Shown in pieces: positions 1-64,000 of a stretch of 64,000 nucleotides of DNA; positions within the stretch are counted from its first letter, which is position 1; every line of letters starts with the position of its first letter. Source of the DNA: Phylloscopus collybita (taxonomy: Eukaryota > Chordata > Aves > Passeriformes > Phylloscopidae); contig JAJNNQ010000003.1 of assembly GCA_027886175.1 (NCBI GenBank), positions 27,631,501-27,695,500 on the forward strand, read 5' to 3'. The notes beneath the pieces are model-generated. The model made no database searches and was not told the DNA's origin. It was given only the letters and a program-made list of their open reading frames with translations. The position numbers were made by a program, and so were the translations under genes.

Positions 1-2845
1 CTGGAAATCAGTTTTCTCCCAGAAATTACCTTATTGTAGCTAATGGTTGGCTGATAAAGCCCTTTGAAAAGGAAGAAAACCCTGATTTTTTTTTTTGTAC
101 AGTGAAGCACTCTGTGATTGCAGAGAGTGCAGAACTGAGCACTCAGAGAGCTCTGCACCATGTAAAATGCAAGGCTCTCTCTGTGTAATTAAAGATCCAG
201 TTTATAAATCCTCTGTTCATTTCTTCATTTATCTGTTGGAAATCTGGAGAAGGCAGATTCTAAGGAGGGTGAATTAAAATTCATTTTTTATATGACAGAA
301 GGTTCAAGTCTGCTTTTCAATAACCCAGAGAATTGCAGTCCCTTGGATGGTCAAGGTGGGCAGCTTAAATGATTAAATTACACTTGAGTCATTTTAAAGT
401 CAAGGAATTATTAGTGTTGTGCCTCAAAGCATTTTAGTAAGCATTCTTTCACCTTGTCATCTGACAGTAATGATAAGTATGACTGTCTAAAAGACAGCAT
501 TTGGACTGCAAAAACATATCAGAATAAATCACACTAAAATAAACATGGCTTAAAGAGCCTGAAATATATTGGAAAAATAGCTCTGGTGCCATCTCCCTTC
601 CCTCTAAATGTAGATAAAATAGAAAATAACTGGATTACTAATTCTCACATGTGGCAGACAGGAAACTGAGACAGGGAAACACTGAGTATCAGACTCAAGG
701 CTCTGCTCCAGCTGGGATCCTGCTCTCTCTCCATTACCCTCAGTGCTGCAGCACTGCAAGAGGCTCAAAGAAAGTAGTTGATGTGATCAAGAAGGACAGT
801 TTGGGCTGGGTGTTACTAGGTTGTTGCCTTGTTCTTATAAAGTTTTTCTAAAGTTCTTTTCAGCCTTCTGATGTTTACTTTTTGCAATGGAGTTTCTCAT
901 GCACTTTTCACGTAAACAATGATTGTTTTGCATTCCTTTCTGGGGGAGGAGAGAACTGATGGACTGTTGGGTTGACCAGTGTGGTTGGAGAGGACACTTT
1001 TCTTCCTCCAATCCATGGTCACTGTTGTAATTCTATAAATGTTGAGGTCTGTGGATAAGCTGCCCTTTTTTTGCCTTGGACATCTCGCTGTGAGAGTTCA
1101 TTTGTGTCCTATTGCGAAGTTGGATGATTTGTTTTCAGCTAAGCCAGCAGTCTGGTCCAGCTCACTGAGCAGCATCACTGTGTGCTTATCCTGGCACAAA
1201 GTTTGGAGCCCAAATGTGCAGGATTGGGAGAGGAGGTGGGGTCAAATGCATAAATCACTTGTGAAAATAAGCACTTTTATATGCCAGAGGTGCCTTAGAG
1301 GGTCTCAGCCTAAAGCTGAGTTTCATGCAGCAGTTCCTGCATTGTTCTGGAAGCAGTTTGGGAGAAAATGGCATCAGATACTACATTTTGGAAGAGCATT
1401 GATCCAGTGCTAAGGCTGTTCTGGGAACACCTCCAGAGATCTTTGCATTGCTCCGAGTCTGCCTCTGTACAGGGCTGAGCAGCCTGGGACTCTGGCTGGA
1501 TTTATCAGGGTAGGAAAAGCATGATTGATTCTAGCCAAATCTCCCAAGCACACAATCCAATGGTTTTTCTCAGGGCAGGATTAAAACACTAACAGGATGA
1601 GATTCCAAACTTAGCCATAAATCTCCATACAAATCTGAGCAGATAAAGTAGAACCTGTTGAGCTTGCTGCTGATTACACAAATGCAGTGTCCTGTATCAT
1701 CCAGAATTACAGTTTGTAAAACAAATACACTTTGTCTCCATGCTCAAACTATGAGCATGTAGGTGTTTAGTTTGGTCTTGAACATGTCACTTCAAAGTAG
1801 CCTCATTTTACAGTAGTAAATTTTGGAGAAGAATCCAAGACGTTCAGTTACAGAATAAGGTGAATATTTCTAAATCATAACTATAATACTTAAAAAAAAC
1901 CCTGTGTTAAACAATTCTACACACTTTTGGCTTAAAATTTTTGCACTCCTGCAGAGATTTGGGATCTTTTATCTCTTCTTGGATGGTGAAGGATAGCAGA
2001 GCATCTTAGCAGGGGATTTTTAATGCCATCACAGTTTGCTCACCATATTGTTACTTGACAAAGCAGCAACAGGAATACAAAGATTTTTTTTTTTTGTGCT
2101 TTTTACTGTTGGAATTGTATTTCCTTCTAAAGGCTGTCTTCTACTAGTAGGTGAATGCTCTGGGTGGCTCCTTGCATGGTTTTCATAGTGCCTGGCAGTT
2201 GCTAAGCTGTAAGCAAACACAGTGCTGTGAAGAACTGTGCTGTTTTATCACGGTGTTTTCCATCTTGGTCTGTCATTAAAGAACACTCAGAGCTCCAACC
2301 ATCAGATGTGTACCAGAAACCAGCACTGGAGTGAGATGATCTGGTTGGGGTGAATCCCTCCTGTGAATGGACATTCCTCCCAGCATTACTGGGGATAGCC
2401 ACAGCTGGCTGCTGGACACTGTGGGGCCTGTCCTGCGTTCATCCCCACTGTGCTGTGTTTTACAGCACCAGCCCCATATACCTTCCTTCTGTCAGGGAGG
2501 GAAGATAAATGCAGATGATTTGTTTGGACTCTTAGAAGATCTTGAAATAGCTGAGGAAATGTCATTAATGAATTTTAGAAAAAAAATGAACATTTCTGAG
2601 AAAGATAACTTTGCATTATTTTCTATGGTTTTCTGTGCAGTACATTTAATCTAGAAAACTCTTGCTGGTTTACAATGGCAGGTATTTTATGACATTTCAG
2701 TGATTTGGCATGGAGGCTGGTAGGACCATTTGGGTAGTAAAATAGTCTAAAGAGTGTGAATCAGAACCCTGGTCTATATTAAGTTAATCTTCACACCTTT
2801 TTCATTGGTCTCTCATTGTGTTATTCATTATATGTGATTTTGCAG
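1..2845. other. CLSTN2: Intron tail upstream of the first CLSTN2 exon in the window
   Basis: AT-rich noncoding DNA ending in a polypyrimidine-poor acceptor (gattttgcag) at 2836-2845. I found no calsyntenin cadherin-repeat coding sequence here, so the upstream exons lie outside the window. Short open frames, such as 1039-1413, have no splice context and no recognisable similarity. I see no clear interspersed repeat in this stretch. Confidence 0.75.
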
Positions 2846-3094
2846 GAGCTTCCTCAGGTGCCATTGACCTGTTACCTTCTCCCAGTACAACAACCAACTG
2901 GACAGCTGGGCTCCTCATGGATAGCAATGACATAATTTTTAAATTTGACGGAAAGCAAGGAGCCAAAATCCCAGATGGAATAGTCCCGAAAAATTTAACT
3001 GATCAATTCACCATCACTCTGTGGATGAAACATGGACCTAGTCCTGGATTAAGAGCTGAGAAGGAGACTATTCTCTGCAACTCTGACAAGACAG
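2846..3094 (+). CDS. CLSTN2: CLSTN2 coding exon (start of LNS/laminin-G-like domain)
   Basis: First of eleven CLSTN2 coding exons in the window, 249 bp, entering and leaving in phase 1. It opens with ASSGAIDLLPSPSTTTNWT and runs through FDGKQGAKIPDG, TITLWMKHGPSPG and EKETILCNSDKT, which is the N-terminal half of the calsyntenin LNS (laminin/neurexin/sex-hormone-globulin-like) ectodomain. Two N-glycosylation sequons are visible (NWT, NLT). The acceptor is ttttgcag at 2838-2845. The donor is acag|gtgagt at 3091-3100, a near-consensus site. The leftover g joins the next exon's ag to make a Glu codon (DKT-E-MNRHHY). Counting back from the stop, this exon starts near residue 320 of a roughly 955-residue protein. 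An open frame extends upstream to 2818, but that part is intronic. The CLSTN2 assignment rests mainly on the later juxtamembrane and tail exons. Confidence 0.93.
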
Positions 3095-3609
3095 GTGAGT
3101 CTGTGTATGGAAAAAATGTTATGCAAAGGGAAAATTAACAGCAGTAGAGTGTTGCCATTTCTCGTCAGTTAATTTGGTCTGAGGAAAAAAACTAATCTCA
3201 GATGGTGCCATTCCAAACATTGCTGACCTCAGAGCTTATTGAGGGGCCTGATGACTGCCTAAATTTCAAACACAGCTGGGATAACACAGCTAGAGATTTC
3301 ACAGGAATTGATTAATAAAAAAAAGTAAATTATGTCTAATTTTTAAAAAAATTACTTGCACTGGGGGAAACACTTCTAATCCTTTGCTGATATTAGTTAG
3401 ATTAAGTACGCCTTTGAGTTTTATTTATTGGCTGGGACAGGATGATTCCGCGAGCAAAGCCGACACGGCGGCACTCAGGAAGAGCTGTAAGGATCCACGG
3501 GAAAGCGGAGTGCTTTGGGGATTCTCTGGCGTGGCTGGGTGCTGTCAGTGTGTAGGGCTCCCGGGCACGGGGTGCTGTGCGCGGTGCTGAGCCGGCCGTG
3601 TCCCCGCAG
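3095..3609 (+). other. CLSTN2: Short CLSTN2 intron (515 bp)
   Basis: Intron between two LNS exons, with a GT (gtgagt) start and a ccccgcag end. The first 300 bp are AT-rich. GC content rises sharply from about 3440 into the next exon, so the GC-rich island around the second exon begins inside this intron. I see no other feature. Confidence 0.85.
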
Positions 3610-3731
3610 AGATGAACCGGCACCACTACGCGCTGTACGTGCACAACTGCCGCCTGGTCTTCCTGCTGCGCAAGGACTTCGACCGCGCCGACACCTTCCG
3701 CCCCGCCGAGTTCCACTGGAAACTGGACCAG
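3610..3731 (+). CDS. CLSTN2: CLSTN2 coding exon (LNS domain, second part)
   Basis: 122 bp exon entering in phase 1 and leaving in phase 0. It encodes EMNRHHYALYVHNCRLVFLL followed by RKDFDRADTFRPAEFHWKLDQ, one of the most conserved blocks of the calsyntenin LNS domain. The acceptor is gtccccgcag at 3600-3609. The donor is gaccag|gtacct at 3726-3737. The exon is far more GC-rich than the surrounding intron, mostly at third codon positions. A minisatellite begins within about 70 bp downstream of the donor, and the reading frame stays open into it as far as 3893. That extension lacks family similarity and is treated as intron. The next exon continues ICDKEWHYY, as expected for all calsyntenins. 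Confidence 0.95.
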
Positions 3732-3784
3732 GTACCTCCCTCCTGCTGCCTGAGGTCATCCGGGACCTCCCTCCTCCCCAGCCC

Positions 3785-4015
3785 CTCCAGACAGCTCAGG
3801 AACCTCCCAGATCCCAGATCCCTGCTGCTCAGCTGCTCTAGACAGCACAGGGAACCTCCCAGATCCCAGATCCCTGCTGCTCAGCTGCTCTAGACAGCTC
3901 AGGAACCTCCCAGATCCCAGATCCCTGCTGCTCAGCCGCTCTAGACAGTACAGGGAACCTCCCAGATCCCTGCTGCTCAGCCGCTCTAGACAGTACAGGG
4001 AACCTCCCCGATTCC
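3785..4015. repeat. Minisatellite, 51-52 bp unit, about 4.5 copies
   Basis: A GC-rich tandem array starts just inside the intron. The word aacctccc recurs at 3801, 3853, 3904, 3956 and 4001, giving spacings of 52, 51, 52 and 45 bp. Each unit carries agatcccagatcc (shortened in the later units), ctgctgctcagc and tctagacag. The first segment after the donor (gtacctccc, then gacctccctcc) looks like degenerate material of the same kind, so the array may have grown out of the exon-flanking sequence. Confidence 0.9.
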
Positions 4016-4819
4016 AGAACAGCTGTCTGGAGTCTGTCTGAAATCCCTTGTAACTTGCAGCTTTTACAACTCTAATTCAGATCCACATAAAAAGAGAGAA
4101 ATTAGTTAACTTTGTCAAGTCATTTTATACACTTGGTTTGGTTTTGTTTTGTTCTTTAATTGAGCCACTTTAAATGGTAAGTAGAGATTTATATACTTTG
4201 GCACTGGAGAGAGGCGTGACATTGCATATAGTTCCCTAAAAGTTTTCCATTTATCATTTCTATAAAATCTGCTTTATCAGCATAATGGAAGTGATGGAAA
4301 CCTTTTCAGTAAAGAGTATGCTGACACATAGAAAGGCACTTCTATTATATTGTAAATCCAATCTGCAGACCTTTTCTTTCATCTGCTGTGCTGTATCTAA
4401 TTTCATCTTATTATTAAAAGTATATTGCAAGAAAATTATTATTAAAGAGATAAGAGTTGCCTTTTCATAGATTTATTAATTCTCAGCAGGATAAGGATCA
4501 TTTGGATGAAAAAAGACAGACTTCAGCAAAGTTCTGTTTTGTAAAAGCAAGTTTCTTCTTCTTTGAGTCCAAAGACTATATGCTATTTAAAATGTAGCTA
4601 TAGGAATGTTTACTTTTCTAATTCACCTTCTAAATGCATATAAAAATGAGATCTCTATTGTGTTTATCAGATGAGTATGGTAAGAAAGCCTGTGGTGGTC
4701 ATAGCACTTGATTTGCATTTACTCTAACCACTCTGGAATCAGTTTGTGCTGTACTCGGTATGAAATCTTACGGTGTCTCAAAACAAATTGAAATTAAATC
4801 ATATTAAAGATTGCAAGTC
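4016..4819. other. CLSTN2: Intronic DNA, no recognised feature
   Basis: Unique-looking AT-rich intron between the minisatellite and the first solo LTR. Short open frames only. I see nothing else in it. Confidence 0.6.
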
Positions 4820-4824
4820 AGGAG

Positions 4825-5592
4825 TGTCTTAGTTTGGAAAGACAGGTGTCTGCTAAGGAAGGCAGGAGCCTCCCTTGAAATGGAGAATGTAAACCTCCTC
4901 CCTCTGAATTACTATAATTTTGAAATTAAGGGGCTCTCAGGTAAAGATATGGGAATAAGAATAACAGTTCTTTATGAGGGAAATCAAAATTAAAATGCAG
5001 TAGTAAAAAAACCAAAACCTACCAACCAACCAGCCAACCAACCAAACTACTGGCAGAGTCAGAATACAACCTGACACCCGGTTAGTCAGGGTGTTGGTAG
5101 CAGTCCAATCAAATCGTGGCTGCAGTCCTCCTGGAGTGACAGATGTGGTTTTGTTGAATCAATGATCTTGTAGAATGGTGTTGTTTTCCTCTGAAGGTCC
5201 AGTGGTGGTGAGTTGGGTCTGGTCTTCCCCTGGGAATCCAGTGGAAACAGGCTGCTTCTGGTGTGTTAGATCTCAGATTATATCCAGGTAGGAATGCTTG
5301 GCTCCTCCCTCTGGGTGGAGCATCTGACAATGGGATGATGTAATTTTATCAGTCATGCAGTGAGACTCAGTGGCCCACTAACAGAAGATATTCCCCAGAG
5401 GGTGGTTGGGTTGTGGAAGAGATAAAGAACACTGCCCCACCTGGTTTTAACAGCTGGCCCATTAACAGAAGATACCCCCTCCCCACCCCCTGGAGTTAAG
5501 AGGAATGGAAGAGATACACTGCTCCACCTGGTTTTAACAGATGGTAATAGAACACAGACTTTTGGTTACATCTTGCATTGCAACCTAAGACA
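4825..5592 (-). mobile_element. Solo LTR, copy 1 of a three-copy family (antisense to CLSTN2)
   Basis: About 768 bp bounded by TG (tgtcttagtttgg at 4825) and CA (cctaagaca ending 5592). It is flanked by a perfect 5 bp duplication, aggag, at 4820-4824 and 5593-5597. Two related copies lie at 13867 and 28373. Read on the minus strand it has the layout of an avian LTR: a TATA-like ggatataatc and then a polyadenylation-like cataaag near the 3' end. It also contains an internal duplication of roughly 75-100 bp (aaccaggtgg and cttctgttaatgggcc-type blocks, seen as ggcccactaacag and ggcccattaacag on +). No internal gag, pol or env sequence is present, so it is a solo LTR. A 5 bp target duplication fits several avian ERV classes. 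I do not name the subfamily. Confidence 0.85.
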
Positions 5593-8309
5593 AGGAGTAA
5601 CTGATATAATCTCAGATAAGGCTGTTCTGAGTGATGACAATGGACTTCTTTAAAAAAAACCACCTCTATACTAAGCATCTAAATTAATGATAATGCAAAG
5701 TTTTTGGGAAGTATTTTGATTTTGAAAATTGAGTACAGTTAGCTTCTGTGTTCTTACAGTGAGAGAGAACCAGTGTCCTCCCAATAAATGAAATTTGTCT
5801 GTGACTCCTGTAACTTGGCCATGAACCTTCCTAACTACTACTGAGAACCCCTACATGATGGAAACTAGAGACAGAAATTTTTTTTGTAGGTTACTTGATT
5901 AATTTCCTTTCATTCAGCTACTGTCGATTGATTTCCACAGTATATTTTCAGCTGTTGTTTATAGCTGAAAAAGAAAGTAAGATTAAAGTATAAATAAAGT
6001 TTGTTATGGGTTGTGTGCCCAGACTTCCATGAAGATAAATTTATACTGTCATGGTGGTACTGTTGTAAGTTTTGTCATGAAGGGACCTCATAAACATTGC
6101 TGCTTTATCTCTTCTTCATACTCCACATGCCTATATGGTAGAGTAAATTAGAAGAAACTGAAAATAAAACATATGTGAATAATGGGCCAGGAAGGAACTT
6201 GCATGGTTTTGAAGACAAGGCAGTGAGAAATTGTCACTATAATGTAGTAAAATGGTGCCTTCTTCTAACTGTATACCCAGAATGGTCTGTCTTAGATAGT
6301 GCAGGATATTTTAAAACCACATCATAAAGCAAGTATGGATCCTAGTCAATATGACAAGAAGCTGGGCTAGACTTTCAGGAGTAGATTAAGTTGATTATTT
6401 GCATATTTAGACACTGACGTACCTCTGGAAATCTCACCTTCAGAGCAGTTTATTCTGTAGTGACTAACCCTCTGATTCCCCGTTGTTTGTTTTGTTAAGA
6501 AAAGCCTGGGAATGGAGCTGTGCCCAGCTACTCTCCCTGTTCCCCCACCTGCCCTGCTCTGCAGACAGGACAGGGCAGAAATGACTCTGCAAGGCCCTCC
6601 AGGGCTTGGTCCCAAGCACAGCCAGAGCAGAGGAAAATGTGGCAGAGCACTTTATTGCTAAGCTCACTTTTATGAGTGCAACAATCCAGAGATTGTTTTT
6701 GCTGAGAGGAATCCAGTGACCTTGGAAGAGGGTGAAGCTCGAACCGGTGAAATCATTTATCACTCTCACTGCGGAACAGTAAAATTTATGACACCAGCTG
6801 CTCTGGGCTCTATCTACTCCACGAGTCTCCTCATTCTTTCAGGGCACTGACCAAAAATGTGAGCTTGTTGTCATTCCAGGTTTAATTTAATTGTCTGGAT
6901 CTCATTTCTGTGGTGGGTGAGTATGGCACACGCCTTAGCTGCAGGCTCCGTCCTTGTCTGGAACCTCCACATAACAGTGTCTGCCAGGTTAGTTCTGGGA
7001 AGATTGTGTCTTTAAGTCAGTTCATAACCCTAAAGATTCCTTTCTGGTTTGGGTTTCAGTTTATTTGGCCCTATTTGTTCCATTAATGGCCTTTGCCAGT
7101 TGGTTTTTTCACTTACTGCACTGATCCATGATCTGAGTGCCACAGCCCTGGGCAGACGTGCCTTTACCAGTGACCTGCTGACACAGGACCTCTGCAAACA
7201 TGCTGATAATCAGAGCTATCAGACTTTCACTGAGGAAATCCTTATTATTTATAAGAAACATGGGAAAAAAGAAATGTGGATAGGTTGATATTTTCCCCAT
7301 TTTTGTCCTTTTGCAAATTAAGTGACTTAGTTGTGAGAGAATCCATTAGCAGTAATCTGGAAGAAAAAGCATGGAAAGAGCAATGTTAAAGAAAATCAGT
7401 GTCAGGTCTATAATGCTGGGTAATAAAAACTGAGATAGATGCCCAGGTAGAGGAGGTTCCCTCTTTTTACTTACTGCCATTTCATTGTAAGCCCGGGCAT
7501 TTCCTTTGTTTCAGAATCATGACCTTTTTCCTGATTTTCCCTTTCAAAAATTTAAATTGAATATCATGATGTGTTTCTCAACATTTATGTCATTTCTTTT
7601 CTCATACTTAAAGTGTGAGGCACTTTATAAACCCAAGAACTTACTACAGAAAGTTTTGTTACCAAAGTCAGTAAAAGACATCCAAATTATCATCTAATTG
7701 TCTCAAATGGATAGGAACATAGGTGTGATTCTAAGTGAATTACTTAGGCAGCCAAATATGCATTAGGGCCATCTAAGAAAAATAAATAAAATATTGAAAC
7801 AGTTTCTTTGACTTTCTTAGAAAGCTGTGAACCAAACCAAATTTGTAGTTTGAATGATGAACCAAGGCATTCAAGCCTTTGGTGACAGTGGAATACATAA
7901 CATTAAATAGGATGGTGTATTTCACACTCTGTTCAGCACAGCTATTACACTTTTCATACAAATATGAGGACAGTCAAGCCAAAAGGTATTTCTCCTTCTC
8001 CTAAATCAATAGGATAGCAGCACTTTTTTTTAGGGGGAGAAGGTATCTGAGCCAGAGATGAACAATTTTTTAATGTACTTTATTCACAGTGCAACATTAT
8101 TTTCAGGATGTTATCATTCTGCAAACAGTCTTTGCCCTACGAGCAAAATTTATGTTGATCCCATTAAAAACAGGGAATGCAGTGCATGATGTGGAGTCAT
8201 TCTAAGTCAGCAAAAACCAGATAAACAAACAGAAAGATACTGTTTCTTTACTGAGAAGAGATAAATTGCTTTGAAAATCCAGAATTAACCTGCAGTGCTT
8301 TTCATTGTG

Positions 8310-8329
8310 AAAAAAAAAAAAAAAAAAAA
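8310..8329. repeat. Poly-A tract
   Basis: Uninterrupted run of 20 A, preceded by ttcattgtg. There is no AATAAA signal immediately upstream, so there is no case for retroposition. Confidence 0.9.
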
Positions 8330-8646
8330 GGCAAAATAATTCCTTTTTTAACAGGAACTACAGGAGCTGGTTTAGATAAATCTAAATGTGGTGCATTTTG
8401 TCTGTGTGGGCATGGGGCTGCTGAAGGATCAAGGCAAAGCCTGGGTTTGCCCTTCACCACTTCAGTGGCCACACACACCCCAGGGGCTCCCCTGGAAGAA
8501 GCAGTTGTGCCCAATCAAGCCCTTCACTCCCAGCTCCTTTTTTAAAATCAGCACCTTCTCTAGGACATGGTAGAGCAGGAACTGACTTGCAAAGGAATTT
8601 GTTATGTGATAAGAGGGTGAAGAGAAATTGATTTGGTATCTGGACT

Positions 8647-8654
8647 TATATATA

Positions 8655-8686
<32 letters not shown>
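8647..8686. repeat. (TA)n microsatellite
   Basis: Alternating TA over about 40 bp with one TTTA interruption near the start. Confidence 0.9.
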
Positions 8687-8690
<4 letters not shown>

Positions 8691-9056
8691 AATTGGATAT
8701 TCCATCCAATAACTAAAATAACTAGATCTATGTCTGGAAGTTGTTCTTTTTGGCTGCATTGTTAAACCTTGTTTAGAATTGTTTTCTCTGTGCATTCAGT
8801 TTTGAGAAGAGCACCCTTCATATAATAAAAGATGTGAGTGGCCTCCCTCTTGAAAGGTTCAGAGAGAAAGAAAACAAGTGAATACTTATGGAAAGTAGAC
8901 AATAATGTCAGTCCAGAAGGTGTAAGGGTGCTCAGAGAGACATGATGCTGCAAGTTTCCATCACCTCTGTGAATGAAATTTCTCCTCTAGGTAAAAGCCC
9001 TCGGGCTTGCCAGCCAGTCCCATCCTTTCCAACATGATCCTCTATTTGAAGTAAAC

Positions 9057-9087
9057 TTTTTTTTTTTCTTTTTTTTTTCTTTTTTTT
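9057..9087. repeat. T-rich low-complexity tract
   Basis: Runs of T interrupted by two single C residues. Confidence 0.85.
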
Positions 9088-12000
9088 ATCATGGAGTTTA
9101 GTTGTTTGTTACTTGAAGCTCAAAAGAGCTTCTTATGCTCTTAGACACTTACTTTAGAAATTGGCATGCAGGTCTGCACTGCTTTATGCACACACCTTTA
9201 ATAAAACTGCAGAAACAAATCAGTGAGGTGTTTGCCTACAGAGCCAATAAGAGAGAAATGAAAAATGAATCACTAATTCTGCAATAGAGATGAAATAATA
9301 CCAGGACTTACAATCTTTGTGGCATTCCTGGCACCTCAAGTGCCTTCCATTACAGTCCTGTCTATTCTGACACACTTTATTGCCACTTTCCATCTTTAAA
9401 TGCTATTTTGACAAATATTTTTTCAGTGTCTTGCTTCAAAACAGTTTTTGGTAGCACAAGGATGAGTCACCAGTGATGATAAATGCCAAAAATATTCTTT
9501 GAGATCCCAACTGAAAGAAGCTTGTTTAATATAAGTTTTTAATGCAACTGCTCTATCACTGATAACAACAAAATCTTGACAAACCAGTCACAGTGGCTGT
9601 CCAGAACTTGCTGTTTGACCTACAGAAGTCCCCTTGGGCCCCCTCTGAAGTGTTCCTTACAAACTGGTATGGGTTTTTTTTCATTTCTGGTTTCTGCAGT
9701 ACAGCCTGGTGTGAAATGCAGTGACTGCTCTGTGCTTCTGTAAAACTTCTACGACCTTAAGGAGCAAGCTCAGTATTTTATAATTTCTCTGCTTGTTTTT
9801 GCTTGAAGCTGTTTGGACATTTTTCTGCATATTTCTGTTCTACATACTGCAATTTTCTAACCTGTTTTATTACAGTTTTGTTACACTGCTGTGGGGTTTT
9901 CACACCTGCTCATCCTCAGCTACTGTTCCCCAAGACTTTAAATGAACTGGGTCAACCCATCTGAGAATGATCCCTATTATTATGTGCTGTCATTTGGGTC
10001 TTACATTCCAAACGTTTTCCCCATAGGTAGTTATGGTCATTCCCAAGGGAAGTAAGAACTGTCTTAACATCCTTTAGCCCCTAAGACACCCATTTCTCCA
10101 CCAAGGCAGGAAAAAGAAAAGGAAGGAGGAAACTCTGCAAAGAATAAAAGGAACTTAAAATCGTCTAAATCACCCTGAAATAATAAAAAGTATAGCATTC
10201 TCAAAGCATCCTGTGAGGAGGCCCTCAAAATAATTCCCTTTCTTAGAGAAAATCTTGATATGGAGTTATTAATACACGTAAACAAGCTGGATCAATGCCC
10301 CAGTTTTACAGTACTCTGGGAACTCGAGAAGTTGAAAGCCTAGAATGGAAATTCCCAATCAAGCTATGATTTGAAGTCATATTCACAATCTTTGTCACCT
10401 ATTTGTAGTATTTGTCTTTTACACTGTCTGTGATTTGTCACTTATGCACCAAAAATTTGTAAAACACGTGCACAAACTGGTTTGGAAGTGTTCAAGATCT
10501 GTTACTTGGGCAGTTTCCTGAGGCCCCTCAGGAAATTTAGCTTAAAAGAAAAGGAGGTTGCTTGGAGATGGTGTCTGAAGCCTTTAACAAAGGTAGGACT
10601 GACATCTTTATCCTTCCAAAGGCAGGTTAGGGGACAAAGAGGTTGTGTTATTAATAAATATAAATTCATTTATCCATATGCATGAACTGTTTATTCCAGC
10701 CTTGGAGCCAGGGTTTCTGGACGTCTACAGTTCAGGAATAAAGTATGGTGGTGTTTTTCCATGGATTTACTTTAATATCTGAGTAGTCTCTTGAAAATGT
10801 CAAAGCCTAGAAAGGCATATGTTCAATCACATGATGAAAAATTATGTAAAAATGCAGAACTGAGCAGCTTTCTAGTTCTACAGTTAGAAACAAAACACGG
10901 GGTGCTGCCCGACTGCAGTCAGCAAGTGTTACTGAACTAACATATTTGCTTGATGCAATTTAGCATCAGGAAAGGTGGGTTATAATGGAATTATTTCATC
11001 ATGAATGAACTACTGATCTAATTTACTAAGACACCTGGAAGTTACAGCATGACAGCACAAAGACATGCTGCAGCTACAGTACATAGTCAGGCTTTTCAGA
11101 TGCTTTATCTGTCAGCATGATTTAGCAATTTCATTATTTAAAGTTGTAATTAACCCATCCATATTTTTGAAACCTATTGTGAAAATCAGTATTACACATT
11201 ACAAGTTTCAAGGCTACAAAAGCAGCTCACAGATGGCATGCAAATCAGTTTGCAAACTCTTCCTGTCACTGCAGTGGAGTGTACTGTGTCGCTGCCACAA
11301 GTGAACGTACCGTAAATAGAAAGGTTCTTATTTGAAAGCTGCATTTTCTAATGCAGTTATTTACTTGCACCAAATAAGCACTTGATCTCCTAATCTTCCC
11401 TTTCTATACTTTACCCACTAAATTTTTATTTTCTTATATTTGTTATTGAAATTTTAGTGGGTGTATGTTGTACAACCTTGGCACAGAGAGAGATCCACTT
11501 TAGATATCACCTTAAAATTCCTTTCAGCTTTACCTCTTACTCTCTAAGTAATGCCTAATACTCTAAAAAGATATCATTTTGGTTGCAAGTGCTTTAATAA
11601 AACTTATATCAGGCATTTGTCATGTGAAAGTAGCCATATAAACAACTCTCCACCTAAGACTATAGGAGTCATTTAGCTGTACTATGGATTTGTCAGTTCT
11701 CGCTGCACCACCTCCCTAGGTCATCAAAATCAATATTCTTATTTACAGAGCTCCTGGGATATATTAGGAATGACTGTGCTGAGTAAACCAAATGTGTGAT
11801 TTACATGAATTTGAAGAAAGATCAATTTCACTTTTTATAAACGGCTCTGCTTTTCTAAAGATATTGACTGTCTTAAGACATAGATTTAAAAAACACTTTT
11901 TTGCATTCTCCAGGCCTTCAGAAGAATTGGTATCTATTTGCCATATTGAACTTAGATGTTATTACCATGTTTATGTGCTGCAGAAAGTAAAATATTCCCA

Positions 12001-13866
12001 AGGGCTGCACAAGGATCCATGGAGCTGATGAGCCAAGTGTGAATTCACTGGTGTGAGTCTGCTCTGGCTGAGATTCCAAACCTCTGCCTCCTTACCAGTG
12101 GATATTCACTCTGTAAGGATAAAGGAGAATCAGCAGCTGTTAAATAAGGTCAGGGTAACAGTGCAGGTTTTCAGTTCAGTGCCACCAATTAAAAATGTAC
12201 TCTTCAAGCTGTGCCTGGACCCCTGAGCTTTGCCAGAGCATGGCAGAGCCAGGATAACTTTAAAATTCAACATTAACCGTTCTCTCATTAGCAATTATGA
12301 CCTGATTAGGTTACAAATAATTGTGGGTCCACTTACAGTTTTGTAGCAGTACTAGTGCTGGCTAGGAAATGGAAATCCTTGTGAATAATTTCATGTCTTG
12401 AAAGCTTTTTCTACTTCAGAGTTGCATGTTCTTTACAAGCAGGCAATGAACCTTACAGAAACTTCCTAGGCAGGCAAAAGCAGGATCCTCACTTGAATTT
12501 TCCATTAGCAGAAGTTGTTTTCAAATGAAATTCTAAGTGCAACTTTAATGTTAGAAATTGCAAGTTTATTGAATCGTAAATTCAGGGAAGTTCCTGGCAT
12601 TCTTTGGTATTATTGATAGCTGTGATGTTTTTAAGTATTAGGCGTTTTTTAAGTAATTGTGTATTAAAGTTGTAACAAACCTTCATCAGCAAGAAGATTT
12701 CCCAAAAGAAGCATCTCTACACCTTAGAAGTTGCACAAAGTTCTGGCAGAGCATTATAACAAACCTTCCAATTTTAAAATATCCTCACAGCAGCCGGTGA
12801 AGTTCCTGATTCTAATTTATTGACAACCGCTTGGACACAGACAGAAAGCTGCAGAGTGATGTTGCACAGATCTTCCTGCCCCTGCTTTAGTGTTCTTCCA
12901 AATGGACAATTAAGGCTATTCCAGACACTCCAGAATTTTACTGCATTTTTTTCAAGCAGTTACTCCGAGTCCAGGGTCTCACTGAGTTCTTTTACAATCT
13001 CACAGTGATCCTTTCATTACTGATTCAGTCTTTTCCCTTCCAGTTTGTTGACTCCATTATCCTGTGCACTCAGACCTGTTCAGAGGGATTCACTGTTGCT
13101 GTAATTTCAGACATGGCCTATGTGACATTTTTTGTTCTTGCTGAAATGGCCTCACCCTCTCTCCCTAAGGCACCTCTGTCACCATCCCTGGATTTGGATG
13201 CATTCCCAAGTGAGGGTTTCCTGTAGTTCCGTGGCCAGCACAGAGACCCTGATTTTAAATTCAGACTTCATTTTCTGTATGATGAATATTTAACCAAATG
13301 TAGCTGATTTAATGAAAATTCTTGCAGTAACTTATCACCCAGCTAAAGTAAATAGAAGGAGAACTGGGATAACAGTTGAGTGTATTACAATTCAAACATA
13401 AAATGATAGCATTAGTCTGACTCTAGAGTGTGTGCAGTAAGAGACCTTATGTAGTCCTGTGTGTGCAGAGGTGACATGAAATGCCCAGTTGCCTTCAGGT
13501 GATAAGAGATATTGATGTCACACTTGGATTCCTTCCTGCAGAGCAGAACTGCCCTTGCTCTCCTTGATTGTCACTTCTCAAATGGACTGATTGTGCTTGG
13601 ATTTCAGAGGTACACAGCTCTCAGCTGGCTGTGACTGTGGCAAAACAGCCAGAAGGCAGGACCCAGAGCAGGGCTGGACTGGAGTCAGGGGTGGACGTGC
13701 TAACTTTGGTGGGCCCTGGCAAGTCAAGGCAGAGCCCTGAAGGAGGAAGCACAAGATGACAGTGTGTTTTGTTGATCACAAAATATGCAAGACAGTACAA
13801 CAGGCCTGTGCAGGTCTGTGATAGCCTTTAGTTAAGCAATGTTACTAAGAGACATGGATATGGTTG

Positions 13867-14473
13867 TGTCTTCGTTTGGAAAGAGGTATCTGACAGGGAA
13901 AGCTAGAGTTTCCCTTAGAATGGGGAATGTAAACCCCTCACCCCTGCCAAATTATAATTTTACAATTAAGGGCTTTCAGGCAAAGATTTGGGAATAGGAA
14001 TAACAATTCTTTACTAGGAATACTAACAATACAAATGTAGTAGACAACAAAACCACCCAACCAAACCAGCAAACAAACAAACAACAATCCTGGAAACCCT
14101 GACAGAGTCAGAGCTACAACCTGACACCCTGTTGGTCAGGGTGTTGGGAGCAGTCCCAAAGTGAGTCCTCCTGGAGTGGCAGAGGTGGTTCTGGTGGAGT
14201 AGAGATGATCCTGCAGAAAATGGGTCCAGTGATGGTGAGAAGGGTCCAGTCTTCCTCCAGGAATCCAGTGAAGCTAGCTGCCTTGTGTTCCTGAGTCTCA
14301 GTTTTATCCAGGTAGGAATGGTTGGCTCCCCCCACTGGGTGGAGCATCTCACAATGGGAAATAGTGTGACAAGCTTCAGGAGAACAGCTTGGGGAGAACT
14401 GCTGTTACAAGAGATAAAGAAGAACATTCACCCAGCTGCTTTCAGCAGATGAAATAGAATACACTGTAACAAC
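13867..14473 (-). mobile_element. Solo LTR, copy 2 of the three-copy family (antisense, partly deleted)
   Basis: Starts tgtcttcgtttggaaaga and follows copies 1 and 3 block by block: the gaatgtaaaccc block, the ttaagggctttcaggcaaag block, the cagagtcagagctacaacctgacaccc region (shared across copies), the ccaggtaggaatg block and the gggtggagcatctcacaatggg block. Its distal part lacks most of the roughly 130-150 bp duplicated segment found in copies 1 and 3, so it is about 600 bp long. The right edge is uncertain (about 14473-14479), and no clean target duplication is visible. Confidence 0.75.
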
Positions 14474-14477
14474 CTGT

Positions 14478-14611
14478 TGTTACAGTTCTCAAGGCTTAAG
14501 CAAGTTTTAGCTATAGGTAAAAAAGGTACAAATACTGAGCTCTGAAATCAATAAAATTGGCTTTGTACTTGCAAATCATGGAGACCCTGTCTCTTCAATT
14601 GCCAACAGCAC
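14478..14611 (+). mobile_element. Possible small LTR-like element abutting LTR copy 2
   Basis: Begins tgttacagttctcaagg and ends gccaaca, so it has TG...CA ends, and it contains an aataaaattgg polyadenylation-like block. It lies head to head with LTR copy 2, whose minus-strand start is also TGTTACAG, making a 9 bp palindrome (ctgtaacaa / ttgttacag). At about 134 bp it is short for an LTR, and it could be ordinary intron or part of a larger element. Confidence 0.3.
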
Positions 14612-17600
14612 ACAATTCACCTGTTGTCTTTGGTTCTGCAGTTACAGTTCCTTCCTGTCATGTAAGACTTCCTTATGACTTGTTCTGGGTCTGTTGTTAC
14701 ACAGTTTAGGGTGGTTTTTCAGTGGTTTTGTTTGTTTGTTTGTTTGTTGGTTTTTTTAACCTGAAGAACCTGTTGTCCCATTTCTAACAACAGTAATTTC
14801 AGCACCCATTTACCCATCAGCAAAACAGTGTTTCGCTGGGAAAATTTCAGACAGCTCAATGGTGAATAAATGTTTGAACCTCTAAACAATTACTTTAACG
14901 AGATCCATAAAACTTTAAGGGCTTGTGCAACACTCATATTGAAAATGTCTTGCCACAGCCTATTTGTTTCATGTCCCTAACATCAACCCAGAACTGCTCT
15001 GGGATGCAGACCCTCAATGCTGCCTTGTTTCTGTCCCATAAAAGCACTAGGAACATGATTAGTACTAAAAGCAAACTGCATATTGACAAAATAACGACAT
15101 TTTCTGGCAAAGTCACATATACAGCTGATAACCAATTACCTTCCTATGGTATATAACATATAATCAGTCTGTCTGCAAAATGCCAGCTCTGTAATTAAGG
15201 TCCCAGCAGTCCCCATTTCACTAACGAGACTATGCATAATATTTGGGTTGTGTCACTTCCTGACTTACCTCTATGTATAAATACAGCAGCATGGACACAC
15301 AACCATTCTTCACAGAAATTATTAAGGTAGCCAGGTATGACTCATTGCCACCTTCTAGCTGCATTAAAAACAAAACAGCATTTGCTTTTCCCTGCATTAT
15401 GTCCTAATTGCCTGCTAGAATGTAAACAAATCCCAAACTAGTCTGTATGGGGAAGGACCACCTATTTCTGCTGTGCCTTTGTGCTGCTGTAGCTGTCTCC
15501 AGCTCAGACTGCTGCAGTATCCAGACCTGCCAGAGCAGTGGGCTCTGGGCTGCATGAGATTCCCCCCATGGTTCCCTGGAGAGGTCCTCTCAATTCAGTG
15601 TGAGATTTGTGTTAGAGCAGGGATTCTTTCATCCCTGATTTGCACTGTGCACCTTCAACAGAGCAAATCGTCTTTCAAGTAAATTACCTCTCCCAAAACG
15701 TGGAAATTGTGAGAGGTGTTTAACACCTGTGTCAGCTCCATCTGCCTTTGCTGAGCACGTTAAAAGCAACCCTTGGAAGCAGTCTCAGCACTTCCTTCAG
15801 AGATCAGAGCCTTTGAAGAGGGATTTGCCAAGTGATGGGAGCCTTCAAAGAGCCAGCAAAGGACAGGTCTGCAGCCCCAGGCAGGAGCCAGGTGTGGATC
15901 TGTGTGCTTTCTTCTGTGTGCAGACCAGCCTGGGAACCCCAGTGTTTCCCAGATGGGAGCTGAGAGCTGAGCCATCAAGTCTGGATGTTTATTTAATGAA
16001 TTAGTGCCAGCACATAATGCTTCCTGTGGGATGTGGATTGATAGGGAGCGTAGTCTTTTGGTCTGACAAAGTGAGTGATGTGTGTAGGTGGGACTGTGTG
16101 AGAGGGATGAGACAGGAGCTCTCTTCAGGAGGTGTTCTCAGAGCTGAGCACAAGTTTGCCCTCCAAAGCAAACAAGCCCCAGCTACCCTGTTTTCTTCGT
16201 CTCTGGAGTCCAGTTTGCATTGATCCCATTATTTGTACCTTTATAACATCCTAAAGGCTGCCTGAACCAAGTGTTTTATTTGTTCAGACACCAGCAGCAA
16301 GGGAAGGATGTATCATCCTGCTTTGAACAGTGACAGCCTCCTTTTTCTTCATGCAACCTCCTGATGCTCAGAGAGACAAAAAATCCTCAGTTCCTGAGGA
16401 CCCTTCAGGAGTGTGGCCACACCTCTCAGTTGTCTCAGTCCTTGGAGCAGCAGGCAGTCAAGATGCCTGATTTTAAACATTTGAGTATTAGCATTTCAGC
16501 CAGGTTCCTAGAAAGCAAACTGAATAAACCCCCTATATATTAATACTTGAGAGGTAATGGCAAAGAATAGCAGGGCTTGTTTTGTATTAACACTCATAGT
16601 TTGGGTTTTTTTTAATTAAGTCTGTGTTTTGGCTAAGTATTATTAATAAACTGAAAATTATTTTTTAGTCTTCTAGCAAGTAATGTGTGTTTCAGCAGGC
16701 ATGTTAAATGGGCATTTCATTTAGTTTATGACCACAATTCCATTTGCAGACAGAACCCTCCAAAGAGTGAAAAATAAGTTTGTTGCGAATCTCTTGATAG
16801 AAATATCTAACTGGCAGAATCCTGCATGTGTCACCTACAAAGGCAGATCCTGGAGATGAGGGAAGGTGATTTAAATTCCAGGTAAGATTCAAAGATGAAT
16901 GATGAGGCCTCATGAGTGAAATGAAGTAGAATTCTATGTGTGCTGTCTTGAGGAGGGAACAAACTCGGGGACCAAAAGCTCATTCCAGCTCCCTTTGAAG
17001 TCAGGTTGTTCAAAAGCCCACTCCTTTTCAGTTTTGGAAAGGACATCAATAATGCAAGAAAAGAAGACTGACACAATTTGTGCCTCAATGTACATGAAAA
17101 CATCCCTAATCTCTGGGCTCCCTTCCCAGTGAAGCCCTCAGGAACATAATGGGTACCATTTGGAAATAAAAGAGTTTCGTGCTTTATAAATGCATTAACA
17201 GTCAAATTTCAAAAAATTAATTGAATACTTCAGTAAATAATGTCAATCAGATATCAGGTCTCAGGTTAGGAAACACAGGAGGTGTTTGGACCATTTCAGT
17301 TAGGTAGGACCTCCAAGGATCTGGTGGGTTTCATAGTTTTCCTTAATATTCTTCTTATTTGCTAAGTGGTGAATGTGTTCTGCTTGTGAATAACTCCCAA
17401 AGACACGATCTACCCAAGGCTTTGCATTTTTTCATATCTGATCATATATGTACACATTTGGGGTCATAATATTTATATTAGCTTCTTTAAAGAGATATTT
17501 AACAGAAGATTTCTGCTGACAAATCACAGTGTGGCTCAGTAACTGGCATATAAATGAAACAGTCATAGATGCCCTTTAAATTGGGAGGCAGGAAATAAAA

Positions 17601-20600
17601 GTTGTAGTGTTTATTGTGGCTGAGACTTTGGTTGATCTTTTTATTCCTCAGATTCAGTTGTTTCAAGTTGATCTAAAAAAACGTCCTCATGTTTCATTAC
17701 TCAGTAGAAAGTGCATTCATCTTGGAATATTGATCATTCTTCCCATTTAGATAGGAGCAGTTTTCTGCCCTGATAGGAGCAAGGCAATATTTTATTGAGC
17801 CTGACAAGCTGCAGCATCCCAGTGGTGGGAGGTACAGTGCCTCGCTTCTCTTGCTTTTCCTGCTCTCCTCAGCTGTAGATTTCCAAGGGCAAATCCAAGC
17901 TGGCAGTGGCCATCCTGCATCTCTGAAGCAAAGATCTTGGCATTATCCTTAATGGTTTTATTTGTTCTTTTTATAGCCTGACCTCAGGGGACTTTTCTGC
18001 CTTTTGTTAATTCGTGATCGATCAGTGTTAATTAATAGAAAAATAAAGGGGATTTAAAAAAAAAAAGAGAAAAAAAAGGAAAGAATACATCAGGATGAGT
18101 TACAGTTCAGTAAAGCTTCCTGTTACAAGAGAATAAAAGGGAAATAATACACCAGGATGAGTTACTATTCGGTAAAGCTTCCTGCTACAAGTAGTGAAAT
18201 TTTATAAGAACAAAGAGCAGATAAAATAGAAATTATTTGGTTTGTTATTTACTTTTTTAAACAGCAGTAGAGGAACCTGAAAAACATTCTAAGTGGTCGG
18301 GTCTCCTCCTGGCTATCTCACTTCTGCTGGCAGCAGTGCTGCTCCCTTCATTGGGTATCAGTTTCTGACAGCTTCACAAAGGAATATTGGTTCTGAAACA
18401 GGAGGCCACAGCCCTGCTCCCATTCTAACCCTCCTCTGGAGACCAGAAAGCCTGGAAAGAGGGATGGCCCAATCCAGAGCACCACAGTCAAATAATGTTA
18501 ACTGGGTCTATTTACATGAGGCAGTGAGAGCAAGAGAGAGATTAACAGCCAGGAAAAAATTCCTTCCTGGTGAAGAAGAACCAACATTCATCCTAATCCC
18601 ATAGGAATTTCATTATGGGACCATTATAACAGTTCATATAAATTATTTTCACTTCTATTACCTGCCAGGACTTTGTTATTTGGTAGCTTAAGGAATATCA
18701 ATATAACTTTAATAGTAGAGTTAACAGGTTCAGTTTTCATTAGCTGTGTATCACTTCAATAGTTTAGTTTCAATTTCAGTCCAACTCAGTTATTAAATAC
18801 TTAGTTTCTGAAAATGTTTTTCATCTTCGTATGCTCTGATAATTTCTCTTTAATAGTTTTTAAATAAATTTATTCTGGTAGGAGCTATTGAAAGTACCGT
18901 GAAATCTTTACAGCTAGAACATTTACAACTAGAATAGTACAAATTGGTCTAAGAAAATTGTTACATTGATATGAGTTGTTTTGAGTTTATTCATTTCAGT
19001 GATTGTACTGTGCTACTTTCCAAAAACAGTGTTCCCTTTTTAAAGTTTTAGAAATATATAACTATTCTACAACTCTGTTTTCAAATGTTTCACTCTAGTT
19101 TGTAATTAAGAACCCCAAAGTTTATGTTTATGTATGCATACACATATTTATAGATCTCATATATTCATATGTATATATGTACCACTAAAAACTGTGAAGG
19201 ACTGCACCAGGGAATTGCTTTTACCATCTCTCCATCTTACAGTAATGTAAAAGTCTTCAGGTATGGGGCAGAGTTATGAAGTCTCTTCTGAGACTTAAGT
19301 CAGGAGACCAGTCTGTGCAGGGGAGCAGCCAGATAAATTTCAGGTGAGAGTGGTTTCTGATGGAAACTGTTGTCATGCAAGATCTCATCAGGGATCTGCA
19401 GAATAAGAAGCTAAGAGGTATCTTTTATTATTATTTGGTTCCCTGTCCTTTATTTTTCTACAGTTAGTGAATAGATGTTTACCCTGAGATTTCCTAAATC
19501 CTTTCTGTTTTCACACAGCAAAGGTTCATTTGCAGAGGACTCCAGTGTCATGTGTGGTTGGAATGAAGCTGCCTTCATTAAGTGCTGGAATAATAGAGTG
19601 GCTGTTGTGATTCTGAAAGGGGCAGGGGATGCTGAGGGGATGCTGAGGTGCAGAGCACTGATCTGCTCTGCCTTGGCACCAGAGGGAGGGAGAACTTTGC
19701 CTAACAGGGAGCTCAGTGCCACAATTAACATCCTCTCTCCAGCATATGGGGCAGAGAGCTCAGACCAAACCAGGTAATAAATCTTGGAAAACTCACAGTC
19801 ATATTTGTATACTTAGCTCCTTTACACCGAGGATGACACACAAACCAGAATAAAACTAACTCACAGTAATGGGAAACTTCCCCCAGTTGCTACAGGGTGA
19901 ATTGCAATATCTGTGTTCACCTTCTTTTCTGAGATGAAAGACATTGGCTGTGTCAATCAGCCTCCAAATAAAACACACTGTAGAATTCTGCAAGATTCAG
20001 GTTTTTAACTGCAGGAAAATAAAAGATCAAAACATGTCTTACATCTGGAAGTCTGATGCTAAACACAGACTCACCTGGTTTAGGTGCTTGGTCTTCTGCA
20101 TTCATTTGAATGGACATGGAGGGGAAATGGCTGAGGAGGGAAATATAATTACTTTTGTTTGTCACTACAAAGTAAAGATGTTCTGATAAAATACAACAAG
20201 GCATTTCCTCTGAGAACATCTGTAGCTTGGCAAACTTGCTATATAAATGTAGTTCAGGCATTAGTTTGGATGAATTGGTATTGTTGGGGTATTTCTCAAG
20301 AGAAAAAAGTTGTTAAAAGATAGAACCTTCCTCACCAAATTTTTGAGTGATTTAATGCACATCCACACTCCTGTTTGTCATGTTAAATAAACCATTGTGC
20401 ATAATAAATTTCGGGACTCAAGGTATTTTAACAAAATATTCTATCCATATTTTCTTAAAAATATCAAATCTTAGGGTTGTTTCCTGAACAGTCTGTGAAA
20501 ATCTGTTTTTTTAAGTGAAAGAAAATGTCTGAATCTAATAATAAATCTAATAAATATTAAGCTGAAGAAAAAAAAAATGTGCCTGACAGTGAATAAATAG

Positions 20601-21942
20601 TTGAAAATATCAGCTTGGAAAGAAGACTGTGATTAGACACATGCTTATTTGAATACTTAGTTCTTATTAGATACATGCTTATTTGCATACTTGAGCAGGT
20701 ACACAAGAAATTCCAGTATTTCTAATGGACAGTTTCCTAGACTATCCAACTGAATAGTTCATATTGAAGAAATATTGTTTTATAAGGTACACAAACTCTC
20801 ATTTTAGATCAATGAGAATGAGTCTGCATTATCTTTTCAGTTAGTGAGATTATAAGAGCAAGGAAGTGCTTCCCAGTCCTTTGGTAGGAAATACAAACTG
20901 TTTCCAGATTCCTCCCCAGAACTCCTGTGAGGAAGCAATAACTTGCTTGAGACTTCCATAAGGAGCAGGGAAGTCTCTTTTGGTCCCTTCCCTGGGTAGT
21001 TTTCTTCTGATACTGAGCTGAGGTTCCAGAAAGAAGGAATTAATTTGCACAGTGCTCATCTCCTTTATTCTTTAGCTGTTCACACACAGTCCTTTACAAA
21101 TGCAGCTATAGAAGAATGGTTATTTAATTTTCCAAAATAACTCTCTGCACACAGAGCTGTAACATCACATCAGCATCTGTACCAGAGATACCCAAGTTCT
21201 GATACAGCTCTGGGAGCTGTGGAACAGCTTCCTCAGCAAGGAGTACAAATTACTCCATCCTGCAGCCACTGCTGCTGACACTTGGAAGAGTGGTGATGCT
21301 CCAGTCTCAAAAGCAGAAAAGCTTGTCCAGAGCAAAGCAGTCGGGCTGGTTGGGTTTTTTTCCTTCACTGCCAGCCACCAGCTGTCAGAATTCTGCAGCT
21401 TGCTCGGAGAGACTCTGTGATCACTTTTGAGCAGGGCTGTGCAGGCTGAGCTGAGAGCTACAAGATTTATGTGGAGGTTACCTGTGCAGCAGCATTCTTA
21501 CAGACAAAACACTGCTTTGGTAGATTATGATGATGCTTTGCAGTGTGTCACCTGTAAATGTAACTGTGGGAGTGGGTATCAATGCCTCCTTTTCCCATAT
21601 GCAGTGTATTTTCCTTGCATCCTGCCTTAATTACTACTTCCATACTGTATGTATTGGCACTGCAGAGACAATATTGATTTTACAGACAGGGGGGAAAGAT
21701 GTCCTGTGAAGGAGCTGCTGAAGGATAAATGTAGAACACAAAACGCAAAGAGAGTGTCAAAAAAGAAGCCCTGGTACATAATATGAATATTTTAGAGCTT
21801 TATTTAAAGTTTTCTGAAGAGGTTGTGGAGATATTGGAGACCTAGCTGCAATCTACACACCTTCATTTAGTGGTCAGGAATAACAAACCCTTTCCCAGAG
21901 ACGTTTTAATAATTTCCAGAGAAGCAATGGAAGCTTCTCAGG
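14612..21942. other. CLSTN2: CLSTN2 intron segment
   Basis: Mostly unique-looking AT-rich intron. Supported structures are a (GTTT)n stretch at 14726-14750 and a two-copy tandem duplication near 18081-18195. Several 60-125 codon open frames occur on both strands (for example 16831-17205 on the minus strand and 18293-18604 on the plus strand), but none has recognisable protein similarity or a credible splice context. Confidence 0.55.
18079..18195. repeat. Two-copy tandem duplication, about 62 bp unit
   Basis: The block caggatgagttac, then ttc, then gtaaagcttcctg and tacaag appears at 18091 and again at 18153. The copies share about 50 of 60 positions and differ by scattered substitutions, so this is a moderately old local duplication. 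Confidence 0.85.
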
Positions 21943-22138
21943 GGCTCCCTGAGATGTGCAGGCTGGGCTGTGCAGAGCTCTTTTCCTGCTGGGCTCCCTG
22001 GGATGTGCAGGCTGGGCTCTGCAGAGCTCTTTTCCTGCTGGGCTCCCTGGGATGTGCAGGCTGGGCTGGGCAGAGCTCTTTTCCTGCTGGGCTCCCTGGG
22101 ATGTGCAGGCTGGGCTCTGCAGAGCAGTTTCCCTGCTG
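21943..22138. repeat. Minisatellite A, four 49 bp units
   Basis: Units start at 21943, 21992, 22041 and 22090 with exact 49 bp spacing. Each reads ggctccct, then gatgtgcaggctgggct, then cagagc and a pyrimidine block ending cctgctg. The GC-rich array sits at one end of a repeat whose right-hand flank (22139-22337) recurs near 24920 and 25280. Because 49 is not a multiple of three, the overlapping open frames across it are artefacts of the repeat. Confidence 0.93.
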
Positions 22139-22337
22139 GAGTTCCCCAGGCTGCTGAGAGGCACCAGAGGGATGTGCAGGGTGCTCAGCAGAGGCTCGTG
22201 GGGAGCAGGGACAGTTCTCCACTGGGCAGGTGGGGAGCACAGGCTGCCCTGGGGTGTGCAGCCAAGCAGGTGCACGATCCCCTTCCAGGAGTGGCCCCAG
22301 CTGACCCAAGGGAGGTTCCAAGAAATTGCAGATTGTC
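22139..22337. repeat. Flank of GC-rich interspersed repeat, copy A
   Basis: About 200 bp from gagttccccaggctgctgag to aaattgcagatt. It is nearly identical to the combined segments 24919-24973 and 25277-25423. Together with minisatellite A it forms one copy of an unclassified GC-rich interspersed element present twice in this intron, about 2.7 kb apart in the same orientation. I do not recognise the family. A fragment of endogenous-retroviral or satellite-like origin is possible. Confidence 0.8.
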
Positions 22338-22791
22338 TCAACCTAAGGGTTGAGTAAAGCCAACGCGTGGCAAATATGTCCTAATGTGGAGCCTGTTACT
22401 GAGGTAGAATACATAATGCTACCAGGTAACAGCAATTCACATGACTGAATGGATTTGATTAGTCAGTGTTTGTGCTTCACTTTTGTTTATTGCCAAAAGC
22501 TCTTCCCCAAAATGAATGTGCTGACAGACCACTCTGTAGCACAAAGTCATTTTCAGGTGCCTGTCTGTTGATTCCCACAAAAGCAGACTTTTACCATAAA
22601 ACCACATATTCGCAGCAGAAACAGATTTTTGTTCTTTGTATTTGAAAACAGAAAGGCACCAGGTAAGCCAGGTACCCAGTGAAGCAATGCCCTCCTTCAC
22701 ACTGAGTGTCTGCATACTGAATATTACACAATTGAGACCTACACCAGGACATTTTTAGCAGTGTTTTCTTGTTCCTGGTGGTGTAGGGATA

Positions 22792-22849
<58 letters not shown>

Positions 22850-23288
22850 GATAAATGAGAAGTGTTTATAGACAATGAGAAAAAGAGCTGAAAAAGTTGA
22901 CTCTGTAACTTTTTTCCTGTACCACTTAATCAGCTTTGCAGGTAGCTCAGCTACTGAAATTTGAGGCAAAGATTTATTAGAAGAAATCAAAAGGAAGCAG
23001 CAGTTACAGCTACAGCAATGCCCCAAGGTCTCTCTTTTTCTTCCTTTAAACTAACCTGTCTTAATTTGCAGACATCTGTGGATGAGGACTAACATTAGGA
23101 AAGCAATTAGGATAATAAATGAGTTTCTAAAGTAACTCATAAAAGCTCATTCAATATCTTTAAAGATCCCATTTCTGAGACAACCACGTTATACCCCAGA
23201 GTGGGAGAGGAGAAAGGCTCTCTGCTCACCTGTGAATTGCCTTCATGCAAAACTCACCAGTCTTGGGCAGATGAGTCAAGTCCCTAAA

Positions 23289-23293
<5 letters not shown>
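22338..23293. other. CLSTN2: CLSTN2 intron segment with GATA microsatellite
   Basis: Intronic DNA between the first GC-rich repeat and the poly-T tract. Apart from the GATA repeat listed separately I see nothing in it. Confidence 0.6.
22793..22849. repeat. (GATA)n microsatellite
   Basis: About 14 perfect tetranucleotide repeats (taga/gata register). The minus-strand frame through it reads as repeated YLSI, which is an artefact. Confidence 0.97.
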
Positions 23294-23338
<45 letters not shown>

Positions 23339-23640
23339 TTACGTAAATACACAACATCTTTATTTGAAAAATTGCAATATAAGTAACTTTTCCAATTTGA
23401 TACGAAATCCACTGCCAACCAGTTCCAAATTATTATCTTTTTTAGGCTTCCTTGTTGCAGTGGCACTGAGGTTCTGATTCAAAGTATAATGAAACAGTCT
23501 TTCAGAACCTTCCTTTTAGCTCCCTGTTTGTAAGCAGTGCGACGCTTTCTCTGAATACTACAAAAGTAGGTTCAAAATACATAATAAAAATACATTTTTG
23601 TCTCAAAATATATAAAAAACTATCAAAAATATTTGAGTCA
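23294..23640 (-). pseudogene. Apparent retroposed mRNA 3' end (processed retrocopy, minus strand)
   Basis: An uninterrupted run of 38 T (23294-23331) reads as a poly-A tail on the minus strand. A canonical AATAAA (plus-strand TTTATT at 23359-23364) lies about 28 nt upstream of it in the sense direction. That is the spacing expected at a genuine mRNA 3' end, which indicates a retroposed transcript. The sense sequence upstream is AT-rich and looks like 3' UTR. I could not identify the parent gene or define the 5' boundary; 23640 is arbitrary. No clear target-site duplication was found. An alternative is a chance AATAAA beside an expanded poly-T microsatellite. Confidence 0.5.
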
Positions 23641-23989
23641 ACAGAAAAAAGGCAATGCCAAACCTTGTAAATTTTAAAGAAGCACTTTCAGAAGGATGTT
23701 TTTGGAGATAAAGAGAAAAATGTGGTATTCTTTTAAATTCAAAGCATCTTCCCATCCAGTCATCATCTATTTTCAGTGCTGTGAACCAGGGTAGGGGGGC
23801 CAGGCTTTGAAGCACAGCCACAAAGCATTTGGCTGCTATTGGGACAAGGCAGGAGGGTTGACCAGGAGACTGGCTGAGTGAATAATGCTAATGCCATTTA
23901 GATTCCCTGCATCTTTTGCCTTCTTCAGTGAGGGGATATAGAAATGCAGAGTTGTGCACTTTGAAAAGCCTGTCTGTGATCACTTCTCC

Positions 23990-24225
23990 CTTGGCATTGT
24001 AGGGCTCTGCTGTTTTTCCCTAAGGCCAAACAGGCCCAGATCCCTCAGCTTCTCCTCAGGTGGCCAGAGCTGGCCCTTCTGCTGGTTCTCCATTGAATTC
24101 ACTCCAGTTTATGGAAATACTCCTTGCCTTGAGGGCCACAAAGCAGGCCCAGTGTTTTAGCTGTGCTCTAATAAATGATGGCTAAGGGCAGGGGCGATGG
24201 ATTCAGAGCATGTTAAGATGCTACA
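23990..24225 (-). mobile_element. CR1 LINE fragment (antisense)
   Basis: The order ccaaacaggcccagatccctcagc, then ctcctca, then ttcactccagttt, then ctccttgccttgagggcc and cagcaggcccag-like text matches the conserved 3' part of avian CR1, read here as its reverse complement. It is diverged and 5'-truncated, with both ends approximate. Confidence 0.55.
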
Positions 24226-24418
24226 AAAGGCATCGAGAAGAGACTACAGTGACATGCTCTGTGTTTAAAATTTGGATTAAGATGCTTTCTTCAAACAAGT
24301 GGTTCAGTCAGACCACTTTTGTCAACTGATTGAGTGGTTCAGACCACTCAGGCAGAAGGATTTTTGTCTCATAGCTGCAGTAAGTGGTGCTATTTGCAGT
24401 GAGCAGAGCATTTGCTTT

Positions 24419-24441
24419 GCTTTCCTTTCCTTTCCTTTCCT
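24419..24441. repeat. (TTTCC)n microsatellite
   Basis: About four to five pentanucleotide repeats. Confidence 0.9.
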
Positions 24442-24585
24442 TCTTCCTGCCTGTGTTGAGGATGTTTGAGTGTGTTCTGAGAGCACTTCCTCAGCAAAGT
24501 CCCAGGAAACAGAAGATGGAAGACACACAGGCCTTTCAGAGCTCTGAGGGGACACTCTCAGGTGTGCTCTGAGCAGCACCGAGGG

Positions 24586-24918
24586 GCATGCAGAGCTGTT
24601 TTCCTGATGGGGCTCCCTGGAATGCAGCTGGGCTGTGCAGGCTGGGCTCTGCAGAGCTGTTCCCCTGCTCAGGGTCCCTGGGATGTGCAGGCTGGGCTGT
24701 GCAGAGCTGTTTCCCTGCTCAGGGTCCCTGGGATGTGCAGGCTGGGCTCTGCAGAGCTCTTTTCCTGCTCAGGGTCCCTGGGATGTGCAGGCTGGGCTGT
24801 GCAGAGCTGTTTCCCTGCTCAGGGTCCCTGGGATGTGCAGGCTGGGCTGTGCAGAGCTCTTTTCCTGCTCAGGGTCCCTGGGATGTGCAGGCTGGGCTGT
24901 GCAGAGCTGTTTCCCTGC
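24586..24918. repeat. Minisatellite B, 50 bp unit, about six copies
   Basis: Units begin agggtccctggg at 24671, 24721, 24771, 24821 and 24871 with exact 50 bp spacing. A diverged leading unit lies at about 24606-24670. The core (gatgtgcaggctgggct, cagagc, ccctgct) is shared with minisatellite A. This is the paralogous array with a 1 bp longer unit. Confidence 0.93.
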
Positions 24919-25423
24919 TGGAGTTCCCCAGGCTGCTGAGGGGCACCAGAGGGACGTGCAGGGTGCTCAGCAGATTTCGCTGTGGGACACAATGAAGGGA
25001 GATGTGGAGTAGTGATTTTAGAAGGCTGCTGGACTCCTGAGGAGGAGCTACAGGTTTATTTTCTAAACCTCTTTTATACTTTCTACAAACGTGCCCACCT
25101 TAGAGGTGGGACCCCTGGAACCATTGGTCGCTCACAGAGACCACCATGCAAAGTCCCTCTTCCAAAGCCTGTGGAAAACAAGATAGTTTACAGAGAGTGA
25201 CCTTGTTTACCAGTTTCGGTCCCTGGGAAGAGAATTTCTTAAAACCAAAACATGGCAGGCACGAATCGTAGCAACAAGCAGAGGCTCGTGGGGAGCATGG
25301 ACAGTTCTCCACTGGGCAGGTGGGGAGCACAGGCTGCCCTGGGGTGTGCAGCCAAGCAGGTGCATGATCCCCTTCCAGGAGTGGCCCCAGCTGACCCAAG
25401 GGAGGTTCCAAGAAATTGCAGAT
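24919..25423. repeat. Flank of GC-rich interspersed repeat, copy B, interrupted by an LTR
   Basis: 24919-24973 and 25277-25423 together match the copy A flank (22139-22337) with few differences. The match stops at gtgctcagcag, is interrupted by 24974-25276, and resumes at agcagaggctcgtgg. Homology to copy A ends at about 25423 (gaaattgcagatt). Confidence 0.85.
24974..25276 (-). mobile_element. Solo LTR (about 303 bp) inserted in repeat copy B
   Basis: The uninterrupted paralogue at 22139-22337 serves as an empty site. Relative to it, 303 bp are inserted and flanked by a perfect 5 bp duplication, agcag (24969-24973 and 25277-25281). On the minus strand the insert begins TGTTGCTACG. It carries a TATA box (tataaaag, plus-strand 25071-25078) followed by AATAAA (plus-strand TTTATT at 25055-25060), in the order of a retroviral U3-R-U5. 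The far end (plus-strand atttcgctg) is not a clean CA. It is not related to the three-copy LTR family at 4825, 13867 and 28373. Confidence 0.8.
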
Positions 25424-28372
25424 TCTCCCAGATGCATGCCAGGCCTGCATGGACAAAGCTGAAAAATGGGGCATTTCACAGACTGGTTCTAAGCACCACG
25501 TGCTTCTCAGACCAAGAACTTTGGTTTCAGTCTTTTCCTGAGCATTCCAATGTAAAGCACAAAAATCTGATGTTTTTCATTAGAAGATGCCAAGAGCCTA
25601 AGACATATGCTCTGTAAGATTTATATGGAGGCTGTTTCCAGCTGTTTCATAAAAGCATGTTCCAATGCAATGGCTTGTAATCAGCACTAGGACTTCAGGC
25701 TGTTTAATTCACTGTGATTTGATTAATACTTCTTAGAGGCAGACTGGCGTGATAGAGTGATTAGACCAAGCCATCCAGCAGTTTTGGAAAGCCCAGCTTA
25801 CTCATCTGTAATTTTAACTCATTACAATAGCTTTATAAATTAGATTTTTTAAATAAATTTCCAACTTGACAGAATTAAAATTTATTTGCCAGTGTAGTAC
25901 ATTTTATAATTTTCTTTTCCTGGCTTCACTGCTTCACATTGCACTCCATTGCTACAGTGGAATACATGCAGTGAAAAAATTGGCTTCCTGTGTTTAGAAG
26001 ACAAAGGTAGTGTCTGAAACAGCAGCATAACAAATTGCACACCACGTTCATTTATTTCATTATTTTGTTGCTTGTGAAATGGCCAGCCATGAAGTACGAC
26101 CTGCTGCCAAATGACCAGGTTGTATTCCAGAGTTTGGAAGGAATTTTTTGCTTCCTTGTAGAATATTTGTGTTTTGCAGTGAGGCCCAGTACAGATACTG
26201 AAAGATGATTTGGAAGAAAAGACATGTGTCTGTGTCCCTAAGCTGAATTGAAATCAGGTGACAAGATGACCAGCAAGTGTTGTTGAAATCTCAGGAACAA
26301 CCGAGCTGAGACTTCAAGGGTGCAAATTCCCTTCAAAACAATGCTTGATGTGTTTATGTGTTGAAATTTAGGGAAATGCAGGTAAAGTGAGGGTCTACCC
26401 ACTTCACGTCACCAAGCTGTCTGCACTTGCATTATCTTATGTTCCAGAATGTATAAGAAAAAATAAAAGTTACTGAGTACTCTATGTGGGCATCCACAGT
26501 TGGACATCTGCATTTTTCTTGAAAGCACTTGAGCCCAGTTGCAGGAGCCTTGAATTGCAGAATTTATGAAATGTTGTGTTTCCAGGAGGCATTTTCTTTG
26601 AAAAATATAACTGCCTAAAGGAGTAATTACACTGGCTACACATTATTGTGCTCTTTGTGTGTGTAGTGCCCCAAAATGTTTGGTTTTGCTCTGTCAAAGT
26701 GCCCTTGCTTTAGTTAAACATGAGGATTGCTCACTCATTGGGGTGCACCTGGGGCATCCTGCATGATGCAGTTCCGGATTGCAAAAGAGAAATAGCGTGG
26801 AACAGTTCTCCACAAAGTGCCAGGTATTCATCCTGTAGGTTTGGCCATGTGAAGTCTCTCAAAACCAGGTTTTGTTTTCTAAGAAATGTCAGCTGCATCA
26901 TGTAGTATCACATGCTAATGAGCAGGTCAGGGGCTTGGCAAGCTGCTTTTCCATGAAAGGCAGGGCTGCATAAGACTATTGGTGGCTGGTGTTTGTTCAG
27001 TAAAATTTTCAGTCTTCCAATTTATTTACTTTCCATTTTGGTTTCAGTTCATTTAACCTTCAGAAAACATTTGTACTGTCTGTAGCTTACAAAAGGAAGG
27101 CTCCCTCCAGCAGCCTCTTGCTGCATTTATCTCTTGCTGTGGAGCTACAATGTCTGCAGTAATAAATGTATCTGTTTGAAATAGAAGTGATTAAGTGTTT
27201 GTTGAAATGTCTTCTGGAACAAAACATTAGCTTTTGCTTTCAAAGGGCAGATATTGCACCAGATAGCATTTAACCTGGCCAAGGACAAAGTGTAATGTTT
27301 AAACATCACTTCTGCTTGCTTCTGTGAAAAAGCAAGGATATCTGCATTCAAGCACTTCCATTTCTTAATACATCAAAACAAGGCTCTCTCCAGAACTGAA
27401 AGTACCATTGCTGTAACTATTGCTTTGTTTTTCAAACAGCCCACTCATCCTACCAGTTTGTCGTGATTTATTCCTTTGAAATTTTAAATCTGAAAGATAC
27501 AACAACAATAATTGGGCAGACATTGCTATTTGCACACCTGACCTCTGTCTCTAGAGGCGTGGGTTCATCCAGCTGTACATTTGTGAACTAAAGCTGAATT
27601 TGGCCAGCCCACAGTAATCCCTGGCTGTCCAGCTCAGAAGTTCATATGTGATTTGACACTAATGTTGTGTCCTGAAAGTATGTTGTAACTGTGGCTGTTG
27701 CTTTCTGAAGCTGATGGGTGTCAGGGAAACCATAAAGATCCTCATTTTCCCACCATCTGGGAAAAAGCTCAAGGCCAAAAGATGAAGAGTGGAGAAGAGG
27801 TGAGTTCCCTGCCCAAACTGTAGACTGCTGGTCCCTCTGTGTAGCACAGAGCACAACCCAGGTCCTTTTAGCACTGTTGAGGTCCTGGCAGGTTGCACAG
27901 AACTTTCTAAGTACTGATTAGATAGATAAGTTGATAATGGCAATTATTGGTAATACCTCATCAATCCAGTGACTAAGGGCTGTATTTTTTCTTAATCTGA
28001 ACCTAATAGGGATCCCCAGTAACTATGCCAGTACATCCTATGTGTGTCTTACATGAAATGCTGTATTTTCAACAGTAGGTAAGAATTACAGTAGATAAGA
28101 AATAAGTAGATAACATTAAGAATCTAATATTATGTATTAGCAAATGGGAAAATACAGATCAAATACCAAATTGTCTGATTTTTCTATTTTCTATCCATGT
28201 CTTGTTTTCAGAGTGTGCTTCAAGAAGCCTCTATTTATCATATATATTTTGCAAATATGCCAAGAGTATTTACCAACATTGTTTAGGCTTTCATTAATGT
28301 TAAAGATGTAGAAATTGCAGTAACATTGTTTCCTATAAGTGAATTAAAACCATGTAAAATCTTGTCTTGGTT
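25424..28372. other. CLSTN2: CLSTN2 intron segment, no recognised feature
   Basis: AT-rich intronic DNA with scattered short open frames. I see no repeat family, exon or RNA gene that I can support. Confidence 0.6.
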
Positions 28373-29100
28373 TGGGAAGACAGGTGTCTGCCAGGGAAAG
28401 CTGGAGTTTCCCCTGGAATGGAGAATGTAAACCCCCTCCCTCCAAATTATTATAATTTTGCAATTAAGGGCTTTCAGGCAAAGATTTGGGAATAGGAGTA
28501 ACAGTTCTTTACTAGGAATATTAAAAATACAAATGCAGTAGTACAAAAAAACCAAGCATGCAAACAAACAAAAATCCTAGAAGCCCTGACAGAGTCAGAA
28601 ATATGACCTGACACCCTGTTGGTGGGGGTGTTGGAAGCAGTCCAAATAAATCTTCCTGGAGAAACAGATCAGAGATGATCCCATAGAAAGGGTTCAGTGG
28701 TGGTGCAATGGGTCCTGCCTGCCTCTGGAATCCAGTGGAAAACAGGCTGCCTGGTGTTCCTGGGTCTCAGTTTTTATCCAGGTAGGAATGCATGGCTCCT
28801 CCCATGGGGTGGAGCCTCTCCCAATGGGATGATGGAATTGCATCAGTCATGTGGTGAGCCTCAATGGCCCATTAGCAGAAGAAATCCCCCTGGAGGGAGG
28901 ATGGGTTGTGGAAGAGACAAGGAGCACTGCCCCATCTGGTTTCAACAGCTGGCCCATTAGCAGAAGACACCCACCCCCTCCCCCCTGGAGTTATGAGGAA
29001 TGGGTTATACAAGAGATACAAAGAAAACACCTCCCCAAATGGTTTCAACAGATGGGAAATAGAATAAATATGGGGTTTTTTGGTTACATAACCCACAACA
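28373..29100 (-). mobile_element. Solo LTR, copy 3, ending 54 bp before a CLSTN2 acceptor
   Basis: 728 bp from tgtcttggtttggg (28373) to taacccacaaca (29100), with TG...CA ends. The flanking 5-mers aatct (28368-28372) and gatct (29101-29105) match at four of five positions, fitting an old target duplication. Internal blocks are colinear with copies 1 and 2, including the partial internal duplication (ggcccattagcag twice). A TATA-like ggataaaaac lies on the minus strand near 28769-28780. The sense of the LTR opposes CLSTN2. Only 54 bp of older intron remain between it and the exon at 29155. Confidence 0.87.
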
Positions 29101-29154
29101 GATCTAAAAATTGTTACCCACAAGAGCTGATGAATACTTTGCTGTGTCTCCCAG

Positions 29155-29317
29155 ATCTGTGACAAGGAGTGGCACTACTACGTGGTCAATGTGGAGTTCC
29201 CTGTGGTGACGCTGTACATGGACGGGACCACCTACGAGCCCTACCTGGTGACCAACGACTGGCCCATCCACCCCTCCCACATCGCCATGCAGCTCACTGT
29301 GGGGGCTTGCTGGCAAG
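29155..29317 (+). CDS. CLSTN2: CLSTN2 coding exon (LNS domain, third part)
   Basis: 163 bp exon entering in phase 0 and leaving in phase 1. It encodes ICDKEWHYYVVNVEFPVVTL, then YMDGTTYEPYLVTNDWPIHP, then SHIAMQLTVGACWQ. This is the core of the calsyntenin LNS domain, highly conserved among calsyntenins 1-3. The acceptor is gctgtgtctcccag (29141-29154). The donor is caag|gtaaag (29314-29323). The exon is GC-rich, unlike its AT-rich intron. The upstream intron is 25.4 kb, the longest in the window. A solo LTR stops 54 bp before the acceptor, so the branch point must lie within 29101-29140, with gagctgatg (29126-29134) a plausible site. The last base, g, combines with ga of the next exon to give Gly. 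Confidence 0.96.
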
Positions 29318-32300
29318 GTAAAGCACCAGCCAACAGACAGCACAGTCAGCAGTTCAGCCTAAGAAAGGATCTGACTTGTCTCACTGATTGCATAGGAAGT
29401 AAACTGCTGAAAGATTGATGGTATGAAATGAGGTGTAAATCCAGAGTTGTTAGTGAGTCCAGTCTCAGGATAAAATGGACAGGACAGTAACAGGCTTTGC
29501 ATTTTCATCACGTGAAGAGGTATTGGATACAGTTTGTCTATTCAGTGTGAAAGATTGTCTTATCTTTTGTCTTCACTTCTTTTAATTGCTTCCCTTGTTC
29601 TCCAGCCTTAAGCAAACTGTCTAGATATTAAAGAACTCCAGCTATCTCTTTTCAGTCCCTGCCTCAGATTTCTTTTATAACTCATGGGCCGGTCCTATGC
29701 TCTTCACATTGGATGTATCTCACCAGCAATTTCAGTAATTTACTTGATTCACCCTGTTATATACCAGAGGTAAAAGTGAGAGAAAAATAAATCCAAAAGT
29801 CCAAACCCCCGAGTCATACCTTAATGGGCGTTTGCTTAAATATTGCCTTTCTCTGTTTTCTACCCTTTATAATCCCATACTTCTCATTCTTTTCACCTGG
29901 TTTTTACACCACTTTTGTTTTCTGTTCTCTGCCTTACCCCTGAAGTGCTCCTCTTTCTCTGCTTGTCTGTTTTGGTGAAGTTGTCTCCATTACCCCTCCA
30001 CATTGATTCTCTATTTATACTGTCTATTTTTCCACTATTAGTATGAAGTGGAGAAAACTGTAATTAGGAAAAAATGCTTCAGCATAGACTGTGTTTCTTC
30101 CCCACTCTTTCATGTGGCCTCACTTTCTCCATTATCACCTTGTTTGCCAATATGACCTCTGCTTATTTGCAAAATTTGGACATCTTATGCATAGCAGGGC
30201 TGTGCAGTATAATAGTACTCAAAGCAAATCCAGCTGTTAGATTATGAGTGGGGTAAAGATCCAATCTTTACTTTGATGACAACATGCAGAATGAAGCTGC
30301 ACTAACCCTGAAAACAAAATTTGGTAAGTTTACACTATAGATCATTATGGGAGGTGTGATAAGCTGGCCTGCATTGCACTAATCCCCTATACTTGTAAGA
30401 GTATAGACTGTTTCTTGTCTAGCTGGTGTTTGCATGGGTTGATTTTTTGTTATGCAGTATTGCTGCAGTACTTTAAGATCAAAGCTCCAGAGTTAGCAAA
30501 TGCAAATGTCATTTGTAAATTTAGTTCTTTCCAGACATGAGCAAATGCCATAGAGGCTGTGAACAGTCGTGGAGTACTGCCTTCTGAAAAATCACCATTT
30601 CTTTGTACCTGTACTAAAAAAAAATATTTTAATCCCTTCATATTTATACAAGGTTCTTCTTTATTGGTCAACATAAATGTTTTGGTGCATTATCTGTATT
30701 CTTATCTTCATTCATTCACACTCAGTGTTTCTGTTACTCTCTAAAAGCAGTCTATGGTGTTTAGGGGTTTTTCCTAAAAGTCTTGGTATTGCTGGGGAAT
30801 CCAGTCCCCTCAGCCCTCACCTGAATCTCATGTTAATCATGCTTCAGGTGCCAGGAGCAGTTCAGCTGTCTGTGGAACAAGCCCTCTCTAAGTACAAGCT
30901 GTGCCAGCTTTGCCACAGCCCTGTGTCTGTGGGGTTCCTCTGCCCCCAAGGCAGCTGAGACCAACAACAATAATCTTGTTGCCTTTGCACCTCTGTCTTC
31001 TTGCCTCAAATTGGGAAAAGAAGGAATTAAGGCAAAGCTGCTCACATAGGCTTGCAATGCATTCAGACCGTGGACTGTATTTCATATTTAAGCTGTTAAA
31101 CAAATAAAAAGTTACAATTGTTTTCAAACATTTTTATTTTTGCCAGGGATGATTTGATGGCAAATTAATGGCTTAGGATAGGATTCTTCCTCCTTTTTGA
31201 TGAAACATCTGATTTAAACTACTAAAATCATACAGCTGCAGTTAATACTAACTGCAATATGATGGTATTGGTCTTTTAATAGTAAGAGAATTGGAGCTCC
31301 TCAAAAGTAGAAACAAATTTTCCACCTCATGAAAATGCTAAGATTTAGTAATACAGTGTGCTAAAGATTCTGATAGACTATCATGTGTCAGACAAAAAGA
31401 TAAACTTTTCGGTTATATGAAACAAGATTTCAAGATACTGCTTTTGACAAAGCTTATCATTTAGTACATTTGTTTTGATCACCTGAAACTATTTGAAATG
31501 AATGGTGTGGAAAGTCACTTTGTTAATGATTCAGCACTGTATCTCAGTCTGTGAAACAGTAATTAATCAACATAGAAAACCAATCTATTCTAGTCAAACC
31601 ATAAATTTTTAAAGTTTGTACATTTCAAGAAAAAGGGGCTCTATCAAGTAAATATTTCTATATACTAAATAGCTCTATATACTTTCTGTGAAACTGTTAC
31701 AAAGTCTGCTTAGGTTAATACATTTTAGCCAGTAACAATAGTCTGAACCTCTACATCTGCAAAGCATTATAAAGCTGTTTTACAACATCCTGTGATTTAT
31801 TTCAGTAAAATATACAGTGATTTTGGTGTCATAAGCCATTCAGGAGTGTCCTCGTTAAGAGGATATGAAGAGTTTCCAGCTCTGGTTTGCTAAGACTGCT
31901 TCCTTTCTTTACATCAAAGCACTGGCAGAAAGGTAGAGTGCTCTGACCTCTTCCTTCAGAAAGGGCAAGACCTTCTTTTCTGTCTTTGCTAAACCACTTT
32001 ACAGTTCCGAGTACTCAGCATCCGTTTGTCAAAGTCAAATGATTTGAAAAACAGTCTCAACTCAGACAAGTAAATGAATCAGAAGAAATAACATTCCTTT
32101 TTTCTCCCCACGTTGACTGATTTGCTGACAGCCAGGAGTCACTGTGGCTGTGGGGCAGCTGAAGGGCTGGCAGGGAGCAGGAAGGGTGCATTCAGAGGAC
32201 AGGGAAAAACCAAGAACAAGAATTGCAATTTGCTCTGTTAGCACTAATGGGAAAATCTGGTGCTGCTAATGAGGGATTTACCCCCTTGTAGGTGAACACG

Positions 32301-33057
32301 TTCAGTTCTGGTCTGGAAACAGGGAATTGTTCTGCTGCTTCTGTAGGAGCCTGAGTGTCCTCTCTAGTGGGAGTGCCTCTGAGCCCTGGTCTGCCCAGCA
32401 CTTACACTGCTCCTCATCCTGGGGTTCTGTAGCAAGCACCATGCCTGCACCTCCTCCTTGTCTTTCTCAGAGTTATATCCTGCAGGAATCCTGGACATGG
32501 AAAATTCTTTTCTTTAAGATTATTACTGCCTAATATTAATATTTCAATGCCTGGGTAACTTTCTCAGACTTTTACAGTCTTGTTTATAGCATCCATTATG
32601 AAAAGTTAGGTTGTTTTTTATTTCTACCTTCAGCTGATCAAGTGAAATATAGGAGCAGTTTAAGATCAGTGCTGTTCTCCTGACCATAACATGAAAACAA
32701 ACCAAATGTGCAATTCCTCAGACTTATGTGACAAATTCAGACTTTACCCTATGGTGTGGTGGCTGTGCCTTGGTTTGTTTGTGGCATAAGCAAATCTCTC
32801 CTACATTTTTACCCTTTCCCTGGCAGTGTAAAAGTCTTGCCTGATTTGTTTGTTCCTGATTTTATGTTAAATTTCTTTAAATAATGTGAATTGAGTGCTA
32901 GGACTCTCCAAAAAGGAGGGAAACAGCCTTTTCCTGAAGGGCAGATTCCTGGAGATAAGCAGGGAGTGAAGATAATTGAAAGAGTAGAAAACCAGTCTTT
33001 AAAAGTGATAGAAGAGACCCTTCCCAGGGTCTGTTAGGCACTGGGCCAAGCCTTAAG

Positions 33058-33078
33058 TTGGGCCAGGAAATGGCCCAA
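33058..33078. repeat. Small inverted repeat (hairpin)
   Basis: ttgggcca and tggcccaa are perfectly complementary around a 5 nt loop, ggaaa. There is no associated gene end, so the function is unknown and chance is possible. Confidence 0.6.
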
Positions 33079-34060
33079 TTACTTAAAACCAAGCCTGGGG
33101 AATGGTTCCCAGCTCTAATAACACTCTGCACATGAGGAAAACTGCATGATTTGTTCTGGCATAATCAGTATGAACTTTATAAAACATAGATACACTTTAT
33201 GTTACTGTGGCATAAAATTCCTTTTTTCAATCTAAAAACATTGGTTCCTTCTTCAGGGATCTTACTAAAAGGAAGATCTAAGCACAGCTTCCTCATAGAT
33301 TTAGGGTCCTTCACAATGGTTAGCCTAGAGTGAATTCTTTTTTGTGCAGTTGATGTTCAGTACTGCAATGCTTGAGTGGGAGTGGTTTATTTGAGGGTGG
33401 GGGTTTAAGCATTATCTTTAGGCTAGTGTTGGTGTTGGTTTGGTTACAGATGACCCAGGAGCAGTGACAGGTAGCACCTAACCCCAGCAGAGTGCCAGCC
33501 TTCATGCATGGCTAATCCCAGCTTTCTGGGAAAAGGTGATGCTGAGCACAGAGCTAAGGAAACTGGGCCCTTAGTGAGGGCAGGAGCAAACATCTGGTAC
33601 AGTTGTTCCTGGAATTAGCCCTTTCTGTATCCTGGTGAGGTTTGACAGCTTTCTCTGCAGGTACATAGGGTTAATTATATAACTTAATATCTTTGAAATT
33701 TTGTTCATATCACTGGTCTCACCAATGATTGTCATGGGTGTGATTTTGATGTAGGTCAGGTTATTTAAGGCCAAAGTACTGCTCTGTCTGTAATGGTGAA
33801 AGAAATTTTCAGGCAGAATTACTCTCTCGGGGTATCTAAAGGACAAAACTGAGTTGCTTGCATGTCTGCCTCCTAGAGCAAGAGAGACACCAAAGAGAAG
33901 AGGAGGGAAGTGGCCCTGTGTCTGAACTGCTTTCTCCCTGAATGGGTTTTAAAGCAGACATGGTCCATTGGGATAGGAGAGAATTCCCCAAGCCTCAGCT
34001 GTGGTTCTCATTACTACTTTTTTTCTTCTTTAGCATAAAAATACTTTTAGATTTGGCCTT

Positions 34061-34340
34061 TGTCCTGGGTTGACAGTGCCTGCTATCCCATATCGTGGAC
34101 TGTGTTGTTATGTCTAACAGCCAAGGCTCTTTACCTTAAGAGTCTCAAGATCTTTGCAAATAATAGAGAGGTGGAGCAAGGCGGGAGAGTCACTCATAAC
34201 TCTGTGGGGATAAAGTGCAGTAGATGATTTTTCTCTGGGTCACTTGAAGAAATCTTCATCACAGCAAGAACAGAATCAGAATTCTTAACTTTCTGTTCTT
34301 ATTCTGCCTTTTAGGTTTTAACATCCTGTTTCGTTCTCCT
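34061..34340 (+). mobile_element. Possible avian LTR-like repeat fragment
   Basis: Starts tgtcctgggttgacag, which resembles the 5' ends of common avian LTRs that open TGTCCTGG. It continues with ctgtgttgttatgtctaacag and cttaagagtctcaagatc-type blocks that look repeat-like. Only one copy lies in the window and the right edge is not defined, so this is a tentative recognition. Confidence 0.35.
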
Positions 34341-37300
34341 GAGCAATGCAAACAAAGCGTGGCTTGTCCTGGAGTGCACTTTACAAGAGCTTACCCCAGG
34401 AAGTTCTCCTCTGAGTTCATTGTTTCTGATTCAGTTTATCTGAGGACATAGCAAATGGACTCTTTTACAGAGTGAGAAACTTCTTTCATTAAACCAAGGT
34501 TTATAGGTTCCCACTCTGATCCCTTTATTGCTATACATTCAGGGACAAAAGCAGACAGACAAAGGGAGCAAGTTACATGAATGTGTAGCCATAATTTTTT
34601 GTACCAGAGGCAGAAGAGAGACTTTCTCATGGTTTCTCTGTAAAGATAAGGTCTTGAGTTCATAACAAGGCATTTTGGGAGGGAAGGAGTTTGTGTGTGG
34701 CTCCTAAAACTCTGTCAGGAAAGAGGTGACACATGTGAATGACTTGTCACAAGGTGTGTTGTGGTTAGCATGGCTGGCAGTAACAGTGCCACCCCTCCAG
34801 CTGTGCAGGAGCCTCACAGCACAGTTCTGCTGGATACTGCATAGAGAGGGTCTTTAGGAGAAGCCTTCAACAGCTACTTTATTATCATGGATACAGCAGA
34901 AGGCTATTGTAGTTCCTGTTTTCTAAGGAATTGCTGTTTTCTATTCTATTTTTCCTTTGCATTCTCCTGCCATTTTCCTCTTTTCTTAACCTATGCTGGA
35001 GAGATCAGGGCTTTCTATAAAGCCCTTCTGTGGAATAACCTTATTATTCTCACATGCCACCCTCTGGTGACACAGAAATCATGCAGTGCAGCCAGAGAAC
35101 TGACTGATCATTCAAGGCAAGAAGCATCTTAAGAGTTAAAAATTGGAGAGGGGTCAGAAAAAGGAGAGCCAGTGTGGGCAGTGTAGCAGCAGCCTGGATC
35201 ACTCAACCTTAGACTTCCTCCAGAAATAAAGGTATTCAGCAAATAAAGATTGCCCCTGCTGTGCATCCAACACCCCTGGCTCATGCCCAGGGGGCTGACA
35301 CAGCCTGCAGACACCTCAGAGGAGTGGCACAAGCACAGCTTAATGCAGGAGCACCAGGGCAGGTCTCAGCACAGTGTGATGCTGGGTGTCTGTGCCCAGT
35401 GCTCTTGCTGCATTGTCCTTCTCATCAAGAGGAAGATTTCAGCACTTCACAGACCCTGGCTGAATTGCAGCTGTAAGAGAACTACAAACACAAATGGAAG
35501 TTTAGGTGGGTGCTTTCTTGGAGACTTGAATTTACATTCAAATCTGTCACCCTAGATATATGTCCCATTGTTAACTGAATTTTAAACTGAATTTCTGCAG
35601 GGAGCACTACTTACCAGCACAAAATTGTTTTTTTGGAGAATAGGTTTTTTGAGAAAACTATTGGCTAAATTGGGGAAAATTGTAGAGTGTTTTTATTATC
35701 CTGAGAAAAATCATCTTCAGTAGTGTAAGTTATACCCACTTTGGGTTTAAGGATGTATTGCACAGAGATTGTTTGGCATTTGGACACTTAAGAGCAGGGA
35801 TCCCTTAATGTTCTCTGAGCTTGTACTTCAGGAAAAGTTTTAAAGCCTAAAGCTGTTTGAGTGAGGTTGTTGGGTTATGATACCTACCCCGAGAAAGGGC
35901 AGACTTAACATGGCCCATGTTTGATGACAAATTTCTGATTAATTTTTATCTGTTATAAAAAAACCCACTAAAACTCATCTGTCCTGAGAAGCTCTGGGAT
36001 TATAAAATGTTATGTCACTAATTGTGGCTACTCCTGAAATCTGTGTTAAATTTTGGCCTGTTTAACAGCCAATCTACTTGTCAGGGAATTAAACCCAGCT
36101 CCCTAAGTTGCCATAATAAAAAGATGGGTTAGATTTGGAGGCTTGGACCTGAGGACTTCAGAGTCAGAATGACTTGTGCCTGCTCCCAGATTTATTCAGT
36201 CTTTATGTTGTAACCCTGAATAATCAATTGTTCTTTAATTATCTGGCTCAGTATAACCAGAGTCTAGAATATCTGAAAAGAATTGCATCGCAGTTGGAAA
36301 GTCTCTCGATTTCACCATTTCCCATGAAAACCTCATTGTGCTTTGACTGCCTTTCTAATTACTTCCTCATTATTAGGATAGGGCAAAAAGCTCTGCAAAA
36401 TCTGTGAGCTCAATAAAGTCACTTGTTTTGACATGCCTGATTGTTCTTTGGAGATTGGTAAGGAATGCAAACAGCACTTTACATCTATGTAGTCAAACCA
36501 ACAACTGTAAAATTCAATGCTAATCAAATTCTGTCACACTTTATATCAACTCAATGCAAAATGAAAAACAAAAGTGTCATGGAAACAGGCTCTGCTTCTT
36601 TAATGAATGCATTTTAACCCCATAAGTTCCAAACCTTGGGACTCTTCAGTTTCCCCTGGACTCTCCAATGCTGTATCTAACAGATGTAACATGTCTAGCA
36701 GAACCTCTCTGTGGCTGCAACCAGAGGTGACTGCTAGGTGCCAGTTCTTAACCCCCTAAAATTGTTGCTCATCTGGCAGTCTTCAACTGTTTATAACAGA
36801 ACATTTCTTTTCCTCCGTGTGTGCGAGGTGTCACCCCCACTGAGCTGTCCCCAAGGCAGACAGACATCTGCAGCATGCTCAGCTGCTAGGTTGCTCTCCT
36901 CCATTTGATCTGGTGTGTTTGAAATTCCAGGCAGCAGCTGTAACTGTGCCTGTGCCTATCTAGGTCTGTGCCAGGCACTGGTATTGTAAAGTCTTACAGC
37001 CTGATTGCTCCCCCCTGAGGGGCCTGTGGGGTAACCTGTGTGTCCTGCTGGGTGAGCCTGTCCCTGCCTGTGCTCCCTGCTGGGCTTGCTGTGAGCTCAG
37101 CCCCAGCTGTAAATGGCACAGGAGGGAACCAGCACTCACAAGGGCTCAGAGGCTTGTAGGCTACTTGTGGGAGGGGAACAGCTTGGCCCCAGTGTAGGAG
37201 ATACCTCTAAGCTGCAGCTGATATCATGGGACACTACCCCTCAGCATACCCTGACAGCTCTAGTTATCTAGATAATTCCAGCAGCAAAAGAGATCAGAAC

Positions 37301-40300
37301 CAGCACAGAAGCACCTCAGTCCAAAAAAACAGGTATTATTTTAACACATGAAAGATGTGATGGTGCATGCTACTTTGACAATGACTTAGGAGTGAACAGC
37401 ACTATAGTGAATAATTTATGGATGTCATGGTTCCACTGGCTGCCTCCACAGTCTGTTGACACCATCTTCCCTTTACAAGGGTTGAATTAATGCCAAAAGC
37501 CACCGTCCATCCTCCTGTACCTGCCAGACTTTGGGAGTGTTGGTGCATTCTGGGTCAGGAGTGAAAAGCAATGCACAATTTTATCAGCCAGATCTGAACA
37601 ACCCTGTGGCCTGTGCTCCCTCACAACTGTGATGGCAACCACAACATTTACATTTAAGGAAGAGAAAAAAATCAGTAGCTTCAAATTTTTTTTCATGGAA
37701 GGAATTGTAATAAGAGTAGTTGGTGACTAAACTATGATGTAGTTTTAGTCTTTTTTTGTGTTACAGACATTAACTTAATTCCCTGACAGCAGGGAATGTT
37801 CTGTTTTCCTCTCTTGGCCCTGTCATTCATCAGCCTTAAGTACTTGACTGTTCCCCAAGAATCAGCACTCACAGCATATTAATCCATAGCAGTCAATAAA
37901 CATAGTGCTGGGTGAAACACAAGATACAACACAGCTGAGGACTAGGTTTTCTCATTCTCTCAGAACTTCCAACAGGTTCATGGAGGTGAGCTGTACCTGG
38001 GCAGTATTTGACTCGTAGGAAAGGGCAAAAAGACCCTGACAGCAAAGAAGTTCCCTGTGCCTTACTGAGGCAGTTCAGGTTAACTGGGTGTGCTGAGCTC
38101 TGGAGAGAAACTGGAGATGCTGTGTTACAGAACTATTACAAATTCTCCTATGCTGGGATTACCTCAAGACCATCATCACTGGAGCTCCACTTTCTTCTCT
38201 CTGTAATCTATTTAGGTCTTCTTCATCATCCCAAAAATGTTGTGTAGGCTCAGTTTGGTGCCAGAACCAAGAGCTCAAAGTGCCTTAAAGCAGTAAGGGC
38301 TTTGGGAGCAGCTCATGTCTTTTCTCAGTTGTTTCTTAGCAGGTGTTACCATCGGTGCTAAGTCAGATCCAGGCAGTGGAACGGAGCATCCTCCTGCCCA
38401 GAAAAGCCACTGACTCTGAGCTGGTGTCAGCAGCATGGGGAGCATGAAATGTATCATGCTTGGGGTCAAAGGATCTCTGAAAAATCAGTATTTAGAAGAA
38501 TTTGGATAATATGGTGTAAAATGTTACTATCAGCATTAGGTACAGTTACCCATTGTGCTTAAACATGCAATGGAATTATCACGTTCATTATGGATTAAAT
38601 ATATTTATTCTCATCTAGTCTTGGGAGCTCATAATTTTTGAGTGAGTAGGAGTTGGAGCTTGACCAACCAGGGCTAAATTTCCACCCACTGAGAAGCTGA
38701 AGTCAAATACTCAAGGAATATCAGATTGCAGAAGCAGAAGGAAACACAGCTTTCAAACACACTAATACAGTAGAACCAAGTATGAATAAAACATATTATC
38801 AAAGCTAGAAAGCAGGATTGTAGGAAGCTGGCTTTAGGCCATTTCTTTAGTGAGAGTTTTGGTTTTTGCTTCCCAGTTTTATTGCATTTGATTTTGTCCA
38901 TTTGCAATCTAATAATTACTGGTGATGGGAACATCAGCAGCTAGCACACCCCACTGAGCTGAGAAGATTTTGAAATGCTGAGACAGAAGAATATCAAAAT
39001 GACAGCATGCTGCAATTATAAGCAACTGTAAGAAGAGTCAGATATAATGACTTCTGTCCACCTTCGAGTTCAGAATTGGCAGGTGTATCATTTTGCCTTT
39101 AACACTGGTAAAAGTTGTTTAGGGAAGGCTTATTTAGCAATCTGGTATAAAATAGTATTCTTTCTTTGGGTGTTCTTGCTTTTTCGTGGGATTAAAAGCT
39201 GCTGTTCTCACTGCCCTGGATGAACATGCACATCCTGTTTTACACACACAGGGACAAGAACACTACATTAGAGTTAGTACTTCAGCAAGATAAGTTCCAG
39301 GAAGAGCAACAGGGATGTTCCTAGTCTACAGTGTTAGGTGGAAGATACAAAGAGAAATCCTTTTCTAGCCTGGCAAAGGAAAATGATACAGCTGTGTTTT
39401 GACTGCTCACGTTTCCTGCTGGGAATAAATGTTCACCTCAAGGATCAGTGGTGGATGAAGGGGATTGGTTGGGGAGCCTCTGTCTTCAGAACAGTTTAGA
39501 AAGCTCAGGCAATATTCTCAAGAATAGATAAGTTACAGCTGTATTTGTCTGGGGGCTGGGGACAGAGTGCCTCATCCCTCTGTGTCCCTGCAGGCTCTGC
39601 TCTCAGCTGTTGATGTGCATTGTCCCAGCCTGGATCACCATGGCATTGCCATGGCCATGGTGCTGCACATTTTCTCTGGTCACACAGTGAGACACTGGCT
39701 ACTCCCAGCTATTTTTCACTCACATTTTCTTGAAATACTTGGGGATTTTTCTTGAAATAACAGTTGATAGCTTCTCCTAAGCAAAGATTACCTCACCTCC
39801 TTTACAGCCCAGTCTCCATCTCTGCACCTGCACAAACACCATCCTTATTCCTGTGTAAGCCTTTTTCTTTAAATGCTCAATGCTTTTGTAGTGCTTTTAT
39901 TTTCAGAGTATTTTAAAAGCTTATTCCTGGAAACACTCATATTCCCTTCCATGCTTTTATGTTGGTGGCTGGACAGATGACTTTAAACAAGAATTACACA
40001 TCTCCAAGGTGGTAATACCTCCTTGTGCAACAGTATTTTCTAAAAGTGTGGCTTGGGCACAGTGCATACCCTGAGTATTTCATGACTTATGGGCAAATAC
40101 TGTATGACTAATGAGTTTGCAATTGTAAGTGCTTTGTCAAGAATACCAGAGAAGAACTAGTCCACAGTGGAAGAACAACCAGTATCTCTTCATGGATGCT
40201 TTGCTTCATTCTGCTTGTTTCTGTCAGGCAAAGCCACAGCATGGAGTTCTTTGTTCTGGCTTCTTGTCTGGTCTTTTATGTACATTTTAATGAGTGTATT

Positions 40301-40907
40301 TCACATTTAAATACATTCACTCTCTGGGCCTGCTTCTTATTTTGTATCTTCTCAGAACTATTAAGACCTACTGACAGACTTACTAAGGTTTCTAAATTTC
40401 AAAGCTCCAAGATTAGTGTTGGTATTTTAGCCCTGGAACTTGCTGTCTTTACAATGCAGTAGTGATATGAGAACGTGAACTTGCAAACAAAATATGGTTC
40501 CTTCTTCTTCTGTAAGCTCTTAAATGGTTCTCTCTCTTTGTCTCCTTTTTAAGAAGATGTTTGCCTTTAGAAAAAAAAATGGCATACCTTTTTCTATGCA
40601 GTTACTTACTGCTGTATATGTACTTTCAAAGACAATGTAAGCAAATAAATATAACAGCATTTTGGCTGAAAAGCCAATGTCCCCATAATGCACTATCAAT
40701 TTACCAAATAATTGTCTTGGTAAATATCAGAAAGGCTGAACTTCAGCTGCTGTATATGTGAAAGTTTCTAGGAAATCTCCACAGAATTCTGCCCAGAGAA
40801 AATCTCCTGTGTAATGGACAAATGAATGAGAGTGGACAAGAATAATCTCCCCTTGGAAACCTTCCTTTGGGGTAAGAAAAAGAGAAGCAGTTTATGCTGT
40901 AATGTTA

Positions 40908-40965
40908 AAAAACAAAACCAAAACCAAACAAACAGAAACCCACCCACAAAACCAAAACAAAAATA
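40908..40965. repeat. AAAC-type low-complexity stretch
   Basis: A/C-only composition with aaaacc, aaacaaac and cccaccc words. Simple sequence. Confidence 0.7.
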
Positions 40966-42223
40966 CCACCTGCCTACTTCTCTGAAGAAACAGCCTGCTT
41001 GGACACCTCTTTTCTGCTGGTACACAAGTATGTATTTTCTTCACTATATAAAATAGCTCAAGTCTTCTTCATAATGCTGATCCTGCAGAGACTGGAAATC
41101 AGGGTTTCCAGGCTTTAAGGTAACAAGGCACCTAAAGAAAATCTGCCATTTCATCCCTATCCAGCTTCAATCCACACACGCATTAAAACCTGAGCTATCT
41201 TGCCTGGCAAAAACAAGTTGTTTGACACTAAAGCTATAAACACTGTAGAGATGAGTTATCTACCAATTACAACACCTTATCAGCAGCTTATCAACTGCTA
41301 ATCCAATTAGTCTGCCTGGCTGCTGCTGTGTGGCTCCCTTGGTCCTCCCAAGCTCAAGGTAGGCAGTAATTCACATGCACTGCCAGAGATAACACTGCAG
41401 TAAAGACAAGCTCTAAAAGTTCTCCTAAAGGGGGATGAGTAAATCACAAACTGGCCCAAGAGTAATTGAGATGCCATGATCACTGGAGCAGGCAGTCTGT
41501 AATCAGGTTTTATTGACAGCTCCTAAAGATCAGTCTTCCTTGGGAGCTGCGTGGAGTGAAACCCAGCTCAGCCCTGGTGTCTGCAGGGCCTGGTGCAGCA
41601 CAGAGTGACCTGGCCCCAAATGATCCACCTCGGGTCAGGGACAGCACTCCCAGCCTCTTAGAGAGGGGCTGTGCAGAGGTCCCTGCTGGCTGCTGGGATT
41701 GGCAGCGTGACACAGCCCAGGGAGTGTGGCAGTCTGTGCACACAGAGCCACCACTCCCAGCTCATCCAGTACCGTGCTCTTGGCAGGGCAAAGGCAGAGG
41801 TAGCTGATCTCCTCATGGAACACTTGCAAATACTGTTTTTCTATAAATAAATATTGGACTTAAACATTTATTAAATTGGTGTTTGAGTACTTGAAGAAGT
41901 TTATCTTTAAAAATCATGTGCTTCCTTGTACACATTTGGGATGTTTCATCTCTGGGTTTGCTGTTTCAGCTCTATAAACACCTGAATACAATCCTGGAAA
42001 AATAAAAATCTTAAAGACAGCCTGCTGCCAGGTACCACCCAACAACCCACAAAGACATTCCACACAATAAATGTATCACAATAAATGGGATCTCAAATAC
42101 ACTTTATATTTGAGTCTAAATGGAGGTAGAGATTCCTGAAACGTGTTAAAACATAAAGTGATTTGTTATGTGTGTGGTTTGTGTGTTGGAACCCATAACC
42201 ATTTTGCATCCTCTGTCTTGCAG

Positions 42224-42390
42224 GAGGTGAAGTCACCAAGCCCAGGTTTGCTCAGTATTTCCACGGCAGCCTGGCCAGTCTGACAATCCGGCCAGGGAAA
42301 ATCGAGAGTCAGAAAGTGATTTCCTGTTTGCAGGCCTGCAAGGAAGGTCTTGATATTAATTCTCTTGAGAGTCTTGGCCAAGGAATAAAG
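42224..42390 (+). CDS. CLSTN2: CLSTN2 coding exon (end of LNS domain)
   Basis: 167 bp exon entering in phase 1 and leaving in phase 0. It encodes GGEVTKPRFAQYFHGSLASL, then TIRPGKIESQKVISCLQACK, then EGLDINSLESLGQGIK. This is the C-terminal part of the LNS domain and the linker to the next ectodomain module. Two cysteines (SCLQAC) are visible. The acceptor is ctgtcttgcag ending 42223. The donor is aaag|gtgagg at 42387-42396. Codon use is less GC-rich here than in the exons at 3610 and 29155. Confidence 0.96.
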
Positions 42391-45300
42391 GTGAGGGATG
42401 AACTGACATCATCTTTGATAAAAATTTAGATCTGATTTATGAAGTGGAGAGCCCAAGGTAGAGTACACACTGTACAAATGTACTCCCAGAAGCAATGTAA
42501 TTTCCCATAAAATCATGCAAAGAAAAATCTGAACAGTAGAAGAGCTGTGACACTGCAAAGAAAAATGTTTCCATTATTGCAGAGCTAGATGATCAGAAAG
42601 TAAGGCACTGCTAATATTTCAGTCTGTAGGAATTGCCAGGTTGTGTTTTCATGCTTATTTTGTTACTTCTACAGAAATAGACGTGATTCCAAAGATTTAT
42701 TGAATTTTGATCTCAAGTAGTTTTAAAGCAGTGAAATACATAGGTCCTAATGCAATGGCATTATGCATATGATTGCTGGTAATGTAGAGCTTTTTCTAAG
42801 ATTGGAGAAAAACAGACAGGGAAATCCTGTTTCAGTTAATATAGTGGCCAGATGGCTTTGCATTCATTCAGATAATTCTGAAATTATGTTCTTTGGATAC
42901 ATATGTAGGATACATATGTGGGATCTTGGCTATTCCAATGCTCACATGAGCTGCATTGTCAGTTTTCCTTTACTGACACCATCATTTGGTGACAGTGTTC
43001 TCGTGCTCAGTGTAAATGCCCTTGGGAAGCTGTTTCCTAGCACACGAGTACCACTTCCAAAGGAGCTGAGTTTCAGTTCCAGCACAAGGAAGTTCCTTTG
43101 GGTGCAGTCAGTGCACCAAAAATGCTGGAGCAGCAGTGGGTGGTAGAAGAGGGATTTTCAGAGGGGAGGGGGATGGTGCTCTAACACTTCATCTGGAATA
43201 TGCAGTGGGAATGCCATGGGATTGCATTTTATTAGCCAAACCTTTCCATTGTACAGACTGGCCTGAAATGTGCCCAAATGTACCTCCAGGTGATGATAGG
43301 TTGCAGGGATGTAGTATAACTGACACATTTTGTGAAAAACAAGGGTAAAAATGAAAATTGAAAGTGCAAAGGTAAGAGAGAATCTTGCTAGCTCTAACTT
43401 TGACATATGAGGAAAGACCCCAAAGAATTCTTTTATCATCCTGCCGAGGACATCATTCAGAATTTCACATTGCTGCTCCTCACAGCAGCAGGATGCAGGG
43501 GTGGGTTAAAGCTGTTTTTTAAAAGACAGTGCATACAAGGAGCAGGCAGGGATTTCTGGAACATGTGTGTGTATGCATCATAGAAAGTGTTTTTTTTCTG
43601 GGATTTCCCATGAATTAAAGAACTGTACACTTTGTCCGTGGTGCTTAAAAGCACAGTAATTCCTCCCCTATTGCTGCCCTCTGGAACCTGATGATATTTG
43701 AGTCACCCCAGTTTCATGAGCTTGGGAAAATCCCTCTTCTACCACCCACTGCTGCTCCAGCATTTTTGGCCAGCTTCCTTTCTGTACTGGCAGTGCAGAG
43801 GGAAAAATGAAGAAAAGGGATTGTTTTCTGCCTTTTCATGTTTTTTGCAAACCTTCAAAACATCTTCATTTTCTGAAATACAGATGAGGCATAGAGGGGT
43901 TTTTGAAGTTACTGATGTTGCTTTCACTGCCTTGGCAAGCCAACAGTGAGAGCCACAGCAGGAGGCAAAAATGAAAGCAGCAGTTAGAGAGAGATTGTGG
44001 AAGGGTTTCTTTGGAGGGCTGGCAGAAGGAAGCTCAGCTGAAAGCAGAACAGTTGCCTGATCTTGAAGAGAAAATGAGAGAGAAAGGGTGTTGTGGTGAC
44101 AGAAATAAACACACCTGATCCCAGACAGGCACGTGTGACAGCTGCACTGAAGATGGATTCCTGTGGGGCTGTTTATTGGTGCTTTGGAGATTCAGTGTTG
44201 GCAGACTGATGCTGGAAGGTGTTTCTGGGCACTTTGGACCACAGGGATTCACCCTTTAACCTCCTAAGAAAGAGCAGGGCAGCAGCAGTTTCTGACACAA
44301 TAGCATTGGACGTTTTTGGGCTGCAGCCTAATTTTCAGATATCTGTAACAGCTCTCTGAGACACTGTCTAAACTGTTGCTATTTTTAGCTTTTTTTAATG
44401 AGAAAGAAAAAAAATGGCTCAGACTGGGGCTTTCTCAGGTCCCTGTGGCAGCGTTCCAGCTGTTTTGGCAGCTGAGCTATTAACGGGCTAGCTAGAGTCT
44501 CCTTTTGCTAATTTTATTCTCTACTGCTGCTAACTTAAAGAGAGGAAAAAAGAAGTGTATGCAGGCTGGGATTCACATTAGTCCTCCTCTTTGTTAAAAA
44601 ATACCCTTCACTGTGTTGTGACCTTCCTGCACAGGCTTCAAACCCAGTCCTCCGTGTTCTCTTTGACAGAGGGCCCTGCACTTCCTCCTGTTCTTGGCAG
44701 TCTGTTTGAGGGGTTTTGCTTTTTAACCTTTCTGGCTGTGAGGCAGTGCAGGCAGTCCCTGTCTGTATTGAACAGAACACCTTCCCATAACCAATGCCCA
44801 GCTTTGGGGAGGGACTGCCCAGGAGAGGAAGGTGCATTCGTGTTCTGTGCTGACAGCAGTAGGGTTCAGCGTCATGGGGGTTATGGTGGTTTCCTCTGCA
44901 ATGCAGATGGTTTGCTGAACCAATTAACAGACAAACCATGGAATCAGGATTAATTACGATGAAGGTAAAAAAATCAGTCATTTGTTCTGCCACAACAGTG
45001 ACAAAGTTTCTTGGGCAGCAAGACTGATCTGTGTTCAGTGCCATGGAGTAGAGAAGGCTCGGGGCTGGAAGAGCAGGCAGTGCCTCTGCAGGGTTTGCTG
45101 GCCCAAGTGAGCATCTCCATCTTAAATCATGACACCCTTATTGATCTCCAGGATGGAGAGTCCCCTTTAGTGTGTCTGACGTTAATTAAGATGTAGGAGG
45201 CAAATGCTGTAATTGTTTTCTTCATTCATGTTGAAATATATCTTGGAAAGGTAGCCCAGGATGAAACCACATGAAAAACAGCCAGAATATGCTTCTGCAC

Positions 45301-45720
45301 ACTAGGCTGGCTCAAAAGGCAATGCTTTTGTATGGGAAATGTGTTTAACCTAAAAAGATCACATAGGAGTGATCCAGTAACCGTGGTGGTAGGTTAAGGT
45401 TTTGAACCTCTACGGAGTTCAAAAATAAATAGCATCGGAAATTGCTGCAGAAATTGTATCAGCTAGGTTGAGAAGGCTGGGCAAAGAACAGCAAATCTGG
45501 ATTAATTTGCTACAAAATTAATTATAACAGTAGTTATTTAGGTGATTGATACAAGCACATTTTCGAGAACATCATGTGGATTCAGCCAATGATAGCTACT
45601 AAGACTTTTTTCTTTAATCATTAAATTTTATCTTATGTCTGTGCAACATTCCCTTAAAAATACATTATTTTGTACTCTGTACCTGGTCCCTTGCATACTA
45701 ATTATTTGCCTTTCTCCTAG
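42391..45720. other. CLSTN2: CLSTN2 intron (3.3 kb) containing a long inverted repeat
   Basis: Intron from gtgagg to tctcctag. Its notable content is a perfect 44 bp inverted repeat (listed separately). Open frames such as 42763-43146 (+) and 44535-45044 (-) have no recognisable similarity and are treated as chance. Confidence 0.7.
43116..43769. repeat. Perfect 44 bp inverted repeat with 566 bp between the arms
   Basis: The arm at 43116-43159 (starts ccaaaaatgctggagcag, ends gagggattttc) is the exact reverse complement of 43726-43769 (starts gaaaatccctcttctacc, ends gcatttttgg). Identity stops abruptly at both ends of both arms. The geometry resembles terminal inverted repeats of a 654 bp nonautonomous element. 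However, the flanks (gtgca before, ccagc after) show no target duplication, and the interior has no recognisable transposase. A local inverted duplication is the alternative. Confidence 0.9.
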
Positions 45721-45869
45721 TATCACTTCAACCCTTCCCAGTCAGTCCTTGTCATGGAAGGAGATGACATTGAGAATATAAATCAAGCCCTCCGAAAGGT
45801 CTCATACATCAATTCCAGACAGTTTCCTACTGCAGGCGTACGACGTCTCAAAGTCTCATCTAAAGTCCA
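45721..45869 (+). CDS. CLSTN2: CLSTN2 coding exon (ectodomain after the LNS domain)
   Basis: 149 bp exon entering in phase 0 and leaving in phase 2. It encodes YHFNPSQSVLVMEGDDIENI, then NQALRKVSYINSRQFPTAGV, then RRLKVSSKV plus a split Gln codon. This is the beta-rich region after the LNS domain, strongly conserved in calsyntenins. The acceptor is cctttctcctag, a TAG acceptor, ending 45720. The donor is cca|gtaagt (gt at 45870), a consensus match. The ca left over joins a from the next exon to give Gln (VQCFGED), and this confirms the donor position over the alternative one base later. Confidence 0.96.
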
Positions 45870-47167
45870 GTAAGTTATACTGCAGCTGAATTGAACAGAT
45901 TAGGAACATTTTTAGTTAATTACTTTTTTCTTTGGCCGTGTAAAAAAGAATAATTTTGGCTAAATTAAATTGATAAATCACACTGCTTTGTTATTGAACC
46001 TAAAGGATTAATTTAATTTACTTTTATGCCAATTTACATGGTGGTTTTCTCTTGATATTATCTTCTTAAGAAACCTTCCTTGTTAATGTAATGTACTTGT
46101 ATTCTCTTTATAGCGTGGGGCGTAGAGTCTGACCTGAGCAGTGCATTTACTGCAATCTTATTTACTTTTAATTTTAAACGTTTACAGTTCTTCTGAGATA
46201 GCCAGAGCCCTGCCTTTTTAAAGCAGGCCTGTTCCATGTAACAGAGGACATACCTGCAAGTATCTGTAGGTGTGTTTGAAGTAGCCTGTGTGTGTCTGTC
46301 CCCTGCTAGGTCTGTGCTATCCCTGGAGCACTGGTGGAGGCTGGTGAGCAGGGTCTGTGTCTGTCCCTCTCGGTCCAGCACAGTGACAGCGGCTGCACAG
46401 GGATGCTCAGAGCTGCCACAGCCTCTCCTGGGCTCCCTGGGCTTGTCTCTGTCCAGAGCAGGGACAGCAGAGCTCTGGAGGGAAAACACACTCAATTCTG
46501 CTGACTCTCACCTGCCGTGGGCACTGCTGTTCCCAAGTGCCAGGGCTGAGCTGTGGGCTGAGCTCCCTGCAGTCCCACTGCAGGAACCAGCCCAGCTTGC
46601 ACATTCCAGCTCCTGTGCCAGCATGAAATGAGGGCAGAGCTCGTCAGGGGATTCACTTCCAAAGCACACTGCTGATTCAGGTGGAAATGGAAGTACAGGC
46701 ACCTCTTGTCCCCTGCAAATGTTGGAGGATCCCAAAAAGAGTTCATGATGGGACCAATTTAAATGGAAAATTAAGCCCTTATAATCACACATGACAAGAT
46801 AACCATGTTGTATTCATTTAGCTGGCACTCTCTGAATTTAATGCTGGGTTTACTAAAGTTAGTTGTTATCTATTTTGTTTAACCATTTAATATTCTGTTA
46901 AACGTTACTTAAACATTAAAATATTATTCTGATAGCGACCTTAGGAAAGGCTGAGTTTGTCCCTCAGAGTGGGTTTCTGTGAAGGTGGGAAGGGAGGAGA
47001 GGACCAGAGCTGGCCTGTGTGCAGAGTGCTACAGGAACATTTCCTCACGTGTGGCAGTGCCCGAGGATGAACTGAGAGCCATGAGCTGGGTTTGGGGCAG
47101 TGCCAGTGCCACGCTCCTCTGATGTGCAAGGTGTTACATGCACTTAATGACCAATGTATTTTTTCAG
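45870..47167. other. CLSTN2: CLSTN2 intron (1.3 kb)
   Basis: Intron from gtaagt to ttttttcag. The middle (about 46260-46640) is locally GC-rich and gives several overlapping open frames on both strands, none recognisable. I see no repeat that I can name. Confidence 0.7.
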
Positions 47168-47391
47168 ATGTTTTGGTGAAGATGTCTGCATTAGTATCCC
47201 AGATATAGATGCCTATGTAATGGTGTTTCAGGCCAATGAGCCCAAGATTACCATAACTGGGATGGACCACTTTGCTAGACCAGCTGCACAGTTTGAAAGT
47301 GAAAGAGGTGTTATTTTGTTACCTGACATCAGGATTGTCAGCACAGTCACTAAAATGGAGCATTCACTGGACTTAAGAGAACACGACAGAG
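47168..47391 (+). CDS. CLSTN2: CLSTN2 coding exon (ectodomain)
   Basis: 224 bp exon entering in phase 2 and leaving in phase 1. It encodes CFGEDVCISIPDIDAYVMVF, then QANEPKITITGMDHFARPAA, then QFESERGVILLPDIRIVSTV, then TKMEHSLDLREHDR. The first residues (CFGEDVCISIP) are a calsyntenin signature. The C-terminal part is the more variable spacer between conserved blocks. The acceptor is gtattttttcag ending 47167. The inferred donor is agag|gtttgt at 47388-47397, a weak match to consensus because position +4 is T. It is supported by the frame, since the leftover g plus cc makes Ala before NKQVVVEEML. Confidence 0.93.
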
Positions 47392-49043
47392 GTTTGTGTC
47401 TTTCTTTTAAATATTATTACTCATTTCATAACGTCTCCTTGTATTTTTTGAAGGATGGTGCAAACAAGTAATGCAAAGGAAGTCACTTCACCCAGATTTA
47501 ATCAGGCCACAGTAATGCTGTACTAAAGAAGTTCAACACATTGAAAAATGTGTTAAATGGTGGCGGATCAGAAACTGCTTCAAAAAAAGAAGATTTTCCA
47601 CATAGTGTCCATTTAGTGTACTTGAGAATAATTCCTTTCTGCTCTTCCTTTAATATTCTGTTATGTAGGGTACTCTCAGCAGAATGTCTGCTTGTAACAG
47701 AATTTTGTTAATTGTGCTGGTAAAGTGAAAAGCAGTAATTGAACAAAAGTTGAAGTTTTAGTCTGCTATTATGTTTCCAGCTCTGATACTAGTTTGTGAG
47801 AGACACTTGAGAAAGTAATCTCATGTCTCAGTTTCCCACCTATAAATTGTATATATAATCCTTTTAAAATATTTATTTTCAATGATGACAGTTTATTCTC
47901 ATGCTAAGCAATGTGTGTATTACTATTCAACGTTGTGTGAATGTTCAAAAGTTTAAGTCGAGTTTAAAATCACTGTCTCTAAAGGAATCTTCCTTTTGGA
48001 TGTTAGTGTGCAAGGCAGATGAAATGTCTAGTAATTTGAGGGATCATTCTAAACACTGTTCAACTAGAATAAGCAGCAACTAGATGTATGTCTCTGGAGA
48101 AGAGAAAATGGGTAATGATATGCAAGTTTAGGGGCATGGCCTACCTGAAGCCGACAAATTTGACTCAGGCTGCATTTTTTGGATATGTTACAGCTACATC
48201 TGAAGCTTAGGCACCCAAATTCACTGCACCAGGAGTTGGCAATCTAGGGCGTAAGGCTCTCCTGGCTCTGCCCTCCTTCCCAGTACACCCTCTAACATCA
48301 AATTTGCAAAGTGGGCAGGAAGTTCCAGTCTTGCAGTGTCTGTGCCCTCAGGGAGCTGCTTAAGTAGTTTTGCTGCACACTGTGCTAAGTTGGTCAGAAA
48401 ATTTGAATATTAATTTGATACGCTACGCTTTTTTCCAGTGGCAGAACTATTTTTTTACTTGTACATGTTGAAGGACAGTCAGTTTATAACTTAATTTCTT
48501 TAAGTCACACAGCCCAGGATCTTGCTATTTATAATAATGCCCTGCTCTTGGCTAGATGGCCAGGTCTTTGCAATGCAAATTGTTTGTGGGTCATAGAGTA
48601 ACTGAGAGAATCATCTAAGCAGAGATATATTGGATGTGTATTTTTCCAGTTTGGTTTTCCTTGAGAAAGCTGATATCAATACAACATTGAAACCTGGCTT
48701 TTTTTTGTTTTACCTTAATTTATTTCCAAGATCAAATTTCAGTTTTCTACTTCCAGTAATGTTCTTGGGTGCCTTTTATTACAGAACAATATGTTCTCTA
48801 TTTATCTCACAGGGCCTTCATCATCATGGCCCCTGTACAGACAGCACACTTCTCTTGATTTGCTTCAAGTGTGGTTGTGTGCTTGTGTGGATTTAATGTC
48901 AGCAAAAACAGTTCAGCCATCTTGGCAAAAATTGAAAGCCCTGATGCAAAGCACATAAAATGACCGAGCTATTCTGTGATCATTTGTCTTCATTTCCTTC
49001 TTTTTTTTTTTTTTTTTTTGTGCTCTGTGCCATGGATTCACAG
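47392..49043. other. CLSTN2: CLSTN2 intron (1.65 kb)
   Basis: AT-rich intron. A T18 run (about 49002-49019) is followed by 24 nt of mixed sequence before the acceptor at 49041-49043. Nothing else is recognised. Confidence 0.7.
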
Positions 49044-49214
49044 CCAATAAGCAAGTGGTAGTAGAAGAAATGCTCCACAACTTGGATTTCTGTGATGTTT
49101 TGGTCATTGGTGCAGAACTAGATCCTGAACAAGAGTGTTTAGAACTAGATCATGGGGAGCTTCAAGGAAAACATCTAGATGCCACAAATTCCACTGCAGG
49201 GTATTCAATCTATG
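49044..49214 (+). CDS. CLSTN2: CLSTN2 coding exon (ectodomain)
   Basis: 171 bp exon in phase 1 at both ends, so it is symmetric and could be skipped without a frameshift. It encodes NKQVVVEEMLHNLDFCDVLV, then IGAELDPEQECLELDHGELQ, then GKHLDATNSTAGYSIYG. The EEMLHNLDFCD and DATNSTAGYSIYG blocks are conserved in calsyntenins, and NST is an N-glycosylation sequon. The acceptor is ggattcacag, with its polypyrimidine run displaced about 24 nt upstream. The donor is atg|gtaagt, a strong match. Confidence 0.96.
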
Positions 49215-49794
49215 GTAAGTTCAAGAAATTTGTTTTCCCTTATTTTGTCCCATCAATTATATATTGGAACTAAAGCTCAAATACGTAAGAAATTGGACAG
49301 AAATCTGTGATTTTCTAGCCATGAAAATATCCCAAGAGTGACAGTATCTTAAAAAAATCAGTTACTTCTTGATCTCTGGATGTGCTGTGTTTGCCCTTTG
49401 GATTCTTAGCCTCCCTTCTGCTACTCCCCAAGCAAGGAAAATGGCATCGCTGCTCTCTTTAAATGCAGAATTCCTGTGGACCATCACAGTGGAACGAGGG
49501 AATGAGGGGGTCCCTCGGGGTTCCTGTACAGTGCTGGGACATTGGCCATCTTTTCCACTAAGAAATTTATTCTGTACCACTGTTGTATTGGTCCCTCTCC
49601 ATTAGGGATCTACATTCACTTCTGAAGCCTGTCCTCACATAATGGAGTATCAGGGAACATCTGATGCCCTGTCATTGCCAGACCACTCTGCTGAGCTCCA
49701 TGTGTGCTGCCAGCAGTGGATCTGTTTCTTGTGTGTTGCCAGGGCAGTGTTCCCTTGCCTGTCCCTGAGCTGTCCCTGCCCTCCCACCCTGCAG
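49215..49794. other. CLSTN2: CLSTN2 intron (580 bp)
   Basis: Shortest intron apart from the first. GC content rises toward the next exon and it ends ccctgcag. No repeat is seen. Confidence 0.8.
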
Positions 49795-49940
49795 GTGTGG
49801 ACAGCATGTTCAGCTACGAGCAGGTGCTGAGGCAGCTCCGCTACCGCAACTGGGGCACCGCAGCCACCTCGGAGAGGAAGTTCAGGGTCAAATGCTCCGA
49901 GCTCAACGGGCGCTACACCAGCAACGAGTTCAACCTGGAG
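49795..49940 (+). CDS. CLSTN2: CLSTN2 coding exon whose 5' splice site is tandemly amplified
   Basis: 146 bp exon entering in phase 1 and leaving in phase 0. It encodes GVDSMFSYEQVLRQLRYRNW, then GTAATSERKFRVKCSELNGR, then YTSNEFNLE. The last block is a conserved calsyntenin segment leading into the membrane-proximal stalk. The acceptor is ccaccctgcag ending 49794. The family-conserved boundary is NLE|V, so the ancestral donor is ctggag|gtgagc at 49935-49946. The exon is GC-rich. Directly at this donor the sequence enters a 37-unit 24 bp array. Each unit repeats the last 15 exon bases and the first 9 intron bases, so the reading frame stays open with 8-residue VSTE-type repeats to a stop at 50841-50843. 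Which donor is used cannot be read from sequence. 49940 is chosen because it is the original junction and matches other calsyntenins. Confidence 0.93.
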
Positions 49941-50828
49941 GTGAGCACTGAGTTCAACCTGGAGGTGAGCACTGAGCTCAGCCTGGAGGTGAGCACTGAG
50001 TTCAACCTGGAGGTGAGCACTGAGCTCAGCCTGGAGGTGAGCACTGAGCTCAGCCTGGAGGTGAGCACTGAGTTCAGTTTAGAGGTGAGCACTGAGTTCA
50101 GCCTGGAGGTGAGCACTGAGCTCAGCCTGGAGGTGAGCACTGAGCTCAGCCTGGAGGTGAGCACTGAGCTCAGCCTGGAGGTGAGCACTGAGTTCAGCCT
50201 GGAGGTGAGCACTGAGTTCAGTTTAGAGGTGAGCACTGAGTTCAACCTGGAGGTGAGCACTGAGCTCAGCCTGGAGGTGAGCACTGAGCTCAGCCTGGAG
50301 GTGAGCACTGAGTTCAGCCTGGAGGTGAGCACTGAGTTCAGTTTGGAGTTGAGCACTGAGCTCAGCCTGGAGGTGAGCACTGAGTTCAGTTTGGAGGTGA
50401 GCACTGAGTTCAGCCTGGAGGTGAGCACTGAGCTCAGCCTGGAGGTGAGCACTGAGTTCAGTTTGGAGGTGAGCACTGAGTTCAGTTTAGAGGTGAGCAC
50501 TGAGTTCAACCTGGAGGTGAGCACTGAGTTCAGCCTGGAGGTGAGCACTGAGTTCAGTTTAGAGGTGAGCACTGAGCTCAGCCTGGAGGTGAGCACTGAG
50601 TTCAGTTTAGGGGTGAGCACTGAGTTCAGTTTAGAGGTGAGCACTGAGCTCAGCCTGGAGGTGAGCACTGAGTTCAGTTTGGAGGTGAGCACTGAGTTCA
50701 GTTTAGAGGTGAGCACTGAGTTCAGTTTGGAGGTGAGCACTAAGCTCAGCCTGGAGGTGAGCACTGAGCTCAGCCTGGAGGTGAGCACTGAGTTCAGTTT
50801 AGAGGTGAGCACTGAGCTCAGCCTGGAG
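49941..50828 (+). repeat. 24 bp x 37 tandem array built from the exon/intron junction
   Basis: Exactly 37 contiguous 24 bp units (888 bp, no indel anywhere), followed by a partial unit starting gtgagcaatgac at 50829. Each unit is gtgagcact plus a copy of the exon end (gagttcaacctggag or a variant). Variants fall into a few classes: caacctgg, ctcagcctgg, ttcagcctgg, ttcagtttag and ttcagtttgg. Every boundary reads (g)ag|gtgagc or ggg|gtgagc except one at about 50349, where the GT has become TT. Counting the first and the trailing junction, 37 of 38 donors are intact. In the CLSTN2 frame each unit encodes VSTE(F/L)(N/S)LE. The array takes up 62% of the 1,433 bp intron. Confidence 0.97.
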
Positions 50829-51186
50829 GTGAGCAATGACTGAGTCATGTTTTCTGATCTAGAACCCGAGGCTTAGAGCCCAGGTAACAACTCCAGGAAA
50901 TTGCAGGACCTACTTAGCAATATGGTCAAAATTAATAATGGTTTATATGAAGGCAATTAACAGCTTAATAATTGTTAATAAAATGAAAATATTTCATAAT
51001 GTTTAGGTAACACCTAAAAGCTAATTAATATAGAGAGAAGAAAAAGTCACTACTTACCCAAACAGCTAAACTAAAAGAGTCCTGTTCTGTGCCACTTCAG
51101 AGTCAACAGCCAGAAAGGTTAGAATGCATTTTTCATGCTACAAATTAGAAATATTTGTATTTTGTAAGCTGTATATTTTCCATTGG

Positions 51187-51231
<45 letters not shown>

Positions 51232-51373
51232 AGTCAATTTGGCCTTTAGGATCCTTGAAATAGTGTTCCTATCTGCTGATGAACTTCATGGTCCAATGCA
51301 ATATATGGAACCAGAAGGCTTGAAGTATAAAACACATTTTAGTATCTGTTCTCTTATTTTTCTCTTCTCCCAG
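50829..51373. other. CLSTN2: Rest of the CLSTN2 intron after the donor array
   Basis: AT-rich intron containing a poly-A run of 39 (51191-51229). The run lies 144 bp before the acceptor (cttctcccag ending 51373). No AATAAA signal precedes the run, so it is listed as simple sequence. Confidence 0.8.
51191..51229. repeat. Poly-A tract (39 A)
   Basis: Uninterrupted A run in the intron. The length may be unreliable in the assembly. Confidence 0.95.
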
Positions 51374-51497
51374 GTTAATATTCTACACAGTTCTAACTCC
51401 AACTTCATGGAACATGTAAATCACATGATAGTCCAGCCCCAATTTCTCCAATCTGTTCAGCACCCTGAAGGGAGTGTAAGTGCAGTTCACAGCTCAG
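51374..51497 (+). CDS. CLSTN2: CLSTN2 coding exon (membrane-proximal stalk)
   Basis: 124 bp exon entering in phase 0 and leaving in phase 1. It encodes VNILHSSNSNFMEHVNHMIV, then QPQFLQSVQHPEGSVSAVHS, then S. The HVNHxIVQPxFLQSVxHPE pattern is specific to calsyntenin-2 (alcadein gamma). Alcadeins are known to be cut in this stalk by alpha-secretase-type proteases and then by gamma-secretase in the membrane, which releases p3-Alc-gamma peptides from exactly this region. This is the strongest evidence that the gene is CLSTN2 and not CLSTN1 or CLSTN3. The acceptor is ttctcccag ending 51373. The donor is ctcag|gtatgt at 51493-51503. Confidence 0.95.
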
Positions 51498-53083
51498 GTA
51501 TGTGACACCTTCCCAGAGACTGCTCACAGTGATTTTGGTCTGTCAGTGTTTCCCTTGTGGGTCAGTCTGCTCCACAGACTGTAGCCCTGAGGTCCATTGT
51601 TTCAGCTTCTAAAACCTCTCAGAGATCATTGCACAGGTGTGAAAGAAGGCAACACTGAATTCTATTCTGTCCAGGAATGTACTTTGTAATTAAAACCTGG
51701 TATCATTCTTTAAAGTCTTCATTAGTGGTTTGGTATTCTGACCCCGACAGTTAAAAAATGCCTTATTTCTGGTATTGAATGGTAAGAAGGGTAATATTTA
51801 TGCTCATATTGTCCTTGTGCATTTGTAGTTGTGTGCCATATTAATTTCTACCCACTCCTTTCTATACAAAAGGAAGAAATTGTATTATTTTTAAAATGCA
51901 TAATTGCTGCAGTGCCTCTGTTAGCTGCTGTCAAGGCCTCAGTCTGGGCTCTCTGGAGATAAGATAGGTTCATCTAGTTGTGTGAAGCAGGCATTAGGAT
52001 ATATTTTAGTTTGATTTTTAGGTTAGATGAGTTAAATATATATATCCAGATCTGAAACCTTTTCAGTGAAGTTAAATCCAGGGCAAAGATACCTGTTAAA
52101 TTGGGATTGTGAAATCCTTTTAGCTGAATTATACATATGTAAAGAAATAAAGCTGATGTAAAGTGTAGGCAGCTTTAAGTAGCTATATACAGACGTGCTT
52201 AGAAAATTACTGTATTTTTCTTTAAATTGTACAGACACGTAACTAAAATGAAACTGAATGTTTAATGGATAAACTATTGCAAACTCGGTTTTTTTGTTCC
52301 TAAATACTGTTTTGATTTCAGACTTTGGTTCTTATAGGCAGGGCAAGGCAATAAAATGGGTTATGGACTGGGTTATCCCATTGCTCCTGGAACTGCAGTA
52401 CCTCGAGGTACATAAAAAGTGGCAGTATTTCTCCACTAACCTAATTATGGAGCTGATTACATGTGGTAGTGCAGAGAGGTTTTATTCCTGTGACTAGGTG
52501 GAGTGGAGACAGGGGCTTCTCAGAGTGCAACCAAACACTGAGGAAAAATGTCTTGAGCCCTCAAGAGTCTCCCAGGAAGGTTGTAACACAGGCAAATAGA
52601 GTGGCAATGCATTCATTTCTGGGAGCTTGAGATTCAAACCACAAGCACTTGAAACCTTTGAAAATACAAGCTTTGAGATGTAAATTTTGTCTCAAGTAAG
52701 GTTGAGGCCTCAGCTGTGATCAGAAGGGGTCAGCACGCAGGTGAGATAACAGAATTTTACCGGAAAAACTAATTGATTCTACACTTGTTAACTACTTGTC
52801 TTCTATAGTTAAGTCGCTCAAAGAGCAAAGGTGGGCAAATGCTGACTTTTTAGTTAGGATTTATCACACTCAGGATAAGATACGTGTGAACACCCATTTG
52901 TGTGTGTCCCCCCTTAGTGGATGGGCACCGCTCAACACTGTCGGTCAGCCCGGGCACTTGGCAGGTGTCTGTCCTGATTCTCAGCCCAGAGGAGGGGGTG
53001 CTGTGGGTTGAAAACTAGCAGGGTCAGTGGGGTTTAGTGGGGTGACCTCCTCCATCCGTGTAACCGCATTCCCTCTGTCCCAG
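51498..53083. other. CLSTN2: CLSTN2 intron (1.6 kb)
   Basis: AT-rich for most of its length, with a GC rise from about 52910 into the next exon. It ends ctctgtcccag. I see no recognised repeat. Confidence 0.75.
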
Positions 53084-53265
53084 TGGTGCCCAGCGTGGCC
53101 ACGACCGTGATCATCATCTGCGTCAGCGCCCTGGTGTTGGTGGTGACGCTGGGCGTGCTGCGGCTGCGCGCGGCCCGGCACGGCGGCACGGCCCACCCGG
53201 GGGCCAAGGACAGCGAGATGGACTGGGACGACTCTGCCCTCACCATCACTGTCAACCCCATGGAG
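53084..53265 (+). CDS. CLSTN2: CLSTN2 coding exon (transmembrane helix, first WDDS motif)
   Basis: 182 bp exon entering in phase 1 and leaving in phase 0. It encodes VVPSVATTVIIICVSALVLV and then VTLGVLRLRAARHGG: a single hydrophobic helix of about 23 residues followed by a basic stop-transfer segment, the type I topology of calsyntenins. The cytoplasmic part ends SEMDWDDSALTITVNPME. MDWDDS is the first kinesin-light-chain-binding WDDS motif, and NPME is the motif reported to bind X11/Mint adaptors in alcadeins. The exon is very GC-rich, and its membrane-proximal cytoplasmic segment (ARHGGTAHPGAK) is more Ala/Gly/Arg-rich than I would expect from mammals. The donor is atggag|gtacct at 53260-53271. 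A GT-rich array begins about 90 bp into the intron. Confidence 0.96.
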
Positions 53266-54213
53266 GTACCTGGGCGGGGCCCAGCACGGAACCCTGGCAC
53301 TGCCAGGAGCCGCGGGCGGGGCTGGCAGTGGGTTTGAGCCTCTTCCAGGGGGCAGGTGTTTGGTGTGTGTGTGGGTGTGTGTGTGGGTGTGTGTGTGGGT
53401 GTGTGTGGAGGTGTGTGTGTGTGGGTGTCTGTGTGTGTGTGTGGGTGTGTGGGTGTCTGTGTGTGGGTGTGTCTGTGTGGGTGTGTGTGGGTGTGTGTGT
53501 GTGTGTGTGTGGGTGTGTGTGTGTGTGTGTGTGGGTGTGTGTGTGGGTGTGTGTGGGTGTGTGTGTGTGGGTGTGTCTGTGTGTGTGGGGGTGTGTGTGG
53601 AGGTGTGTGTGTGTGGGGGTGTGTGTGTGTGTGTGGGTGTGTGGGTGTCTGTGTGTGGGGGTGTCTGTGTGGGTGTGTGTGGGTGTGTGTGGGTGTGTGG
53701 GGGGTGGTGTATGTGTACACTCAGGAGCCCAGCCCAGCTCTCAGCTCTGCACACCTTGATCAGATGGAATTGAGAACTCCAGATCTGTTGTCAGGTATAG
53801 CTACTAAAGAAGGTGGTGAAGAACTCCCGGGTACAGCATCACTTCCACTCCATCCATGCCTGTTTTTAGGTACCCAAGATGATACGGTTGCTTTGGTTTT
53901 AACTTTTACATGTAAGCATTTATACACTAAAAAAAGTCTATAAAGGGGATACCACCAGCAGTTGAAAGAAGCTGATGTTGAAGGTTTAAATTTTGGCAGT
54001 GTGGCTAACAGAGATTGCTTAATGACACTCCATTCTTCTTACAGGAGTTTTTGAATGTTTGTTACCAGTACAAATTTGATGCCTAATCCTCACATAATGA
54101 TGGAAAGCAGATTTGCCCAGCATGTTAGCATTTCTAAATGCCCATTTGGGATAGTTCTGGCTGGCAAGAAGGCACCTTTCTGCTACTGTCTCATTTATTT
54201 AAATGTATTTTAG
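53266..54213. other. CLSTN2: Last CLSTN2 intron (948 bp)
   Basis: Intron from gtacct to gtattttag. About 37% of it is a GT-rich tandem array (53357-53710). The rest is unremarkable. Confidence 0.85.
53357..53710. repeat. GT/GGTGT-rich tandem array with 190 bp higher-order duplication
   Basis: About 350 bp made almost entirely of GT dinucleotides punctuated by GG and TCT. The landmark gtggaggtgtgtg occurs near 53407 and again near 53597, and matching landmarks follow each, so a roughly 190 bp block has been duplicated inside the array. The alternating purine-pyrimidine sequence can adopt Z-DNA. Open frames reading CVGVCV or HTHTPTH are artefacts. Confidence 0.95.
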
Positions 54214-54426
54214 AAATATGAAAAGCCACACCAGATGGAAGAGGAGAGTGAGGAAGAAGACATAGATGATGAAGAGGAAGACACAACCAGTGCTGAATCA
54301 GATGACAGTGAAGAGGAGGAAGAGGAAGAAGAGGAGGAGGAGGAAGTGATTGTCCAAAAGGGAGACAAAGAGAATGCCACCAGGCAAGAGCAGTTGGAGT
54401 GGGATGATTCAACACTCCCCTACTAA
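54214..54426 (+). CDS. CLSTN2: CLSTN2 terminal coding exon (acidic tail, second WDDS motif, stop)
   Basis: Coding part of the last exon: 70 codons plus TAA at 54424-54426. It starts KYEKPHQMEEESEEEDIDDE, so the junction reads NPMEKYE, close to the NPMEKHE of calsyntenin-2. It continues with a strongly acidic tail (TSAESDDS followed by twelve Glu) and ends NATRQEQLEWDDSTLPY. LEWDDS is the second kinesin-light-chain-binding motif and STLPY is the calsyntenin-2 C-terminus. In the cell the tail links calsyntenin-bearing vesicles to kinesin-1 for axonal transport and binds calcium through its acidic stretch, as shown for the family. The Glu run is encoded by mixed GAG/GAA codons and may vary in length. 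The acceptor is aatgtattttag ending 54213. Confidence 0.96.
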   Translation, partial: KYEKPHQMEEESEEEDIDDEEEDTTSAESDDSEEEEEEEEEEEEVIVQKGDKENATRQEQLEWDDSTLPY

Positions 54427-54630
54427 CAAGCAGCCCTCCAGCTCTTTTGTAACAGCCAATACAATGTTTTTTCATAGTCTATGAATTCATTGACAGGATT
54501 TGAACTTCTGCTTGCCCATAACTTTTTTTTTCCTAAAATGATCTTGTTGTAGTAATTGATAATGATAGAACTGACCCTTTCCTTACAAAGCCTGGGGAAA
54601 TCATGCTACAAACATCCTGGCACACATGGT

Positions 54631-54636
54631 AATAAA
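54631..54636 (+). promoter_or_regulatory. Candidate proximal polyadenylation signal
   Basis: First AATAAA after the stop codon, 205 nt downstream. No strong GU-rich downstream element is obvious, so it may not be the main site. Confidence 0.4.
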
Positions 54637-55725
54637 GTAATCCAGAACTTGATCTGTTAGCAAGCATAGTTCTCAATTTCCTGTTCCTACCCTGCAGATG
54701 TGTGACAAAAGTCCTGTCACTCCATCCATAGAAGTTTTTGCCTTTGCTACTTTTTTCACACAGGAGAGATTTCAGCTTGTTACAGAGAATTACTTCTGTG
54801 GGTCCAAATACCAGTGCCATCTAACCTCACATTCTGATAGGTGTAAAAAAATAATCCACCTCCAAACTGGGGCAGGGCTTTAGTGCTACAGGGGCTGAAT
54901 TACATCTGTCGTCTGGTCCTGCCTTTTGGATGCTAACTGTCTTCTCCAAGGGAATATCTAGGACCTGACAGGGGATGCATGTGTGCCTATGTAGACATGG
55001 ACAGTGCATTTTATCAGGCATGCTGTCAGACGCTCAAGAGAGGGATTTTCTACCAATAGAAATTAAAAACAAGTTTTAAAAAAACAGCAACAAGAAGGGG
55101 CTGCTGAAGATTACCCAAAAAACCTCCAGCTTGTTCTGTGTCCACAGACTGAGTCATATGGTCTTATGCAAACAGTAAATTCTAATGGGATTGATCCACT
55201 GGAAATCTGTAGAGCTGCTCATTAGTTATGGATTGGGCAATTTGCAGCAAACCAATGCTTTAAACCGCCTGTCTCATGGCATCATTAGCTTGCTGCAGCC
55301 TCTTACTGAACTAGTGGGAAACAAGTTACCCCATCATTCCATAGCTATGTATGGCTGGGATTTAAACAATTATTTTAGATGAGGAAAACGTTCCCTTTTG
55401 CTTAGTGAAAGCCAGCTGGAATTCCTGTCTGACTGTATTCTATAAAAACATGATGCCCTATTTCTTCTGTACCTCTGCCTGCTTGTAGTGCACGAGAGAA
55501 AGGAACAACACTGTGAGCCCTCTTCTGTGCTCATAATTCTCCCTTATTTCTTCTTCCTGAAGCCATTAATGTTGTGAGAAGTGTTTTATAAAGTAGACAA
55601 GGAAAAGTAAAACCTGTGTGGAACCAAAAGAGTTGAAAACAAAAACTAAAATCTTAAAAGGTTGAAAGAGTATTTTAGTTTGTTATGGTAACACAGCATA
55701 TTTTTCTTAAACACTGTTTAAAAAG

Positions 55726-55748
55726 AAAAAAAAAAAAAAAAAAAAAAA
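55726..55748. repeat. Poly-A tract
   Basis: About 23 A, preceded by aaaag. Simple sequence. Confidence 0.9.
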
Positions 55749-57534
55749 GGAAAAAGCAGAGCTATGTATACAATGTGTTGATATGTTTGTGTGGTGTGTT
55801 TTTTGTCCCCTTTCCTTAAGTACCTTTGCATCTTCAACTGCTCTGCTTACCAAATGCTGCACCACTTGCTGGTGTAGCTGCTCCAATGCATAGAAACAAA
55901 ATGGCATGGAAGTGAATGCTGCTTAGTGGCTTGTCTGGGTTATTCTCCTGAGTACTTTGTTTTCTTTGCAATTTCATCTTTGACTTTTGCTTTTATAATC
56001 TGCTGTTTAAAATGAGCTGCTTCCTCTTCTTCATTCTCCCCAGCCAACCTTGCCAGAACAGGATCTTCCTGAGCACTCTGAATGGTGGCTGATGTTGCAA
56101 AGGGTACTTGGAGCAATCTTGAGGGTATCCACCCCCCTCACTGCTGGATTATTAACAGCTCCTGAATGTTGTGGGACACAGGGAATAGATAGTGTGTTTA
56201 GGGATTCCTGTAATTCCAGTTTCTGCATTTGATAGCTGAAGGGAAATACAGCAACTAGGCCTTGTAGTTGAATAGCTAGAAAGTCAATGCAAGAAAAATC
56301 TATATTAATTTTAAAATTAGAGATATTCATGCTTTTATTTGTTGTGCCAGCAATCACAGTGTCACATGGTTGTTAAGATTGGCAATATAGCAGTTTTGTT
56401 ATCAATCCGGTTACATTTTACTCTCTCACACATATTAAACTTAGAAGAATATTTGCAGAATCGAGGCCACATAAGTACATTTTATCTGCAGGAATAACAA
56501 CTGTAAAAAATGTCCACAATTTCTGTATAGAACAAAATTAATATTAATATTTCTGAATATTTGATCAAAAAGGTTATGTTAGATCAGTTCCTACCATCCT
56601 AGTATCCTAGATAATTTCCTAATTTTATTCTTTTTAGTGACATGAAGCAGGCTCTTCATGATGCTTGTTATCAGCACATATCAGCAAATCTTTTTGCTCA
56701 GAAAAAAAGAAAAGATTTAAAATGAAATGTAAATATTTAAAAGTCAATTTCAGATTTAGTATGGGACTTAAATTATTTTAAAGTTTCTGTTATTCCTGAT
56801 TTTTATTATTATTGTTGTTGTTGTCATTGTTATCATAGCAAACATCAGGGCAACTCAAAAACAGCAATTTACAACCTTATTGACACCTTTAATTCTTTTA
56901 TATATCTGTGAATTCATCAGTGTGTTTCTCCATCTAATAGACTTTTATCATTTTGTTACTGGAAGCAGATCTTTTCAGGTTGTACTCGTACATTACACAA
57001 GAAGCAAACAAAGTATTTTCTCTACTGTAAATAAACCTACATTTTTAAACCTAAGCAAAGTAATACAGGCATGTGTGTTATCACTAAAACTTGGTTTGCA
57101 GTAAGATATTCAGCAAACTAAATTGTATCACTGTACTTATTTTAGATTACTTGTTGGAGTGCATTATGCAGCATTTTCCATTCAAATAAATAGAAACGTC
57201 TTTTTCACAAAATGACAGTGAGAATGAGATACATCTTCACAAAATGGGCCCTAGAATATTTGTATAGCACCAAGAGCTGTGGCTTCCTGAGTAAAACTAC
57301 TACTAGAAAATCAGAGAAATATCACTTTATCTAAAACAATTCTAACAGTGTTTCCTCCCCTCCAGAAGTTATTTTTTGATATAACCTACTTGCCTAAAAA
57401 CCAACCAGAACATGTACACACATACGTACATGAAGACACACACCTAGAGGTTTTTTGCCCCTAATCAAAAGCCAAAAGTCTCTCCTTTCCTCCCTGAAAA
57501 AAGTGTTTGGAACACTTGTTTAAACATTTGTTTA

Positions 57535-57952
57535 TAACTATTCAGGTTGGAGAAGACCTCTGAGATCACTGAGCCCTCTGCTAACACATCCCCACGTCCC
57601 CCATTCACATATCTTGGGATGACGAATCTTCCAATGCCTGACCATCCTTTCAGTGAGGAAACTTTCCCCAGTATTCAATCTAAACCTCCCTAGCTCAGAT
57701 TGAGGCTGTTTCCCCTTGTCCTATCACTTGGTATTTGAGAGGAGAAACCAACCCCACCTGTCTGCAGCCTGTTCTCAGGGAATTGGAGGCACTGAAAAGG
57801 CCCCTCCTGAGCCTCCTTTTCTGCAGGCTGAGCACCCCCCCACCCCAGCTCCCTCAGCTGCTCCTCATCAGCCTGGTACTCCAGAGCCTTCCCCAGCTCT
57901 GTTCCCTTCCCTGGACTGGCTGCAGCCCCTCAGGGTCTGCCTTCTGCTGAGG
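57535..57952 (-). mobile_element. CR1 LINE 3' fragment (minus strand)
   Basis: Begins tattcaggttggagaagacc and continues ctctgagatcactgagcc, gaggctgtttccccttgtcc, tatcac, ctgagcctccttttctgcag, gctgagcaccccc, ctccctcagctgctcctcat and ctggactggctgcagcccct. This is the standard 3' part of an avian CR1 element in reverse complement. The terminal octamer repeat is missing and the element is 5'-truncated like most CR1 copies. It gives a spurious 113-codon open frame on the plus strand. Confidence 0.88.
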
Positions 57953-60900
57953 TGGCTTTTTCACACTAGCAATACACGTGTAAACAAAGAAAGCAGTTCT
58001 GAAGAGGTACCCAAAATTCATGGCATCAGAAATCCACAGGTGACAACAGAGGTCTAAAATTACATCAGTGATGCCTTTAAGATTTTGAAGTTCAAATCTA
58101 AGCCTGGCAAAAGCTGCAAAACCTACAAATGCAAATTGAAGATGTTATGTGAATTAATATAACTGCCCACGTGGCTATCTGTGATTAATAGCTCCCATTT
58201 CTCTTCCACTTCTACCCCCTCCACAGGTTTTATCTTTGCAAGTAAACTTTAAAATGCACAGTTGGGATTAATCTCAATATTTACTGCATTGGCTGACACC
58301 AGTTCAAATTAGAAATAGACTTGTAGGGTTTGTGACATCTTTATTAGTAATTAAAATAAACTATTGCTATTTGTTCATCCCATCAGGATGAACAAATCCC
58401 TGCAGTGGTGGTGGGACTTCTTTTTTACCAGAGGCTAATGGGAGGGAGCATTCCTGCCTGGCATGTGGTGATGCTGAGCTTGCTGAGCACCATCCTTACT
58501 CCATTCTGGAACAAAATAAGGCTCAAAAAGGATCAGAGGGTTCTAAGGTTCCTCCTGTGGGGATGAAATCCATTGCAGGAGCTGTCCCTGCCTGATGCCA
58601 TGGGAGATCAGCACCCCCAGGTGAAGGGTGGGCAGAGGGTAATACAGTAGCAGCCCTGACTTCACTTTGGCAAAGCCTTTTGAGCTTTGATGGAATATAA
58701 ATAATAAAACAGTAAATAATTTGTGTCTCAGCTGTTCATTTCCCCAGCTGTGACCTCAGAGGCAGCTTTACACTTCTCCCTGGTAGGGACCCCAGTGCAC
58801 TGGGGCACAGCACTGTCTCTCCTCAAAGTTTTGGTGCCAGCACACACACAGCTCTCCATCTCCACAGAGCAGCACCAGGAAAGACTTCACTGGGGTGACA
58901 GCAGGTCAAGATCTGATGGGATGGAGCTGCTTCTGGTATACTGGAATAGAAATTATAATACCAAAATTAAGGATGTTTGCAAAAAACATATGAATGCTGA
59001 GGGAGGGAGAGGAAATAAAACTGAATATGTCTCCTCTAAGGGGCTTTCCCTTCCCTTAACTCACACATGCTGACCAGAATAAATATCTCAAATCTAGGAC
59101 ATCTCCAGTCTCAGGAGGGTTATATCAGGTTCAGGTTCAGGGCCCTGATAAAATTACTGAACAAAAGTAGTGGAAATATCAGGAGGAACCTGGATGATGC
59201 AGCAGCCTCATCTAGGCTTTCAACAGCCAGTCTTGGGATTAATGCCCCTCTGGGTGATCCCTGTAGCTGCTGACCTTTATGGAGCAACTGCTTAAAGTAG
59301 TTCTGTAACAAGTGAGCAAATCTAAGGAGGTAGGATGAAAAAATCCAAATGGCAAAACATAAATATCAAAGATTGCCAAAGGAATCAAACCGCCTTCTAA
59401 GCCACTAAATTAATTCCTGTTGATTGCACATAATCCTGTGCTGTATAATCTCCCTCGTGCTTCAACCAGTGTCACCAGCCACAGAATGGCATCAGGTTTT
59501 CCCTCTCAGCACAGCTGAGGAAGCTGCCAGGCCTTGTTCCTGCAGAGCCTGGCTGCCCCCAGAGCCTGCAGGGCTCACAGCATTCCAGTGCCTCTGCAAA
59601 CAGCCACGGGAGTGGCAGCCAGCCCATCCCTCAAAGACCTTGGTGTTCCCAAAGAAACCACTACTCCCATGTACCAAACCATGCAACACTTTTTGCAACA
59701 CTTTTTGTAAAAATACTTTTTACAGCACCCAGAAGCTGTGATCCTGTACAATCTTCGTACATTTGGGTCAATAATTTATTTTTTTTTTTTTCTGATAAAG
59801 AAAGGCACAACAAGCAATGTGTGGGGAGTAATGTAAACTGAAATGGATCAGGTTCCCTAAAGCTGCATGTCTCAGATTGTGGATCCAATGATCAGACTTC
59901 AGGTTGCTGGACTCCCCTGGAATCTAACTTCATTTTTGTCAGCATGGAGAACAAAGACACAAAGAATAGAGATACCCACTAAAGCTACAGAGGAGCAAAA
60001 TTCATACTCTCTTAACACACCCAATCTCAAGAAATACTTCTATTAATTATATTGGGAAAATTGCTCCAGTGATATCTCAGAAAGTAATTATAATTCATCA
60101 CCTTTGTAGGATTAGCAAGATTCAAGCCTGGTATGTTCTTTTTGGTTTAGTTTTTCACTGAAAAAGACATGGCCATAAATTAAAAATACACAACACTTGA
60201 ATAGTGCAAAAATGAAAGGGGAGCAAGAGCTTTAATTTCATAAGCCTCTGTCTAACACAGTGGTTTAAAATAATAAACAACTGTAGCCTTCATTCTTGAA
60301 ACTTAGCAGAATAAAATGAACCCAGGAGGTTTTTTATGTTGATAACTTCATTCCTGGTGATGAAAAGGCAGGCACCAGAGCAGGTACCCTTTTTCCCTAG
60401 AGGCATTTTGCTGCCTTTGGAGTAGGTATTGCCAGTGGTTTCCATGTCTCTGCTGGCAACAGGAACAGTGCTGCTGGCATCCTTTGGAACAGCCCTGTGA
60501 AAGAGCCTGGTGGTGAACCATAATTCCATAATTCTCCTGCAGCTCTGCTCCCAGCCCTCCATGGGGGAGCACTCCAAACATGCAGAGGGAATGGCACAAT
60601 AGTTATAGTGGAGAGCCCTGGGCTGGTGCTTCAGTAGTTGCTGCCTATAAAGAAACACTCTCAGCAGCATGAAACACTGCAAATGTGTGAAACAGAGTTC
60701 AGGAAAAGCTCTCATTCTTATTTTCAGTACTAGCTCATGGGGAAATTGTGCATTCATCAGCTGTTGAAGCTCCATGGCTGTGTATTGTCACTATTTATGT
60801 CTGTGCTGAGCATAAAAAAGCAGCAGATTTTTTTTCCCCAGTTAAGTACATTGTACAATAAAAGAGTTCAGCTTTCCCTGGGCAAGGTGCACAAAGCTTG

Positions 60901-62737
60901 CCAAACACAGAGAGAAGCTGTCTCCAAATAAGGAACAAAGATTTTACAATGGTATTCCATCCTTGTACTTCAGAAGCCCAGAAAGTTTCATGGGAGTAAA
61001 ACACTTTTCTGCAGCCCTATCTGTTCCTTTTGTGTAAATCTGGATGCAGTTTTGGGTTTTCAGAGGCATTTAACTTCCCAGCTGGGTATAAATTTGTTTC
61101 AGGTGTCTTTTGGTGTACTAACCCATAAAACTATTTTTGGCTGAACATGTCAGGATATAAGGGGGAAAGAAGCAAAAAGTTATTAAAATTACAATGTCTT
61201 TTTTTTTTTCTACTCCTGCCTCCTTTAAATATATAAACAGGTACAAAAGACTTTGATCAGACAGCCCTGACCAAGTCTGTGACTAAAACAACATTTCAAA
61301 CCAGTACTGAAATTGGCAATAAATCCTTGTCTACAAACTGCTTAATGTGCAGTAGATGAGATGGTGGATGGTTGTTTTAACTGGGCGTGCTCTTTGGCGT
61401 GTGGAATGGATCAGCTACAGTCAGTTCCATTTGAAAATTAAACTATTATTTCAGGAAGACTGGACAAGAAGGTAGAAGAGATTACTGCATGAGTAACAGA
61501 AAGAGTTAAGGTTTACAGTGATGTGAAAACAGTTGAAATTTAATCTTGTAGAAAAGAAAGAGACATAAAAGTTGGTGTGTCAAAGAGTAAGAAAATGGAA
61601 ACATTTTCATGCCAGAACTGACACTGTCACGATGAACAAGAAAGAGAATGAATGTAGGATGTGAAGGGTTCCGAGGTGACCAGATATGGGTGCAAGACAC
61701 ACATATGTGCCTTGCATACATATACATCTGTGTGTACAAGAAAATCACAGACAGGTGCCCAGGGGACGTGGTGGCTGTGGTGATGAAGGAGAACTTGCAG
61801 GTTTTCAGCCTGGTTAATGCTGAAGTTGCCTCCTTGAGTTCCAGTTACAGCACCTCCAGCAGAGTTGAGAAAGGAGCACGGCCATGAGAGGTGTTGCTAA
61901 ACTGTGGATTCATTAAGTAGGAAAATTTAGAGGCAAGGCCAGCCCAGGGAACTTGAAGCAAACATTCTGTCTGCTGTGACTCGAGTTTGAGGGTACAGTT
62001 ACCCACAGTTTAATCTGAGGTAAGAAATGGAACTTTTGCCCGCACACAGTTGTTGATTAGAGATTTTAACAAACATACTCCATGGGTGGATGAGGAGCTG
62101 AAGACACCCAAGGCAGACCATACTCCATATTGAAAAGGCCCTCAAGTAATATTCTTGTAGTGATACAATCTCCTAAGTGGCCACATAGTTAGGATTCCTG
62201 ATTTTTGAAAATATATGAAATAGGAAACTTTTCAATGATAATGACCATCCCTGTGCCAGTCTGAGAACTGAAGTTATTGTCTCCATTCTCAGAATCAACT
62301 ACTGGCACATTTTCTTTTGGCCTCTCCACAAACTGATGTAAAAGTTAGAGGTAGATCTGAAAAGAGCTGGAGTTTTTATATGCGTTCTGTTACAAATACT
62401 GCACCACCAGTTAAGTACATTTTTGATTGTGGTTAAACAGGCAGTTCTGTTCAAAGGATTCTCATGGCAGGGAGGGGAGGATACCCCACAGTGGATTATT
62501 GCTTTGTAGGGTAAGTGAGTGGCTTCCTAAGAACTGTTTCGTCTCAACTCCAGTGTGTTTAGAAGTTCATACTAGACTTATCAAATCCTAGAAATAAAGA
62601 TTAGTAGACAAAAGGAAAAAGTAGTGCAAGCAGAGTATTATGCTAACAGTGCAGAATTTTTTCCTAAAATATATTTTTAAGTTTTAGGGGTGGGGGTGCT
62701 TCAACCTACTTAAATGTTTCTAAGCCTGGAGCTTCTC
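57953..62737. other. Downstream region without a recognised gene
   Basis: Possible distal CLSTN2 3' UTR or intergenic DNA. There is an AATAAA at 58703-58708 and T- and A-rich runs at about 59778 and 61198. The 161-codon open frame at 60290-60775 (minus) has no recognisable domain and overlaps two other frames on the same strand. No tRNA or other RNA gene was recognised. Confidence 0.5.
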
Positions 62738-63060
62738 CTGCTTCCCCTGGGAGATTGTTCTAGAGTCTATTAGAATTCACCATTAGAAAGCTTTTCCTGA
62801 AAATGAATTTAAATAATCCTTTTTGTAGTTTTTATCTCATTAGTCTCAGTTATACCCTTGTGCCCCACTCTGAATAGTTCCTCTAACCATGATTTATATC
62901 CTTTGAATATTTTTAGATAGTTATCAAGTTCATTGCCTTTGGTCATTTACTAGAGAAGCTGTGAATCCCTCCTCATCCCAATTCATTCCTTCAGTCTTGT
63001 ATTTCTTACCTTTTCATAAAATGTCTTTAATACATAAACTAAATCCCCTGGTATTTCCTT
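62738..63060 (-). mobile_element. Old, diverged CR1/L3-like LINE remnant
   Basis: The order of degenerate landmarks matches CR1 in reverse complement: ttgttctagagtct, attagaaagcttttcctgaa, aatgaatttaaa, cttgtgccccactctgaata, gttcctct, tatatcctttgaatattttt, agatagttatcaag. It is much more diverged than the copy at 57535, so the insertion is old. Confidence 0.6.
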
Positions 63061-64000
63061 GAATGAGTCACTGTTAGTTCACTCTGTTAAGGTGCTCTGT
63101 TTTGGTGTTGGTATTTCATAAGTTGTCAAAGGTTAAACAATAAATTTAAATTGAAACTTGATTTTTAAAAAATCTTTTCTGTGATCTATGGATAAGTTCT
63201 CATATGATATGAATTTGGCAGTGTCTTTTACATGAGTATGATTTAACAAAGCCAACCAATAAATGCTGGAGCCAACCAAACAAAAATTCAAAGTCTAATT
63301 TGTTAAAAATTAGATTGTTGTCATAATTGTGAAAACAGGCATTGCCATTCACGTGCCCATGTTTTTAAGTGTCCCTACACTAACCAGCAGCTATTAACCA
63401 GTACTTCCATTTAAGACATAATATTGCTTCTCCTCAAATGTCAGTAGAATGCACCTACTTTCTAAAACAAATGCTCAGAATTTCTAGCCAGGCAGTAACT
63501 GCTGCAAAGAAATAGAATTGTGCCTACTCTTCTGATTACTGCCATGCCTACCCTTACATTGCAAATTCATGATCCATTTCTGGTCTCTGGCTGGCATGAT
63601 GACCATGTGGTTTGTTTTCAAGCATGCCCCAAGCAAACCTCTTGTTTTCTGGCTCAGAAGCCACACAGGCAAACAGGGAGGATGTACAAAGGCAGCTTGG
63701 GTCTTTTCATTGATGTGTTTCCTTCATCTGCTCCTGCCTCCTGTACCTGGACTCCAAACCAGAACTGAAATCCTTGTGCTGGAAGAGCCACTGCATCACT
63801 AAGACCCAAGGGAAATAGAATTTGATTTCTTCCTCATTTGCTCTGTCTGCAAGGATTGGTGTAAAGGGGAGAGCAGGAACGTTGAGGGTTCCAGTGGTGA
63901 CTTTAGGGAGCTCTCTGCTTCCCTCATCTCTGCCCCTCGTGGGTGTGAATTGTGCAAACCATATTGTGGGAAAGGATGAACTGCCAGTAGTGGCAATTCA
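63061..64000. other. Right edge of the window, no recognised feature
   Basis: AT-rich then mixed DNA with short overlapping open frames (63484-63802) that have no recognisable similarity. I see nothing else. Confidence 0.5.

Follow-up and report, generated by a model that had tools for sequence, protein, structure and literature searches.

A 24-bp minisatellite across a CLSTN2 exon-intron boundary in oscine birds, with in-frame splice donors that may lengthen the protein in eight-residue steps

A window of 64,000 nucleotides from Phylloscopus collybita (assembly GCA_027886175.1, contig JAJNNQ010000003.1, positions 27,631,501 to 27,695,500 of the forward strand) contains a 24-bp minisatellite that runs across an exon-intron boundary of CLSTN2 and repeats the end of the exon together with its splice donor. 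From the predicted proteins of other songbirds, some of which carry inserts of whole repeat units at this very boundary, we consider it fairly probable that this is an oscine minisatellite whose extra in-frame donors are occasionally used. The repeat can probably lengthen the CLSTN2 protein in small steps, and the extended protein is likely to be a minor product. The array was undescribed in the literature that we examined, which consisted of open-licence papers.

The 3’ part of CLSTN2 lies on the + strand of the window as 11 exons, the first starting at 2846 and the last reaching a stop codon near 54427. Joined with consistent phases, and with the first exon trimmed by two bases, at a codon boundary, these exons encode a 635-residue protein, of which residues 221-568 are covered by the Calsyntenin C-terminal domain (PF19699, E 1.7e-133). 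The best 120 of 1179 relatives are bird calsyntenin-2 or CSTN2 by name, with one unnamed product excepted, at identities of 89-96%. Closest by protein among the retrieved relatives was the X3 model of Prinia subflava, a truncated model identical at 493 of 506 aligned residues (97.4%), and a fast tree paired the two with support 0.86; the same tree placed this pair beside Tichodroma and the thrush-starling birds, not with other warbler-type birds, at the weak support of 0.23 to 0.54. The junction that concerns us here, at which NLE is followed by VNIL, lies inside the PF19699-matched region, about 45 residues before a hydrophobic stretch that we read by eye as a membrane span. Searches of the PDB returned no match for the 635-residue protein at E 0.001 and none for the junction piece at 0.01. 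Two models of relatives have features of their own. The Prinia X3 model stops just ahead of the membrane span, at SSEI, possibly a second route to a span-less CLSTN2 in birds beside the read-through form described below, and in a hypothetical protein of Zosterops borbonicus (P0134) a reverse transcriptase domain (PF00078) accompanies the calsyntenin C-terminal domain, probably through a gene-prediction fusion with a retroelement.

The array comprises 38 head-to-tail 24-bp units with zero indels (49926-50837), and TRF reported it as 49926-50839, period 24, 38.1 copies and 0% indels. Unit 0 joins the end of the exon, GAGTTCAACCTGGAG, to the start of the intron, GTGAGCACT (15 and 9 bases, respectively); units 1-37 are added copies, and unit 0 is identical to unit 1 at 24 of 24 bases. 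The first-pass annotation had described the unit in just these terms, as the last 15 exon bases plus the first 9 intron bases repeated in 37 added copies without an indel, which both the sequence and TRF confirm, although its array start of 49917 was nine bases too early. The motif GGTGAGC is kept at the junction in 37 of the 38 units, and GAG followed directly by GTGAGC in 36; the deviant junctions are those of unit 17, whose donor at 50349 reads TTGAGC, and unit 28, in which GGG precedes GTGAGC. Because the exon 49795-49940 ends in phase 0, every donor in the array is in frame to the exon at 51374, with possible exon lengths of 146 to 1034 nt across the 38 junctions. Read on in frame from the exon, all units are free of stops, and a TGA follows at 50841-50843. 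Unit sequences and exon phase thus uphold the earlier statements that 37 of 38 junctions are intact and that any donor could splice in frame to 51374, and the spliced protein, its PF19699 match and the named relatives bear out the assignment to CLSTN2, the exon boundary, the amplification of the donor and the in-frame logic. The features are as follows.

49795..49940, + strand: CLSTN2 exon of 146 bp, phase 0 end, last 15 bases in repeat unit 0; CLSTN_C domain PF19699
49926..49949, + strand: repeat unit 0 (GAGTTCAACCTGGAG plus GTGAGCACT), canonical donor at 49941
49950..50837, + strand: the 37 added copies of 24 bp, of which 36 keep GGTGAGC as an in-phase donor
50349..50354, + strand: sole broken donor (unit 17, TTGAGC), read from the sequence
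50829..50843, + strand: last donor (unit 37), then VSND and the in-frame TGA, which would terminate a read-through product
50869..50946, + strand: intron homologous to the read-through tail of Agelaius tricolor (P0127), 26 residues, 92% identity, different frame
51374..51497, + strand: next CLSTN2 exon (VNILHSS...), one acceptor for all array donors

Nine unit types occur among the 38 units, with no block structure. Adjacent identical units were not in excess (5 observed vs 6.6 expected among the 38 units), and for want of such a surplus we rejected local block duplication as the origin of the array. Units near the exon are more like the exon copy (Spearman 0.46, permutation p 0.003), a gradient that may reflect either exchange with a constrained exon copy or an older far end. 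The variable columns of the unit also number nine: three are silent (positions 9, 10 and 12), and the others change an amino acid, recurrently at positions 4 and 8 and as singletons at 1, 14, 16 and 23. These nine columns of the 38 units gave no sign of purifying selection, absent stops being uninformative, and we rejected coding constraint within the array. Constraint on the donor was rejected as well: 2 of 9 donor columns vary vs 7 of 15 others, a difference that by our own reckoning is not significant.

How much of this arrangement could arise by chance depends on which aspect of it is considered. Merged by hand, the 29 TRF rows for the window reduced to 20 arrays; the 19 besides this one amounted to 2.8% of the window, and 0.58 of the 21 splice junctions would be expected to fall inside one. 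Mere overlap of an array with a splice junction is unremarkable; the exact copying of coding sequence along with its donor is a real structure. We put the chance of a unit that is both open in frame and a multiple of three in length at roughly 0.3 (1/3 multiplied by about 0.87, the latter for three intron codons). The in-frame property alone therefore proves nothing, and we agree with the caution voiced in the first-pass annotation that an open frame is not in itself proof of coding.

More informative are the CLSTN2 proteins of other birds. We retrieved 142 proteins, drawn from the best 120 of 1179, the best 120 of 277, and a search that scored the 8000 candidates sharing most words. Five rows (P0121-P0124 and P0126), matches to MAP7D3 and to unnamed proteins, were excluded as repeat look-alikes, leaving 137 calsyntenins that cover the junction; likewise, we dismissed as look-alikes the beta-barrel and other families that the translated array matched in Pfam. 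NLE is joined straight to VNIL or its variant, with no insert, in 124 of the 137 listed proteins. Ten others, from seven oscine species, carry an insert exactly at this junction, composed of units like V-S-x-E-F-S-L-E, and the inserts are always a multiple of 8 residues long (8 in six proteins, 16 in one, 24 in two and 48 in one), corresponding to 1, 2, 3 or 6 units.

8-residue insert: Agelaius tricolor X3; Ammospiza caudacuta X1; Acridotheres tristis 1-T1; three Haemorhous mexicanus isoforms
16-residue insert: Turdus rufiventris
24-residue insert: two Taeniopygia guttata X1 records
48-residue insert: Lamprotornis superbus

The last 3 of the 137 (Agelaius tricolor X5 and X6, and A. phoeniceus X5) read through the array into homologous intron, their sequences continuing past three units and VSND to end in a tail. 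The A. tricolor tail matches the window at 50869-50946, just behind the array, over 26 residues at 92% identity in another frame (E 2e-12, with the window alone as search space). All eight array-bearing species are oscines. Among the matches listed, no insert was seen in the retrieved owls, crane, seriema, ostrich or suboscines, nor in the retrieved proteins of Hirundo (X1-X3), Prinia (X3) and Chamaea; the protein database consists of cluster representatives, so absence of an insert in a species is weak evidence. Many of the records with no insert are entries titled ‘CSTN2 protein, partial’, which we presume to have been predicted by homology and which carry little weight either way.

Among these predicted gene models, the strongest item of evidence is the set of isoform pairs that differ solely by the insert. 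Two such pairs occur in zebra finch (24 residues; P0117/P0102 and P0115/P0099), two in house finch (8 residues; P0098/P0063 and P0096/P0061) and one in common myna (8 residues; P0088/P0045). Where RefSeq issues alternative models, transcript alignments normally underlie them; the models of Turdus and Lamprotornis appear to come from submitters. Unless a model is wrong, an extension isoform requires an internal donor joined to the downstream exon. One suggestion of the first-pass annotation, that the array is a variable-length protein-repeat generator, thereby gains real support from the 8n inserts of seven other oscines and the isoform pairs of three species; this support extends to those relatives and not to use of the array in P. 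collybita itself.

The protein models also bear on the age of the array. The terminal VSND is common to the window array and to the arrays of other species, and together with the homologous intron behind it makes orthology the simplest reading for Agelaius and the window bird; an orthologous array would be older than the split of the groups to which these two belong, the other birds having been compared as protein models. All 37 added window units have Thr as their third residue (VST or LST), against none of 24 unit translations from other species (R7 K6 S6 N5). Those translations came from 10 of the 13 array-bearing proteins, several Agelaius isoforms included; the three left out repeat the insert of a species already represented, as additional isoforms or records. 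This points to spread of the window array, within its own lineage, from a unit that bore ACT. Thus we regard the array as probably an old oscine minisatellite spanning the splice donor, which in the lineage of the window bird was probably homogenised and probably expanded. The models of other species hold 2 to 7 units including the exon copy, which are lower bounds for their genomes.

Several known systems resemble this arrangement in part. Tandem alternative donors (GYNGYN and longer-spaced 5’ splice sites) are close competing donors that generate in-frame insertions, usually from two sites; the CLSTN2 donors are likewise competing and in frame, but comprise up to 38 near-identical sites at a fixed 24-bp step. 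Coding VNTRs, as in MUC1 and other mucins, are in-frame repeats inside a constitutive exon, and their copy number varies protein length. In CLSTN2, by contrast, units 1-37 lie beyond the canonical donor at 49941, so splicing decides how many are coded, and the majority of listed relatives (124/137) join NLE to VNIL directly. Introns can also be born by tandem duplication of AGGT segments, after which deletion of a whole unit looks like a GT-AG intron; here, however, the boundary pre-existed, and we found no evidence of real intron splicing within the array.

The direct precedent is the human ABCA7 intron-18 VNTR, a 25-bp repeat that begins with the GT donor of exon 18 (PMC5954066). Both tandem arrays include the exon’s own splice donor, which is the defining trait of a donor-spanning VNTR of the ABCA7 type. 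In the available text of that study, splicing from the second donor leaves exactly one repeat unit in the mRNA, at 2 +/- 1% as we read the wording and independently of VNTR length, while skipping of the next exon (exon 19) increased with the length of the VNTR, which is polymorphic at 12-427 units (PMC5954066). The ABCA7 unit shifts the frame, and the VNTR changes splicing that is linked to Alzheimer risk (PMC5954066); the 24-bp CLSTN2 unit keeps the frame, also holds 15 coding bases, and is accompanied by annotated protein extensions in relatives. As cycloheximide raised the frameshifted ABCA7 products, the measured 2% is a post-decay value and would understate donor use (PMC5954066). Papers on earthworm metallothionein (PMC12783039) and chicken MUC2 (PMC3549977), as far as their available text goes, have no bearing on the array and were set aside.

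Could the array be a neutral minisatellite from which the first donor alone is used, the inserts of relatives being artefacts of gene prediction or read alignment over the repeat? We consider this possible but rather unlikely. It would account readily for the 124 proteins with no insert, which include three Hirundo isoforms and Prinia X3, and for an open frame at its chance level; in ABCA7, moreover, with 12 to 427 repeated donors, the available text describes single-unit retention alone, at about 2% and independent of repeat length (PMC5954066). A route to such artefacts also exists, in that the exon part of the unit ends in AG and is followed by GT: whole units missing from a read mimic a canonical GT-AG intron, so differences in copy number between the RNA donor and the assembly could create or remove units in a model. 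Agelaius X5 and X6, which are one residue apart inside the array and nowhere else, may reflect a whole-unit gap that was read as an intron. Artefacts of this kind would nonetheless have had to yield inserts of 8n residues, always at this junction, in seven oscine species and from several annotation sources, as well as clean insert-only isoform pairs in three species, and the 2% of ABCA7 concerns a frameshifted product raised by cycloheximide (PMC5954066). Neutrality as such, another of the suggestions in the first-pass annotation, is still compatible with these data; low-level use of extra donors, as in ABCA7, needs no selected function.

The donors themselves are predicted to be nearly equivalent. 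For 36 of the 38 donors the predicted U1 duplex has an energy of -9.7 kcal/mol; unit 28 has -9.3 and unit 17 has -3.0. On a position-weight score built from approximate human frequencies, the unit donor scores 5.5 bits. It ranks fifth among the gene’s ten donors in the window, whose scores span 0.56 to 8.1, and the best GT outside the array between 49800 and 51370 scores at most 3.52. Folding models raise the idea that pairing between units hides the GU, lowering or regulating splicing of the intron and favouring its retention, an explanation to which we give very little credence. Mean predicted donor accessibility over five 10-unit blocks was 0.15, vs 0.34 +/- 0.08 in 100 versions with the non-donor bases permuted, 0/100 of which were as low; in 200-nt windows, 37 of the 38 array donors lay at 0.13-0.35 vs 0.29-0.69 for the gene’s nine other donors; and read-through isoforms are annotated in Agelaius. 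However, the donor of unit 36 is predicted open (0.71), the folding energy of the blocks was ordinary (29/100 permutations equally stable), and protein-bound pre-mRNA need not adopt a predicted fold. The hairpin of a single unit hardly beat dinucleotide shuffles (z between -0.46 and -1.32 across five unit types, and -0.69 in the stretch 49900-49980) and was rejected as a device on that account. With one positive folding result and two negative, we see no good evidence for the donor-competition device that the first-pass annotation had entertained. It is also very unlikely, in our estimation, that the count of 38 units is an assembly error and the real array short. The 2 to 7 units in the models of other species would fit a short array, these being lower bounds; the nine unit types without block structure and the graded divergence from the exon copy (rho 0.46) speak for the presence of the array, and the orthologous array in other species supports its presence, not its 38-unit length.

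We therefore return to occasional use of the extra donors of an oscine minisatellite. The unit contains the exon’s last five codons together with the 5’ splice site, so that each extra copy is an in-frame donor of nearly the same predicted strength. On this reading, U1 would mostly pick the first donor and, by analogy with ABCA7, at a low rate a donor a few units further in. Use of an internal donor would add (VSxEFSLE)n to the membrane-proximal ectodomain, and rare intron retention would give a truncated form without the membrane span. Copy number would shift through slippage or unequal exchange, and we propose that the array is tolerated because all products of donor choice stay in frame. 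The unit translation V-S-T-E-F-S-L-E, read from the sequence, alternates apolar and polar residues, suiting a strand.

A stronger proposal, that unit number in oscines acts as a heritable length dial, setting how isoforms are distributed between those lacking 8-residue amphipathic strand-like units next to the membrane and those with many, strikes us as unlikely. If it were true, length polymorphism of a minisatellite would vary a synaptic adhesion and stalk protein between species and individuals with the frame never broken, and the isoforms would also include a read-through form without the membrane span. The array in any case lines up as many as 37 near-identical, competing 5’ splice sites within a brain gene, all in frame and each 24 bp from the next, as a series supplied by nature. 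For zebra finch and house finch, both tractable songbirds, the protein models point to orthologous arrays, and the choice among equal donors is measurable by unit counts in cDNA. Such a series shows how a minisatellite at an exon boundary can turn into a source of variation in protein length.

CLSTN2 also appears, in the available part of a study of European blackcaps, in a table of regions tied to migratory phenotype, for the Med SE population (PMC7173969). Elsewhere in the window, a 51-bp minisatellite of 5 copies (3768-4018) lies 37 bp past the end of the exon 3610-3731, whose donor is outside the array, and a GT-rich array of about 360 bp (53356-53715) starts about 90 bp past the end of the exon 53084-53265. 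Two further arrays, at 21942-22139 and 24628-24919, consist of similar-looking GC-rich units of 49-50 bp (GGGATGTGCAGGCTGGGCT...) and lie about 2.5 kb apart in one intron.
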